Of a stretch of 50,873 nucleotides of DNA, positions 1 through 50,873 are shown one piece after another. The translations under genes were made by a program, and so were the position numbers. This DNA is from an uncultured Eubacteriales bacterium (GTDB lineage Bacteria; Bacillota; Clostridia; Christensenellales; Aristaeellaceae). The stretch is taken from positions 1 through 50,873 of the forward strand of contig CADAQZ010000006.1 in the NCBI GenBank assembly GCA_902790175.1. Direction: 5' to 3'. How positions within the stretch are numbered: the stretch's first letter is position 1; each line of letters opens with the position of its first letter. The notes below the pieces were generated by a model. The model was not told where the DNA came from and searched no databases. It saw nothing but the letters and a program-made list of their open reading frames with translations.

Positions 1-132
1 TACTATGATTTCAAGGTCGTGGGCTATTATCTGGTGTTTGCCTCGCGGTATGCTTTGCACATGTCAGACAAAGAACAGTTGATTGCACAGATAGAAACAG
101 TTAAAGGAAAACTGCGCGGTGACAAATCATAG
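1..132 (+). CDS. C-terminal end of an unidentified protein (partial)
   Basis: Frame 1 is open from the window edge to a TAG at 130-132, giving 43 residues that begin YYDFKVVGYY and end GKLRGDKS. The visible part has an aromatic, hydrophobic segment followed by a charged, probably helical tail. Base composition is more AT-rich than in most of the window. The start lies outside the window. No family is recognised and no function is claimed. The 122 bp that follow, up to the convergent secreted-protein gene, hold no feature I can support. Confidence 0.5.
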   Translation, partial: YYDFKVVGYYLVFASRYALHMSDKEQLIAQIETVKGKLRGDKS

Positions 133-254
133 GAGGCGACCAATCCTGCCTGACAGATGCCGAATGCGCGATGCCCATAATGTTTTATGAACACCGCGCA
201 TTTTCAGGGCTTTGGTACGGTAAACCGGGCTTAAATCTGCACGAATCGTAATGA

Positions 255-1265
255 TTACTGGAACATGAATTCACCTAAATCCTGCTGTTCTCCCACGGCG
301 GCCTCCGGCGGGGTGAACACCACGTCGGCCTTGGCGATGGTGACGGCGAGCGTCTGCGGCTCGGCGTCCTCCGCGGCCTTGAAGTACACGGTATACTCTC
401 CGGCATTCACGGCGGCGGGAATCTCGGCGGCGTAGGTTTCGCCGTCGAGGGAGAAGAGCCATTCGCCCTGCGCGCTCACGAGCGCCTGGGCCTCGCCGGT
501 GTAGGCGAGGGCGTTGGGGGTGGGGATGTTCTCCAAAGGCTTCCCCTCTGGGGAAGCTGTCTCATCGTTAGATGAGACTGAAGAGGTCTCCGGGGTGGGA
601 GCTTCTGCCTCATCGTCCGGGGAGGAGACCTCATCCGCCTCGCTGCGCTCGGCACCTGACGCTGACGCTAGGCTATCACCCCCATCGGGGGAAGGCTTTT
701 GGGTGACGGACTCGGGTTCTACTACGGGCTCAGGTTCGGTTACGGGCTCGGCTTCCGCAATAAGCTCGGGCTCGTCTACGGGCTCGGGTTCCGCAACAGG
801 CTCGGCTTCCTCCGCGGGTTCCGTTTCCTCCGCGGGCTCGGGTTCTTCCGAAGGCTCGGCATCCTCCGCGGGCTCAACTTCTTCCACGGGCTCGAACTTC
901 GCTTCCACGTACACCATCGGCGTCGCGATGTCCGCGAGGACGGGCGCATCCGTGAACAGCGGCTGGCCGTCGAACAGAACCCACTCGACGAACGCCATGC
1001 CTTCCGGCGCTTCCGGGTCCGTCTCCGGGCGCAGGATCTCCTCGCCGTCGCGGGCCTCCTGCACGGCGAACAGCACTTCGCCCACGTAGAAGTAGTAAGT
1101 CACAACATCCGCGTCGGGGTCCGCTTCCCCTTCGAGCGTCACTTCGATCTCCTGCGGATCGGCCTGCGCCGCGTCCTCTACCTCCTGGGGAGCGATCAGC
1201 GATTCCTCCGCCAGGGCGACCATGGCAAGCATCAAAACCAACAGTATCGCGATGATTTTCTTCAT
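255..1265 (-). CDS. Secreted acidic Glu/Pro-repeat protein
   Basis: A predicted exported protein of about 336 residues. It starts with a signal peptide (MKKIIAILLVLMLAMVALA, cleavage before EE). The start at 1265 has GGGAGA 6 nt upstream; an in-frame ATG 24 nt earlier has no ribosome binding site. After a globular N-terminal part come degenerate EPEP/EPAE repeats, then a low-complexity Ser/Glu/Pro stretch that coincides exactly with a palindromic DNA repeat (533-700). One MBG-like repeat follows (YTGEAQAL to AVTIAK), the same kind of module as in the larger upstream neighbour. A second module begins (VVFTPPEAA) but the protein ends about 20 residues later, so the C-terminus may be truncated. 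No LPXTG, S-layer or transmembrane anchor is seen. It lies 55 nt downstream of the 992-residue surface protein on the same strand and probably shares its transcript. Function unknown, presumably cell-surface. Confidence 0.75.
   Translation of the reverse strand: MKKIIAILLVLMLAMVALAEESLIAPQEVEDAAQADPQEIEVTLEGEADPDADVVTYYFYVGEVLFAVQEARDGEEILRPETDPEAPEGMAFVEWVLFDGQPLFTDAPVLADIATPMVYVEAKFEPVEEVEPAEDAEPSEEPEPAEETEPAEEAEPVAEPEPVDEPELIAEAEPVTEPEPVVEPESVTQKPSPDGGDSLASASGAERSEADEVSSPDDEAEAPTPETSSVSSNDETASPEGKPLENIPTPNALAYTGEAQALVSAQGEWLFSLDGETYAAEIPAAVNAGEYTVYFKAAEDAEPQTLAVTIAKADVVFTPPEAAVGEQQDLGEFMFQ
533..700. repeat. Palindromic repeat element embedded in frame in a CDS
   Basis: This stretch is built of consecutive short hairpins: CTTCCCC-TCT-GGGGAAG (540-556), GTCTCATC-GTTA-GATGAGAC (559-578), and CCCCC-ATC-GGGGG (679-691), flanked by AAAGGC at one end and GCTTTT at the other. 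That layout is typical of dispersed intergenic palindromic elements in gut Clostridia (recalled, not searched). Here it lies wholly inside the reading frame of the secreted protein and has no stop codon in that frame. Only one copy is seen in this window. Confidence 0.6.
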
Positions 1266-1320
1266 TTTCTCTCCCTGCTTTCCTTTCATCGTTATGTCAG
1301 CGATTCTTCCGTCGCGTGGC

Positions 1321-4299
1321 TCACTTCACCTTGATCTTCACCCCGGCCTTCTTGCCGTTGGCCGTGGTGACGGTGATCGTGGCCTTGCCCTTGGCGAGGG
1401 CGGTGACGACGCCGTTCGCGTCGACGCTCGCCACGGCGGGGTTGCTACTGGTCCACGTGAACGTGGTGACCGCCCCGGCCGGTTTCAGCACCAACTTCGC
1501 GGCGAGGGCCTGCGTCTCGCCGATCGCCATCGTCTTCTTCACCTTCGCCAGCTTCACCTTCGCGGGACCCGCGTCCACGGTGACGGGCACGCGCTGCCAG
1601 ATGCCGTTCAGCGTCAGCACGTAGATGTCGCAGCTGCCCGCGCCCACGGCCTTCACCTTGCCCTTGGCCGAGACCGTCGCCACGGCGGGGTTGGAGGAGA
1701 TGTAGCGGAGCTTTGCGTCGTGGTTGATGAGCTTGCCCTTCCTGACGCCCTTCACGGTGCCCTTGAGGCTGGCGGTCTTGCCGAGCCGGATGGTCAGCTC
1801 CTGCTTTTTCAGCGTCAGGCTGCCGGGGTTGGTCATCTTCTTGTTGCCGTTGTTGGTGAAGCAGTGGGACACGAGCGTGTCGTTCAGCACGCTGGTCTTC
1901 ACGCCGTTCTGCATGATCCACGGGCGCGCATACGCCTTGTAGGCCTCGCCGACCTTGAAGCCGGACAGGGTGGCGTTCAGTCCGTCAATGCTGGCGAACA
2001 GCGGGAACGCGCCCTTGTTGCCGCACTCGGTCAGGTAGAGGTCGAAGCCGTCCACGCCGGAGACGTTGGTCAGCGCGAAGTTCAGCGCGTCAGAGCCCGC
2101 GGAGGTGATCGTCAGGATCGGGATGCCTGCGGGATTCGCCGCGGGCGCAGGCGCGGGCGCGGGCGCAGGCGCGGGTTGAGGTTCGGGCTGCGGCTCCGGC
2201 TGGGGCTCCGGCTGGGGCTCCGGCTCGGGTTCCGGCTGCGGCTCGGGCTGGGGCTGGGGCTGGGGTTCCGGCTCGGGTTCCGGCTGCGGCTCGGGCTGGG
2301 GCTCCGGTTCCGGCTCGGCGACGGTGACGCTGATGCTGCCGCCATCGATGTCGTTGTGATTCGCGTCGCCCACGTACTTCACGCTCACGGCGTAAGTGCC
2401 CGCGACCGTGCCGGTGGGGATGGTGTCGCTCCAGGTCTTGCCGCCGTCGGTGCTGTACTGAATCTTCGCGTAGCCCTCGGGCAGCGAAGTCGGCGCGGTC
2501 AGGAGCGCCTGCGCCTGTCCGTTCGCCACCAGACCAGTTTTTGCCGCGGGCTTCTGTGCGTCGGTCGGGACGCCGGTCGCCTTGGCGACTTCCACGGAGA
2601 TGCAGACCGGGGCAACGCTGTTGTAGTTCGCGCCGCCGTCGATCTTATACCAGGCGTAGTAGGTGCCCGCGTCCTTGCCGGTGGGAACCGCTTCCTGCCA
2701 GCCGTCCGTCGGAGCGGTGGTCGCGTCCGTACCGAGCGCGTAGAGCATCTTGCAGCCCTCGGGCACGATGCCCGCCTTGAGCAGCGCCTGATCCGCGCCG
2801 TTGTAGGTCAACTTGTCGCTCGTGGGCGCGGTGGGCGCGGCCGCGCCCTGGCTGATCGCCGCGGCGACGCACTTCGCCTCGGAATCCGCGTAATTTCCGC
2901 TATCGTCGGCAACGGCCTTGTACCAGACATAGTAGGTTCCGGCGTTGGTTTTTGACGGGATGGATGTGCTCCAGCCTTCTGTCGGTTCGGTGGTTGCGTC
3001 CGAACCCAAGGCGTATTGCATCATACCGCCATCAAGTGTCGAATCATCCACGGTTACCAGCGACTTCTCAGCCCCGTCATAGGTGCGATTATTTGCTGTA
3101 ACAGTGGCAGGGACAGCATTCGCCTTGTTGATGGTCACAGTGGCGCTTCCGGTATAGGCCTTATAACCATCCGCTGTCACTTTGAAGTAAACCGTCAGCG
3201 GACTGTCAACTACATTCGTAATGGTCGGGCTTGCATCCAGGTCATATGTACCCGCCGTCTTACCATATTTGATAGTTGCCCCACTAGACGGATCGGTCAC
3301 GGTCACGGTAATACCATGTTCTTTTCCGTCATAAGCGCCTTCAAAACCTTCAGCGGCTGCAGTAATCTCCGGATTCTCCTTCCATACCGCGTAAAGGGTT
3401 GTATCAGTATCCGGCATGGTGAGGGTGGCTTCATCCGCATAAACAACAGTTGTTCCAGCACTGTTAGTATCCCAGCCCTGGAATACATAATCATCTTTTG
3501 TAAATGTATTCTTGTTCAGCTTTATCGATTCCCCGGGTATATCTACCGTCGGATCCATATCGCCCGTTCCACCGTTAGCGTCGTAAATGATCTGTTTCGT
3601 GCCCACCTGGCCCGCAGACAGTTCAGCCGTTTTCGTGATTGTTGCGCGTGCCGGGATATCTATTGTCCATGACCAGGCAATTCCGCTGTCTTCAGTAAAA
3701 GTACTTGGATCTGTTCGATTGTTAAATACATTAGATTGGGCATCTCCAAAAGACCCATACCATCTTGTTGTAAAGTTGCCACCTCCGGGAATCAGCTGAA
3801 ATTCTAGTTTTCCATCCACTGAAGTCATCTTGATCCCGTTTTCTGTGAATGAGCATGGCGCTTTATCATCTTCGTAAATTTGCGTATCCGCATATGACCC
3901 GATCTTTACTTTCTTGAGCTCATCAGAGTCATTGAATAAAGTGTAGGTTACCAAAACCCCCTTGCCGCGCACTCTCGCTGTAACGCTTGCCTTCACCTTA
4001 TTTGATATATATTCTTTTCCGTAAGCGAAACTATCAAAAAATATGGATCCACTTTCCCCAACTTCCATTACAGTCGTATAACCATAATTATACCATGTTG
4101 TCTGAATCTCTTCTATGGTCCCGTCAGCTTTTTCTCTTTTGCCATACACGTCAAAACCTTTGTTACCACGTCGGTAACCGACATATTTATTCGAACCTTC
4201 CTGAGGGACATCAGCATATGCCGTAAAGCCCATCCCCGACAGCAGGCCAAGCATCAACACTATTGTGAGCAAGACACCTAAAAGCCTTTTCATCTTCAT
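1321..4299 (-). CDS. Large secreted repeat protein with Listeria-Bacteroides, MBG-like and BIG2 domains
   Basis: A predicted surface or secreted protein of about 992 residues. The start at 4299 has AAAGGAG 9 nt upstream and begins a clear signal peptide ending GFTAYA; the frame is open 34 codons further upstream but without a ribosome binding site. In order: a unique N-terminal domain of about 240 residues, one Listeria-Bacteroides (Flg_new) repeat ([13 protein letters not shown] to LYAVWK), four to five MBG/YDG-like repeats marked by AGTYYAWYK and [12 protein letters not shown], an EPEPQP linker of about 60 residues ending in an Ala-Pro run, an Fn3-like segment, and two BIG2 modules ([18 protein letters not shown] and [18 protein letters not shown]). 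No sortase signal or cell-wall binding module is seen, so attachment is unclear. Likely role is adhesion or extracellular scaffolding. It is upstream of the Glu/Pro-repeat protein. The N-terminal domain is unrecognised. Confidence 0.85.
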
Positions 4300-4366
4300 A
4301 ATCTGTTTCTCCTTTGCTACGTAATCGCAACTGTTATTGACGCTGTGAAGGATTCTATATATAAAA

Positions 4367-4735
<369 letters not shown>

Positions 4736-4737
4736 CG

Positions 4738-4785
4738 GATTTATCAGAAATTTTCCCGGACGATTTATCAGAAATTTTCCCGGAC
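4738..4785. repeat. 24-bp perfect direct repeat, two tandem copies
   Basis: Positions 4738-4761 and 4762-4785 are identical (starting GATTTATCAG and ending TTCCCGGAC) and abut directly. They sit immediately upstream of the -35 element at 4730-4735, as expected for tandem regulator sites, but no regulator is known. Confidence 0.9.
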
Positions 4786-4931
4786 GAGAAACGGGCGAGA
4801 ACCATCGCCTCGCCTGCAAAGAGTGTATCACAGGTGTGGATATTGTAATCCAACGCATTACAGTTTCATTTAAGGTTTGCGGATATAATGGAACCATCGA
4901 CCGGGATCATGGAATGAAAGGATGAGATGCG

Positions 4932-5381
4932 ATGAAAAAGACGATCGCGATACTGATGAGCGTTATGCTGCTGGTGTCCCTGTTCTCCGGGATGGCCTTT
5001 GCCGAAGAAAGCGCGCTTTCGAAGATCGACATGACGAAGTGGCAGTATGAGGCTTCGGATGAAGTGTACTGGCAGGTGGGGCTTTCCTACGCTGCCAATC
5101 CCGCGGACAGCGGCTATGAGACGATGGGCGTGTTCGTGCCCGGCGCGTACTTCACGGCGGCGGACAACGGCGACGGCACTTGGACCTGCGAGGTGAACGC
5201 GGAAGGGACCGTCGGCGCGTATACCGCCGAAACCGCGCCGCTGGTGATTCCCGTGAACACGCCCGGCTATTCGAAATTTTCCGTGGTCTTGTGCTTGCCG
5301 AGCATCAGGGTGATCTCACCCATGTCGCTCTGCATGCCCCAGGCCGCGTTCATGGCGTTGGGGACGCCGCTTTCGTCGTAG
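4932..5381 (+). pseudogene. Truncated secreted tannase/esterase-like protein, N-terminal part
   Basis: The gene starts well: TATAAT at 4884-4889, an AAAGGATGAG ribosome binding site and a signal peptide (MKKTIAILMSVMLLVSLFSG, then MAFAEE). The region MTKWQYEASDEVYWQVGLSY to PLVIPVNTPGYS resembles the N-terminus of a family of much longer secreted alpha/beta-hydrolase (tannase-like) proteins; this comparison is from memory. Similarity stops abruptly at about 5270-5275. The rest of the frame, to 5381, is antisense to a fragment of a flavin reductase gene and is not expected to be meaningful. The catalytic part is missing. Only about 115 native residues remain, so the product is probably non-functional. 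Confidence 0.65.
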
Positions 5382-5440
5382 GTGCCGATGATGAATACGC
5401 CCTCGGGCGTGATGGTGGACTTCTGTCCGCTGAATTCCAT
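5267..5440 (-). pseudogene. Truncated flavoredoxin/flavin reductase, N-terminal part
   Basis: MEFSGQKSTITPEG at the start, then VPNAMNAAWGM and GEITLMLGKHKTTEN, are typical of the N-terminus of the flavin reductase (FMN-binding split barrel, flavoredoxin) family, normally about 170-190 residues. The start at 5440 has AAGGAGGA about 7 nt upstream. The frame ends after 57 residues at a TAG formed by the sequence beyond the junction at 5270-5275, so the C-terminal two thirds are missing. It lies 58 nt downstream of the ABC exporter gene on the same strand. Confidence 0.7.
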
Positions 5441-5498
5441 GCTGTCATCCTCCTTGATCGATTTGCTTTTTTCGCCCGCTCGACGCGGACCCTGTCCT

Positions 5499-7397
5499 TC
5501 ACTCCGCGGGCTCATCCGCCGCCTGCTGGCCCCAGATATACTGCTCCAGCTCGCTGACGCCCTCTTCCTGGGGCAGCAGCGCCTTGGAGAACTGCGTCTC
5601 GTACAGCTCGCGGTACACGCCGTCCCGGCCGATGAGCTCCTTGTGCTGGCCGCGCTCGACGATCTGCCCGTCCTTCACGACCAGGATCTCGTCCGCCGCC
5701 AGGATGGTCGAGAGACGGTGCGCGATCAGGATGCTCGTGCGGCTCTGGATGATCGGGTCGATGGCCTCCTGGATCTTCTGCTCGGAGATGGAATCCAGCG
5801 CGGAGGTCGCCTCGTCGAACACGAAGATCGTCGGGTCTTTGAGCAAGACGCGCGCGATGGACAGGCGCTGCTTCTCGCCGCCGGAGAGCTTGAGGCCCCG
5901 GTTGCCGACCATCGCGTCCAGCTTCTCCGGCTGGTCCTGCACAAACTCCCAGATGTTGGCCTTCTTGAGCGCGGCCTCCATCTCCGCCTCGGTGGCGTCG
6001 GGCTTGGCGTAGAGCAGGTTTTCGCGGATGGAGCCGTTGAACAGATACGTCTCCTGGCTCACCACGCCCACCTGCGCGCGCAAAAAGCCCAGGTCGAGCT
6101 TGCGCACGTCCACGCCGTCGAAGGTCACGCGGCCCTCGTCCACGTCATACAGGCGCGGGATCAGGTTGATGATCGTGCTCTTGCCGGAGCCGGACGGCCC
6201 GACGATGGCGACGCTGTGCCCGGCCTTCAATTCAAAGCACACGTCCTTGAGCACGGGCCGGTCCTTCTCGTAGCCGAAGCGCACGTGATCGAACACCACG
6301 TTGCCCTCGGCATATGTCGGCGTTATGGCGTCCGGCGCGTTTTCGATCTCCACGGGGATGTCGAAGTAATCGAAGAGCCTCGTGAACAGCGCCATCGAGC
6401 GCATCCAGTCCACCTGGATGTTCAAAAGGCTGTTGACGGGCATGTACATCCTCCCCAGCAGCGCCACCAGCACCGTGATGTCACCGATGGTGAGGTCCGC
6501 GCCATGGCGGATCATCAGCAGGCCGCCCACCAGGTAGATCAGCATCGGACCGATGCTGGTGAACGTGGACAGGATCACGCGGAACCAGCGGCCCGCCATG
6601 CCCTCGCGGATGTTCAGCCGGATCATCCGCCCGTTGGCCTCCTCGTAGCGATCGTATTCGTACTTCTCCTTGCCGAACAGCTTGCTGAGCAGCTGGCCGC
6701 TGACGGAGAGCGTCTCGTTGAGGATGCCGTTGATCTCGTCGTTGCACGCCTGCGATTCGTTCGCGTACTTCCAGCGGGTCTTGCCGGCGCGGCGTGTGGG
6801 CAGCGTGAACAGCGGCACGATCACGATGCCGATCAGGGCCAGTATCCAGTTCTTGCGGAACATGGCCACCATCGCGATGATCAGCGTGATGGCGTTGGAG
6901 AGGATGCTGGTGAACGTGCTGGTGATCACCTGCTGCACGCCGTCGATGTCGCTGGTCATGCGGGTGATGATGTCGCCCTGGTTGTTGGTGGTGAAGAAGC
7001 GCTGCGACATCTTCTGCAGATGCGCGTACATCTGGTTGCGCATGTCGTAGGTGATGTGCTGGGCGATCCAGGTGTTGATGTAGCTCTCCGCCACGCCGAT
7101 CAGGTTCGCGCCCAGCGTGACCGCCAGCGAGAGGACGATGTACTTCACCAGCGCGCGCAAATCCAGCTTCACCAGGCCCTCGTCGATGATCTTGCCGGTG
7201 AGGATCGACGGCAGGAGCGTAAAGAACGAGGCCGCCGCGATGCAAACCAGCACCAGCGCCAGCTTTCCCGAATACGGGCGAAGATAGGAGAAGATGCGCT
7301 TCAAGAGCGCCCCCGTCACCCTGGGCTGGCTGGCCTTCTCCTCGTCCGTCATATAGCCGCGCATGAACGGCCCGCCCGGTCCCCTGCCCTGTGCCAT
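5499..7397 (-). CDS. ABC exporter, fused permease and ATPase
   Basis: A 632-residue half-transporter of the MdlB/LmrA multidrug type that would act as a dimer in the cytoplasmic membrane. After a soluble Gly/Pro-rich N-terminus come six membrane helices (about residues 45-330, ABC_membrane type), then the nucleotide-binding domain with Walker A GPSGSGKST near residue 400, signature LSGGEKQR, Walker B IFVFDEA and switch histidine AHRLS. All key residues are intact. The start at 7397 has GGAAGGGG about 10 nt upstream. A promoter is at 7480-7508. The gene stands alone; the next feature downstream is the flavin reductase fragment. Substrate is not predictable: drugs, lipids or peptides are possible. 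Confidence 0.9.
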   Translation of the reverse strand: MAQGRGPGGPFMRGYMTDEEKASQPRVTGALLKRIFSYLRPYSGKLALVLVCIAAASFFTLLPSILTGKIIDEGLVKLDLRALVKYIVLSLAVTLGANLIGVAESYINTWIAQHITYDMRNQMYAHLQKMSQRFFTTNNQGDIITRMTSDIDGVQQVITSTFTSILSNAITLIIAMVAMFRKNWILALIGIVIVPLFTLPTRRAGKTRWKYANESQACNDEINGILNETLSVSGQLLSKLFGKEKYEYDRYEEANGRMIRLNIREGMAGRWFRVILSTFTSIGPMLIYLVGGLLMIRHGADLTIGDITVLVALLGRMYMPVNSLLNIQVDWMRSMALFTRLFDYFDIPVEIENAPDAITPTYAEGNVVFDHVRFGYEKDRPVLKDVCFELKAGHSVAIVGPSGSGKSTIINLIPRLYDVDEGRVTFDGVDVRKLDLGFLRAQVGVVSQETYLFNGSIRENLLYAKPDATEAEMEAALKKANIWEFVQDQPEKLDAMVGNRGLKLSGGEKQRLSIARVLLKDPTIFVFDEATSALDSISEQKIQEAIDPIIQSRTSILIAHRLSTILAADEILVVKDGQIVERGQHKELIGRDGVYRELYETQFSKALLPQEEGVSELEQYIWGQQAADEPAE

Positions 7398-7479
7398 TTG
7401 GAGATCCCCTTCCGTGTTCCCGGTCGCCTCTTAACACCCCGCGAAAGCCGACGCCTTATTTGCGCGATTCCACAAGTCC

Positions 7480-7508
7480 ATTATAGCGGATTGGCATGGC
7501 CTTGTCCA
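7480..7508 (-). promoter_or_regulatory. Promoter of the ABC exporter gene
   Basis: Minus strand: -35 TGGACA (7503-7508), 17-nt spacer, -10 TATAAT (7480-7485), about 80 nt upstream of the start codon. Confidence 0.7.
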
Positions 7509-7551
7509 CACGAAAATGATTCTGCCCATCCGGCGTCCCGGAACAGTTGTC

Positions 7552-8583
7552 TCATGGATTGGCTTTGGTATTCGGCTGCTTTTCCGGGCGGATGCACTCC
7601 GCCTCCTGCCGCCATCGATCGGGCCGCCATCCGTCGTCGCCGCCGAGCATCTGGGGCAGAGTGATCGCCATTGCCTCGGCGTCCGTCAGCCGCTTCTGCG
7701 CGGGGTGGCGGGGGCGCTGGTCCGCCCGCGCGCCCGTCGTGCCCCACTCGCCGCAGCGCTCCGTCACCACGCGCGCTTCGTCCCAGTCGGCAAAGCCCTG
7801 CGGCGCGACATGCTCATCCATGTCGCAGGCCAGGAAGAGCACGCGCGCGAACGAACGCCAGGGGCGGCCGAGATACCCGGTGCCCGGCGCGCAGTCGCCT
7901 GTGAGCCGGCAGCGGTGGAACACGAATCCAAAGGGCTGGCCCTCGTTCGTGTTCGCCGCCGTGTACCAGCCCCCGCGCGCATTCATGAACAGCGTGCACT
8001 TTTCAAACCAGCACCGGTACGACCCGAAGATGAAGTCCACGTCCCCGCGGATCAGGCAGTTTTCAAAGTACTGGCGGCTTCGGGTCAGCGGGCCGTCCTC
8101 CACCCGCAGCGCCTGCTCCGCGCAGCCACGCCTCTGGCCGATGTCTTCGGCCGCGTTGGGAAGGCGGACCGGCCCGCAAAACAGCGTGTCCTGGTGCGCG
8201 ATCAGGCTGCAATCGCGCCAGGTGCCCCGGTCTCCGGCGGCATAGACCGCCACGGCCTGGCCCACCTTTCGTCCGTCGCCCGCGTCGTTGCGAATCGTCA
8301 GGTTTTCGACCGTCACATCGCGCCCGGTGGTCATCAGCGTGGCGGACAAAAAGGTGCCCTTCTCCGTCCCGTCCGGGTAACGGTCTTTCGCGCAGCCGTT
8401 CCACGCGATCACCGTGCGCTCGCGGTCCTCGCCTGTCAGGCGGATGCCGTCCCCGTGCACCACGACCTTCTCGCGATACTCCCCGGCGCGGATCAGGATC
8501 TGCCCGCCCGTGCCGGAGAGCGCGTCGACCGCCGCCTGGATGCCGGTGTAATCGCCGCTGCCGTCTCTTGCCACAATCACCAT
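7552..8583 (-). CDS. Pectinesterase (CE8), cytoplasmic
   Basis: Pectin methylesterase, which removes methyl groups from galacturonyl residues. The CE8 signatures are in order: GEYREKV, QAVAVY, AHQDTLF, DFIFGS (catalytic Asp) and LGRPWR, on a right-handed beta-helix. Length is about 343 residues from the start at 8583, chosen because MVIVARDGSGDY is the usual beginning of the domain; GTGGGG lies just upstream. No signal peptide is present, so it should act inside the cell on imported methylated oligogalacturonides. The C-terminal 50 residues are polar and less conserved. It is divergent from the AraC gene and belongs to the pectin locus by content. Its own promoter is not obvious. Confidence 0.88.
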   Translation of the reverse strand: MVIVARDGSGDYTGIQAAVDALSGTGGQILIRAGEYREKVVVHGDGIRLTGEDRERTVIAWNGCAKDRYPDGTEKGTFLSATLMTTGRDVTVENLTIRNDAGDGRKVGQAVAVYAAGDRGTWRDCSLIAHQDTLFCGPVRLPNAAEDIGQRRGCAEQALRVEDGPLTRSRQYFENCLIRGDVDFIFGSYRCWFEKCTLFMNARGGWYTAANTNEGQPFGFVFHRCRLTGDCAPGTGYLGRPWRSFARVLFLACDMDEHVAPQGFADWDEARVVTERCGEWGTTGARADQRPRHPAQKRLTDAEAMAITLPQMLGGDDGWRPDRWRQEAECIRPEKQPNTKANP

Positions 8584-8610
8584 GCGCTCACCCCACTGCC
8601 TTTCATTGCC

Positions 8611-8639
8611 TTGCTTTTCGCCCCGGCCCATGCTATAAT
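8611..8639 (+). promoter_or_regulatory. Promoter of the AraC/serine hydrolase/GH43 unit
   Basis: Plus strand: -35 TTGCTT (8611-8616), 17-nt spacer, -10 TATAAT (8634-8639), 86 nt before the AraC start codon. It lies between the divergent pectinesterase and AraC genes, so a regulator could control both. Confidence 0.65.
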
Positions 8640-8724
8640 TTCACTGGAACGATTCGATTTTTCACCCTGCCGACGTCTGCATCCCGGCAATCCCGTTGCG
8701 CGAAATCTGATAGGGGGCGTCCGT

Positions 8725-9519
8725 ATGAACGATATCACCTACGTCGGCAAGCACACCGTGATCTACTCCGTGTCCCGGCACGCCCACGAGAACTGGGAGT
8801 TCGTGTACTGCACCTACGGCTCCGGCACGTTCCTTTTCGACGGCAAGAGCCTGGACTACAAGGAGGGCGACGTGGTCATCATCCCGCCGATGATCCCCCA
8901 CTCCAACGCCAGCGCGGACGGCTTCCAGAACATCCACATCAACATGGTGTCGCCGTCGCTCTCGTTCAGCAAGCCGCTGGTGATCTCGGACGACTCCAAC
9001 CACTTCCTGCTGGACGCCTTCGGCGCCGCCTATTTCCACTTCTACTCCGACCGCAAGGAGTCCGCGCCGCTGTTGTCGCTCTACGGCGACCTGATCAGCT
9101 GCTACCTGGCGGCCTACCAGACCGGCCGCGCGCTGACGCCGGTCGTGGCGCAGATCGAGAACAACATCATCTCCAACTATGCCGACAGCGCCTACGAGCT
9201 GGAGGCCTACCTGCATTCGCTGCCCTTCAGCTACGACTACCTGCGAAAGCTGTTCCAGAAGGAGCTGGGCGTCACGCCGCACCGGTATCTGGTGGACAAG
9301 CGGCTGAAGATGGCGGCGGAGCTGCTCGTCAGCGAGGCCGAGCCCGGCGCGCGCACCATCGCGGACATCGCGCCGCTGTGCGGCTTTCACGACCCGCTGT
9401 ACTTCTCCAAGATGTTCAAAAAGAAATACGGCATCGCCCCGCGGTACTACCTGGAGTCCCGGCTCAACGGCTCGATACCGGAGCAGGACAGCGACCGCAT
9501 GAAGGTCCGGCTGGACTGA
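8725..9519 (+). CDS. AraC-family transcriptional regulator
   Basis: A 264-residue regulator, probably the local activator of the pectin genes. The N-terminal cupin-like sensor (about residues 1-90) has the sugar-pocket pattern HENWEFVYCTYG to GDVVIIPPMIPH. The C-terminal AraC/XylS double helix-turn-helix (about 160-255) shows FQKELGVTPHRYLVDKRL and GFHDPLYFSKMFKKKYGIAP. The start at 8725 has AGGGGGCG 5 nt upstream; the frame is open far upstream but that region is antisense to the pectinesterase gene. It is followed 18 nt later by the serine hydrolase and then GH43, apparently one operon. Confidence 0.9.
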   Translation: MNDITYVGKHTVIYSVSRHAHENWEFVYCTYGSGTFLFDGKSLDYKEGDVVIIPPMIPHSNASADGFQNIHINMVSPSLSFSKPLVISDDSNHFLLDAFGAAYFHFYSDRKESAPLLSLYGDLISCYLAAYQTGRALTPVVAQIENNIISNYADSAYELEAYLHSLPFSYDYLRKLFQKELGVTPHRYLVDKRLKMAAELLVSEAEPGARTIADIAPLCGFHDPLYFSKMFKKKYGIAPRYYLESRLNGSIPEQDSDRMKVRLD

Positions 9520-9537
9520 GCGAAAGGAGCGCGCCCC

Positions 9538-10923
9538 ATGACTTTCGGAAAACTGTCCGACTGCGTCGCCCGGTTCACGGAGCGGCTTGAGAGGGAAGGC
9601 GTGAACATGCACGGCTTCCTGCTTTCCGCGTCCGGCAAACTGATCGCCAAGGGCTACTACGCGCCCTTTCGCGAGGGGCAGCCGCACCGCCTCTACTCCG
9701 TCAGCAAGACCCTCACGGGGATCGCCGTCGGCATGCTGATAGACGACGGGCTCCTGTCGCTGGACGACCGGATCGCCGACCACTTTCGGGACTGGCTTCC
9801 CGCGGACCCGCATGAGTTCCTCACGCGCCTGACCCTCCGGGACATGCTGCGCATGGCCACCTGCTACAGCCGCACCGCCTATCGCGAGGGCATCGACGAG
9901 AACTGGGCCCGGTGCTTCTTCACCGGCGCGCCGGACCACGCGCCCGGCATGGCGTTTGCCTACGACACGGGCTGCTCCCAGGCGCTGGCCGCGCTGGTGC
10001 GGCGCGTCAGCGGCCTGGAGGCGATCGACTTCCTGGAGGAGCGCCTGTTTCACCCGCTGGGCTGCCAGGACTCCAGATACTGGCTCCGGGACCCCTCCGG
10101 CTGCTGCCAGGGCGGCACCGGCCTGTGCATGAGCCTGAGGGACGTGCACCGGGTGGCGGAGTGCCTGCTGCGGGGCGGAGACGGGCTCGTCCCCGGCTGG
10201 TACGCGCGGGAGATGGGCAAGAAGCAGATCGACACCTCCATGCGGGAAGGCGCGGAGGAGCGCTGGGGCTACGGCTGGCAGTGCTGGCGCACGCGGGCGG
10301 GCTGGGCGCTCTACGGCATGGGCGGGCAGCTGTGCGTGGTCTGTCCCGATCGGCGGGCGGTGCTCTCCACCATCGCCGACACGCGCCTGGACCCGTTCGG
10401 CGTGCAGCGCATCTACGACGCCTTCTTCGAGGAGATCTGGCCGTATTTGCCAGTGGGCGGCCCGCTGCCGGAAGATGAGAGCAACCTGCCCGTCGTCCCC
10501 GAGCTGCGCTGTATCGGGCTGCGGGACGACGCCTCGATCGCGGCGTCCGGAAGCGGCTGTTACGTCTTCGGCGACAACCCGCTGGGCCTGAGGGCGCTCC
10601 AACTGACCGATACGGAGGTCCGCTTCCTCCGCGACGGCGGCGAAGCGGCGCTGCCGTTCGTCAGGGGGCGGCTGGTCGAGACCGCCTGGCCCGGCCATCC
10701 GCAGACGCCCGCGCTGGCGTCCGCCGCGTGGGTCGGCGCGGGCCAGCTACGGCTGCGCTGCCACGCCGTCGGGGACGCGCCCTGCGGCTTCGACATGCTC
10801 ATCAGCACGGGCGGCGGCCGCGTCGTCGTGCAGAGCCGGCGCTCGTCCGATCCCCTGACCGACGGATACGCCGGCATCGCGTCCGGCGTGCTGCGAAGAG
10901 AAGAAAGCTCCAGCGAGGTATAG
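9538..10923 (+). CDS. Serine hydrolase of the beta-lactamase/esterase (class C-like) family
   Basis: A 461-residue protein with a class C beta-lactamase-type fold. It has the nucleophile motif S54-V-S-K57, the tyrosine motif Y142-D-T, and GMGGQ in the place of the usual KTG/HxG strand. There is no signal peptide, so it is probably a cytoplasmic esterase or amidase rather than a resistance enzyme. About 130 C-terminal residues after the catalytic domain form an extra beta-rich module. The start has AAAGGAG about 10 nt upstream. It sits between the AraC gene and GH43, 3 nt before the latter, which suggests removal of an acyl or ester decoration from plant oligosaccharides. The substrate is inference only. 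Confidence 0.82.
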   Translation: MTFGKLSDCVARFTERLEREGVNMHGFLLSASGKLIAKGYYAPFREGQPHRLYSVSKTLTGIAVGMLIDDGLLSLDDRIADHFRDWLPADPHEFLTRLTLRDMLRMATCYSRTAYREGIDENWARCFFTGAPDHAPGMAFAYDTGCSQALAALVRRVSGLEAIDFLEERLFHPLGCQDSRYWLRDPSGCCQGGTGLCMSLRDVHRVAECLLRGGDGLVPGWYAREMGKKQIDTSMREGAEERWGYGWQCWRTRAGWALYGMGGQLCVVCPDRRAVLSTIADTRLDPFGVQRIYDAFFEEIWPYLPVGGPLPEDESNLPVVPELRCIGLRDDASIAASGSGCYVFGDNPLGLRALQLTDTEVRFLRDGGEAALPFVRGRLVETAWPGHPQTPALASAAWVGAGQLRLRCHAVGDAPCGFDMLISTGGGRVVVQSRRSSDPLTDGYAGIASGVLRREESSSEV

Positions 10924-10926
10924 CGC

Positions 10927-12348
10927 ATGCGATATCAAAATCCCATACTGTACATGGACCTCTCCGACCCCGATGTGATCCGCGTCGGGGAGGATTTCTA
11001 CCTGACCGCGTCCTCCTTCACCTACGTGCCCGGCCTGCCGGTGCTGCACTCGCGGGACCTGGTGCACTGGGAGATCGTCGGCTGCGCCGCGGACCGGCTT
11101 CCCGCGCAGAGATACGACAGGCCCGCCCACGGCTGCGGCATCTGGGCGCCCAGCATCCGCTATCATCGGGGCACGTTCTACATCTACGCCTGCATGCCGG
11201 ACGAGGGCCTGTACGCATGGACCGCCGAGGACCCCGCCGGGCCCTGGACGTGTCACCTGGTCAAGGCGGTCACCGGGTGGATCGATCCCTGCCCGCTGTT
11301 CGACGAGGGCGGCACGTGGCTGATCCACGGCTTTGCCGCCAGCCGGGTCGGGATCAACAACGTGCTGTACATCCACCGCCTGTCGGACGACGGCCTGTCC
11401 GTGCTGGACAAGGGCCGCCGGGTGTACGACGGCGCGGAGCACGGGGACGTCACCGTGGAGGGCCCCAAGCTCTACCGCCGCGACGGGACCTACTGGATAC
11501 TCTGCCCCGCCGGAGGCGTCCGCAGCGGATACCAGCTCGCGCTGCGCTCTAAAGACCTCTTTGGGCCCTACGAGCGCCGCGTCGTGCTGGAGCAGGGTGC
11601 TTCCCCCGTCAACGGACCGCACCAGGGCGGCTGGATCGACGACGGGCGCGGCGGGGACTGGTTCATCCACTTCCAGGACGTCGGCCCCTACGGGCGCGTT
11701 ACGCACCTGCAGCCCGTAGACTGGTCCGACAGCTGGCCCGTCATGGGCGATCGGGGAACGCCCGTCCCCGGGGGCGACACGGGGCTCGAGCCCTTCCCGG
11801 TCGGCATCCCCCTGTCCGATGACTTTGAGGCGGAACTCGGCCCCGTCTGGCAGTGGCAGGCCAATCCCGACCCCGCCCGGTTCGCGCTGCTGAAGCCGGG
11901 CCTGCGGCTGTACGCCGAGCCGGTCGCGCGCCTGTACGACGCCGGTTCCTTCCTCTCCCGGCTCATGCCTTGCCGGGATTTTGACATGGACGTGCGCCTG
12001 ACCGTCTCGGCGGGCGAATCGACGCGCGCAGGGATCGGAATGATGGGAGAGCGCTACGCCTATACCGCGCTGTGCGGCGACGCCGTCCGGCTCTTCCACG
12101 GCGCCAAAGACGGCGCGGAGCGCGAGATCCTGTCGCGCCCATGCGAAACGGCGAAGCTTCTGCTTCGCCTTCGCGTCCGAAACGGACTGGCCGCGTTCTT
12201 CTATGGAACGGAAGGGCGCGAGCCGGTCGCCCTCGGCGAGCCCTTCCCCATGGCCCCCGGAGGATGGACCGGCGCGCGCCCGGGCATCTTCTGCATCGGT
12301 TCCGGCGGGCATGCGGACATCCGCTCCGTCCGGATCACGAAATACTGA
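10927..12348 (+). CDS. Glycoside hydrolase family 43 (arabinofuranosidase/xylosidase type)
   Basis: A 473-residue enzyme with an N-terminal five-bladed beta-propeller (about 1-300) and a C-terminal concanavalin-like domain (about 300-473), the layout of GH43 exo-enzymes. The catalytic triad is visible: general base Asp14 in LSDPDVI, pKa modulator Asp120 in WIDPCP and general acid Glu178 in VEGPKL. No signal peptide, so it would act on imported side-chain arabino- or xylo-oligosaccharides of pectin. It starts 3 nt after the serine hydrolase stop and is the last gene of the AraC operon; the facing GH105 gene ends 10 nt beyond. Exact specificity cannot be read from sequence. Confidence 0.88.
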   Translation: MRYQNPILYMDLSDPDVIRVGEDFYLTASSFTYVPGLPVLHSRDLVHWEIVGCAADRLPAQRYDRPAHGCGIWAPSIRYHRGTFYIYACMPDEGLYAWTAEDPAGPWTCHLVKAVTGWIDPCPLFDEGGTWLIHGFAASRVGINNVLYIHRLSDDGLSVLDKGRRVYDGAEHGDVTVEGPKLYRRDGTYWILCPAGGVRSGYQLALRSKDLFGPYERRVVLEQGASPVNGPHQGGWIDDGRGGDWFIHFQDVGPYGRVTHLQPVDWSDSWPVMGDRGTPVPGGDTGLEPFPVGIPLSDDFEAELGPVWQWQANPDPARFALLKPGLRLYAEPVARLYDAGSFLSRLMPCRDFDMDVRLTVSAGESTRAGIGMMGERYAYTALCGDAVRLFHGAKDGAEREILSRPCETAKLLLRLRVRNGLAAFFYGTEGREPVALGEPFPMAPGGWTGARPGIFCIGSGGHADIRSVRITKY

Positions 12349-12357
12349 TAGCTCCGG

Positions 12358-13479
12358 TCACTTCCCCGCCCGGAGCATTTCCGTATAGCACATCACAAAC
12401 GGCGCGACGCCCTTGGCGTCGTTGGCCACGACCGGCTCGGAGATGTAGTACTCAAAGCTGCCGTCCCGCCGCCGGTTGTCCTCCGGCCCCAGGCCCGCGA
12501 CCAGGCAGATGCCGCCCAGCTCCGGCTCCCCGTCCCGCCAGACGAGACGGTCCTTCAGCGTGCCGAACGCCTTGCGGCCCAGCGCCGCCATGCCCTCGTC
12601 CAGAAGGCTCAGCCGCGCGCCCTTCAGCATGCCGCAGGCGATCATCGAGCTGCCGCTGGACTCCAGGTAGTTGCCTTCCCGGCCGCCCTGGTCCACCACC
12701 TGCCAGTAGAGGCCGGTGTCCGGGTCCGCGTAGCGGGCGACGCTGGCGGCAAGGTCCCGGAAGGTATCGGCGATCCCGTCCCTCTCCGGTCCCTCCGGCA
12801 GTATCTCGCACAGGTCCGAGAGCGCCATGAAGTACCAGCCCAGCGCCCGCAGCCAGACGCAGCGGCTCAGCCCGGTCTCCGGGTCCGCCCAGAAGACCTT
12901 GCGGCTCGCATCGTAGCCGTGGCGGTACAGCCCGGTCGCCTCGTCGCGCATCCGCGCCCGGACGATCCCGACCTGCGCGGCGATGTCGCGCACGTCCCCG
13001 TCCCCGAACGTCAGCCGGTACAGCGCCTCAAACGGCTGCGCCATGTAAAGGCCGTCCAGCCAGACCTGGTTCGGGTAGATCTTCTTGTGCCAGAAAGAGC
13101 CCTCGTCGGTGCGCGGCTGACGCATCAGCGTCTCGTGCAGCATGTCCGCGGCCCGGCGGTACTTCTCCTTGCCCGTCATGCGGTACGCGGGGAACAGCAC
13201 CCGGCCCTCGTTGAAGTCGTCCAACTGGCGCTTCTCGGGGTCGAACGTCAGGATGCTTCCGTCCTCGCGCACGAAGTGGTCCGCCACGCGCTCGGCGAAG
13301 TCGGCATAGCGATGGTCCCCCGTGATCTCCGTCAGGGACAGCAGCGCCGTGAGCATGCAGCCGTCGATGTAGTTCCACGTCGCCTGCCTGCCCTCGCGGA
13401 GCTTTTCCATGTTCCACGCCGTCCGCTCCGGCGTGCTCTTTTCCATCAGCCGGAGGATATACGCCTCAACGCGCTTCAT
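12358..13479 (-). CDS. GH105 unsaturated rhamnogalacturonyl/glucuronyl hydrolase (YteR/YesR type)
   Basis: About 373 residues with the (alpha/alpha)6-barrel pattern of family GH105: YIDGCMLTALL, PNQVWLDGLYMAQPF with the catalytic Asp in WLDG, CVWLRALGWYFMAL, and NYLESSGSSMIACGML. The enzyme removes unsaturated galacturonic acid from the non-reducing end of oligosaccharides made by pectate or rhamnogalacturonan lyases. Cytoplasmic. The start at 13479 follows AGGGGAGC; an in-frame ATG at 13506 lies inside the MATE gene. It overlaps the end of the MATE gene by 14 nt, so translation is probably coupled. It is the last gene of the long minus-strand transporter operon. Confidence 0.9.
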   Translation of the reverse strand: MKRVEAYILRLMEKSTPERTAWNMEKLREGRQATWNYIDGCMLTALLSLTEITGDHRYADFAERVADHFVREDGSILTFDPEKRQLDDFNEGRVLFPAYRMTGKEKYRRAADMLHETLMRQPRTDEGSFWHKKIYPNQVWLDGLYMAQPFEALYRLTFGDGDVRDIAAQVGIVRARMRDEATGLYRHGYDASRKVFWADPETGLSRCVWLRALGWYFMALSDLCEILPEGPERDGIADTFRDLAASVARYADPDTGLYWQVVDQGGREGNYLESSGSSMIACGMLKGARLSLLDEGMAALGRKAFGTLKDRLVWRDGEPELGGICLVAGLGPEDNRRRDGSFEYYISEPVVANDAKGVAPFVMCYTEMLRAGK

Positions 13480-14869
13480 CTCGTTTGCTCCCCTGTCTTT
13501 TTTCATTGTGCCTGACGCGGTTCTTCCGCCAGATCCCCCTGCGGTACAGTATATACAGCACCAGCGCGGCGATGCCGTTGCTGACCACCACGCTGAGCCA
13601 CACGCTCCTCACGCCCAGGTGCAATACGTTCCGGCAGAACCAGAGCGTGGCGAAGCGATAGACCCACAGCCGGGAGGCGTCGCTGATCATCGTGATCTCG
13701 GTGTGCCCGGTTCCCTGGAACAGGCCGGTCAGGCTGTTGTAAAAGCCGTTGCACCACGCCCAAAACGCCATCAACGCCAGAAAATCCGCCGCCATGGCGA
13801 TCACCTGCGCGTCGGAGGAAAAGATGCTCACCAGCCCGCGCGACACCGCCGGGCGGCTGATGACCAGGCCCCCGGCGAACAGGAAGCACACGCTGCACAG
13901 TATGGAGAGGCGGCAGCCCCTCTGCGCGCGCTCCGGCTTGCCCGCGCCTATGTTCAGCGCCGTCATCGTCGCCGTGGCGGAGCCCATCGCATTGGAAGGC
14001 ATGGAGATCAGCCCGTTGATCTTGTTGCCGATGCCGTAGGCCGCCATGGCCTGGCTGCCGTAGGTCAACACAGTCCGGCTCATCAGCAGAAAGCCGAGCT
14101 GCATCGTGCTGGAGCCCAGCGCCGTCGGAAGCCCGATGCGCGCGATCTGCCGAAGCTGCGCCTTGCGCGGGCGCAATTCCCCGCGCGCCAGGTGCAGCGC
14201 GCCCTTCGGGTTCACCAGCGACGCCAGCGCCACGGAGGCCGCGGCCGCCTTCGCGCCGACGGTGGCCAGCGCCGCGCCCGTCGCGCCCAGGTCCAGGACG
14301 ACCATCAGCAGCGGGTCCAGCGCCATGTTGATCAGCACGCCGAGCAGGTTGACGAGCATGGGCTTCACCGTGTTGCCCTGGCTCTGGCTGACGGCCTGGA
14401 ACACGCTGACCGTAAACAGGAGGGGCATGTCCAGGATCACGAGCCGCAGATAGTCGATCCCGGCGTCCAGCACGCCGCCCGTCGCGCCGAGCCAGCGCAC
14501 CAGAGCCGGCGTCAAAAGGCAGATCAGTCCCGCGCAGAGGGAGGCGAACAGCACCGCGCAGGAAAACACCTGGTTCGCCATGCGGTTTGCCTCCGCCCGC
14601 CTGCCGGCCCCCAGGTGCTGGCCGATCAGCACGGACCCGGCCACGCTGATGCCGCCGCCGAAGCTGATCGCGATGTTCTGCACCGGCGTGACCAGGTTGA
14701 TGGCCGCCAGCGCGTCGGTCCCGACCCGGCCGAGCCAATAGGTGTCCGTCAGGTTGTAGCAGGTCTGGATCACGCTGTTGGCGACCACCGGCACGGCGAT
14801 CGCCAGCATCGCCCGGATCAGGCTTCCCTCCAGGACCTGCCTGAGGACGTCCTCGCCAATCCGTTTCAA
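13466..14869 (-). CDS. MATE family efflux transporter
   Basis: About 467 residues with twelve predicted membrane helices and the two-fold MATE layout (MATSVIQTCY-like first repeat NSVIQTCYNLTDTYWLG, second repeat STMQLGFLLMSR). It would export a cationic or aromatic compound in exchange for Na+ or H+. I chose the TTG at 14869 because GGGGAGGG stands 5 nt before it; an upstream TTG at 14884 is the alternative. It lies between the sugar permease gene and GH105 in what looks like one operon, an unusual place for a MATE protein. The start codon and role in the pectin locus are uncertain. Confidence 0.85.
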   Translation of the reverse strand: MKRIGEDVLRQVLEGSLIRAMLAIAVPVVANSVIQTCYNLTDTYWLGRVGTDALAAINLVTPVQNIAISFGGGISVAGSVLIGQHLGAGRRAEANRMANQVFSCAVLFASLCAGLICLLTPALVRWLGATGGVLDAGIDYLRLVILDMPLLFTVSVFQAVSQSQGNTVKPMLVNLLGVLINMALDPLLMVVLDLGATGAALATVGAKAAAASVALASLVNPKGALHLARGELRPRKAQLRQIARIGLPTALGSSTMQLGFLLMSRTVLTYGSQAMAAYGIGNKINGLISMPSNAMGSATATMTALNIGAGKPERAQRGCRLSILCSVCFLFAGGLVISRPAVSRGLVSIFSSDAQVIAMAADFLALMAFWAWCNGFYNSLTGLFQGTGHTEITMISDASRLWVYRFATLWFCRNVLHLGVRSVWLSVVVSNGIAALVLYILYRRGIWRKNRVRHNEKRQGSKRDEAR

Positions 14870-14906
14870 GTGATCCCTCCCCAAACGAGACCTCCGGTCG
14901 CCCGGG

Positions 14907-15815
14907 TCACTCCTTCACCGCGCCGATGTTGATGCCCTTGACAAAGTACTTTTGCAGGAACGGATACAGCAGCATGAACGGCAGGATGGCGACGATGATG
15001 CAGGCGTTTCGGATCGTGTTCTCCGTGGCGCCGCCCGCCACCTCCGGCAGGTCGGAGGACTGGATCATGTCGCGCAGCTTCATCTGGAAGTTGTACAGGT
15101 TCCGGTCGGTGATGTACAGCTTGAAGTTCGTGTAGTCGTTCCAGTAGGCCACGGCGAACATCAGGCCGATGGAGGCCAGCGCCGCCTTCGACAGCGGCAG
15201 CGCGATGCGGAAGAACGCGCCCATCGGCGTGCAGCCGTCCAGGTCCGCGCTCTCGAACAGCGACTTCGGGATGCTCTCGAAGAAGTTGCGCATCAGCACG
15301 AGGTTGTACACGTTGATGGCCGGCAGCAGGATCGGCCCCAGCGGGTTGTCCGTCAGGCCGATGCGGCGCATGACCAGGTAGCTGGGGATCATGCCGCCGG
15401 AGAAGATCATCGTGAACAGCAGGATGTTGGCAAACAGCGTTCTGAACGGCATGTCCCACTGGATGAGCACGTACGCGCCCATCGTGGAAAGCGCCAGGCC
15501 CAGGAACGTGCCCGCCACAGTGGTGTAGACGCTGACCCACAGCGGACGCAGCAGGCTTGGGTTGCTGAATATCGTGGCGTATCCGGCCAGGCCGAACTTC
15601 GTCGGCACCAGCTTCACGCCGTAGCCCGTCGTCAAATCCAGCGAGTCGATCAGCACCTTCCAGATCGGAACGAGTATGACCAGGCAGACCACGACGAACA
15701 CCAGCCCGTTCACGAAGTTGAACGGCGTGTACTGGGAACGGGGCTTGTTCAGGCCGGTCGGGCCCTCCACCTTCAGCCCGGAGGGCGTCACGTATTGAAC
15801 GTTCTTGTTCTTCAT
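14907..15815 (-). CDS. Sugar ABC transporter permease (LplC/YtcP type)
   Basis: A permease of about 302 residues, carbohydrate uptake family CUT1. Six membrane helices, with the EAA cytoplasmic loop seen as ESADLDGCTPMGAFFRIALP, where it contacts the ATPase. The usual C-terminal ending of the YtcP group is present (KYFVKGINIGAVKE). The start at 15815 follows GGGGAGG by about 8 nt. It is 16 nt downstream of the partner permease. No ATPase gene is in the locus, so a shared MsmX-like ATPase elsewhere probably energises it, as is known for this family. Confidence 0.92.
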   Translation of the reverse strand: MKNKNVQYVTPSGLKVEGPTGLNKPRSQYTPFNFVNGLVFVVVCLVILVPIWKVLIDSLDLTTGYGVKLVPTKFGLAGYATIFSNPSLLRPLWVSVYTTVAGTFLGLALSTMGAYVLIQWDMPFRTLFANILLFTMIFSGGMIPSYLVMRRIGLTDNPLGPILLPAINVYNLVLMRNFFESIPKSLFESADLDGCTPMGAFFRIALPLSKAALASIGLMFAVAYWNDYTNFKLYITDRNLYNFQMKLRDMIQSSDLPEVAGGATENTIRNACIIVAILPFMLLYPFLQKYFVKGINIGAVKE

Positions 15816-15831
15816 ATTGCGCGCCTCCCCT

Positions 15832-16782
15832 CTACACGATCCCGCGCCCGCGGACCTTCTTGGACGCATAGTTGCAGATCAGCATCAGCGCCAGGCCCAC
15901 CAGCGAGCGGAACAGGCCGATCGCCGTCGTGTAGCCGTAGTCGGCGGACGCGCCCGAGTTGAACGTCTGGTAGTACACGTAGGTCTGCAGCACGTTGGTC
16001 GCGCGCTTCACGCTGTCGTTCTGCAGCACGAACACGCTCTCAAACAGGTTCATGATCTTGGCCAGGTTCAATATCAGCACCGTGATGATCGTGTTCCCCA
16101 GCGCCGGGAACGTGACGTACCACATCTTCTTCCAGCGGCCCGCGCCGTCGATGGAGGCGGCCTCGTAGATGCCGGGGTCAATGCTGGTGAGCATGGCCAT
16201 GAATATGATCGTCTGCCAGCCGGTCTCGCGCCAGACGTTGATGATGTAGTACCAGACGCGCCACCAGCCCTTGTCGGCCAGGTAGTAGACCGGCTCGTCG
16301 ATCAGGCCCAGCTTGATCAGCGCCTGGTTGACCAGGCCGCTCTCCGAGGGCGAGAGGATGAGGCTGAACACAGAGGCCGTCACGACCCAGCTCATGAAGT
16401 GCGGCAGGTAAATGACCGTCTGGCTCACCTTCTTGAACTTCAGGCTGATCATCTCGTTCAGAAGCAGCGAGATGACCACCGCCAGGCCCGTGTTCAGCAG
16501 CAGCTTCACCACGGAGAACACGATCGTGTTGGCGAAGGCGACGGAGAACTGGCTCTGCTTGAACAACTTTTCAAAGTTCGCCAGGCCCACCCACTTGGGA
16601 TCGCCGACGACCTTCCAGGAATAGAACGCATAGCGGATGCCGAACATCGGCGCATAGTGGAACACCGCCACGAACGCCAGCACGGGGATGAACATCAGGT
16701 AGAAGCCCCAGTACTTGCGCATGCGCATTCCCAGCGGCTTCTTCTCGTGCCGCAGCGCGCCGTTGGAGACGACAGATGCCAT
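15832..16782 (-). CDS. Sugar ABC transporter permease (LplB/YteP type)
   Basis: A permease of about 316 residues in the LplB/YteP group, known for uptake of complex oligosaccharides such as unsaturated rhamnogalacturonan pieces. Six membrane helices; the EAA loop reads YEAASIDGAGRWKKMWYVTFP and the C-terminus NYASKKVRGRGIV. The start at 16782 has AAAGGTG about 8 nt upstream; an ATG three codons earlier is less well placed. It pairs with the downstream permease and with the binding protein gene upstream. Confidence 0.92.
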   Translation of the reverse strand: MASVVSNGALRHEKKPLGMRMRKYWGFYLMFIPVLAFVAVFHYAPMFGIRYAFYSWKVVGDPKWVGLANFEKLFKQSQFSVAFANTIVFSVVKLLLNTGLAVVISLLLNEMISLKFKKVSQTVIYLPHFMSWVVTASVFSLILSPSESGLVNQALIKLGLIDEPVYYLADKGWWRVWYYIINVWRETGWQTIIFMAMLTSIDPGIYEAASIDGAGRWKKMWYVTFPALGNTIITVLILNLAKIMNLFESVFVLQNDSVKRATNVLQTYVYYQTFNSGASADYGYTTAIGLFRSLVGLALMLICNYASKKVRGRGIV

Positions 16783-16815
16783 AGGGAGCACACCTTTCTC
16801 TTGGAGTAGACAACA

Positions 16816-16842
16816 GGGGGCGGCGGATTCTCCGCCGCTCCC
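16816..16842 (-). other. Intercistronic hairpin between binding-protein and permease genes
   Basis: A stem of about 12 pairs with one mismatch (GGGAGCGGCGGA / TCCGCCGCCCCC) and a 3-nt loop lies 23 nt after the binding-protein stop codon. No U-tract follows. Such hairpins often stabilise the 3' end of the highly expressed binding-protein mRNA and lower expression of the permeases. Confidence 0.6.
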
Positions 16843-16864
16843 TGGGTTGGACCCTGAAAACGGA

Positions 16865-18337
16865 TTACAGGGCGTTCAGGCTCTCGACGATCGCCTCGGA
16901 GCTCTCCAGGCCGCCCTCGTCCTCGAAGCGGGCGTAACCCTCCTCCACGGAGATGTTGCCCAGGGCGATGTCGGCGATGATCTCGCTCTTGAGGATGGTC
17001 AGATCGCCGTTCAGCTCGCTCAGCTCGTCGGTGCCGGGCACCAGGCCGGCCATGCGGCTGTTCTCGTTGAACAGCGCGGAAGCGGCCTTGGCTTCGGGGC
17101 GCACGCTCTCCTCCTTGGGGTCGTAGTAGCCGTCCGCGAAGGAAGCCAGGGAGAGCATCGGGTCGATGTGGTACTTGGTGTACAGGGCGCCGGGCTTCTC
17201 CAGGTTCTCCAGCATGTGGAACTGGCCTTCCTCATACTCCTCGTCCAGCACGGTGCCGGCCTTGGTGCTCCAATAGACCTCCTCGGGGCCGTAGGTGAAC
17301 AGCATCTGGGTGTCGCCGCCGTCCAGCATGTCGTCGATGAACGCGTCAAACACCTTCTCGGGCTCCTTGCAGGTGCTGGTGATGCACCAGACCGGGGGCA
17401 CGCGGTCGAAGTACAGCGGCAGACCCTCCAGGGGCTTCAGCACGACCAGCTCGCCGTCCTTGCCGTTGGCTTCCAGGTTGGTCTTCAGGTTGGTGGCCCA
17501 GGTGCCGGCCCAGTAGGTGAACACGCCGAAGGAATCGTCGTAGAACTTGTCGCGGCAGTCCTTGGTGCTGTAGGTCAGGGTCTCCTTGTCGATCAGGCCG
17601 TCCTTCACGGCGTCCTGGATGCGCTGCAGCGCCTCCTTCATGCTGTCCTGCGTGAAGCCGTCCACCCAGGTGCCGTCCTCCAGCTGTACAAAATAGGGGT
17701 AGGCGTCCTGGTAGAACTCGGGCAGGTAGTTGATGAAGGGCGCCTCGCCGCCGACGAAACCGGCCGCGGCGACGGGAGCGGTGTTGTACTGCTCCTTGAA
17801 GGCCTTGAGCATCTCGATGTAGGCGTCGTAGGTGGTAGGAGCCTCGGTGATGCCGCAGGCATCCATCCAGGCCTTCTTCACGTAGGTCACGCAGCCGTTG
17901 CCGCGGGTGGGGGCGAAGCCGTACAGACGGCCATCCAGCTTCAGGCCCTCAAAGACCTTGTCGCCGGTGAAGCGGCCGCTGTTCTTGGTCCGGCTGTTCT
18001 CCCAGGCGTCGGTCATGTCCCACAGGGCGCCGGCGGAGGCGTAGTCCACGTAGTAGGTGGAGGACAGGATCAGCACGTCCGGCCAATCGTCCTTGTTGGA
18101 CATGCGCTGCTGCATCACGTCGTAGTAGGAGCTGTGGTCGGGCTGGATGATCTCCAGGTCGAAGCCGGGATGGAGCTCCTCCCAGCGGGCTTCGAACTGA
18201 TCGCGTCCGTTGTTCTGGTCCGGGATCGTGCCGTCGACGAAGATGGTGATCTTGATGGGTTCTTCCGCAGAGGCGGAGATCGCGGCCATGCTCATGCACA
18301 GGACAAGAGCCAGCATCAGGGCAACCAGTTTCTTCAT
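16865..18337 (-). CDS. Extracellular sugar-binding protein of the YtcQ/LplA type
   Basis: About 490 residues, the solute-binding subunit for the two permeases downstream. The signal peptide (MKKLVALMLALVLCMSMAAI, then SASA) is followed by a mature start EEPIKITIFVDGT. Domain pattern fits the large family 1 binding proteins that capture oligosaccharides. The usual lipobox is missing: the only Cys is preceded by Leu-Val-Leu, so cleavage appears to be at ASA by signal peptidase I, and anchoring is unclear. The start at 18337 has AAAGGAG 11 nt upstream. First gene of the operon; promoter at 18407-18435. Confidence 0.9.
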   Translation of the reverse strand: MKKLVALMLALVLCMSMAAISASAEEPIKITIFVDGTIPDQNNGRDQFEARWEELHPGFDLEIIQPDHSSYYDVMQQRMSNKDDWPDVLILSSTYYVDYASAGALWDMTDAWENSRTKNSGRFTGDKVFEGLKLDGRLYGFAPTRGNGCVTYVKKAWMDACGITEAPTTYDAYIEMLKAFKEQYNTAPVAAAGFVGGEAPFINYLPEFYQDAYPYFVQLEDGTWVDGFTQDSMKEALQRIQDAVKDGLIDKETLTYSTKDCRDKFYDDSFGVFTYWAGTWATNLKTNLEANGKDGELVVLKPLEGLPLYFDRVPPVWCITSTCKEPEKVFDAFIDDMLDGGDTQMLFTYGPEEVYWSTKAGTVLDEEYEEGQFHMLENLEKPGALYTKYHIDPMLSLASFADGYYDPKEESVRPEAKAASALFNENSRMAGLVPGTDELSELNGDLTILKSEIIADIALGNISVEEGYARFEDEGGLESSEAIVESLNAL

Positions 18338-18377
18338 GGTCTTCTCTCTCCTTTTTGTCTTTTCTGTCCACACATAT

Positions 18378-18395
18378 TTGAACCTTCCGGTTCAA
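18378..18395. promoter_or_regulatory. Perfect palindrome in the 5' leader of the sugar-transport operon
   Basis: TTGAACCTTCCGGTTCAA is an 18-bp inverted repeat with 7-bp arms, 12 nt downstream of the -10 element of the binding-protein promoter. It could be a repressor operator or a small RNA hairpin. Confidence 0.55.
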
Positions 18396-18406
18396 TTGCT
18401 GTCTAT

Positions 18407-18435
18407 ATTATAAATGAAGCGCTCCGGCGAAGTAA
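18407..18435 (-). promoter_or_regulatory. Promoter of the sugar ABC transporter operon
   Basis: Minus strand: -10 TATAAT (18407-18412), 17-nt spacer, weak -35 TTACTT (18430-18435). The weak -35 fits a promoter that needs an activator such as an AraC protein. Confidence 0.55.
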
Positions 18436-18456
18436 ATATCTGAAATTGTTTTGTAT

Positions 18457-18471
18457 ATGGACAAAACGGAT
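18457..18471 (+). promoter_or_regulatory. 15-bp motif shared with the GH28 promoter region (copy 1)
   Basis: ATGGACAAAACGGAT, 21 bp upstream of the -35 of the transporter promoter. The same 15 bases occur in inverse orientation at 21853-21867, upstream of the GH28-kduI-kduD promoter. A common activator site is the simplest explanation. Confidence 0.45.
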
Positions 18472-18482
18472 GTGCCCGCCGG

Positions 18483-19286
18483 TCAGGGCTGCTTGCCAAT
18501 GTAGGCGAGGATGCCGCCGTCCACATAGAGGATATGGCCGTTGACGAAGTTCGAGGCGTCGGACGCGAGGAACACCGCCGGGCCCATCAGATCCTCCGTG
18601 TCGCCCCAGCGCGCCGCGGGCGTCTTGGCGACGATGAACTGGTCGAACGGATGCCTGCTGCCGTCCGGCTGGCGCTCTCTGAGCGGCGCGGTCTGGGGCG
18701 TGGCGATGTAGCCCGGGCCGATGCCGTTGCACTGGATGTTGTACTCGCCGTACTCCGAGCAGATGTTGCGCGTCAGCATCTTGAGGCCGCCCTTCGCCGC
18801 CGCGTAGGCGGACACGGTCTCGCGGCCCAGCTCGCTCATCATCGAGCAGATGTTGATGATCTTGCCGTGGCCCTTCTTGATCATCGAGGGAATCACGGCC
18901 TTGGAGACGATGAACGGGGCGATCAGGTCCACATCGATGACCTTTTTAAACTCGTCGGCGGGCATGTCGCACATCGGAATGCGGCGGATGATGCCCGCGT
19001 TGTTGACCAGGATGTCCACGACGCCCACCTCGGCCTCGATGCGCTTCACCAGCGCCTGCACGGCGGCCTCGTCGGTCACGTCGCACACGTAGCCCGTCGC
19101 GTCGATGCCCGCTTCGCGGTAGGACGCGAGGCCCTTGTCCACCAATTCCTGGTTGATGTCGTTGAACACGATCTTCGCGCCGCAGCGGGCGTAGGCCGTG
19201 GCGATGGCAAAGCCGATGCCGTAGCTGGCGCCGGTGATCCAGGCGACCTTCCCCTCCAGGCTAAAGTTCTTCAGAAAGTCATTCAC
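18483..19286 (-). CDS. kduD: 2-dehydro-3-deoxy-D-gluconate/gluconate 5-dehydrogenase-type SDR (KduD-like)
   Basis: A 267-residue short-chain dehydrogenase. Cofactor motif TGASYGIG (about residues 19-26), NNAG, catalytic Ser in NICSM and YxxxK as YAAAK. Closest in style to gluconate 5-dehydrogenase/KduD. Directly downstream of kduI, it most likely reduces 2,5-diketo-3-deoxygluconate to 2-keto-3-deoxygluconate with NAD(P)H, the second step after unsaturated galacturonate opens. Cytoplasmic. Separated from kduI by 38 nt, last gene of the GH28 operon. KduD and IdnO are hard to separate by sequence; context decides. Confidence 0.88.
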   Translation of the reverse strand: MNDFLKNFSLEGKVAWITGASYGIGFAIATAYARCGAKIVFNDINQELVDKGLASYREAGIDATGYVCDVTDEAAVQALVKRIEAEVGVVDILVNNAGIIRRIPMCDMPADEFKKVIDVDLIAPFIVSKAVIPSMIKKGHGKIINICSMMSELGRETVSAYAAAKGGLKMLTRNICSEYGEYNIQCNGIGPGYIATPQTAPLRERQPDGSRHPFDQFIVAKTPAARWGDTEDLMGPAVFLASDASNFVNGHILYVDGGILAYIGKQP

Positions 19287-19324
19287 GGCAATTTCCTCCT
19301 TGTGCGTATCGATGGAATGCGGGG

Positions 19325-20167
19325 TTATTTCAGGTCGGTCGTGGCGATGCCGTCCATGTCGTCAAACGCCTGGTTTTCTCCGCCCATCGCCCAGATGAAC
19401 GTGTAGTTGCTCGTGCCCGCGCCGGCGTGGATGGACCACGACGGACTGATCACGGCCTGCTCGTTGGTCATCACGATGTGGCGCGTCTCGTCGCCCTCGC
19501 CCATGAAGTGGAACACCACCTGATCCTCGGGGACCTCGAAGTAGAAGTAGACCTCCATGCGGCGCTCGTGGGTGTGCGCGGGCATCGTGTTCCACACGCT
19601 TCCGCTCTCCAGCACCGTCATGCCCATCGACAGCTGGCAGGTCTTCAGCACATCCGGATGGATGAACTGGTTGATCACGCGCTGGTTGCTGGTCTCGGGG
19701 CTGCCGCAGGGCTTCTTGGCCGCGTCCGCGATGCGGATCAGCCGGGTCTCGTAGCTGCAGTGCGCCGGGGCGGAGACGATGTAGAACTTCGCGGGCTGCG
19801 CCGGATGCTCGCTGGCAAAGACGACCTCCTTCGCGCCGCGGGTGATGTACAGGCAGTCCTTGTAGCCCAGGTCGTAGGCCACGCCATCCACGGTGACGGT
19901 GCCCGCGCCGCCGACGTTGAACAGGCCGCACTCCCGGCGCTCCAGGAAGTAGTGCGTGCCGAAGTTGTGCCAGACGTCGATGCCCTTGTCGATCGGCACG
20001 GCATCGCCGACGGGCATGACGCCCAGCGTCACCATGCGGTCCACGTGGCTGTAGACGGCGGTGACCTCGTCCGGCACGAACAGCTTTTCGATCAGGAACT
20101 CCGCCCGGGTCTCGGCGGTGGTGTAGCGCTTGAAGTCGCGCTGGTTGCAGGAATAGCGAATGTCCAT
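19325..20167 (-). CDS. kduI: 5-dehydro-4-deoxy-D-glucuronate isomerase
   Basis: A 280-residue KduI, a cupin-fold zinc enzyme that converts 5-keto-4-deoxyuronate to 2,5-diketo-3-deoxygluconate. The metal ligands are visible as MPAHTHERRMEVYFYF (two His and a Glu) and SIHAGAG (third His). DVWHNFGTHYFLERRE and SNQRVINQFIHPD are also characteristic. Full family length. It lies 15 nt downstream of the GH28 gene and upstream of kduD, reconstructing the usual kdu pathway order. Confidence 0.95.
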   Translation of the reverse strand: MDIRYSCNQRDFKRYTTAETRAEFLIEKLFVPDEVTAVYSHVDRMVTLGVMPVGDAVPIDKGIDVWHNFGTHYFLERRECGLFNVGGAGTVTVDGVAYDLGYKDCLYITRGAKEVVFASEHPAQPAKFYIVSAPAHCSYETRLIRIADAAKKPCGSPETSNQRVINQFIHPDVLKTCQLSMGMTVLESGSVWNTMPAHTHERRMEVYFYFEVPEDQVVFHFMGEGDETRHIVMTNEQAVISPSWSIHAGAGTSNYTFIWAMGGENQAFDDMDGIATTDLK

Positions 20168-20182
20168 GGCCTGTTTCCTCCC

Positions 20183-21742
20183 TTATATCTGCGTTTGATT
20201 GATGATCTGTTCCACGTCCTCGGCCTCCAGAGGTTCTCCCTCGATCCCCTCCATGCGCACGCCCTCGAGCGTCAGCTTTTTCAGGAACCGGACGATCAGC
20301 CCCCGGCGGCTGCACGCCTCCACGCCCAGCGCCATCGCCGGGACCAGCGGCTCGGCCTCGGGGTCGAAGTCAAAGCGGCAGTCGCGCAGGATCAGGTGCG
20401 CCATCGGCTTCTCCGGCAGCCCCATCGCGTAGGCCGCGCAGGCCTTGCAGCCGCGGGCGTCCACGCGCTCGAAGCACACCGTGCCGATCTCGGGCGTCGT
20501 GTCGTCCACCGGCTGCTTCTCGCGGCTCTGCACGCGATCCGTCTTGCCGTCTGCGTCGCAGAAGTAGAAGCTGTTGACCACCAGCGGCATCTTGACGTCG
20601 TCCATGCGGATGTCTTGGAACACGATGTCGTCCACGACGCCGTCCTTCCCGCGGTCGCGGCGGGTCTTGACGCGCAGCGCGCGGTCGTTGCCGCGCATGT
20701 GGCAGTGGTGGGCCCGGACGCGCTTCACGCCGCCGGCCATCTCGCTGCCGATGGTCACGCCGCCATGTCCGTCCAGCAGGGCGCACCAGGCGATCTCCAG
20801 GTCCTCGCACGGCCGCCTGTACTTGCGACCCAGTTCGATCTTCCCGCTCTTGATGGCGATGCAGTCGTCGCCCACGGAGATCTCCGCGCCCAGCAGCCGC
20901 ACGTTCCGGCAGCTTTCCGGGTCGAACCCATCGGTGTTCGGGCTGTCCCAGGGCGCCTGCACCCGGACGTCGATGAAGTCCAGGTCCTCGCTGAACGCGG
21001 GGTGCAAATTCCAGCTCGGGCTGTTCCTGAACGTCAGGCCCTGCACCAGCAGTCCCTTGCAGCGCTGGGTGTACAGCATGTTCCCCCGGTTGGCGACGCG
21101 CACCTTCTTGGGGTCCACCCACCAGTCGCCGTCCTGCGCCCGGCCGTCGATGACGCCCCGGCCGATCACCGCCACGTCCGTCACGTCGATGCCGTTCAGT
21201 GCCGCCGCGAAGTCGTCCACGGCGTAGCCTTCAAACATGCCCAGCAGGACCTCCCCGTCCGGGTTGTTCGCCGGCGTATGACCCGGGAGGATCGGGAAGC
21301 GCGCGCGGTCCGTCAGCAGCATCAGCGTCGCGCCCTCCTGAATCTCCAGCGTCATGCGGCTCTTCAGAAACAGCGGGCCCGTCACGTACTCCCCCGCGGG
21401 GATCAGCACCCTTCCGCCGTCCGGGCAGCAGAGGATGGCCGCCTGCAGCATCGCCGTGTCCTCGGTCTTCCCGTCGCCCTTCGCGCCGAAGTCGCGCACG
21501 TTCAGCGTGCAGGTCTCCTGCTTGGTGTGGAAGGTCAGCGCTTGCCTGTCGCCGCCCTCTGTGACGCTCTCCAGCGTATAGTTCGCGTCCGGCTCCAGGT
21601 CAAACAGCGAGGCGACGGACCGGCGCTCCTCTCCCAGGGGCCGTCCGTTCAGGAAAAGCGCGTGCTTCTGACGGGCCTCGTACAGTCCCTCCGGGTCCAG
21701 CAGCACGCCGCAGCTGCGCGATGTGATGCACAATATCTCCAT
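20183..21742 (-). CDS. GH28 polygalacturonase/exo-galacturonosidase
   Basis: A 519-residue enzyme with an N-terminal Fn3-like domain (about 1-80) and a GH28 beta-helix (from NVRDFGAKGDGKTEDT). Catalytic signatures are all present: SPNTDGFDPES, VGDDCIAIKSG (the two Asp), GHGGVTIGSEMAGG and ALRVKT. It cleaves alpha-1,4 linkages in galacturonan or at rhamnogalacturonan ends. No signal peptide, hence an intracellular exo-type enzyme acting on imported oligomers. The start at 21742 has GGAGGAAG 6 nt upstream; the open frame continues further upstream through non-coding DNA. Promoter at 21785-21814. Heads an operon with kduI and kduD. Confidence 0.93.
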   Translation of the reverse strand: MEILCITSRSCGVLLDPEGLYEARQKHALFLNGRPLGEERRSVASLFDLEPDANYTLESVTEGGDRQALTFHTKQETCTLNVRDFGAKGDGKTEDTAMLQAAILCCPDGGRVLIPAGEYVTGPLFLKSRMTLEIQEGATLMLLTDRARFPILPGHTPANNPDGEVLLGMFEGYAVDDFAAALNGIDVTDVAVIGRGVIDGRAQDGDWWVDPKKVRVANRGNMLYTQRCKGLLVQGLTFRNSPSWNLHPAFSEDLDFIDVRVQAPWDSPNTDGFDPESCRNVRLLGAEISVGDDCIAIKSGKIELGRKYRRPCEDLEIAWCALLDGHGGVTIGSEMAGGVKRVRAHHCHMRGNDRALRVKTRRDRGKDGVVDDIVFQDIRMDDVKMPLVVNSFYFCDADGKTDRVQSREKQPVDDTTPEIGTVCFERVDARGCKACAAYAMGLPEKPMAHLILRDCRFDFDPEAEPLVPAMALGVEACSRRGLIVRFLKKLTLEGVRMEGIEGEPLEAEDVEQIINQTQI

Positions 21743-21784
21743 ATCTTCCTCCCGCGCTCCGCTTCTTGGGCATCTTCTGATGAC

Positions 21785-21814
21785 AGTATATCTGATGGGG
21801 CGCACAGGAATCAA
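21785..21814 (-). promoter_or_regulatory. Promoter of GH28-kduI-kduD
   Basis: Minus strand: -35 TTGATT (21809-21814), 18-nt spacer, -10 TATACT (21785-21790), 43 nt upstream of the GH28 start. Confidence 0.6.
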
Positions 21815-21852
21815 TGCCTTCCGGCCATTCTCTCCGAATCCGGTTGCATCGT

Positions 21853-21867
21853 ATCCGTTTTGTCCAT
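21853..21867 (-). promoter_or_regulatory. 15-bp motif shared with the transporter promoter region (copy 2)
   Basis: Minus-strand ATGGACAAAACGGAT, about 39 bp upstream of the GH28 -35 element and just after the isomerase stop codon. Identical to copy 1 at 18457-18471. Confidence 0.45.
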
Positions 21868-21870
21868 GTT

Positions 21871-22701
21871 TCAGTCGCGATAAGTCTCCAGGAAGCGCCG
21901 CGTATCCGCCGCGTTGTCCGGCGTCGTATTTTCCAGCGTCATCGGCAGTTCCTTCTCCCGGGCGAGCTTCAAAAGCGGCCCGTAGCGCAGGCTCCCCAGC
22001 CCGCAGGCCACCGGCCTGGGCCTCGGCGCGCCGGGCTGCGGGACGTAGTCCTTCATATGGAGTACGCACGCCTTCTCCCCCAGCCGCGCGACGGCGTCCC
22101 GGACGACGGCGTCCGCCTGCCCTGCGTGGGCGGAGTCGATCAGGTTCACCGCGTCCAGTATGATCCCGGCGCGCTCGCTGTTCAATTCCTCCAGCATGCG
22201 CTCCGCCCGCGCGGCGTCATGGACGATGTGGCTGCACACCGGCTCGATCGCCAGCGTCACGCCGAATTCCTCCGCCGCCCGGACCACGGGCAGCGCGCGA
22301 TCGATGAACAGCTTAAAGTGCGCCTCAGACCGGCAGGCCTCCCCCTCCGGCCCGGACGCCGGCGGCGTCTCCGTGCCCACGCAGCGCGCGCCGATCATGG
22401 CCGCGAAGCGCAGGTGCGCCAGATAGATCTCGCGGACCCGCCGCGCCTCCTCCTCGTCCTCCTGGGCCAGCTTCAGGTAGCAGCCGAGCACGGCGCATTC
22501 GATCCCGGCGCGCTGAAACTCTGCCTTCACCTCGCCGGCGAGCGCCTCCGTCAAGAGCGCCGGGGCCAGATCCATGCGAAAGCCGGGCACGGCCTTGCCC
22601 ATCGCCAGCTGGACGCAGCCAAAACCCTGTTCGGCGGCATAGCCCAGGCGCTCGCGCAGCGTGCCCGGAAGGGTGTCGTGCAGCCTGATCCCGATGTTCA
22701 T
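21871..22701 (-). CDS. Sugar phosphate isomerase/epimerase-like TIM-barrel protein
   Basis: A 276-residue AP-endonuclease-2/xylose-isomerase-type TIM barrel. Metal-binding residues typical of the family are seen: TETPP, LAIEPVCSHIV (Glu), ILDAVNLID (Asp), LHMKDY (His) and the late Glu in MTLENTTPD. Family members isomerise or epimerise sugars or act as inosose dehydratases; substrate unknown here. The start has AGGAGG 8 nt upstream. It is 37 nt downstream of the deacetylase gene and probably co-transcribed with it. Likely handles an unusual pectin sugar. Confidence 0.8.
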   Translation of the reverse strand: MNIGIRLHDTLPGTLRERLGYAAEQGFGCVQLAMGKAVPGFRMDLAPALLTEALAGEVKAEFQRAGIECAVLGCYLKLAQEDEEEARRVREIYLAHLRFAAMIGARCVGTETPPASGPEGEACRSEAHFKLFIDRALPVVRAAEEFGVTLAIEPVCSHIVHDAARAERMLEELNSERAGIILDAVNLIDSAHAGQADAVVRDAVARLGEKACVLHMKDYVPQPGAPRPRPVACGLGSLRYGPLLKLAREKELPMTLENTTPDNAADTRRFLETYRD

Positions 22702-22738
22702 AGGCGTCCTCCTGTCGCTCCGCTCTCCCGCGCCGACC

Positions 22739-23536
22739 TCACAGCCGGACGGTCGTGCCGCCCGGGACGCGCAGCGGCTCGTCGTTGACGGCGATCCAGC
22801 AGTCCGCGGCGTTCGGGTTGTGCACGAAGCTGTTGTCCGCGGCGAATTGCAGCCGCGCGAAGTTGTCCACGCAGTCGATGAACTCGATGTTGGTGCAGTA
22901 CCAAATGTCGTCCTTCCCGCCCATCTTTTGGCAGAAAGTCTCGATCAGGTTCCAGTTGTCCCTGTCGTCAAACTCGTAGCTGTGGCCCCACACGTACATC
23001 AGGTACAGGTACTGCCGCTTGAACAGCCCGAGAAACTGGTCGCCCAGCGAAAGCAGGTCGTGGTTGTGGTGGCAGGTCGCCTGCCAGCGGTAGGGGTCCG
23101 TCGGCAGCGCGAAGCCGTCCGAGTTGCCGGTGATGCGGGAATAGCGGATCCCGCAGGCGGGCAGCAGGCGGACGATTTCGTCCGAGTACGAGCCGTTCGG
23201 ATAGCTCATGCCGCGCACCGGCGCGCCGGTGATCGCCTCCAGCGCCCGGCGGTCCTCCAGCACCTCCGCCGCCACCTCCGGCAGCGGGCAGCGCGCGATC
23301 GTCGGGTGCGTCACCGTGTGGCAGGCGACCTCGTGCCCCCTGTAGAGCTCCGGGATCTCCTCCGGGTGGACGCGGTTCTCCTCGCCCAGCCTGCCGCTGT
23401 TCAGGTGGAACGTGCCCCTGATCCCGTTTTCGTTGAAGATGCGGACCAGGCGGCGATCCTGCGTGCGGCCGTCGTCATAGCTCATCGTCAGCGCCTTGTG
23501 CTTCCCGCCCGGATAACAGCAATAGACCTTGTTCAT
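22739..23536 (-). CDS. NodB-type polysaccharide deacetylase
   Basis: A 265-residue carbohydrate esterase family 4-like protein. The NodB fold is indicated by LTMSYDDGRTQD (Asp-Asp motif), HEVACHTVTHP (metal His-x3/4-His), GMSYPNGSYSDE and a late WGHSYEF. It lacks a signal peptide, so the likely substrate is an acetylated oligosaccharide inside the cell rather than peptidoglycan. The start at 23536 follows GGGGGAG by 9 nt. Promoter at 23582-23611. First gene of the isomerase pair in the pectin locus, divergent from the diguanylate cyclase. Confidence 0.85.
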   Translation of the reverse strand: MNKVYCCYPGGKHKALTMSYDDGRTQDRRLVRIFNENGIRGTFHLNSGRLGEENRVHPEEIPELYRGHEVACHTVTHPTIARCPLPEVAAEVLEDRRALEAITGAPVRGMSYPNGSYSDEIVRLLPACGIRYSRITGNSDGFALPTDPYRWQATCHHNHDLLSLGDQFLGLFKRQYLYLMYVWGHSYEFDDRDNWNLIETFCQKMGGKDDIWYCTNIEFIDCVDNFARLQFAADNSFVHNPNAADCWIAVNDEPLRVPGGTTVRL

Positions 23537-23581
23537 AGCGTTCACTCCCCCGCCAGGTTTTTCAATTATCCCTCTATCCAG

Positions 23582-23611
23582 ATGATAGCATACACGCGGA
23601 TGCCGGGTCAA
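23582..23611 (-). promoter_or_regulatory. Promoter of the deacetylase/isomerase unit
   Basis: Minus strand: -35 TTGACC (23606-23611), 18-nt spacer, -10 TATCAT (23582-23587), 46 nt upstream of the start codon. Confidence 0.6.
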
Positions 23612-23695
23612 TGAAGGGAACGGCCTTGTATCTGCCTCATCCGGAGATTGTTTTCGGCGGCGGTTTTCTGTTCTTGAGCGTTTACACCCGCCATC

Positions 23696-23724
23696 TTGAC
23701 ACTTTGTTAAGGATATGGTATGAT
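23696..23724 (+). promoter_or_regulatory. Promoter of the diguanylate cyclase gene
   Basis: Plus strand: -35 TTGACA (23696-23701), 17-nt spacer, -10 TATGAT (23719-23724). The start codon is 71 nt downstream. Confidence 0.8.
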
Positions 23725-23795
23725 TCAGAAAGTACGGTATTTTACCGGGATTTCTGCTTTGGCGGCCCGATTCTACAGAGCAAAGAAGGGATAAT

Positions 23796-25535
23796 ATGTT
23801 CGACTCCCGCCTGCTGGAGGTGCTGATCGCCGCGGACGACCACCGCCTGCTCTCAGCCAACGCCGAGGCCTGGTGGCTCGCGCAGAACGACGTATTTGTC
23901 CCGCTGGAATCCTTCCTGACGCAGGAGAGCCGCGAGGCGTTCCTGAGCCGCCTGGAGGCCGGGAACCACGACTGGTTCCTGACCCGCTTTCAAAACGCGC
24001 CCGACGTGCCGTACCTGACGAGGATCGTCCCCCAGGGCGAGGACGGGCAGAGCGGCGCGATGATCCGCATCGTGCTGTGCCGCCTGGATCAGCTCATGGA
24101 CAACTTCCGCCAACAGGATTACGCGCTGAATGCCTACGACACGATGCTGTCCCTGTACGAGGACCTGTTCTTTGAGTACATTCCCTCCGAGGACGCCATC
24201 ACCCTGTACAACACCAAGCAGAGCGCCTATTCCAACGGGACCATGGCGCTGGACGACTTCAGAGGCGCGCTGTCAACTCGCTGCGACGAGGAAAACCTGC
24301 CCACCCTGGACGCGCTGATCGCGAACCTGCGCGGCGGCACGCCCCGCTTCCACATAACCATCCCGCAAAACCTGTTCAACGACGACGCCGGCATCCAGTC
24401 CGTGCAGTGCCGGTATGTCACCATGCACCACCGCAGCGACCGGATCAGCCTGGTCGGCCTGATCCACCCGATGCGCACCCGCGGCGCGGAGGAGAACGAG
24501 ATCACCTACGACGCGCTGACCGGCGTCATCCAGAAGGAGCACATCACCCGCATGGCCGAGGACAGGATCGACCGGCAGCGCGCCGAGCGCTCGGCCCTGG
24601 CGATACTGGACGTGGACTACTTCAAACATGTGAACGACAACTACGGCCATCAGTACGGAGACCAGCTGCTTCGCCAGGTGGCCGGCATCCTCGTGACGGA
24701 GGTCAAGGACGGCGGCGCCGTGGGCCGGATCGGCGGGGACGAGTTCATGATCCTGTTCTACCACGTGGAGAACGAGACCGCGCTGCGCGCCTATCTGCGC
24801 AGCATCAAGAGCGTCATCAGCGCCGTGCTGCCCGGGACCACGGTCTCCATCGGCTCCGCGGTGTACCCGGAGGCCGCCGGGAACTACAGCGACCTGTTCC
24901 TCGTGGCGGACTACTGCCTGTACCTGGCCAAGGAGAAGGGCCGCAACCGCTACATCATCCACACCCCCGGCAAGCATCCCCTGCTGGAGCAGATCAAGGC
25001 GGAGCAGGCCAGCGGCGAGCGCAACCTGGTCCGCGGACGCGACGACCTCCCCCTGGGAGACGCGCTGGTGCAGCTGCAATACATGATGCGCTACGGAAAG
25101 CGCCCCCCGCTGGGCACGCTGATCAACGAATTCGCCGTGCGCGCCGCGATACCGCTGCTGTCCCTCTGGCGCCTTAAGGAGCACGGCCTCGTGGCCGCCG
25201 GGGGCAAGGAAAAGCAGGACGTGGACGCCCTGCAGGCGTTTGCGGCCTCCCGCGCGTTTACTGAGCTGGAGATCCCGCGCTATCTGAAGGACGGCATGAC
25301 CGTCGTCCACACGGTGGACAAGAAGGAGGAGGGCTATCCCGAGCTTCGGGAGGCGCTGCTCGAGCATCAGGTCATGTCGTACATCTACATTCCCTTCCGG
25401 GACAGGTCCGCGGAGCCGTACGCCCTGATCCTGGCCTCCATCAACCGCAAGATCTTCTGGAACGAGGAGCACTTGAAGTACTACCGCATCTTCGCGGACA
25501 TGCTCTCCGACCAGGACTTGTCAGAAGGGCAATGA
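23796..25535 (+). CDS. Diguanylate cyclase with flanking sensory domains
   Basis: A 579-residue soluble protein that should make cyclic di-GMP. An N-terminal PAS-like sensor (about 1-215) precedes the GGDEF domain (about 235-390), with LDVDYFKHVNDNYGHQYGD and an intact GGDEF at residues 313-317. The RxxD inhibitory site expected just before it is missing (KDGG instead), so product inhibition is unlikely. A C-terminal GAF-like domain (about 430-575) follows, which is an uncommon position. The start has AGAAGGGA 4 nt upstream. Single-gene unit with its own promoter and terminator. Confidence 0.9.
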   Translation: MFDSRLLEVLIAADDHRLLSANAEAWWLAQNDVFVPLESFLTQESREAFLSRLEAGNHDWFLTRFQNAPDVPYLTRIVPQGEDGQSGAMIRIVLCRLDQLMDNFRQQDYALNAYDTMLSLYEDLFFEYIPSEDAITLYNTKQSAYSNGTMALDDFRGALSTRCDEENLPTLDALIANLRGGTPRFHITIPQNLFNDDAGIQSVQCRYVTMHHRSDRISLVGLIHPMRTRGAEENEITYDALTGVIQKEHITRMAEDRIDRQRAERSALAILDVDYFKHVNDNYGHQYGDQLLRQVAGILVTEVKDGGAVGRIGGDEFMILFYHVENETALRAYLRSIKSVISAVLPGTTVSIGSAVYPEAAGNYSDLFLVADYCLYLAKEKGRNRYIIHTPGKHPLLEQIKAEQASGERNLVRGRDDLPLGDALVQLQYMMRYGKRPPLGTLINEFAVRAAIPLLSLWRLKEHGLVAAGGKEKQDVDALQAFAASRAFTELEIPRYLKDGMTVVHTVDKKEEGYPELREALLEHQVMSYIYIPFRDRSAEPYALILASINRKIFWNEEHLKYYRIFADMLSDQDLSEGQ

Positions 25536-25536
25536 G

Positions 25537-25564
25537 GAAAGCACCCCGTCTCCGGGGTGCTTTC
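25537..25564. terminator. Intrinsic terminator after the diguanylate cyclase, probably bidirectional
   Basis: A 12-bp stem (GAAAGCACCCCG with CGGGGTGCTTTC) and TCTC loop begins one base after the stop codon and is followed by a T-rich stretch (TTTCTTCATT). It lies between convergent genes and could also serve the copper ATPase gene, which ends at 25594. Confidence 0.85.
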
Positions 25565-25593
25565 TTCATTGCCCTGTTCGGTTTTGATCCTCA

Positions 25594-25803
25594 TCATTCG
25601 ATGCCGAGGACCTTGTAATCCTGCGCCTCCACCGCGGCGCGCAGCGCGTCGTCCTCCACGGGCGCGCTCAGCGTCACCACGGCCGTGCCGCTGTTGTGGT
25701 CCGCCGCGGCGCTCTCCACGCCGGGAACGGCCTCCAGCGCCTTCTTCACGCGCGCCTCGCAGTGGCCGCACATCATGCCTTCTACCTTCAGGGTCTTTTT
25801 CAT
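25594..25803 (-). CDS. copZ: Possible separate CopZ-like copper chaperone from an internal start in copA
   Basis: Within the copA frame, ATAAAGGAGG stands 8 nt before an ATG at 25803. Translation from there gives 69 residues, MKKTLKVEGMMCGHCEARVK onward, the full size and motif of a stand-alone CopZ chaperone (ferredoxin-like HMA fold, Cu(I) bound by the two Cys of GMMCGHC). So the operon could yield both the fused CopA and free CopZ, or the fusion may have arisen by loss of the copA stop codon with the old copZ signals left behind. Whether the internal start is used is inference. Confidence 0.5.
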   Translation of the reverse strand: MKKTLKVEGMMCGHCEARVKKALEAVPGVESAAADHNSGTAVVTLSAPVEDDALRAAVEAQDYKVLGIE

Positions 25804-28131
25804 CGTCTTTTCCTCCTTTATGGTTGCCGCGGCGGCGATCTCATCGAGCGCGTCCGCGGAGATTGGCTTGCCTTTTTTGTCATGACGGGCGTCGTGGGGG
25901 TTGACCAGGTTCAGCCGCAGCGCATTCATGCACACGAAGAAGCTGGACAGCGCCATCGCCGCCGCGCCGTACATGGGCTTCATCTCGATGCCGTACAGCC
26001 CCATCGCCAGCGGGATGCAGATGGCATTGTAGAAGAACGCCCAGAACAGGTTTTGATGGATGTTTCGGATCGTGGCGCGGCTCAGCCGGATGGCAGCCGT
26101 CACGTCGGTCAGGCGGCTCTTCATCACCACGATGTCCGCCGCGTCGATGGCCACGTCCGTGCCCGCGCCGATGGCGACGCCGTTGTCCGCCACCGTCAGC
26201 GCCGGGGCGTCGTTGATGCCGTCGCCGACCATGGCGACCTTCCCCAGCGGCATTAATTTGCGGATGACCTCCGCCTTGCCCTCCGGCAGCACGCCCGCCA
26301 CGACCTGGTCCACGCCCGCCTGCCGGCTGATCGCCTGCGCGGTGCGCGCGTTGTCGCCGGTCAGCATGACGGTATGGATGCCCATGTTGCGCAATTCGCG
26401 GATGGCCTGCGCGGAGTCCTGCTTGATGGGGTCCGCCACCGCGATCAACCCGATCAGTTCGCCGCCCAGCGCGAACAGCAGCGGCGTCTTGCCTTCCTGG
26501 GCGAGGGCGTCGGCCCGCGCGGTGACGGCATCGCCGACCAGTCCCTTGGAAGTCAGGAATTTCAGGCTCCCGCCCAGCAGCTCCTTTCCGTCCAGACGGG
26601 CGCGCAGGCCGTGGCCGGGCAGGGCCTCAAAGTCGCCGATCTCGGAAAGCGCCAGGCCCGCCGCCTCGGCGGTCACGGCCTTCGCCAGCGGGTGCTCGCT
26701 GTTCTTCTCCAGCGACGCGGCGAGGATGAGCAGCTCATCCCGCTCAACGCCGACGGGGATCACGTCCGTCACGCGCGGCTGTCCCTCCGTCACGGTGCCC
26801 GTCTTGTCCAGCGCGATCACCTGTGTGCGGCCCGCGCCCTCCAGCGCGGCGGCGGTCTTGTACAGCACGCCGGTCTTCGCGCCGACGCCGCTGCCGACCA
26901 TGATGGCAACCGGCGTCGCCAAGCCCAGCGCGCAGGGGCAGCTGATCACCAGCACCGAGATGCCGCGGGCGATGGCGAAGGCAAAGGATTTTCCGGCGAT
27001 CAGCCAGCCGACCAGCGTCAACAGCGCCAGGCCGATCACCGCGGGCACGAAGATGCCGGACACCCTGTCCGCGATGCGCGCCAGCGGGGCCTTGGTGGCG
27101 GCGGCATCGGAGACGGTGCGGATGATCTGCGCCAGCGTGGTGTCCTCGCCGACGCGCGTCGCGCGGCACTCGATGTAGCCCTGCTGGTTCATCGTCGCGG
27201 CGGAGACCGCGTCGCCCTCCGCCTTGTCCACCGGGATGCTCTCGCCGGTCAGCGCGGACTCGTTGACCGCCGTCATGCCCTTCACGATCACGCCGTCCAC
27301 CGGGATCTGCTCGCCCGGGCGCACCACGAAGATGTCGCCGGCGTTGACTTCCTCAATGCCGACCTCCGTCTCCACGCCGTCCTTGAGCAGCACGGCGGTC
27401 TTGGGCGCGAGCCTCATCAGGCCCTTGAGCGCGTCCGTCGTGCGGCCCTTCGACATCGCCTCCAGCATCTTGCCGATGGTGATCAGCGTCGGGATCATCG
27501 CCGCGGACTCGAAGTACAGGTTCATGCCGTACTTCATCACCACGTCGTGCGCGCCCTCGCCCTGCGCGAGGATCATCAGAAACAGCTCCGCCAGCGAATA
27601 GGCCAGCGACGCGCTGGAGCCCAGCGCCACGAGCGTGTCCATGTTCGGCGCGCCGCGAAACAGCGCGACAAAGCCGGAGGTAAAGAACTTCTGGTTGATG
27701 ATCATAACGATCACCGCCAGCAGCAGCTCAAACAGCCCCAGGAACACGAGGTTGTCGAACGCCGCGGGCGCGGGCCAGCCCCACATGCCGTGGCCCATCG
27801 AGAAGTACATCAGCACCAGCAGGATCGGCACCGAGAACAGCAGCCGCTTTTTCAGCTTCGGCGTCTCGCGGTCCTTCAAAGCCTCGGCGTCGGCCCACGA
27901 GGGCGAATCCCCGGAGGCGGCCCTTTTCTCCGCGCCTTTCAGCGACGCGCCATACCCGGCGGCCTCCACGGCGCGGATGATGTCGGCGGAGGAGGCCGTG
28001 CCCTCCACGCCCATCGAGTTCGTCAGCAGGCTCACCGCGCAGGACGTGACGCCCGGCACGCCGCACACCGCCTTCTCCACGCGGCTGGAGCACGCCGCGC
28101 AGCTCATGCCGGTCACGTTATACTGTTCCAT
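25594..28131 (-). CDS. copA: Copper-exporting P1B-type ATPase with N- and C-terminal HMA domains
   Basis: An 845-residue Cu(I) exporter. N-terminal heavy-metal domain with GMSCAAC (8-14), membrane helices, actuator TGES, transport site ISCPCALGLATP near 397, phosphorylation site DKTGT near 441, a conserved SEHPLA loop and the hinge GDGINDAP near 637. After the last helices a second metal domain with GMMCGHC (about 786-792) is joined in frame. This tail begins at an internal Met (777) that has its own AGGAGG 8 nt upstream. Downstream of csoR with 15 nt between, in one copper-controlled operon. All catalytic residues are present. Confidence 0.95.
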   Translation of the reverse strand: MEQYNVTGMSCAACSSRVEKAVCGVPGVTSCAVSLLTNSMGVEGTASSADIIRAVEAAGYGASLKGAEKRAASGDSPSWADAEALKDRETPKLKKRLLFSVPILLVLMYFSMGHGMWGWPAPAAFDNLVFLGLFELLLAVIVMIINQKFFTSGFVALFRGAPNMDTLVALGSSASLAYSLAELFLMILAQGEGAHDVVMKYGMNLYFESAAMIPTLITIGKMLEAMSKGRTTDALKGLMRLAPKTAVLLKDGVETEVGIEEVNAGDIFVVRPGEQIPVDGVIVKGMTAVNESALTGESIPVDKAEGDAVSAATMNQQGYIECRATRVGEDTTLAQIIRTVSDAAATKAPLARIADRVSGIFVPAVIGLALLTLVGWLIAGKSFAFAIARGISVLVISCPCALGLATPVAIMVGSGVGAKTGVLYKTAAALEGAGRTQVIALDKTGTVTEGQPRVTDVIPVGVERDELLILAASLEKNSEHPLAKAVTAEAAGLALSEIGDFEALPGHGLRARLDGKELLGGSLKFLTSKGLVGDAVTARADALAQEGKTPLLFALGGELIGLIAVADPIKQDSAQAIRELRNMGIHTVMLTGDNARTAQAISRQAGVDQVVAGVLPEGKAEVIRKLMPLGKVAMVGDGINDAPALTVADNGVAIGAGTDVAIDAADIVVMKSRLTDVTAAIRLSRATIRNIHQNLFWAFFYNAICIPLAMGLYGIEMKPMYGAAAMALSSFFVCMNALRLNLVNPHDARHDKKGKPISADALDEIAAAATIKEEKTMKKTLKVEGMMCGHCEARVKKALEAVPGVESAAADHNSGTAVVTLSAPVEDDALRAAVEAQDYKVLGIE

Positions 28132-28146
28132 TTCCGTTCCCCTTCA

Positions 28147-28449
28147 TCACTTCATCAGCTTCTGCAGCGTGCCCATCAGCTCGTCCACCGCGTCCTCGCG
28201 CCCGGCGCGGATGTCCTCCGTCACGCAGGTGCGCAGGTGGCTGGTCAACAGCACCCGGCAAAAGCTGTTCAGCGCGGAATTAACTGCGGACGCCTGTGTC
28301 AGTATGTCCGGGCAGTAGGCGTCCTCATCCAGCATCCGCTGCAGGCCGCGCACCTGCCCCTCGATCCGCTTCAGGCGGTTCATCAGGTCGCGGTGCTCCT
28401 TCTCGTCCCGGACCTTCTTCCGGCCGGAATGGACATGGGTGTCCGCCAT
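28147..28449 (-). CDS. csoR: CsoR-type copper-sensing repressor
   Basis: A repressor of 100 residues with the all-helical CsoR/RcnR fold. Cu(I) ligands are visible as Cys in DAYCPDIL and His plus Cys in SHLRTCV. It opens with MADTHVHSGRKK, a His-containing tail, then LMNRLKRIEGQVRGLQRML. The start at 28449 has GGAGG 10 nt upstream; an in-frame ATG at 28476 overlaps the operator and lacks a ribosome binding site. First gene of the csoR-copA operon and clearly autoregulated through the two palindromes just upstream. Released from DNA when copper binds. Confidence 0.93.
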   Translation of the reverse strand: MADTHVHSGRKKVRDEKEHRDLMNRLKRIEGQVRGLQRMLDEDAYCPDILTQASAVNSALNSFCRVLLTSHLRTCVTEDIRAGREDAVDELMGTLQKLMK

Positions 28450-28467
28450 GGTCTGCGCCTCCGTTTT

Positions 28468-28484
28468 ATACCCCATGGGGGTAT
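28468..28484. promoter_or_regulatory. CsoR operator 2, downstream of the transcription start
   Basis: ATACCCCATGGGGGTAT, a near-perfect inverted repeat of the CsoR-box type, placed at about +10 to +26 between the -10 element and the csoR start codon. Confidence 0.75.
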
Positions 28485-28499
28485 CTGTTCGATGGGATG

Positions 28500-28528
28500 A
28501 TTATATACCCCATCGGGGTATTTGTCAA
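28500..28528 (-). promoter_or_regulatory. Promoter of csoR-copA
   Basis: Minus strand: -35 TTGACA (28523-28528), 17-nt spacer, -10 TATAAT (28500-28505). Full consensus; the spacer is almost entirely occupied by CsoR operator 1. Confidence 0.9.
28505..28521. promoter_or_regulatory. CsoR operator 1 in the promoter spacer
   Basis: ATACCCCATCGGGGTAT, a perfect inverted repeat with 7-bp arms. It fills the spacer between -35 and -10, so bound CsoR would block RNA polymerase. Confidence 0.85.
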
Positions 28529-28586
28529 GGGCTCGGAATATTAATTCTTTCGCAAATAAACCGCTCGACGCCCGCGGCGATCCACC

Positions 28587-29741
28587 CTACCATCCGTCGA
28601 CGGTGCCCAGATAGTGTCCCTTTCGGTCGACGACCCTGACGAAGTCGTCGATGGCCCTCTGGCACTGCTCCATATCGGGCGCTTCCACCAGGATGCGCAC
28701 GCTGGGCAGCAGCCCGGAAAACCGCAGCAAGATCCGGGCCTCGTCTCCCAGCGCCTCGTCGATGCGATAAAACTCCCTCTGGATGTCCTCGTCGCCCTTG
28801 AAGGCGTCGATGCTGTCGATCTGGATGTGCCGGGTCAGGTGCACGCAGTGCCAGTAGGTCCGGGCGACGTGCCGGTAGCAAAAGAGCTTGAAGCTGTCCT
28901 CCTGCGCGCTGGCGGAGAGCGCCGAGGCCTCCCAGTTGCGCCGGAGGTGGTCGATGGGCTCGCGGACGCCGCACAGATAGAGCACGCAGGCCGCCACATA
29001 GCCGACGCGCCCGCAATCCTCGCCGCAGACCAGCGCCACCCGCTTTCTGTCCTCCAGCAGGGCCGCGACCTCGACCGCCAGGCGCTCCAGTATGTTGAAG
29101 GGAAGCGCGCCGTAGGGCGGGATGGGATAGTAGAGGATCTCCCCGGTGAAGTCCTCCCAGATGCTGCCGGGGAGGCTGTCCAGCGCCACGATGACGTCGG
29201 GCTTCTCCTGCAGCAGATCATACAGGTCCAGGCCGCGCCCCGCGATGAGCCCGGGGTGGATCTGCCGGACCGCGTCCCCAGCGTCCACTTCGCACTCCGG
29301 CGCCCCCGGAGCCAGCGCGTCCAACAGCCTGCGGACGGCCGGCAGCTCGACGATGCGGATCTTGGACGGCGCGCTGTAGCGGATGATGTGAAGCGCCGAG
29401 CCGTCCACCTCATATTGCGCGACGCCGTCCGATCCCGACCGGATGAGGCCGATCACGCACGCGACGCCGTCGCGCCTGAGCAGCTCGACCGCCCGGGTCC
29501 GCTCGCCCTCGGTATAATCTTTCTCGTCCATCATCGAGATGCAGAGGCACGGCGCGTCCAGATTCACCTCGTTCCACTCGAAGCCTCGCTTGCACGCCTT
29601 GTGGGTGTTGAGCGAAATGCCCCTCTCACGGCACTGTGCATTCAGCGATCCGAGCTGCCTGAGCAGGCTGATCCAGTCCGATTCCAGCGGCCTCGGGACC
29701 GCCACATAGACGTTCAAAACGCCTCGCTCCAACCCTTGCAC
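28587..29741 (-). CDS. Protein with a tyrosine-phosphatase-like loop and a phosphoglucomutase-like C-terminus
   Basis: A 384-residue soluble protein that I cannot name. The GTG start at 29741 is chosen because GGAGGTGAT lies 4 nt before it; promoter at 29776-29804. Residues about 165-260 follow the dual-specificity phosphatase pattern: IHPGLIAGRGLDLYDLL, then VALVC and the loop C239-GEDCG-R245-VG, which keeps the C-x5-R catalytic core though the usual His before Cys is Val. Residues about 336-380 (ILLRFSGLLPSVRILVEAP) resemble domain IV of phosphoglucomutases/GlmM (RPSGTEPLxR), with TE of the loop changed to LL. The N-terminal 150 residues are unrecognised. Single-gene unit between the copper operon and the amino-acid binding protein. 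Confidence 0.6.
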   Translation of the reverse strand: MQGLERGVLNVYVAVPRPLESDWISLLRQLGSLNAQCRERGISLNTHKACKRGFEWNEVNLDAPCLCISMMDEKDYTEGERTRAVELLRRDGVACVIGLIRSGSDGVAQYEVDGSALHIIRYSAPSKIRIVELPAVRRLLDALAPGAPECEVDAGDAVRQIHPGLIAGRGLDLYDLLQEKPDVIVALDSLPGSIWEDFTGEILYYPIPPYGALPFNILERLAVEVAALLEDRKRVALVCGEDCGRVGYVAACVLYLCGVREPIDHLRRNWEASALSASAQEDSFKLFCYRHVARTYWHCVHLTRHIQIDSIDAFKGDEDIQREFYRIDEALGDEARILLRFSGLLPSVRILVEAPDMEQCQRAIDDFVRVVDRKGHYLGTVDGW

Positions 29742-29775
29742 GGTATCACCTCCACGGCACAGTTGCGGCACGTTT

Positions 29776-29804
29776 ATTCTATCATGAAACGCATACCCTG
29801 TAAA
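29776..29804 (-). promoter_or_regulatory. Promoter of the phosphatase-like gene
   Basis: Minus strand: -35 TTTACA (29799-29804), 17-nt spacer, -10 TAGAAT (29776-29781). Confidence 0.7.
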
Positions 29805-29846
29805 CAAAGGATTCTCCGGGGCCTGACGGATGATGCTGTGCAAGCC

Positions 29847-29879
29847 AAAGACAGCGCCTCGATTTGAGGCGCTGTCTTT
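29847..29879. terminator. Terminator hairpin after the amino-acid binding protein gene
   Basis: A 14-bp stem (AAAGACAGCGCCTC with GAGGCGCTGTCTTT) and a 5-nt loop, 20 nt beyond the stop codon of the minus-strand gene. Read on the minus strand it ends CTTTGG, a short U-tract. Confidence 0.75.
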
Positions 29880-29898
29880 TATAAACTTAAATCGGGCG

Positions 29899-30726
29899 TC
29901 ATTCGACCACGCCGCCCTCGACCACCAGGTTGTCCGGGTCGACCGCGTCGCCGTAGACATCCTTCAGCGTGGCGTCGTAATCCGCATGGAAGAACTGCTC
30001 CTCCGCCAGCTTCTGGATCTCCTCGTTGATGTAGGCCAGCACGGTGTCGTTCCCCTTTTGCACCGCCGGGGCGATGGTGTCCAGGCTGCCCAGCGATTCG
30101 ATGCCCACGGTGAAGCCGGGGTTCTCGATGGCCCAGGCCAGCACCTCGGTGTTGTCGGTGGACAGCGCGTCGCCGCGGCCGTCCAGCAGCGCGTTGAAGG
30201 TCTCGGTGTAGGTGTCGAACTTCAAAAGGTTCACGTCCGGCTCGTTGGCGGTGAACCAGGTTTCGGCGGTGGTGCCCTTGGAAACGATCAGGGTCTTGCC
30301 GCGCAGGTCCTCCACGGAGGTGATCAGCGCCGCGTCCGGGCTGACCACGCCCAGCGCCACCTTCATGTAGGGCAGCGCGAAGTCCACCACCTCGGCGCGC
30401 TCGGGCGTCACGGTGAAGTTCGCGAGGATGATGTCCACCTTGGCGCTGGTCAGGTATTCCACGCGGTTGGGCGCGTCCACGCTCACCAGCTCCAGCTCCA
30501 CGCCCAGGTCCTCCGCGAGGCGGCGGGCGAAGTACACGTCGTAGCCCTGGTATTCGCCGTATTCATCCACATAGCCGAAGGGCTTTTTATCTGAGAAGAC
30601 GCCGATCACGAGCTTGCCGCTCTCTTTGATCTCGTCGAGCGTGCGGGCCTGCGCGTCCGCGGAGGCCGCGGCGATCAGGGACAGGGTCAGGATCAGGGCG
30701 ATAATCAGCGCAAATATCTTTTTCAT
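29899..30726 (-). CDS. Polar amino-acid (probably cystine) ABC transporter binding protein
   Basis: A 275-residue family 3 extracellular binding protein. Signal peptide MKKIFALIIALILTLSLIAA (cleavage probably at ASA; no lipobox). The mature part has the family pattern GKLVIGVFSDKKPFGYVDE, GYDVYFARRLAEDLG and VDIILANFTVTPERAEVVDF. It should deliver an amino acid to the permeases encoded further upstream. It has its own promoter (31051-31079) and a leader with two mini-ORFs and a terminator. Cys-rich leader coding points to cystine, cysteine or another sulfur amino acid; the substrate is inferred from regulation, not from residues. AAAGGAG lies 7 nt before the start. Confidence 0.88.
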   Translation of the reverse strand: MKKIFALIIALILTLSLIAAASADAQARTLDEIKESGKLVIGVFSDKKPFGYVDEYGEYQGYDVYFARRLAEDLGVELELVSVDAPNRVEYLTSAKVDIILANFTVTPERAEVVDFALPYMKVALGVVSPDAALITSVEDLRGKTLIVSKGTTAETWFTANEPDVNLLKFDTYTETFNALLDGRGDALSTDNTEVLAWAIENPGFTVGIESLGSLDTIAPAVQKGNDTVLAYINEEIQKLAEEQFFHADYDATLKDVYGDAVDPDNLVVEGGVVE

Positions 30727-30773
30727 GGTGATTCTCCTTTTCTTATCTCATTGGGCCATAACGAAATTCCGTG

Positions 30774-30842
30774 TCAACGCATCATGCTCCGACATCGAAA
30801 GGTTACGGCGGCCCGCATGAGCCATGTCATTCGCTTCATCAT
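30774..30842 (-). CDS. Met-rich 22-residue leader peptide
   Basis: Positions 30842 down to 30774 encode 22 residues beginning MMKRMTWLMR, with Met at 1, 2, 5, 9, 20 and 21 and one Cys at 17. A strong AAAGGAGG stands 7 nt upstream. It lies between the attenuator terminator and the binding-protein gene, whose start is 48 nt beyond the stop. Met codons at this density suggest a ribosome-stalling or coupling leader responsive to methionine supply. No known family. Confidence 0.5.
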   Translation of the reverse strand: MMKRMTWLMRAAVTFRCRSMMR

Positions 30843-30861
30843 TTCGGACCTCCTTTCAGAA

Positions 30862-30922
30862 GTATAAAAACCGGCGGGGCAGGTTGGACGCATCGCGATC
30901 ATCCAATCTGCCCCGCCGGTTT
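30862..30922 (-). terminator. Attenuator terminator upstream of the binding-protein gene
   Basis: Minus-strand RNA forms a stem of about 21 pairs with one A-C mismatch (arms 30902-30922 and 30868-30888), a 13-nt loop, and then UUUUUAU. It is located 19 nt after the stop of the Cys-rich leader ORF and before the structural gene, which is the attenuator arrangement. Confidence 0.85.
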
Positions 30923-30940
30923 CCCGCCTTTGCCTGCACG

Positions 30941-31012
30941 CTAAGACGGCCGACAGGTCGATGGACGACGCCCGCGGCACATACAACACATGCAGGATCG
31001 AATTGCGAACAT
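30941..31012 (-). CDS. Cys-rich 23-residue leader peptide
   Basis: The ORF from 31012 to 30941 begins MFAIRSCMCCMCRGRR and has Cys at 7, 9, 10, 12 and 20, with Met between them (codons TGC ATG TGT TGT ATG TGC). AGGAGG is 8 nt upstream of the ATG and the promoter about 40 nt upstream. The stop codon is 19 nt before a strong terminator. CCTGCA around the first Cys codon can pair with TGCAGG just after the stop, so ribosome position could change the fold. Predicted to sense charged Cys (and perhaps Met) tRNA. Confidence 0.65.
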   Translation of the reverse strand: MFAIRSCMCCMCRGRRPSTCRPS

Positions 31013-31050
31013 GTCGGGCGCCTCCTCTCATTTCCTATCTGGATGATATG

Positions 31051-31079
31051 ATTATATCCGGTCCGAAAACGTTTGTCAA
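31051..31079 (-). promoter_or_regulatory. Consensus promoter of the leader/binding-protein unit
   Basis: Minus strand: -35 TTGACA (31074-31079), 17-nt spacer, -10 TATAAT (31051-31056). It starts 6 nt after the stop codon of the ATPase gene, so the binding protein gene is a separate transcription unit. Confidence 0.92.
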
Positions 31080-31084
31080 TGGGT

Positions 31085-31834
31085 TTACGGTTTTTTAACC
31101 GCTGTGAACTCGAACGTGTCCAGGAACTGCCGGGCGCGCTCGGTCCGGGGATGGTGGAAGAAGTCGGCGGGCTTGCCCTCCTCGACGATCGTTCCGTTCT
31201 CGAGGAACAGCACGCGGTCCGCCACGGCCTCGGCAAAGCGCATCTCGTGGGTCACGATCAGCATGGTCATGCCGTCGCGCGCCAGGTCGAGCACCACGTT
31301 CAAAACCTCCCGCACCATTTCGGGGTCCAGCGCCGCGGTGATCTCGTCCAAGAGCAGCATGCGGGGGTGCATCATCATGGCCCGCACCAGCGCCACGCGC
31401 TGCTTCTGCCCGCCGGAGAGCTGCCGGGGCAGCGCGAGCAGCTTGTCCTCCAGGCCCACGCGCCGAAGCGCCTGCCGCGCCTCCTCCTCGGCCTCTCCCT
31501 TCGGGCGCTTCAGCGCCTTCACCGGCCCGAGCGTCAGGTTTTCCAGCACGTCCATGTGCGGGAACAGATCGTAGCTCTGGAACACCATGCCGATCTGGCG
31601 GCGCACCTGAACCAGGTTGCCCGCGGAGATGGGCTGGCCGTCCAGCAGGATCTCGCCGCCGTCGGGCTGCTCCAGGCCGTTCACGCACCGCAGCAGCGTG
31701 CTCTTGCCGCAGCCGCTGGGGCCGACCACTACGATGACCTCGCCCTCCCGCACGGACAGCGAGATGCCGTCCAGCACGCCGTTGCCGTCGAAGCTCTTTT
31801 TCAGATTCCGTATCTCAAGAACGTTGTTGTCCAT
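31085..31834 (-). CDS. Polar amino-acid ABC transporter ATPase
   Basis: A 249-residue ATPase of the GlnQ/TcyN type. Walker A GPSGCGKST (about 39-47), Q-loop MVFQSYDLFPH, signature LSGGQKQRVALVRAM, Walker B MLLLDEITAALDPE and switch THEM. The family-typical FLDTFEF ends the protein. It energises the two permeases encoded just upstream (18 nt gap). The third Asp of the usual LLFDEPTSALD is unchanged, with P to I and S to A substitutions. Last gene of the permease operon. Confidence 0.94.
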   Translation of the reverse strand: MDNNVLEIRNLKKSFDGNGVLDGISLSVREGEVIVVVGPSGCGKSTLLRCVNGLEQPDGGEILLDGQPISAGNLVQVRRQIGMVFQSYDLFPHMDVLENLTLGPVKALKRPKGEAEEEARQALRRVGLEDKLLALPRQLSGGQKQRVALVRAMMMHPRMLLLDEITAALDPEMVREVLNVVLDLARDGMTMLIVTHEMRFAEAVADRVLFLENGTIVEEGKPADFFHHPRTERARQFLDTFEFTAVKKP

Positions 31835-31852
31835 GTCGCGCCTCCGGTTATG

Positions 31853-32521
31853 TCAACTCCATCGCTTTTCCAGCCAGCCCGCCGCCAGCGATATGGGCCA
31901 GCAGGCGAAGAAATACAGGAAGAACACCGCGCCGTAGACCCACACCGCGCCCTGCGGGGCGTCGTAGCGGGCGGCGTCGATGATCTGGCTGCCCACCTTC
32001 AAGACCTCCACCACGCCGATGAGCATCACCAGCGACGTGGTCTTGATCATGCGGGTCGTCAGGTTGATGGCCTGGGGGATCAGCCGCCGCGCCGCCTGCG
32101 GCAGCAGCACGTAGCGCCAGGTCTGGCCCCGCGTGAGCCCCAGGGCCGCGCTGCTCTCACGCTGGTGGACGGGAATGGAGGTGATCGCGCCGCGCACCAG
32201 GTCCCCCATCTCGCCCGCGCCCCAGAAGGTGAACACGATCACCGCCGCGGCCTCGCCGGAAAGCTGTAGGTTGAACGTCTTTGCCATGCCGAAGTACACC
32301 AGGAACAGCAAGACCAGCTGCGGCACGATGCGCACCGTCTCCAGCCACAGCCGCATCGCGGCTCGGACGACCGGGTTCTTCAGCGTCATCAACACGCCCG
32401 CCAGCAGCCCCAGCACGATCGACAGCGCCACCGACGCCAGCGACAATTCCAGCGTCACGCCCAGGCCGCCCAGCAGCCGCTGGAGGTTGTTTCCCTTAAA
32501 CAGCACCGCCAAATCCCGCAT
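31853..32521 (-). CDS. Polar amino-acid ABC transporter permease 2
   Basis: About 222 residues, with four to five membrane helices and the His/Glu/Gln-family EAA motif ESSAALGLTRGQTWRYVLLPQA followed by IPQAINLTTRMIKTTSL. It forms a heterodimer with the permease encoded upstream. The start at 32521 has AAAGGAGG 7 nt before it and overlaps the end of permease 1 by 26 nt, indicating coupled translation. Two different permeases with one ATPase match the TcyL/TcyM/TcyN cystine layout of Bacillus, among others. Confidence 0.92.
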   Translation of the reverse strand: MRDLAVLFKGNNLQRLLGGLGVTLELSLASVALSIVLGLLAGVLMTLKNPVVRAAMRLWLETVRIVPQLVLLFLVYFGMAKTFNLQLSGEAAAVIVFTFWGAGEMGDLVRGAITSIPVHQRESSAALGLTRGQTWRYVLLPQAARRLIPQAINLTTRMIKTTSLVMLIGVVEVLKVGSQIIDAARYDAPQGAVWVYGAVFFLYFFACWPISLAAGWLEKRWS

Positions 32522-33161
32522 GGCGCAGCCTCCTTTCCAGCAGCGAAAACACGATCGACAACGGCAGCAGCAGCGCCAGGTACGCAAGCGTCAGCATCAA
32601 AAGCGCCTCGTCCGTCCGGTAGTACATGCCGATCAGGTCCTTGGCCACGTACATCAGATCCGCCAGCGCCACGGCGCTGAACACGCTGGTCTCCTTGATC
32701 AGGAACACGGCGTTCGCGCCGATGGAGGGGATCGCCGTAGCCAGCGCCTGCGGCAGGATCACGTAGCGCATGTTCTGCATCGGCGTCAGGCCCAGGCAGA
32801 GCCCGGACTCGTGTTGCGCGGTGTCCACGGCCTCCAGCCCGCTGCGCAGGCTTTCCGCCATGTACGCGCCCCCCAGGAAGGTCAGGCCCGCGATGGCGCA
32901 GGTTTCCGCGCTCAACTTCACGCCGATCTTCGGCAGGCCGAAGTACAGGAAGAAGAGCTGCACCAGCAGCGGCGTGTTGCGCGCCAGCTCGATGTAGACG
33001 CCCGCGACCCTGCGCAGCACGGGCACCCTGAACTGCCTGGCCAGGCAGCACAGCGCGCCGACCGCCAGCGAAAGCGCGATGCCCGTCGCGCCCAGGCGCA
33101 GCGTCAGCCCCGCCGCCTTGACGTACATCGGCAGGAATTTGCGCATGAATTCGGTATCCAC
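32496..33161 (-). CDS. Polar amino-acid ABC transporter permease 1
   Basis: A 221-residue permease with GTG start at 33161 (GAGGGGG about 9 nt upstream). Family marks: IELARNTPLLVQLFFLYFGL, FLGGAYMAESLRSGLEAV, then the EAA loop HESGLCLGLTPMQNMRYVIL and IPSIGANAVFLIKETS. Membrane-bound. First structural gene of the operon; a leader peptide and terminator lie between it and the promoter at 33403-33431. Confidence 0.92.
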   Translation of the reverse strand: MDTEFMRKFLPMYVKAAGLTLRLGATGIALSLAVGALCCLARQFRVPVLRRVAGVYIELARNTPLLVQLFFLYFGLPKIGVKLSAETCAIAGLTFLGGAYMAESLRSGLEAVDTAQHESGLCLGLTPMQNMRYVILPQALATAIPSIGANAVFLIKETSVFSAVALADLMYVAKDLIGMYYRTDEALLMLTLAYLALLLPLSIVFSLLERRLRHAGFGGAV

Positions 33162-33252
33162 CGGTCAATCCCCCTCAAATGATCGTCGAAGTGTTCCCGC
33201 GGAACCCGCCGACGCGGAAAATTTTTCGTTTTCCAAATCATCTACATACCAA

Positions 33253-33278
33253 CAAAAAACAGCGGCCTGCGGCCGCTG
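33253..33278 (-). terminator. Attenuator terminator upstream of the permease operon
   Basis: Textbook intrinsic terminator on the minus strand: 8-bp stem CAGCGGCC / GGCCGCTG, loop GCA, then TTTTTTG. It stands 22 nt after the leader ORF stop and 92 nt before the first permease start. The 5' arm (GCAGCGG) can also pair with the Asp-Cys-Cys codons of the leader (CTGTTGC, 7 pairs with two G-U). Confidence 0.9.
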
Positions 33279-33299
33279 CAATGCTCCCCTCGATGAACA

Positions 33300-33380
33300 T
33301 CACCGGCGAACAGGCATGGCAAAGCCCGCCATCCGGCAACAGTCATAAGCGTATTCTACATAAGTGCGACGCACTGCCAT
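33300..33380 (-). CDS. 26-residue leader peptide with tandem Cys codons
   Basis: The ORF from 33380 to 33300 begins MAVRRTYVEYAYDCCRM, with adjacent Cys codons TGT TGC at 14-15 and Met at 17 and 22. AAAGGAGG lies 8 nt upstream. The ribosome-binding region AGGAGGCGC-N4/5-CATG is nearly the same as in the Cys-rich leader at 30941-31012, suggesting common descent. A short hairpin (ATGGC/GCCAT) just after the Cys codons could act as a pause site. Together with the terminator at 33253-33278 it forms a second attenuator. Confidence 0.65.
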   Translation of the reverse strand: MAVRRTYVEYAYDCCRMAGFAMPVRR

Positions 33381-33402
33381 GACAAGCGCCTCCTTTGGCT
33401 AC

Positions 33403-33431
33403 AGTATAATGGGCTAATCCCATTCTGTCAA
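33403..33431 (-). promoter_or_regulatory. Consensus promoter of the permease-permease-ATPase operon
   Basis: Minus strand: -35 TTGACA (33426-33431), 17-nt spacer, -10 TATACT (33403-33408). The leader ORF starts 23 nt downstream of the -10. Confidence 0.9.
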
Positions 33432-33521
33432 TAGGAATACACGTTATTTAACCTATGCCGCTCGTCGCCGCGATGGGCGCCTCGCAGGGCCCGCGTCGCC
33501 CGCGGACGGGCCCTTCCCCTG

Positions 33522-33550
33522 TTGACACGCGGCCCCTCGGTCACTACAAT
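33522..33550 (+). promoter_or_regulatory. Promoter of the methyltransferase gene
   Basis: Plus strand: -35 TTGACA (33522-33527), 17-nt spacer, -10 TACAAT (33545-33550). The 113-nt leader that follows is GC-rich and can fold (GCAGGC/GCCTGC around GCCC-GCAA-GGGC), but I recognise no riboswitch class. Confidence 0.8.
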
Positions 33551-33663
33551 AGATCGTGAATAAAGGCTGCGCAGGCCGGCCCGCAAGGGCGCAGAGCCCA
33601 TAGCCTGCCGCGACAGAGCCGGGGCCCATTGAAATCCTGTGAGAACTGTGAGGAGGAAACAAT

Positions 33664-34320
33664 ATGAAGCTTGAAAAGATGACGGATTTCTTTGCCGCGC
33701 GGATCGACGGCTACGACGCGCACATGAAGCGGGACATCGTCGGCGCGTCGGAGTTTTACGCCTTCACCGCATCCCAGCTGCCGGACGACCCGGGCGCGCA
33801 GGTCCTGGACCTGGGCTGCGGAACGGGCCTTGAACTGGAGGAATACTTTGCGCGCAATCCCGGCGCGAGGGTCACCGGCATCGACCTGTCCGAGGTCATG
33901 CTGGATGCGCTGAAGGCGAAATTTGCGGACAGGGCGCTGACGCTGATCCACGGGTCGTACTTTGACGTGCCCCTCGGTGAAAACCAATACGACGGCGCGG
34001 TGTCGGTGGAATCCCTGCACCATTTTCCCGCCGAGATGAAGGCCGCGCTGTACGGCAGGCTCCACGCGGCGCTCAGGGACGGCGGCGCGTTCATCCTGAC
34101 CGACTACTTTGCCGAATCGGCGGAGCTGGAGCGGCAGTACTTTCAGGAATTTGAGGCGATGAAGGCGGAGCAGGACGTGGAGGACGGCGAAATCTACCAC
34201 TACGACACGCCGCTGCTGGTGGAGCATGAGATGGACATCCTTCGCCGCGCGGGCTTCCGGGACGTGCGCATCCTGCATCCGTGGGGCGTCAGCACCTATA
34301 CGGTCCGCGCGATGAAATAG
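33664..34320 (+). CDS. Class I SAM-dependent methyltransferase
   Basis: A 218-residue Methyltransf_25/11-type enzyme. SAM-binding motif I VLDLGCGTGLELEEYF (about 47-62), acidic end of strand 2 in VTGIDLSEVML, and motif for strand 4 YDGAVSVESLHHF. The Asn/Asp-Pro loop of N6- or O-methylases is absent, so the substrate is probably a small molecule. AGGAGG stands 7 nt before the start. Single-gene unit with a strong promoter; a GCCTCG-TCA-CGAGGC hairpin after the stop may be its terminator. Substrate unknown. Confidence 0.88.
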   Translation: MKLEKMTDFFAARIDGYDAHMKRDIVGASEFYAFTASQLPDDPGAQVLDLGCGTGLELEEYFARNPGARVTGIDLSEVMLDALKAKFADRALTLIHGSYFDVPLGENQYDGAVSVESLHHFPAEMKAALYGRLHAALRDGGAFILTDYFAESAELERQYFQEFEAMKAEQDVEDGEIYHYDTPLLVEHEMDILRRAGFRDVRILHPWGVSTYTVRAMK

Positions 34321-34360
34321 AAGCTGCGCCTCGTCACGAGGCCCCTTTCAAGACTGGGGG

Positions 34361-35185
34361 CTATTTCAGGCGGCCCCGCCCGGCCAGCGTCGCGCTGATG
34401 CCGACCCTGCCCTCGCCGAGCTCCGCCCAGCTGTAGTTGTTCATGTACCTTCCCTGGTAGGCCCGCACCGCCATCGGATCGCCCTGGACGAAGCGGTACA
34501 GGTCGCAGTCGAAGTGCTCCGGCAGCACCCGCAGGAAGCCCCCCTTCATCTCCAGCATCTGGCTGACGCCGGCCTTCTTCAGCGTGTCCCGCAGGCAGCG
34601 GATGATCACGTCCAGGTACTTCTGCTGCTGGTGCCCGTAGTGCCCGCCGTCCCACAGCGCGTCGTAGATGTCGGCGCGCCGCACGCCGCTGCCCTGCTGG
34701 TCCACCAGATAGGCCAGCACCTCCTTGGCCTTGGAGCGCGGGAACACCAGCATCTCGCCGTCGACGAACACGTCGAAATTGCCGAAGGTCCTCACGACGA
34801 TCCTGGACCCGCTGACGCTCTGCTCGCGCCGCCCCTTCAGCGCGAACTCCACCTCCTCGACGAGGGCGTCCCGCGTGAGGGGCTTGAGCAGGTATCCGCT
34901 GGGGCGCACGGACATGGCGTCGTACGCGAACTCCTTGTAGGCCGTCAGGAACACGATGGCCGCGCCCGGATGCAGCTCCTTGATGCGCGCCGCCAGCGTG
35001 ATGCCGTCCATATCCGGCATATCGATGTCCAAAAACGCGATGTCCACGGCGTGCGCCTTCAGCCAGTCGAGCGCGTCCCGCGCGCGGGTGAAGCCCTCCA
35101 CCTGGTCCATCTGCGCAAGCTCCCGGCACCGGTCCACCGTGTATTCCAGGGTCATGACCTCGTCATCCACACATATTGCCTTCAT
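34361..35185 (-). CDS. Response regulator with REC and SARP/OmpR-like winged-helix output
   Basis: A 274-residue DNA-binding regulator. REC domain 1-120 with acidic pair DDE (7-9), phosphoacceptor Asp53 in FLDIDMPDMDG, Thr in FLTAY and Lys in YLLKPL. The output part, from about 130, starts FGNFDVFVDGEMLVFPRSKA and contains RADIYDALWDGG, the winged-helix type seen in SARP-like regulators. Downstream of the sensor kinase gene (93 nt), which it should take its phosphate from; it also has its own promoter at 35235-35263. Targets unknown. Confidence 0.88.
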   Translation of the reverse strand: MKAICVDDEVMTLEYTVDRCRELAQMDQVEGFTRARDALDWLKAHAVDIAFLDIDMPDMDGITLAARIKELHPGAAIVFLTAYKEFAYDAMSVRPSGYLLKPLTRDALVEEVEFALKGRREQSVSGSRIVVRTFGNFDVFVDGEMLVFPRSKAKEVLAYLVDQQGSGVRRADIYDALWDGGHYGHQQQKYLDVIIRCLRDTLKKAGVSQMLEMKGGFLRVLPEHFDCDLYRFVQGDPMAVRAYQGRYMNNYSWAELGEGRVGISATLAGRGRLK

Positions 35186-35234
35186 AGCGGCTCTCTTTCC
35201 TCGTCGTTCCCGGCGATGCCCATGTTCCGCTCCT

Positions 35235-35263
35235 ATTATACCTCTGGCGGCCCATGCCGTCCA
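35235..35263 (-). promoter_or_regulatory. Promoter of the response regulator gene
   Basis: Minus strand: -35 TGGACG (35258-35263), 17-nt spacer, -10 TATAAT (35235-35240). Allows the regulator to be made without the kinase. Confidence 0.6.
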
Positions 35264-35278
35264 CCCACAAAATCTCCA

Positions 35279-37240
35279 TCACGCCTCCCGGGCGATGGGA
35301 ATGTGCATCGTGATCGTCGTGCCCTCGCCGATCCGGCTGTCGATGTCCAGCGTGCCGCCGCACATCTGCTCCAGGCGGCTGCGCACGTTCGCGATGCCGA
35401 TGTGCCTGCCGCCGTCCTCCGCCCCGACGGCGCTCGCATCGAAGCCCGTGCCGTTGTCCTGAATGACGATCAGGTTCTCATCCCCCTCGCGGCACGCGCT
35501 CACGGTCACCCGGCCCTTCTCGCGGCCCCGCACGCCGTGGCGGATGGCGTTTTCCACCAGCGGCTGGATCGACAGCGCGGGGACCCTGACGTCCAGCTCC
35601 TGGATGTCGTAGTCCACCTGGATGTTGTGGAATCGGAGCTGCTCGATCTGGGCGTAGGCGCGCGTGTGCTCCAGCTCCCGGGAGAGCGGGATCAGGTCCG
35701 TCTGGTTCAGCGATTCGAGGTTCTTTCTCAGGTACACGCCGAACTGCTCGATGGCGTAGACGGCGGTCTGCGGGTCCTTGACGCAGAGGGCCTGGATCGT
35801 AGAGAGCGTGTTGAACAGGAAGTGCGGCTGGATCTGGCTCATCATGATCTGGATGCGCTGGCCCGCCCGGAGCGCGTTTTCGTGCTCGCGCACGAATTGC
35901 AGGTGCAGCCAGACGTAGTAGAACACGCAGCCGATGGCGATCGCGATGGTCAAAAACGAGATCGGCTGCTCGTCGAATATGACGTTAAAGTCCATGGCCA
36001 CCGACCCCGCGATGAGCGCCGTCACCAATATCGGGATCCACGACTCCCGGCGCTGGCGCGGGCGGAACTGCCGCATCGTCAACAACAGCAGCCACGCCAG
36101 CAGCACCGCGCTGACGGCGGTGCACACGTGGTGCAGCGGGCCCGGCCTCCAGTTTCCGTCCGGCGTGTAGTAGAACGCGATCGGGGAAAAGAACGCCGTC
36201 ATGTACACCGCGGCGTTGACCGCGATCAGCGCCCACGCCGCCCCGTAGCGCCCGTCCGGCTTCACGATGCGCAAAAACAGCGCCAGTATGACCGGCCGCA
36301 CCGCATAGCCGTAGGCCGTCACCGCCTGCCGCACCGCGACGGCTCCCCCCTTCAGGGACAGCCGGTTGTCCAGGTAGTTCTGCAGCACCAGGCTGAACAC
36401 CAGCGCGATGATCACGACCATCACCCGCTTGCGCTCCCGCGTCAGGTAGGCGTCCAGCCACACCGCCAGCAGCAGCGCGATCAGCAGCGCCAGCGTGGGG
36501 ATCACCGACAGCTCGGTCATGTAGTCCCTCAGGACCGGTATGTCCTCGATATGCACGCCCGCCGGCCCCGCCCCGATGACCGTCAGCGCGCCGTCGTTGC
36601 GGATGTCGGCGTGCGCCGCGGCGCTGTTGCCGTACACGAGGTCGCCGCCGATCGTCAGGTTCGCCTTCGCCTGGTTGTATACGCCGCCGCCGCTCGCCGC
36701 CGCGTTGCCCGTCACCGCGCCCCCGACGATGGACGCCGCGCCGTAGTTCGCGATGCCGCCGCCGTTTCCCCGGGCGCGGTTGTCCGTCACGCAGCCGCCC
36801 TCCATGACCAGCGCGCCCTGGTTCAATATCCCGCCGCCGTAGCCGGCGCATCCGCCGGTGATGGTCCCCGAGCCGACGCTGTCCCTGATCGTCAGGATCG
36901 CGCCGGTCTCAATGGATAGGACGGACCCCTCGTCCTCGTCGCCGTGCAGGTTCCTGTCCAGCGCATGGCCGTTCAAATCGAGCGCGAGGTTCCTGCCCGC
37001 CGGGACGTTCAGCGTGGCGTCCGAAGCGCCCGCCGTCACATCCCCGGACAGGACGACGGTCTCCCCCGCCTCCGCCCGGTCGATGGCCTCCTGCAGCGCC
37101 GACCAGGTGTCCACGGCCGTCTCCGCCATCGCCGCGCCGCCAAAGAGCAGCACAGCGACGAGCAGCGCGGCGAAAGCGCCGCGCGCCCTGACGCCTGAAA
37201 ACATCCCTGGACGCACCCTCATGCCCGTTCTCCGTTTCAT
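35279..37240 (-). CDS. LytS-type sensor histidine kinase with extracellular beta-helix domain
   Basis: A 653-residue membrane kinase. Signal sequence ending GGAAMA, then an outside domain of about 200 residues with adhesin-like glycine-rich repeats: GGGILNQGALVMEGG, NGGGIANYGAASIVGG and GGGVYNQAKANLTIGG, the pattern of right-handed beta-helix surface proteins. About seven membrane helices follow (about 245-440), then a His_kinase domain with the phospho-His in QIQPHFLFNTL (about 472) and HATPase motifs VENAIRHGV and DNGTGFDAS. Upstream of its response regulator. A carbohydrate- or surface-binding sensor is likely but unproven. Promoter at 37280-37308. Confidence 0.88.
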   Translation of the reverse strand: MKRRTGMRVRPGMFSGVRARGAFAALLVAVLLFGGAAMAETAVDTWSALQEAIDRAEAGETVVLSGDVTAGASDATLNVPAGRNLALDLNGHALDRNLHGDEDEGSVLSIETGAILTIRDSVGSGTITGGCAGYGGGILNQGALVMEGGCVTDNRARGNGGGIANYGAASIVGGAVTGNAAASGGGVYNQAKANLTIGGDLVYGNSAAAHADIRNDGALTVIGAGPAGVHIEDIPVLRDYMTELSVIPTLALLIALLLAVWLDAYLTRERKRVMVVIIALVFSLVLQNYLDNRLSLKGGAVAVRQAVTAYGYAVRPVILALFLRIVKPDGRYGAAWALIAVNAAVYMTAFFSPIAFYYTPDGNWRPGPLHHVCTAVSAVLLAWLLLLTMRQFRPRQRRESWIPILVTALIAGSVAMDFNVIFDEQPISFLTIAIAIGCVFYYVWLHLQFVREHENALRAGQRIQIMMSQIQPHFLFNTLSTIQALCVKDPQTAVYAIEQFGVYLRKNLESLNQTDLIPLSRELEHTRAYAQIEQLRFHNIQVDYDIQELDVRVPALSIQPLVENAIRHGVRGREKGRVTVSACREGDENLIVIQDNGTGFDASAVGAEDGGRHIGIANVRSRLEQMCGGTLDIDSRIGEGTTITMHIPIAREA

Positions 37241-37279
37241 CTTCGTCTCCGCAAAGCCCCTCTGATCCTCTCACGCACT

Positions 37280-37308
37280 ATTGTAATCCATCCGCGGCTT
37301 TGTTGCAA
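37280..37308 (-). promoter_or_regulatory. Promoter of the beta-helix sensor kinase
   Basis: Minus strand: -35 TTGCAA (37303-37308), 17-nt spacer, -10 TACAAT (37280-37285), 39 nt upstream of the kinase start. Confidence 0.65.
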
Positions 37309-37342
37309 GGGCCATTGCGTCTGCGACAGGGCTCCAAAGCCA

Positions 37343-37370
37343 AAGAAAAGCGCCCCGCTTCAAGGGGCGC
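37343..37370 (-). terminator. Intrinsic terminator inside the MerR fragment
   Basis: Minus strand: GCGCCCC, 7-nt loop, GGGGCGC, then TTTTCTTT. It ends the MerR transcript and separates it from the sensor kinase promoter. Confidence 0.8.
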
Positions 37371-37612
37371 CTCCACGATGTCGACGAGGGAAAAGCCCAT
37401 ATCCTTCAGCGCGGCGATGCGGCACGCTGTCGGAAGCTGATCCTCCCTGTAATACCGATAATCCGTGAAGCGGTCGATTTCCGCCGGCTTCAACAGGCCG
37501 ATCTCATCGTAGTGTCGGAGCATCCTGACGCTGACCCTGGACAGCTTTGAAAATTCTCCGATCTTCAGCATGGCGGCACCTCCTGTTGCTGACTTGTTCT
37601 GAGCTCAAAACC

Positions 37613-37643
37613 ATTATAAAGCCTGCCACAGTGTGACAGTCAA
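37613..37643 (-). promoter_or_regulatory. MerR-type promoter with 19-bp spacer and dyad
   Basis: Minus strand: -35 TTGACT (37638-37643), 19-nt spacer, -10 TATAAT (37613-37618). The spacer holds the dyad CTGTCACACTGTGGCAG (37623-37639) with 7 of 8 arm positions symmetric. Long spacers with central dyads are the hallmark of MerR-activated promoters. The -35 overlaps the stop codon of the ATC-hydrolase gene. Confidence 0.75.
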
Positions 37644-38293
37644 GAGGAAGATTGCTGTTTTTCACGCCTTTTTCTGTATCCACAGTCGCAGTACGGCCCG
37701 CCGCAGGCGAGCGTGTATTCCCGGATGAATTCGCACGCGCCGCCGAATTCGCTCATGGTGTAGTCCAGGCGGCACATGGCGGGGACGTAGGCAAACAGCC
37801 CAAGTTCCTTCATTAACACGCAGATGCCGCACTTCGTGAACCGCGCCTCGTAGCCGCTGCCATCCGGATAGGGGTGGAAGGTCATGTTCCAGGAATAGGG
37901 ATTGCGATCCGCCGCGTTCAGCGCCGCTGTCCTCTTCATCCCCTCGACATCCCTGCGGGTAAACTTGCGCTTGGCGGCCTTTCGGCAAAACGCCTTCATC
38001 ACGCTGGTCGACATCGCTTCGCGGTAGTAATCCGCCGCCTGGTCCACCGTCGGTTTCACCGGCATTTCCAGCAAAAATGCGGAGAGCATCGCGCAACTTA
38101 AGATGTTCGTCTTGAAGCGGTCGCCCTTCTCAAATCCCGGCAGGCCGCGGATGATCCACTTGTATTTGCGCTTCGCCAAAGCAGTGATTTCCTTCGCGCG
38201 GGATGCTTCGAAGCCGAGCGTCTCTACAAGTTGCTTTTTGAAGGAGCCTACGAACAACAGCCACATGCCCGCGGGCATTCCGATGGTTTTCAT
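37640..38293 (-). CDS. L-2-amino-thiazoline-4-carboxylate hydrolase-like protein
   Basis: A 217-residue protein that fits the ATC hydrolase-like family (cysteine-forming hydrolases and many uncharacterised homologues). Typical features are a helical N-terminal half, the conserved MxxxGLFAYVPAMCRLDY stretch and the ending YTLACGGPYCDCGYRKR, where family members have a C-D-F motif. The start at 38293 has GGGGAG 10 nt upstream. Soluble. It is followed by the MerR remnant and preceded by a remnant of a second family member. Family assigned from memory; the actual reaction is unknown. Confidence 0.65.
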   Translation of the reverse strand: MKTIGMPAGMWLLFVGSFKKQLVETLGFEASRAKEITALAKRKYKWIIRGLPGFEKGDRFKTNILSCAMLSAFLLEMPVKPTVDQAADYYREAMSTSVMKAFCRKAAKRKFTRRDVEGMKRTAALNAADRNPYSWNMTFHPYPDGSGYEARFTKCGICVLMKELGLFAYVPAMCRLDYTMSEFGGACEFIREYTLACGGPYCDCGYRKRREKQQSSS

Positions 38294-38322
38294 GGTCTTG
38301 TCACTCCCCGTTCATGGCGTAT

Positions 38323-38481
38323 CTACGCCTTCCTGATGCAGAAATCGCACCGCTGAGCGCCCTTGCCGAGCGTGCCCGTCCTCCCAAAGGCGATGCCCTC
38401 CACGCGGCTCACTTCGACCTTGCTGTACATCCCCTCCAGCCGCTTGCGCAGGCTGTCCTCCGTCTCATGCGGCGGGGTGAA
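38323..38481 (-). pseudogene. C-terminal remnant of a second ATC-hydrolase-like gene
   Basis: An open stretch of 52 codons that begins directly after an in-frame TAA and ends at 38323. It encodes FTPPHETEDSLRKRLEGMYS and finishes GKGAQRCDFCIRKA, where GxxxCDF matches the usual end of the ATC-hydrolase family. The first about 150 residues are missing, and no ATG with a ribosome binding site is seen. It lies 30 nt upstream of the intact homologue, which suggests decay after a tandem duplication. Confidence 0.5.
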
Positions 38482-38532
38482 TTAGTATTTTCTAACTTAT
38501 GTCCATAAAAAGGCCCGTCCCACTCCGCAAGT

Positions 38533-38577
38533 TAGTTATAACTATCCCTATTATATTCCCCTGTGAGAATTATGCAA
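38533..38577 (-). promoter_or_regulatory. Promoter with palindromic operator upstream of the ATC-like genes
   Basis: Minus strand: -35 TTGCAT (38572-38577), 16-nt spacer, -10 TATAAT (38550-38555). A perfect 12-bp palindrome TAGTTATAACTA (38533-38544) covers the expected start site, as for a MarR- or TetR-type repressor. Confidence 0.6.
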
Positions 38578-38623
38578 GTCAATTTTATGTGAAGTGTGCC
38601 AAGCCAATCATGAACCATATCGC

Positions 38624-41026
38624 CTATTCCGGCAAAAACTCCATGATTTCCCCGTCGTCGTGTCCCTCCTCGGGCATTGGGATGATTGACTGGATCGCGG
38701 CGACTGTCGCGCCGTATTTCTCCAACAATCGCTGATGGTCTCTTTGATGGCCTTCGAGGTCGCCCGCGTCCGCCGCCGCTTCCAGCCCCGCGGCAATATC
38801 GGAAAGAGCCATCGCGCCGATCGTCTTTGACGAGCTCTTGACCGTGTGCGCCAGGATCGCGTATGCCTTTAAGTCGCGCTCATCATAGCGCCTTGCAAGG
38901 CCCTCCGCCCGCTCCTCAGAGCATCGCAGGTAATCCTGAAGCAAAGATCGATAGAGCTCCTCGTCGCCCTGACAGTAGCCGAGGCCGATCCCGGGGTCGA
39001 TGCCTGCCGCGCGCAGCGGGGCATAGCCGTCCGCTCCGACGGCGTCGGTTGCTGTGACCGCTCCGGCCGCGTCGGCCGCTGTGGCGGCCGCTTCCGTCGG
39101 CGGCTCCCCGCCCTCCGCCATCCGCACCTTTTCGCTCGGAAGGAATCGCAAAATCACGCTCTCCAGCATCCGACCGTTGACGGGCTTTGAAAGGTAATCC
39201 GCAAAGCCATCGCTCAAATACCGTTCCCGCGCGCCGACGACCGCGTCCGCCGTCAGGCAGATGACCGGCGTTTCCCGGTTCAGGCCCTCCGCCCTGGCCC
39301 GGATCTGGTGCAGGGTCTCGGTGCCGCTCATCCCGGGCATGCGCTGATCCATCAGGATCACGTCGTACGCCTTCCCGTCCGTCAGCGCCAAGGCGTCCGC
39401 GCCGCTGATCGCCGTGTCGATCTGCATCTGCGTCTTTTTCAGCAGATTGACGACCACGTTCAGATTCATCTGCGTGTCGTCCACGATCAGCACGCGGGCA
39501 TCCGGCGCGCGGAAGGCCTCCCGATAGGGCTTGGCCTCCTGCACGTTGGCCTCGAAGCGCTTCTTATAATCCCCCATCGGCGCATCGTCCGCGATTCCCT
39601 GCGGGATCGCGACCGTGAAGACAGAGCCGACGCCGTAGGTACTGCTCACGGATATGCTGCCGCCCATCATGTCCAGCAGCCGCTTTGTGATGACCAGCCC
39701 GAGCCCGGTGCCCTCCACGGTGCTGTTGCGCTGCATATCCAGGCGCTCGAAGCGGGTAAACAGCTTCCCCTCGTCCTCCGGTCGAATGCCGATGCCCGTG
39801 TCCTCCACGGCGGCCGTCAGCATGAGCCGCCCGTCTCCCTGCCTCTGGCCGCGAACCGTCAGCCGGACGCTTCCCTGTTCCGTGTACTTGACGGCGTTGT
39901 TGAGCAGGTTCGTCAGGACCTGCCGCAGGCGCACCTCGTCGCCCCGGAGATGGTCCGGGAGCTCTTCGTCCACGTCGATGACGAACTCCAGCGCCTTGTC
40001 CTGCGCCTTGAAAAAGAACATGTTGCTCAAATCGTTGAGGACGGAGCTGAGCTGGTAGACCGTCTCCTGCAATTCCATGCGGCCCGCCTCGATCCTGGAA
40101 AAATCGAGTATGTCGTTGATGATGGCCAGCAGGTTATGACCGGCGTTCTTCACGTCCTCCGCGTAGACGCCGATGTTCTTCAGCGCCTCTTGCACCGGCG
40201 GCGCGCTGTCCCCGGCGTGGTTCTGCGCCCGGTGGTCCTCCCGCAGGATCATCTCGTTCATGCCCAGCACCGCGTTGATGGGCGTCCGGATCTCGTGGGA
40301 CATGTTCGCCAGGAAGTCGCTCTTGGCGCGGTTGGAGCTCTCGGCCCGCACCTTTTCCTCCAGCAGCCTGGCCTGCATCTGCACAAACGGCCTCACGGTG
40401 ATCATGGAGAGCACCGCCGCGACCAGCAGCGACAGCAGCAGTATGGCAAAGTAGCTGGCCACGGTGGAGAGCGTCTGCGCGGACAGCTGGGCTTCAAACC
40501 ATTCGGCGGAAAAATCGACCGCGATGATGCCCGCCACGCGGCCGGAGGAGTCGAGCACGGGGCTGTAGGCGCTGTAAAACTTGCCCCATGCGTCGGAATA
40601 GGGAACCTCGTCCACCGCCGCCGTTCCACGCCCGGCGCTGGCCAGCGCCTCCGTGTACTTCACGCTGTCGCCAAAGCTGGCCGGCGTGTACAGGTCCAGG
40701 TCCATGGTAAATATGAACTGCCCGTCCTCCGCCTGCCGGATGCAGTAGACGTATTCAAGCTCCACATTGTCGCGGAAGACCGCCAGCGTATCGTAGATTT
40801 TTTCATACTCGGCGCTGCCGGTGTCTGCCGCCGTCAGGGACTTCAGCACATCGCCGTTGACAGAACCGGAAGCGCAGTTCGCAATATCCAGCATCCGCTG
40901 CTGAATGGCCCTGCGGATGCCGATCCTGGCCCGGTAGACGGAGACCGTGCAGAACAGTATGCTGGAGATGAGCAGTATGGCCTCCACCATCAATATGATC
41001 TTCGTGGACAGATTCTTCTTTGACAT
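38624..41026 (-). CDS. Hybrid histidine kinase (sensor-HisKA-HATPase-REC-HPt), paralogue 1
   Basis: About 800 residues. Two membrane helices (about 13-35 and 195-220) flank an extracellular Cache/PAS-like sensor with VDEVPYSDAWGKFYSAYSP. Then HisKA FLANMSHEIRTPINAVLGMN, HATPase (DTGIGIRPEDEGKLFTRF, EGTGLGLVITKRL), REC with VDDTQMNLNVVVNLL and phospho-Asp in ILMDQRMPGMSG, and a C-terminal HPt with His in LAHTVKSSSKTIG. Ends DGEIMEFLPE. The start is M or the preceding GTG; GGAGGTGA is 10-13 nt upstream. Last gene of the four-gene signalling operon. Full relay inside one protein. Confidence 0.9.
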   Translation of the reverse strand: MSKKNLSTKIILMVEAILLISSILFCTVSVYRARIGIRRAIQQRMLDIANCASGSVNGDVLKSLTAADTGSAEYEKIYDTLAVFRDNVELEYVYCIRQAEDGQFIFTMDLDLYTPASFGDSVKYTEALASAGRGTAAVDEVPYSDAWGKFYSAYSPVLDSSGRVAGIIAVDFSAEWFEAQLSAQTLSTVASYFAILLLSLLVAAVLSMITVRPFVQMQARLLEEKVRAESSNRAKSDFLANMSHEIRTPINAVLGMNEMILREDHRAQNHAGDSAPPVQEALKNIGVYAEDVKNAGHNLLAIINDILDFSRIEAGRMELQETVYQLSSVLNDLSNMFFFKAQDKALEFVIDVDEELPDHLRGDEVRLRQVLTNLLNNAVKYTEQGSVRLTVRGQRQGDGRLMLTAAVEDTGIGIRPEDEGKLFTRFERLDMQRNSTVEGTGLGLVITKRLLDMMGGSISVSSTYGVGSVFTVAIPQGIADDAPMGDYKKRFEANVQEAKPYREAFRAPDARVLIVDDTQMNLNVVVNLLKKTQMQIDTAISGADALALTDGKAYDVILMDQRMPGMSGTETLHQIRARAEGLNRETPVICLTADAVVGARERYLSDGFADYLSKPVNGRMLESVILRFLPSEKVRMAEGGEPPTEAAATAADAAGAVTATDAVGADGYAPLRAAGIDPGIGLGYCQGDEELYRSLLQDYLRCSEERAEGLARRYDERDLKAYAILAHTVKSSSKTIGAMALSDIAAGLEAAADAGDLEGHQRDHQRLLEKYGATVAAIQSIIPMPEEGHDDGEIMEFLPE

Positions 41027-41046
41027 CACGGCGCGCTCACCTCCCA

Positions 41047-43767
41047 TCACACCGGCGGAAATTCGATGATCTCATCGTCTTCCGGCCATTCATTCGAGGG
41101 AGATATCACGGATCGTATGGCTGCGGCGACCGCCTCGTACCCATCGATCAGGCGCCGGTGATTTCCCTCGACGGCCGCGCCATCGCCGGCGTCCGCATCC
41201 CGCTCAAGGCCAGCGGCGATGTCCGAGAGCGCGACGGCCCCGATCGTCCTCGAGGTGCTCTTGACGGCATGGACCGCCGTGGCATAGTCCTTCCAGTCCC
41301 GTTCCTCGTAGCTCCTTACGATGTCGCGCACCTTTTCCTCCGCGCTGCGGGCGTACTCCGCCAGCAATGAGCGGTACAGCGCGTCATCCATCTGGCAGTA
41401 GTTGAGGCCGACCTCCGGCTCGATCCCCGCCTCGCGCAGCGGCGCATAGGCGTCCCGCCCGCGCGGGTCGGACGGTTCCGCGGCCCGCTTCGCCGGGCTG
41501 TCCGTTCTGGGCATGGAGATGACCTTCTCCTTCGGCAGATAGGTCATCAGCATGCGCTCCAGCGCCTGGCTGTCGATGGGCTTGGTCAGGTAATCCGTGA
41601 AGCCGCCCGAGATGTAGCGCTCCTTCGCGCCGACGACCGCGTCGGCCGTCAGGCAGATGACCGGGGTATTTCGGTTCGCGCCGCCCGCCTGCGCGCGGAT
41701 GCGGCGCAGCGCCTCGGTGCCGTCCATCCTCGGCATGCGCTGGTCCATCAGGATCAGGTCGTACGGCCTGGCCGCCGCCAGGGCGATGGCCTCCTCGCCG
41801 CCCGTCGCCGTGTCGATCTGTATCTGCGTCCCCTTCAGCAGGCCGACGACGACGGTCAGGTTCATCCGCGTGTCGTCCACGATCAGTACGTGGGCTTCCG
41901 GCGCGCGGAAGGTCTCGTGGTAGTCCGCCGACGCCAGCGCATGCAGGCGAAGCCCCTTTCGGAAGTCTCCGACCGGTTCAAGCGATACGATCTTCTGCGG
42001 AATGGTCACCGTGAACACGGAGCCCTTGCCGTACTCGCTCTTTACCTCGATATTGCCGCCCATCATATCCAGCAGCCGGTGCGTGATGGCGAGCCCCAGG
42101 CCGGTGCCCTCCACGGTGCTGTTCTGCTCCAGATCCAGGCGCTGGAACTTGTCGAACATCTTGTTGACATCCTCCGGTCGGATGCCCACGCCCGTATCCT
42201 GCACGGTAATGACGAGGCGAACCGTCTGCCCGGCCGCCGCCGCGCCCGGCATGTCACCGCGCAGCGTCAGCCGCACGAAGCCCTGCTCGGTGTACTTCAC
42301 GGCGTTGTTGAGTATGTTTGTGATGATCTGGCGAACCCGCACCTCGTCGCCATACAGGTTGTCGGGGAGCGCCTCGTCCACTTCGATGCTGAAATCCAGT
42401 CCCTTTTCGCGGGCCTTGAAGAAGATCATATTGCTCAGGTCGTTGAGCATGGAGCTGAGCTGATATCCGCCCTCGACGATGTCCATCTTGCCCGCCTCGA
42501 TCTTCGAGAGGTCGAGTATGTCGTTGATGATGGCCAGCAGGTTGTTCCCCGCGCTTTCAATGTTGCGGGCGCAGGCGGTGATGCCGGCAAACGAGTCCCG
42601 GACGGCGGGAACGGCGGCCTCCGCGCCGCGCGCCCGGGTGCTCTCCCGCAGGATCATCTCGTTCATGCCCAGCACGGCGTTGATGGGGGTCCGTATCTCA
42701 TGGGACATCTCCGCCAGGAAGCTGCTCTTGGCCTGGTTGGCCCGGTCGGCCGCTTCCTTCTCCAGCTTCAGCGCCCGGGCCTCATAGGCCTGCTTCTGCT
42801 CCTCGGCCCGCATCTCCTCGATGCGGCGGGAATAGTTCTGCTCGTTCCTGTGCCCGATCAGGTAGAAGAACGCGATCAGCGCGAATATGACGATGCAGAT
42901 CAGCACGTTGACGGCCATCTGCTGCCGCGCCTCGGCGAACAGCTCCCGATTGCCGACCATGATGACCACATACCACTGGTTCACGATCTCCTTGACGAAC
43001 ACCGTCTGTTTTTCGCCGTCCATCGTCATCTCGAAGATGCCGTTCTGCTTTTCCAGTATCGCATCCAGCAGCGCGCGATCATCCGCGTCCTCCGTCAGAT
43101 TGCGTCCCTTCTGCTCCGGGTCCTGGTGGGCGATGATCATGCCGTCCTGGTTGACGACAAAGCCACGGCCCTTCTCCATGATGTGCAGATCGGTGACGAT
43201 CTCCTGGATGTGATTCATCGTCAGATCGATGGAGATGACGTCGGTCCCGTTGGAGAGCATGCGGCAGATGGATATGACGATGTCATGGGTCTGGGCATCC
43301 ACGTAGGGGGGCACGATGGTGATCTCTCCCTGCGCGTCGATGGCGATCTTATACCAGTCGCGCTGGGTCGGGTCATAGCCCTCCGGCGGCACCCAGGCCA
43401 GTCCGTCCAGGTATTCGCCCCGCACATAGCCGTAGAGCCCGGTGATGTTCACATCATAGTTTGCTGTCTGGCGATCCGTCTCCTCCATGATATAGTCCAG
43501 TATGTACTGCGTGGACGCGCCGTTGCGGATCATGTAATCCACCGAGTCCGCCGAAACCCACAGCGCGCTCTTGGTCCTCTCCAGATAGTTCTCAAGCTGT
43601 GCCGCCACGCCGGAGATCCTGTCCTCTCCCATCTCATGGATTTTGCCCGTCGTCACATCCTGAATGACGCGGGAAGTGTACAGCACCATGACCACCATCA
43701 GGCAGAATATGACGATCATCGGCACGAACAGGTTGAACCTGCCCTTTTCTCTGGCTTGCCTCTTCAC
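41047..43767 (-). CDS. Hybrid histidine kinase with dCache sensor, paralogue 2
   Basis: About 906 residues from a GTG at 43767 that lies 4 nt after the stop of the upstream kinase gene. Extracellular double-Cache sensor between two membrane helices (about 14-34 and 295-315): GYVRGEYLDGLAWVPPEGYD and PTQRDWYKIAIDAQGEITIV are typical of small-molecule (amino or organic acid) sensing. HisKA (FLAEMSHEIRTPINAVLGMN), HATPase, REC (VDDTRMNLTVVVGLL, LILMDQRMPRMDG) and HPt (VHAVKSTSRTIG) follow. C-terminus DDEIIEFPPV. Overlaps the next kinase gene by a few bases at its end. Confidence 0.9.
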   Translation of the reverse strand: MKRQAREKGRFNLFVPMIVIFCLMVVMVLYTSRVIQDVTTGKIHEMGEDRISGVAAQLENYLERTKSALWVSADSVDYMIRNGASTQYILDYIMEETDRQTANYDVNITGLYGYVRGEYLDGLAWVPPEGYDPTQRDWYKIAIDAQGEITIVPPYVDAQTHDIVISICRMLSNGTDVISIDLTMNHIQEIVTDLHIMEKGRGFVVNQDGMIIAHQDPEQKGRNLTEDADDRALLDAILEKQNGIFEMTMDGEKQTVFVKEIVNQWYVVIMVGNRELFAEARQQMAVNVLICIVIFALIAFFYLIGHRNEQNYSRRIEEMRAEEQKQAYEARALKLEKEAADRANQAKSSFLAEMSHEIRTPINAVLGMNEMILRESTRARGAEAAVPAVRDSFAGITACARNIESAGNNLLAIINDILDLSKIEAGKMDIVEGGYQLSSMLNDLSNMIFFKAREKGLDFSIEVDEALPDNLYGDEVRVRQIITNILNNAVKYTEQGFVRLTLRGDMPGAAAAGQTVRLVITVQDTGVGIRPEDVNKMFDKFQRLDLEQNSTVEGTGLGLAITHRLLDMMGGNIEVKSEYGKGSVFTVTIPQKIVSLEPVGDFRKGLRLHALASADYHETFRAPEAHVLIVDDTRMNLTVVVGLLKGTQIQIDTATGGEEAIALAAARPYDLILMDQRMPRMDGTEALRRIRAQAGGANRNTPVICLTADAVVGAKERYISGGFTDYLTKPIDSQALERMLMTYLPKEKVISMPRTDSPAKRAAEPSDPRGRDAYAPLREAGIEPEVGLNYCQMDDALYRSLLAEYARSAEEKVRDIVRSYEERDWKDYATAVHAVKSTSRTIGAVALSDIAAGLERDADAGDGAAVEGNHRRLIDGYEAVAAAIRSVISPSNEWPEDDEIIEFPPV

Positions 43768-43771
43768 GCCG

Positions 43772-46399
43772 TCATTCCCCCTCCGGCAGAAATTCAAGTA
43801 TCTCGTCGTCCGCCGCCGAATGGGCTTGGGTCCCCAAACTCCCTTCGATGACCCCGGCCAGCGCCGCATCGCGGGCGATCATGTCGTCGTGTGCCTGCCG
43901 GATGACCTCCGCCTGCCCCGCATCCGCCGCCGCCTCCAGCCGCCCGGCCATCTCCGAGAGCGCTGCGGCCCCGATCATGCGGGAGGTGCTCTTCAGCGCG
44001 TGTGCGAGGGTGGCGTAGTTTTTCCAGTCCCCGGCGTCCCGGTATTGACGCAGCGCGCGCGCCCGCTCCTGAGCGCCGCCGGCGTACTCCCGCAGCAGCG
44101 TCCGGTACATCTCCGGGTCGCCCCCGCTGTACCGCATGCCGACCTGGGTATCGACGCCCGCGGCGCGCAGGGCCTCGAAGGGATCGTCCCGAAGCCCGTC
44201 CTCCGCCTCGCGTTCGACCGGCTGATCCGCTTCCTCGACCCGCACCTTCCCGGAGGGCAGGTGCCTGATCAGCGCCTGCTCGAGCGCGCGGCTGTCGATG
44301 GGCTTGGTCAGGTAATCCGTGAAGCCCTCCGCCAGGTAGCGCTCCCGCGCGCCGCTCACGGCATCGGCGGTCAGGCAGATGAACGGCGTTTCGCGGTTGA
44401 CGCCGCCTGTCTGTTCGCGGATGCGGCGCATGGCCTCCGTGCCGTCCATCCCCGGCATGCGCTGGTCCATCAGGATCAGGTCATAGCGCCGGGAGACGGA
44501 AAGCCGGACGGCCTCTTCGCCGCTGTCGGCCGTGTCGATGCCGATGCCCGTCTTCTTCAGCAGGTTGACGACGACCGTCAGGTTCATCCGGGTGTCGTCC
44601 ACGACCAGTATGCGCGCCTGAGGCGCGTGGAAGGACTCCTTATAAACCGTCGTCTCCTCCTGGATGTGCATGAACTTTTCGCGGAAGTTGCCGATGGGCT
44701 CCGTGTCGACGGCCTTTTGGGGCAGGGCGATCGTAAAGGCGGAGCCCTCGCCGTACACGCTCTGCACGTCGATGCTTCCGCCCATCATGTCCAGGAGGTT
44801 GCGGGTGATGGCGAGGCCCAGGCCCGTGCCCTCCACCGTGCTGTTATGGAGCAAATCGGCCCTTTCAAACTTATCGAACAGCCGTCCGATGTCCTCCTGA
44901 CGGATGCCCACGCCGGTGTCCTCCACGACAAACTTCAGGTCGATCGCGCCGCCCGCCCGCGCCGCGTCTTCCCAAGCGCCGCTGACGGTCAGGGATACGC
45001 TCCCCTCCCGGGTGTACTTCACGGCGTTGTTCAGCACGTTGGTGACGATCTGCCGCACGCGCACCTCGTCTCCGTACAGACAGTCCGGCAGGGTGTCGTC
45101 CACTTGGACGCGGAAGTCCAGCCCCTTGTCCCGGGCTTTGAAGGCGATCATGTTGCTGACGTCGTTGAGCACGGAGCTCAGCTTGTATTGACCCTCCGCG
45201 ATCTCCAGCTTGCCCGCCTCAATCTTGGAGAAGTCGAGTATATCGTTGATGATGGAGAGCAGGTTGTTCCCGGCACTCTGGATATTCGCAGCGTAATTGC
45301 AGATGTCGGCAAAGACGTCCTGGACGGCCTCCCGCGGTTGGGGCAGCTGATCCCGCGCCTGCCGGCTCTCCCGCAGTATGATCTCGTCCATGCCCAGGAC
45401 CGCGTTGATGGGCGTTCGGATCTCGTGGGACATGTTCGCCAGGAATTCGCTCTTGGCCTCGTTGGAATGCTCGGCGATCTGCCGCGCCTTGCTCAGCTCG
45501 TTGTTCTCCGCCACCTTCTCCGAAAAGCGCACCACATAGATGATCGCCGCGGCAAACGCCACCAGAAACAGCGAAATAATGAACAGCACGACGTGGATGA
45601 TGTTGTACAGGTTGCTCTCTGAGGCCTGCTGCAGCCCCGCCCGCATCGTATCGCGCATCCAGATGCCCAGCATGATGCCGCCGACGCTGCAGACGAGCAC
45701 GACGGCGAAGTATACCGCCTTGAGGATCGCCTGGTACCTGCGGATCATGCGATCCCGCGCGGGGTTGCGCTCGGACCTGTACGTCAGAGCCAGCGCCCAC
45801 GTCAGGCCCAGGAGGCTTAAACTGTCGAGAAAGGACAGGGGATAGTACATCGTCGCGATGGGCGCGGCAAAGCAGGATGTCGTCCACATGCCGTATTCGA
45901 AGAACACATACATGAGCGCCACCATCGCCACATTGGGCCGGGCGGCGCCATGCTTCCGGTTTTTTCGATACCAGAGAATGCTTTGCAGGCTGAAACAGGC
46001 AATGGCCGTCGTGGTGGAGACCTGAATGAGGTTGTTCAGCACGCCGCCGTATTGCAGGTAAAGGGAGAGCTGCCAGGCGTTCAGCGGGACCGGCGCCAGC
46101 ATCAGCGGATGAAAGAATCGCCGGGATTCGGCGCATCGCATGTGAAGCACCAGAAGCAGCATAAAGACAAACGCGACGTTCCAACCCAGATAGGAGAAGA
46201 GGTTGGACACGTTGGGGTAGTCGCCCATGATGACCAGATAAGCCGTCCAGTAGTAGTTGCTCATCAGGCTGCACAGGAAGACCGCCGTCGCGTAAACCCA
46301 GCCCTTTTGCTTTCCGCTGATGTATTGAAACAGGCAGAACAGAAGGGCGATCAGGCACGCCAAGAGTTGTACGACATTTTCCGCGTATTCCCAAAACAT
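43772..46399 (-). CDS. Hybrid histidine kinase with 7-helix membrane sensor, paralogue 3
   Basis: An 875-residue kinase. The N-terminal part holds about seven to eight membrane helices with no large outside loop (residues 1-300), the layout of His_kinase N-terminal 7TM sensors for membrane-soluble or small signals. HisKA FLANMSHEIRTPINAVLGMD, HATPase with GTGLGLAITRNLLDMMGG, REC (VDDTRMNLTVVVNLL, MDQRMPGMDG), HPt (LAHALKSTSRMIG). C-terminus DDEILEFLPEGE. AAAGGA 9 nt upstream of the start, which is 2 nt after the HD-GYP gene stop. Second gene of the operon. Confidence 0.9.
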   Translation of the reverse strand: MFWEYAENVVQLLACLIALLFCLFQYISGKQKGWVYATAVFLCSLMSNYYWTAYLVIMGDYPNVSNLFSYLGWNVAFVFMLLLVLHMRCAESRRFFHPLMLAPVPLNAWQLSLYLQYGGVLNNLIQVSTTTAIACFSLQSILWYRKNRKHGAARPNVAMVALMYVFFEYGMWTTSCFAAPIATMYYPLSFLDSLSLLGLTWALALTYRSERNPARDRMIRRYQAILKAVYFAVVLVCSVGGIMLGIWMRDTMRAGLQQASESNLYNIIHVVLFIISLFLVAFAAAIIYVVRFSEKVAENNELSKARQIAEHSNEAKSEFLANMSHEIRTPINAVLGMDEIILRESRQARDQLPQPREAVQDVFADICNYAANIQSAGNNLLSIINDILDFSKIEAGKLEIAEGQYKLSSVLNDVSNMIAFKARDKGLDFRVQVDDTLPDCLYGDEVRVRQIVTNVLNNAVKYTREGSVSLTVSGAWEDAARAGGAIDLKFVVEDTGVGIRQEDIGRLFDKFERADLLHNSTVEGTGLGLAITRNLLDMMGGSIDVQSVYGEGSAFTIALPQKAVDTEPIGNFREKFMHIQEETTVYKESFHAPQARILVVDDTRMNLTVVVNLLKKTGIGIDTADSGEEAVRLSVSRRYDLILMDQRMPGMDGTEAMRRIREQTGGVNRETPFICLTADAVSGARERYLAEGFTDYLTKPIDSRALEQALIRHLPSGKVRVEEADQPVEREAEDGLRDDPFEALRAAGVDTQVGMRYSGGDPEMYRTLLREYAGGAQERARALRQYRDAGDWKNYATLAHALKSTSRMIGAAALSEMAGRLEAAADAGQAEVIRQAHDDMIARDAALAGVIEGSLGTQAHSAADDEILEFLPEGE

Positions 46400-46401
46400 A
46401 G

Positions 46402-48255
46402 TCAGTTTTCCTTTAGCTTATATTCCGTGTCCTCATCGATGATCTCCAGCATGATGTCGGCGAATACGGGATCGAACTGCGTGCCCTTGCCCCGCTCGAT
46501 CTCGCTGCGGACGGCGGCCTGTGGCAGTATATTGCGGTAGCTGCGCCGACTGGTCATGGCGTCGTAGGCGTCGGCCACGGCGATGATCCGCGCCTCCTCC
46601 GGAATGTTCTCCCCGACGAGGCCGTCGGGATAGCCCGTGCCGTCGTAGCGCTCGTGGTGCCAGCGCGCGCCGATGGCCAGCTTGGGGCGCTCCGGGATTT
46701 TCTTCAGTATCTTATCGCCCATGACGGGGTGCGTCTTGATCTGGGCGTACTCCTCCTCGGTCAGGCGCGAGGGCTTGTTGATCACGCTGTCCGGCACGCC
46801 GATCTTGCCCACGTCGTGCAGAAGCCCGATCATGTAGATCTCGTTCTGCCGGTTCCGGCCATAGCCGAAGCGCCGGGCAATCTGACGGGCGTATTCGGCC
46901 ACCCGGCCGGAGTGGCCGTTGGTGTAGGTGTCCTTGGCATCGATCGTCTCCGCCAGGGTCTGCACCACGCGCATCGAGAGGTTTTCGTTTTCCTGCGTCT
47001 TCAGCTCCACTTCCTCGGCCAAATTCCTCTGAAGCCGGGAAAGCTGGATGATATGCTTCACGCGCACCGTCAGCACATCCGGCACGAAGGGCTTTTTGAT
47101 GAAGTCCATCGCGCCCAGGTTCAGGCCCCTCATCTCGGACTCGGCGTTGTCGTCGGCGGTCAGGAAGATTACGGGGATCTCCTGCCCCGGCGCCATCTCC
47201 TGCTTGAGCAGCCGCATCGTCTCAAAGCCGTCCATCTCCGGCATTCGCACGTCCAGGAGGATCAGATCGGGGCTGTTGCTGCGGATGTATTCCAGCAGCG
47301 CGCGCCCGGATTTCAGCGCGGTCACGCGCATGTGCTGCCTGCTCAGTATCAGCCCGGCCATCTTGAGGTTGGCCACGTCGTCGTCCACCACCACGACCCA
47401 GTCCGTCCGGGGCTTGACGTCTTCCTGTGCCTTGCCGTTATTCAGATTCGCCTGCCGGACTTCGGAGATGATATCGGTATTGGGGCCGTATTCCGTGCGC
47501 TTCCAGTTGTCGATCACGCGGGAGATCACGTGACCGATCTCGGCCTCTCCCACCTCCGGGAGCAGCAGGAACACCTGGTTCTCGCCGCTCTCCATCATCA
47601 TGTCGCTGTTGCGCAGCGACATCTGGACCTTGCGCCGGAACTGCGTCATGATCTCCGACCGCTGGCGCTCGTCATACGACTTTGACATCTCCACCGTAAA
47701 CAAAACCTGGAACGCGACACCGTGATAGCGTTCCAGGTAGCGGAGCATGTGGCGATAGACGTTGCCGAACGCCTCGCTGCCCATCCACATGCCGGTGGTG
47801 GATTCGTTGCACTCCTCCAGCGTGTTGGCGATCTCCTCCAGCGTATTGCGGCGGGTCGGAGTGTTTTCCTCAGCGCCCTGCTGCGGGACCGATGCGAGGA
47901 TGTCGAGCACGCGCGCCGTCAGCTCCGACGCCACGAGCGGCTTTCCCACCACACCGGCAGCCCCCATGGCCCGTGCGCGCGCTTCCAGATCCGGCTCCCC
48001 CTGTTCCGCCATCAGCAGCACGGGAATCTCCTTGCCCGTCCTGCGCGCGTTCTTCAGGGCGGATATCGCCTCAAAACCGCCAATTTCCCACAGCACGCTG
48101 CCCAGCAGGATCAAATCCGGCTGGTTGTCCTTCAGAAACTCCATGAGCGCCTGCCCGGATCTGAACCCGGTCACGCGCATCTTCCGCTTGCAGAGAATGT
48201 GCCCCGCGTCCTGCAGGGCTTCAATACTGCTGTCCGCCACGACGATCCAGTTCAT
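46402..48255 (-). CDS. HD-GYP c-di-GMP phosphodiesterase with two REC domains, one degenerate
   Basis: A 617-residue regulator, the first gene of the kinase operon. REC1 (1-120) has lost its phospho-Asp (LILLGSVLWEIGG) and one of the acidic pair (ADSS). A middle domain (about 145-275) resembles GGDEF but with SGENQ instead of GGDEF. REC2 (about 290-405) is intact (VVVDDDVANL, LILLDVRMPEMDG). The HD-GYP domain (about 415-600) is intact: HDVGKIG, RWHHERYDGTGYPDG. It should break down cyclic di-GMP when REC2 is phosphorylated, presumably by the three kinases. GGGGAGG lies 9 nt before the start. Confidence 0.9.
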   Translation of the reverse strand: MNWIVVADSSIEALQDAGHILCKRKMRVTGFRSGQALMEFLKDNQPDLILLGSVLWEIGGFEAISALKNARRTGKEIPVLLMAEQGEPDLEARARAMGAAGVVGKPLVASELTARVLDILASVPQQGAEENTPTRRNTLEEIANTLEECNESTTGMWMGSEAFGNVYRHMLRYLERYHGVAFQVLFTVEMSKSYDERQRSEIMTQFRRKVQMSLRNSDMMMESGENQVFLLLPEVGEAEIGHVISRVIDNWKRTEYGPNTDIISEVRQANLNNGKAQEDVKPRTDWVVVVDDDVANLKMAGLILSRQHMRVTALKSGRALLEYIRSNSPDLILLDVRMPEMDGFETMRLLKQEMAPGQEIPVIFLTADDNAESEMRGLNLGAMDFIKKPFVPDVLTVRVKHIIQLSRLQRNLAEEVELKTQENENLSMRVVQTLAETIDAKDTYTNGHSGRVAEYARQIARRFGYGRNRQNEIYMIGLLHDVGKIGVPDSVINKPSRLTEEEYAQIKTHPVMGDKILKKIPERPKLAIGARWHHERYDGTGYPDGLVGENIPEEARIIAVADAYDAMTSRRSYRNILPQAAVRSEIERGKGTQFDPVFADIMLEIIDEDTEYKLKEN

Positions 48256-48339
48256 CCGTCCAACCTCCCCTCGGCGGTTGTGTACAAGCTGCTTTCACAG
48301 CGGAACATTGACGATCGATTTTTCTTCTTCTATAACATG

Positions 48340-48369
48340 ATTATATCATAATAAAGCGGTTGTTGTCTA
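48340..48369 (-). promoter_or_regulatory. Promoter of the HD-GYP/kinase operon
   Basis: Minus strand: -35 TAGACA (48364-48369), 18-nt spacer, -10 TATAAT (48340-48345), 84 nt upstream of the start codon. It is the only promoter I can see for the 9.6-kb operon. Confidence 0.7.
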
Positions 48370-48550
48370 CTGTTCTTAACATTCTTCGCTCTTTCGAAGT
48401 GTACTGGCGTCAAGCGTAGGAAAGTATAAACGGGATGAGAGTGGCGTGGAACCTTCGTCCGAGAGCGAGTTTGTGCATAAACCGGTGAAAGCCCCCGATA
48501 TATCGGGAGCTTTCTACACGGCACACTAACTCCAATGCGTCGTCATAATG

Positions 48551-48632
48551 TGGTGGAGCATACCGGATTTGAACCGGCGACCTCTGCAATGCGAATGTTG
48601 CGCGCTGACGAACCTTGCGAACTACATCCCCC
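48551..48632 (-). tRNA. Degenerate tRNA-like sequence with encoded CCA
   Basis: Minus strand: a 3' end with ATGCTCC-A-CCA, a good T arm (GCCGG-TTCAAAT-CCGGT), an AGGTC variable loop, and a possible loop TTCGCAT (anticodon CGC, Ala). The 5' arm GGGGGAT pairs with the 3' arm with one mismatch and one wobble. The D arm is unrecognisable and about 5 nt too long, and the anticodon stem has two mismatches. Probably a pseudo-tRNA or a tRNA-derived remnant; a functional tRNA is unlikely. Confidence 0.35.
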
Positions 48633-48683
48633 TATTCGAACAAACAACCGCGAAAGGCAGACTTGTTTAGCCGTTTGGCTCAA

Positions 48684-48938
48684 TTATCTGATCCATACCG
48701 ACCAGCAGCCCCGTGTCGCCGAGGCAGCACTTGATGTATCATCCCCATTCCCCCACGGGCGAGTGGGGCCAGAACCGTCGGCAACGCCAAAGATCAGTGC
48801 GTCCGGATCCGGATAGACGACATTGCGAAAGCGGATGATTCGCATCTGCTGGTTCACGTTGTGCTTGCTCTGCCAGACGATCATGCACAGGATCAGCAGG
48901 CATATGATGTTCATCTCTATGTGAATGGCAGCACTCAC
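48684..48938 (-). pseudogene. N-terminal fragment of a membrane-anchored signalling protein (GGDEF-type)
   Basis: MNIICLLILCMIVWQSKHNV from about 48914, then FRNVVY and DALIFGVADG, looks like the first helix of a family of membrane diguanylate cyclases. Further on, the frame becomes low-quality, and the similarity seems to continue in another frame (GLLVGMDQIIEPNG just before the tRNA-like sequence), which indicates a frameshift. No catalytic domain remains. Family call is from memory. Confidence 0.45.
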
Positions 48939-48968
48939 TCAGTTTGCACCTTCATTTCAGTTTCATGG

Positions 48969-49769
48969 TCACGACGGGCCAACCCAGTTCATGTAGATCG
49001 CCCGGCTCAGCTGGAACGTCAAGAACTCGCCGATCTCGAACAGCTTTCCGTCCGCGCCGCACACGAGCATCCCGAACAGATACTTGCCGCAGAACAGCGG
49101 GTAGGCGACGTAGCCCATCCTCTCCACCGGCAACTCGGCCCGGTTGTAGATCTCCGAGACGGGACACTGACGCCTGTCCGGCGAAATCGTAAACAGCTCC
49201 CCGTTGCGCAGCACGCACCGCAGCTGCATCGTCTCCGGCAGCACTTTGTCGTCGTCATAATCCCAGATGATCGGCTCCAGGTACAGGAACATGGCCGCAT
49301 TTCGCAGGCCGATCTTGTCCATGTGCCCGATCATGTATTCGAGCGTCGCTTCGCCGGTCTTTCCGTAGTTGGTCGTCCATGTCATGAAGTCCAGTATCCG
49401 GTTTCTTCCGTTGCTGTATCTTCCGTTGTCGATCCGCTTCATGATGCCGCTGAACTGGATGGCCTTGTCTTTCATCAGGGTGAACAGTCGGTTGTTCAGC
49501 GCGCTGACATGGTTTGCCTTCAGCGACTCGTTCATCGTACTTTGCAGCCTGCCGAAGTCATAGACGAACCGGTTTGGGTCGGTGTACAGCATGACGCCGT
49601 TGTCAAACAGGATCCCGATCATCCGGCAGATCTCGCCGAACTCCTCGTCGCTCATCACGCGGCTTCTCACGGCCTTCAGCATCCGCGAGAGGATTTCGTA
49701 GAACAGCCGCCTGAGGTTGATCGAACCCTGGCCGATGACCTCGTTTCGGTAGCGGTATGATAATTGGCA
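48969..49769 (-). pseudogene. Remnant of a sensory/GGDEF protein, middle domain only
   Basis: The frame opens directly after a TAA and runs 266 codons: LFYEILSRMLKAVRSRVMSD, MTWTTNYGKTGEATLEYMIG, LRNAAMFLYLEPIIWDYDDD and ERMGYVAYPLFCGKYLFGML. This recalls the linker domain between a periplasmic-binding-like sensor and GGDEF in Clostridial proteins. The sensor before it and GGDEF after it are both missing; the frame stops at 48969. An internal ATG at 49682 lacks a convincing ribosome binding site. It could encode a free-standing domain, but decay is more likely. Confidence 0.5.
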
Positions 49770-49921
49770 TTACATATAAACCCATAGTTATTGTAGCACA
49801 TGCAGCGTCCAAAAACGTGCCTGCACGGACTTAAAACAACAAAAAGAAGCGGGCAAACTCCTTTTTATATAATTTTTCGACTATTCCCGCCCCCCGAACA
49901 ATGGAATCTTGGAAAAACGTA

Positions 49922-49949
49922 CTGCCGTAAGCATCAGCGCCTACGGCAG
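49922..49949 (-). terminator. Terminator-like hairpin after the DUF819 gene
   Basis: Minus strand: CTGCCGTA, 12-nt loop, TACGGCAG, then TACGTTTTTCC. It is 80 nt beyond the stop codon of the DUF819 gene. Between it and 49769 no other feature is seen. Confidence 0.6.
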
Positions 49950-50030
49950 CAAATATACTGGTTGCTACTCATTCCGCTCTCCAACCAGCTCTCAGGGTGG
50001 TCATGAAGGGGCTGTTTTTCGCGCAACCCG

Positions 50031-50873
50031 TTAACCGGCGAGCATCCTCATGATGTTGGCGCAGAGCGTGGCCAGCGGCGTGCCCACGACGTAGCCCATC
50101 AGCGCCATCAGGATGCCGACGGGCACCAGCGAGCCGGAGTAGGAGCCCGCCAGCACCGGCGCGGAGGCTGTGCCGCCGATGTTCGCCAGCGAGGCGACGC
50201 CCGCGGTGAACAGGTCGAGCCTGAGCAGCTTGCAGATCACAAGCATCAGCGCGGCGTGGATCGCCAGCACGATGAAGCCCGTGAGGATCCACGCGGGCGC
50301 GTCGCCCAGCTCCAGCAGGCTGGCGCGCGAGGCCAGCAGGCCGATGACCGCGTAGAGCAACAGGTTGGAGACCTCGCCGGAACCGGCGACCCGACCCAGC
50401 GGCGTCAGGGCGCAGACCAGCGCGACGGCGGTGACGAACAGCACCGTCCAGGTCGCCTTGTCGGAGAAGCCCGTCCAGTCGTACATCTTCGCGCCCACGT
50501 TCGTGGCGATGGCGCTCACGAGGAACGCGCAGCCAATCAGCAACAGCAGGCTCTGCAGCGTCACGGGCTTCGTGTTTTGCTTCGCCTCGTCCTCGAGGCG
50601 CACGGAGACCTCGTCCAGCCGGGTGGTGTCGGCCTTGACCCATCGGTTGAAGCGCGGCGCGAGCTGGATCGCCCAGAGCAGGAACATCACCCACAGCGAA
50701 TAGTCGATCGAATCGATCACCAGCGCGTAGCCCATGTCCGCCTCGCCGATGTTCAGCGCCGCCTGCACGGCCACCATGTTGCCGCTGCCGCCGATCCACG
50801 AGCCGCACAGCGCGCCGAGGCCCTTCCAGGCGTCTGCGCCGATGGTCCGCTTCATCAGGAGGAACGCGACGAC
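50031..50873 (-). CDS. DUF819 integral membrane protein (5' end outside the window)
   Basis: The visible 280 codons are open to the window edge, so the start is outside. About eight membrane helices are present. WIGGSGNMVAVQAALN near the beginning and the repeat-like NIGGTASAPVLAGSYSGSLV near the end form the pair of GG-containing segments typical of DUF819 (YjcL-like), a family with a transporter-type fold. A soluble loop (KADTTRLDEVSVRLEDEAKQ) separates the halves. Transported substrate unknown. Full members have about 380-400 residues. Confidence 0.88.
   Translation of the reverse strand, partial: VVAFLLMKRTIGADAWKGLGALCGSWIGGSGNMVAVQAALNIGEADMGYALVIDSIDYSLWVMFLLWAIQLAPRFNRWVKADTTRLDEVSVRLEDEAKQNTKPVTLQSLLLLIGCAFLVSAIATNVGAKMYDWTGFSDKATWTVLFVTAVALVCALTPLGRVAGSGEVSNLLLYAVIGLLASRASLLELGDAPAWILTGFIVLAIHAALMLVICKLLRLDLFTAGVASLANIGGTASAPVLAGSYSGSLVPVGILMALMGYVVGTPLATLCANIMRMLAG

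Follow-up and report, generated by a model that had tools for sequence, protein, structure and literature searches.

Introduction

Attenuators of the classical trp/his type combine regulatory codons in a leader peptide with an antiterminator and a terminator that exclude one another. They can be recognized by a short ORF with a ribosome-binding site ahead of the controlled gene, by clustered and conserved codons for the regulating amino acid, by an intrinsic terminator between ORF and gene, by a covarying antiterminator that is exclusive with this terminator, and by a controlled gene that serves the same amino acid.

For cysteine, such control has been predicted for the uORFC-8-2 motif before cysS in Rhodobacterales, a Cys leader followed by a terminator (PMC8632094). 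The available part of that source places the motif before the cysteinyl-tRNA synthetase gene of Alphaproteobacteria, with Cys usually at codons 14-15, and mentions no second uORF. In mycobacteria, Cys-rich, cysteine-responsive short ORFs precede operon genes; these polycysteine sORFs are described as leaderless (Canestrari 2020). In the portion accessible to us, PMC1262725 reports no conserved terminator hairpins upstream of mycobacterial cys operons and no obvious terminators behind the Cys-rich leaders of Actinobacteria. A His leader before hisS/hisZ is known from bacilli, and the excerpted text of that 2010 paper presents Firmicutes leader peptides as a new finding (PMC2965389). For clostridia, the sources found describe CymR (PMC3828012) and cysteine T-boxes (PMC2940859); in the latter, cysteine-controlled premature termination acts on cysteine genes and transporters, and tRNA binds the RNA directly without a leader peptide. 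Our literature search, which covered few subscription papers, found no Cys leader peptide in Clostridia among the matches listed.

Here we describe a locus in a 50,873-base stretch of DNA from a gut-type clostridial bacterium (the window) that, with a probability of about 0.8, is regulated by ribosome-mediated transcription attenuation according to cysteine supply, through a leader ORF (ORF1) and a parallel attenuator (ORF0). The type of control is known; it is unexpected in Clostridia. Like uORFC-8-2, the locus has a short uORF with tandem Cys codons and then an intrinsic terminator, and ribosome-mediated attenuation is predicted for both. However, ORF1 has its cluster at codons 7-12 and lies ahead of transporter genes rather than cysS, and ORF0, which shares the Cys-Cys at codons 14-15, precedes a permease gene. 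Like the mycobacterial sORFs, ORF1 is short, Cys-rich and ahead of operon genes, but it is not leaderless, having an AGGAGG 8 nt before its ATG. With the trp/his-type attenuators and the bacilli His leader it shares regulatory codons and an exclusive antiterminator and terminator, and differs in the amino acid and in controlling a transporter. Cysteine T-boxes would resemble it in outcome, but do so without a leader peptide.

Anatomy of the leader

All features described here lie on the minus strand. As claimed in the preliminary description, a perfect consensus promoter (TTGACA-17-TATAAT, 31079-31051) precedes the binding-protein unit; the window contains two such promoters, against 0.00 expected from shuffles, and a 17-nt-spaced promoter-like pair was found in 46/55 orthologous loci. 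The −35 box lies 5 nt past the stop codon of the transporter ATPase gene. The claimed 23-codon ORF with five Cys codons, a CMCCMC core and a well-spaced AGGAGG was likewise present in full: the AGGAGG is at 31026-31021, 8 nt ahead of the ATG at 31012, and ORF1 (30941-31012; MFAIRSCMCCMCRGRRPSTCRPS including the stop) starts 38 nt past the −10 box and has Cys at codons 7, 9, 10, 12 and 20. Its Cys-Met-Cys-Cys-Met-Cys codons (30977-30994) form the predicted stall site. An intrinsic terminator, the putative attenuator, lies between ORF1 and the gene (30866-30923; −42.7 kcal/mol). Here the earlier account was correct in placing a terminator with a U-tract (TTTTT) ahead of the gene and incorrect in giving it 21 pairs, the predicted stem having 16+7 pairs and one mismatch. 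The leader as a whole (31045-30727) folds better than its dinucleotide shuffles (z −4.0), none of the 100 being as good.

The transporter genes

The gene behind this leader (29899-30726) encodes a family 3 solute-binding protein. Its two closest solved relatives, which align nearly end to end, are PDB 1xt8 (E 5e-86) and 2yjp (E 2e-77), and both are listed as cysteine binders (CjaA, 100 µM, and Ngo2014, 0.026 µM; PMC9824665, Table 3). CjaA binds cysteine, its part in import being described as unproven in the available text of PMC4178425. Judged by this similarity, the substrate of the window protein is probably cysteine; the correspondence between the controlled gene and the amino acid of its leader is drawn from likeness to cysteine binders only. 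The same transporter includes an ATP-binding protein (31085-31834) and two permeases (31853-32587 and 32496-33161, the latter the first gene of the upstream unit). Both permeases match TIGR01726 above cut-off. The ATPase has as its best NCBIfam model TcyN, a cystine ATPase, below cut-off, and NCBIfam yielded no equivalog above cut-off.

Conservation of the Cys-rich ORF

A search of related genomes for conserved Cys leader ORFs, as advised in the preliminary description, was carried out at two levels. Orthologs of the binding protein were found in 18 of 28 same-genus genomes (E<=1e-40) and, at E<=1e-115, in 55 of 308 genomes of the family; the upstream DNA was inspected in all 55. ORF1 is present at 18/18 of the genus loci and at 49/55 of the family loci, and because a Cys-rich ORF is conserved at this place the leader anatomy is more than chance. 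Homologs at 60-63% identity (L194-L200), which were left out of the 55-locus set, lie directly behind the ATPase gene without a leader. One locus outside the set (L265), found via the pattern of a further short ORF described below (ORF2), has both ORF1 and ORF2 ahead of a binding-protein gene truncated where the contig stops.

Each of the 49 ORF1 peptides has 2-6 Cys, the lower bound being partly imposed by the search rule (>=2 Cys). Cys accounts for 214 of 1,163 non-start codons, compared with 141 of 13,903 in mechanically chosen window ORFs. At 46 loci these Cys codons are TGT 145 : TGC 56; in the mechanically chosen ORFs, which may include spurious ones, they are TGC 129 : TGT 12. Within the genus, CC is kept in 18/18 loci and CCxC in 16/18, being lost in L134 and L221. 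The peptides otherwise drift among orthologs (MCCMCRQRRPMPCR, MMCRMCCFRRPSH, MCCCMCGSLRPSR, MCCFCRGCRPSTCR). A leader-profile search of 150 family genomes matched 39 at E<=0.1; six own-genus genomes matched at known leaders (E<=2.3e-4), the rest at E 0.0025 or worse. An order-level search matched 8/297 genomes, all of the same family, and a strict codon pattern matched 4/391 genomes across the class, the source genome and three others. As a separate observation, L221 (G017:C343) has about 250 additional bases separating the attenuator from the binding-protein gene, and its leader reads CMCCMSRGC, with one Cys lost and another gained.

ORF1 is absent at six loci (L180, L190, L213, L214, L215 and L219). 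Of the hairpins found there by rule, the best three per locus all fall within the adjacent gene or ahead of the promoter, and none separates the promoter from the binding-protein gene. Among these hairpins and by eye, a terminator kept where the ORF was lost, named beforehand as evidence against attenuation, was not seen at any of the six. By eye, L213 retains the promoter and an inverted repeat discussed below, and L180, L214 and L215 retain ORF2.

We also considered a T-box or riboswitch acting without any leader peptide. T-boxes are common in this group, with matches in 28/28 same-genus genomes and 13 in the source genome, and cysteine T-boxes are reported to govern transporters in C. perfringens (PMC2940859). 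However, at gathering thresholds no Rfam family matched in the window, RF00230 in the leader included, and the Cys ORF is conserved; we regard this explanation as hardly credible.

A covarying antiterminator

A rule-based search found a hairpin behind ORF1 at 46/49 loci, a rule that also gives matches in coding DNA. In L133, L134 and L139 the hairpins have no U-run. More broadly, 9/18 genus loci (L132-L135, L138-L141, L143) combine a strong hairpin with a poor U-tract, the U-run being replaced by TGTTTATAT, TCTATATAA or similar.

In each group of loci, the stretch of ORF1 codons immediately 3′ of the Cys cluster is similar to the terminator 3′ arm, the mimic being GUCCAUC in the window, CAUCCAAUGCCC in L129, L130 and L137, CGUCCGUCUC in L181 and its kin and CCGGCCUCCC in L188. 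At the window locus this segment (30949-30968) would be the 5′ half of an antiterminator, with a predicted duplex 30968-30949 × 30920-30900 of −23.6 kcal/mol. Covariation was assessed by a swap test in which the ORF1 segment was paired with its own terminator 5′ arm or with those of other loci, with rows and columns centred and 20,000 permutations, on 18 representatives obtained by clustering the 46 loci. This test replaced a raw swap comparison (657 of 1,560 swaps at least as good as the own pair), which is uninformative because arm lengths differ. The segment paired with its own 5′ arm better than with swapped ones (z −3.33, 21/20,000, a count that is not a strict probability because the representatives are still related), so that the covariation check proposed for the leader came out in favour of an antiterminator exclusive with the terminator. 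The terminator's two arms, the positive control, gave z −10.0. No signal was obtained among these representatives for the ORF1 segment with the 3′ arm (z −0.04), for the 45 nt upstream of ORF1 with the 5′ arm (z 0.47) or for the Cys region with the 5′ arm (z 0.10). Further pairings gave z −0.96 (Cys region with segment), −1.94 (segment with post-stop spacer, 593/20,000), −0.07 (Cys region with spacer) and 1.89 (spacer with 5′ arm). Swap residuals were positive in 3/18 representatives (L132, L135, L182) and near zero in some others. Since these ORF1 codons follow the RNA pairing, the Arg-Pro-Ser conserved in many leaders is probably a by-product of that pairing.

The antiterminator originally put forward was a different one, CCTGCA/TGCAGG, and was rejected, as the terminator arm takes no part in it. 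Its halves are CCTGCATG (30989-30996, in the region of Cys codon 7) and CGTGCAGG (30933-30940, directly past the ORF1 stop). This pairing covaries within the genus (z −2.9, 53/20,000, n=18 loci), with the variants CCUGCA/UGCAGG, UUCUGCA/UGCAGAA and AGCUGCAUG/CGUGCGGUU; outside the genus no covariation was found among 21 representatives (z −0.31, 7,509/20,000). Because the pairing spares the terminator arm and a stalled ribosome would melt it, it probably acts as a rival hairpin to the antiterminator.

Folding was then predicted for the 46 loci with the ribosome masking part of the RNA. The terminator 5′ arm was paired upstream with a value of 0.59 with the ribosome at the first Cys, 0.58 at the last Cys of the cluster and 0.43 at the stop codon; without a ribosome it was 0.60. 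Upstream pairing was higher in the stalled state than at the stop in 38/46 loci (first Cys) and 33/46 (last Cys), and the window locus gave 0.61, 0.62 and 0.16, respectively. In this model, part of the difference between stalled and stop positions is plain masking. As the antiterminator is predicted to form even without a ribosome, RNA that is not being translated should allow read-through unless prevented by further structure. At the window locus the terminator (−42.7) greatly exceeds the antiterminator (−23.6) in stability, so that antitermination there has to be argued on kinetic grounds.

These observations provide the basis for a model in which ORF1 is translated while being transcribed. 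With ample Cys-tRNA, the ribosome would reach the stop codon and cover codons 15-22, the terminator would fold and transcription would end before the gene for the cysteine-binding protein. When Cys-tRNA is scarce, the ribosome would stall on the Cys cluster, and the codons 3′ of it would capture the terminator 5′ arm and allow read-through, switching the importer on when cysteine is short. Attenuation by Cys codons, as the preliminary description had suggested, finds support in the comparison: Cys codons in 49/49 ORF1 peptides, a gene product resembling cysteine binders, a covarying antiterminator and a second Cys-Cys leader. From these we infer translation of ORF1, stalling and a response to cysteine.

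The same data bear on two other explanations. ORF1 might encode a small protein of the ordinary kind, with the hairpin serving only to terminate the ATPase operon upstream of it. The binding-protein promoter begins 5 nt past the ATPase stop, and a pattern scan, which also misses the 23-pair attenuator, shows no terminator at that point; transcripts from upstream may therefore end at the hairpin as well. However, the hairpin lies between a perfect promoter and the binding-protein gene, it was not seen in that position at the six loci without ORF1, and the codons behind the Cys cluster in ORF1 track the RNA pairing, all of which makes this reading improbable. Even more remote is a nascent metal sensor (CxCCxC) linked to the CopA-like ATPase and CsoR-family-like genes at 25594-28476. 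CMCCMC does resemble a thiolate cluster, but orthologs have MCCCMC, CRMCC, CMCPCM or LCCMC, and such unfixed spacing fits codon content rather than ligand geometry; moreover, the covarying antiterminator sits 3′ of the Cys codons and the controlled gene resembles cysteine importers.

A second leader on the permease-permease-ATPase unit

The unit encoding the two permeases and the ATPase has its own promoter (TTGACA-17-TATACT, 33403-33431, from a pattern scan), followed by a leader peptide with Cys-Cys, ORF0 (33300-33380, MAVRRTYVEYAYDCCRMAGFAMPVRR), and a predicted intrinsic terminator (33258-33279). In the genus, where the search required one Cys only, ORF0 was found at 14/16 loci examined, all 14 with CC; it was not found at L223 and L227, and two further loci, which reach contig ends, are outside the 16. 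TTGACA/TTGACT-17-TATACT precedes ORF0 at 12/13 of the other same-genus loci that have it. Outside the genus, 23 loci were taken and 20 were examinable (L254 has no permease hit; L239 and L240 have no upstream DNA). L237, L245, L247 and L250 have a CC leader and L241 a related one with its Cys separated; no ORF0-type leader was recognized at the remaining loci of the 20. A terminator is predicted behind all 18 leaders of the resulting set, for which CC was the selection rule, although that of L237 is doubtful. Covariation of an ORF0 antiterminator was not seen among nine representatives (z 0.64), and the core of the terminator stem hardly varies. In seven pairing tests (spacer with 5′ arm being void), the only signal came from the terminator's own arms (z −5.0). 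By analogy with ORF1 we infer that ORF0 works as a Cys attenuator, in parallel with it, on the permease-permease-ATPase unit. The one transporter would then have twin leaders.

A further short ORF past the terminator

Between the terminator and the gene, 32/55 loci (4/18 in the genus) have a mostly short ORF (ORF2) that is preceded by an SD and carries Arg/Ala/Val-Cys, mostly as A-[TKR]-D-R-C. In the window, ORF2 (30774-30842, MMKRMTWLMRAAVTFRCRSMMR) has a degenerate motif, AVTFRC, with CGA-TGT (Arg-Cys) at 30797-30792. The Ala, Thr, Asp and Cys codons of the motif vary synonymously. Its Arg codon is CGA in 29/29, the other three loci having GCG or GTC there; CGA makes up 4/418 Arg codons in the binding-protein genes of these loci, 7/183 in ORF1, 20/110 elsewhere in ORF2 and 65/1,058 in mechanically chosen window ORFs. 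Since CGATGY holds an ATG in another frame, the invariance could instead serve an overlapping start. The pattern of SD, ATG and motif occurs in 22/308 genomes, in 17 near the binding-protein gene; the other five matches (L268, L277-L280) lack a gene of this kind in their vicinity, and four of the five fall within long frames. Ten tests for RNA pairing of ORF2 with the start region of the binding-protein gene, the spacer, the terminator arms and ORF1 gave no signal (best z −0.77), several being worse than swaps (up to z 2.4). We tentatively raise the possibility, which we consider doubtful, that the mRNA carries two serial cysteine sensors, the ORF1 attenuator and an ORF2 at which ribosomes would pause, affecting translation or stability. 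The pause site would be A-x-D-R-C, with the invariant rare CGA before the Cys codon.

Operator-like repeats

Just past the −10 box, at 31034-31050, the window has what appears to be a degenerate remnant of an operator-like inverted repeat. In other genera the repeat is clear (ACCCAY...RTGGGT, for example AACCCAT...GTGGGTAAT), and over 44 loci the palindrome score averages 4.3, against 2.2 for shuffles (largest 2.8), with L187 scored at the wrong promoter. We take this repeat to resemble Rrf2/CymR-type sites. At L190, by eye, an Rrf2-like gene lies directly upstream. Elsewhere in the window, the second perfect consensus promoter (28500-28528) stands ahead of the CsoR-like and CopA-like genes and has a palindrome, ATACCCCGATGGGGTAT, between its −35 and −10 boxes, which is presumably copper operator-like.

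C/M-rich leaders beyond the family and the role of Met

A genome-collection scan for TGYATGTGYTGYATGTGY matched at least 119 stretches, including four from the same genus (L007, L019, L102, L106); 22 have an SD-preceded short ORF, seven of these outside longer frames. Loci beyond the family were chosen by eye, their genes were assigned by inspection and Pfam, and they serve as illustrations rather than as a statistic. Short C/M-rich ORFs, in part with terminators, precede cysK-like genes (L022, L104 and, by eye, L023), sulfite/nitrite reductase genes (L044, Prolixibacteraceae; L122, Anaerolineae), a Cys/Met-metabolism PLP enzyme gene (L096, Ferruginibacter) and, in Oribacterium, binding-protein (L117) and URO-D (L077) genes. 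L044, L096, L122, L022, L104 and L117 come from Bacteroidota, Chloroflexota and other Clostridia. In L049 a cysK-like gene lies about 700 nt from a C/M-rich ORF, past an opposite-strand gene; that region (L049:3400-4300) holds a C-rich leader and terminator, and the opposite-strand neighbour downstream is, by eye, Rrf2-regulator-like.

The switch could also sense sulfur amino acids generally, including Met. Codons for both Cys and Met occur in the cluster, Met is present in 49/49 ORF1 peptides (143 of 1,163 non-start codons), and the leader at L096 precedes a gene of Cys/Met metabolism. Against this, Met adjoins CC in only 9/18 ORF0 leaders, L142 has MCCFC where its relatives have MCCMC and carries one Cys more, and the gene product resembles cysteine binders. 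The loci beyond the family are silent on Met versus Cys because they were picked by eye and the scan pattern contains Met codons. Met sensing appears unlikely to us, and we keep it in view because Met is also enriched in the leaders.

Implications

Attenuation according to cysteine supply, as proposed here for ORF1 and ORF0, would place control by Cys codons in Clostridia, for which the literature found describes T-boxes and CymR at cysteine genes. The genomes of the host genus each hold 9-19 T-box matches. Thanks to the antiterminator, the twin leader of the permease operon and the puzzling ORF2, short reporters would allow a direct test of the mechanism. The by-eye cases from other phyla hint at a possible repeated origin of C/M-rich leaders ahead of sulfur genes.
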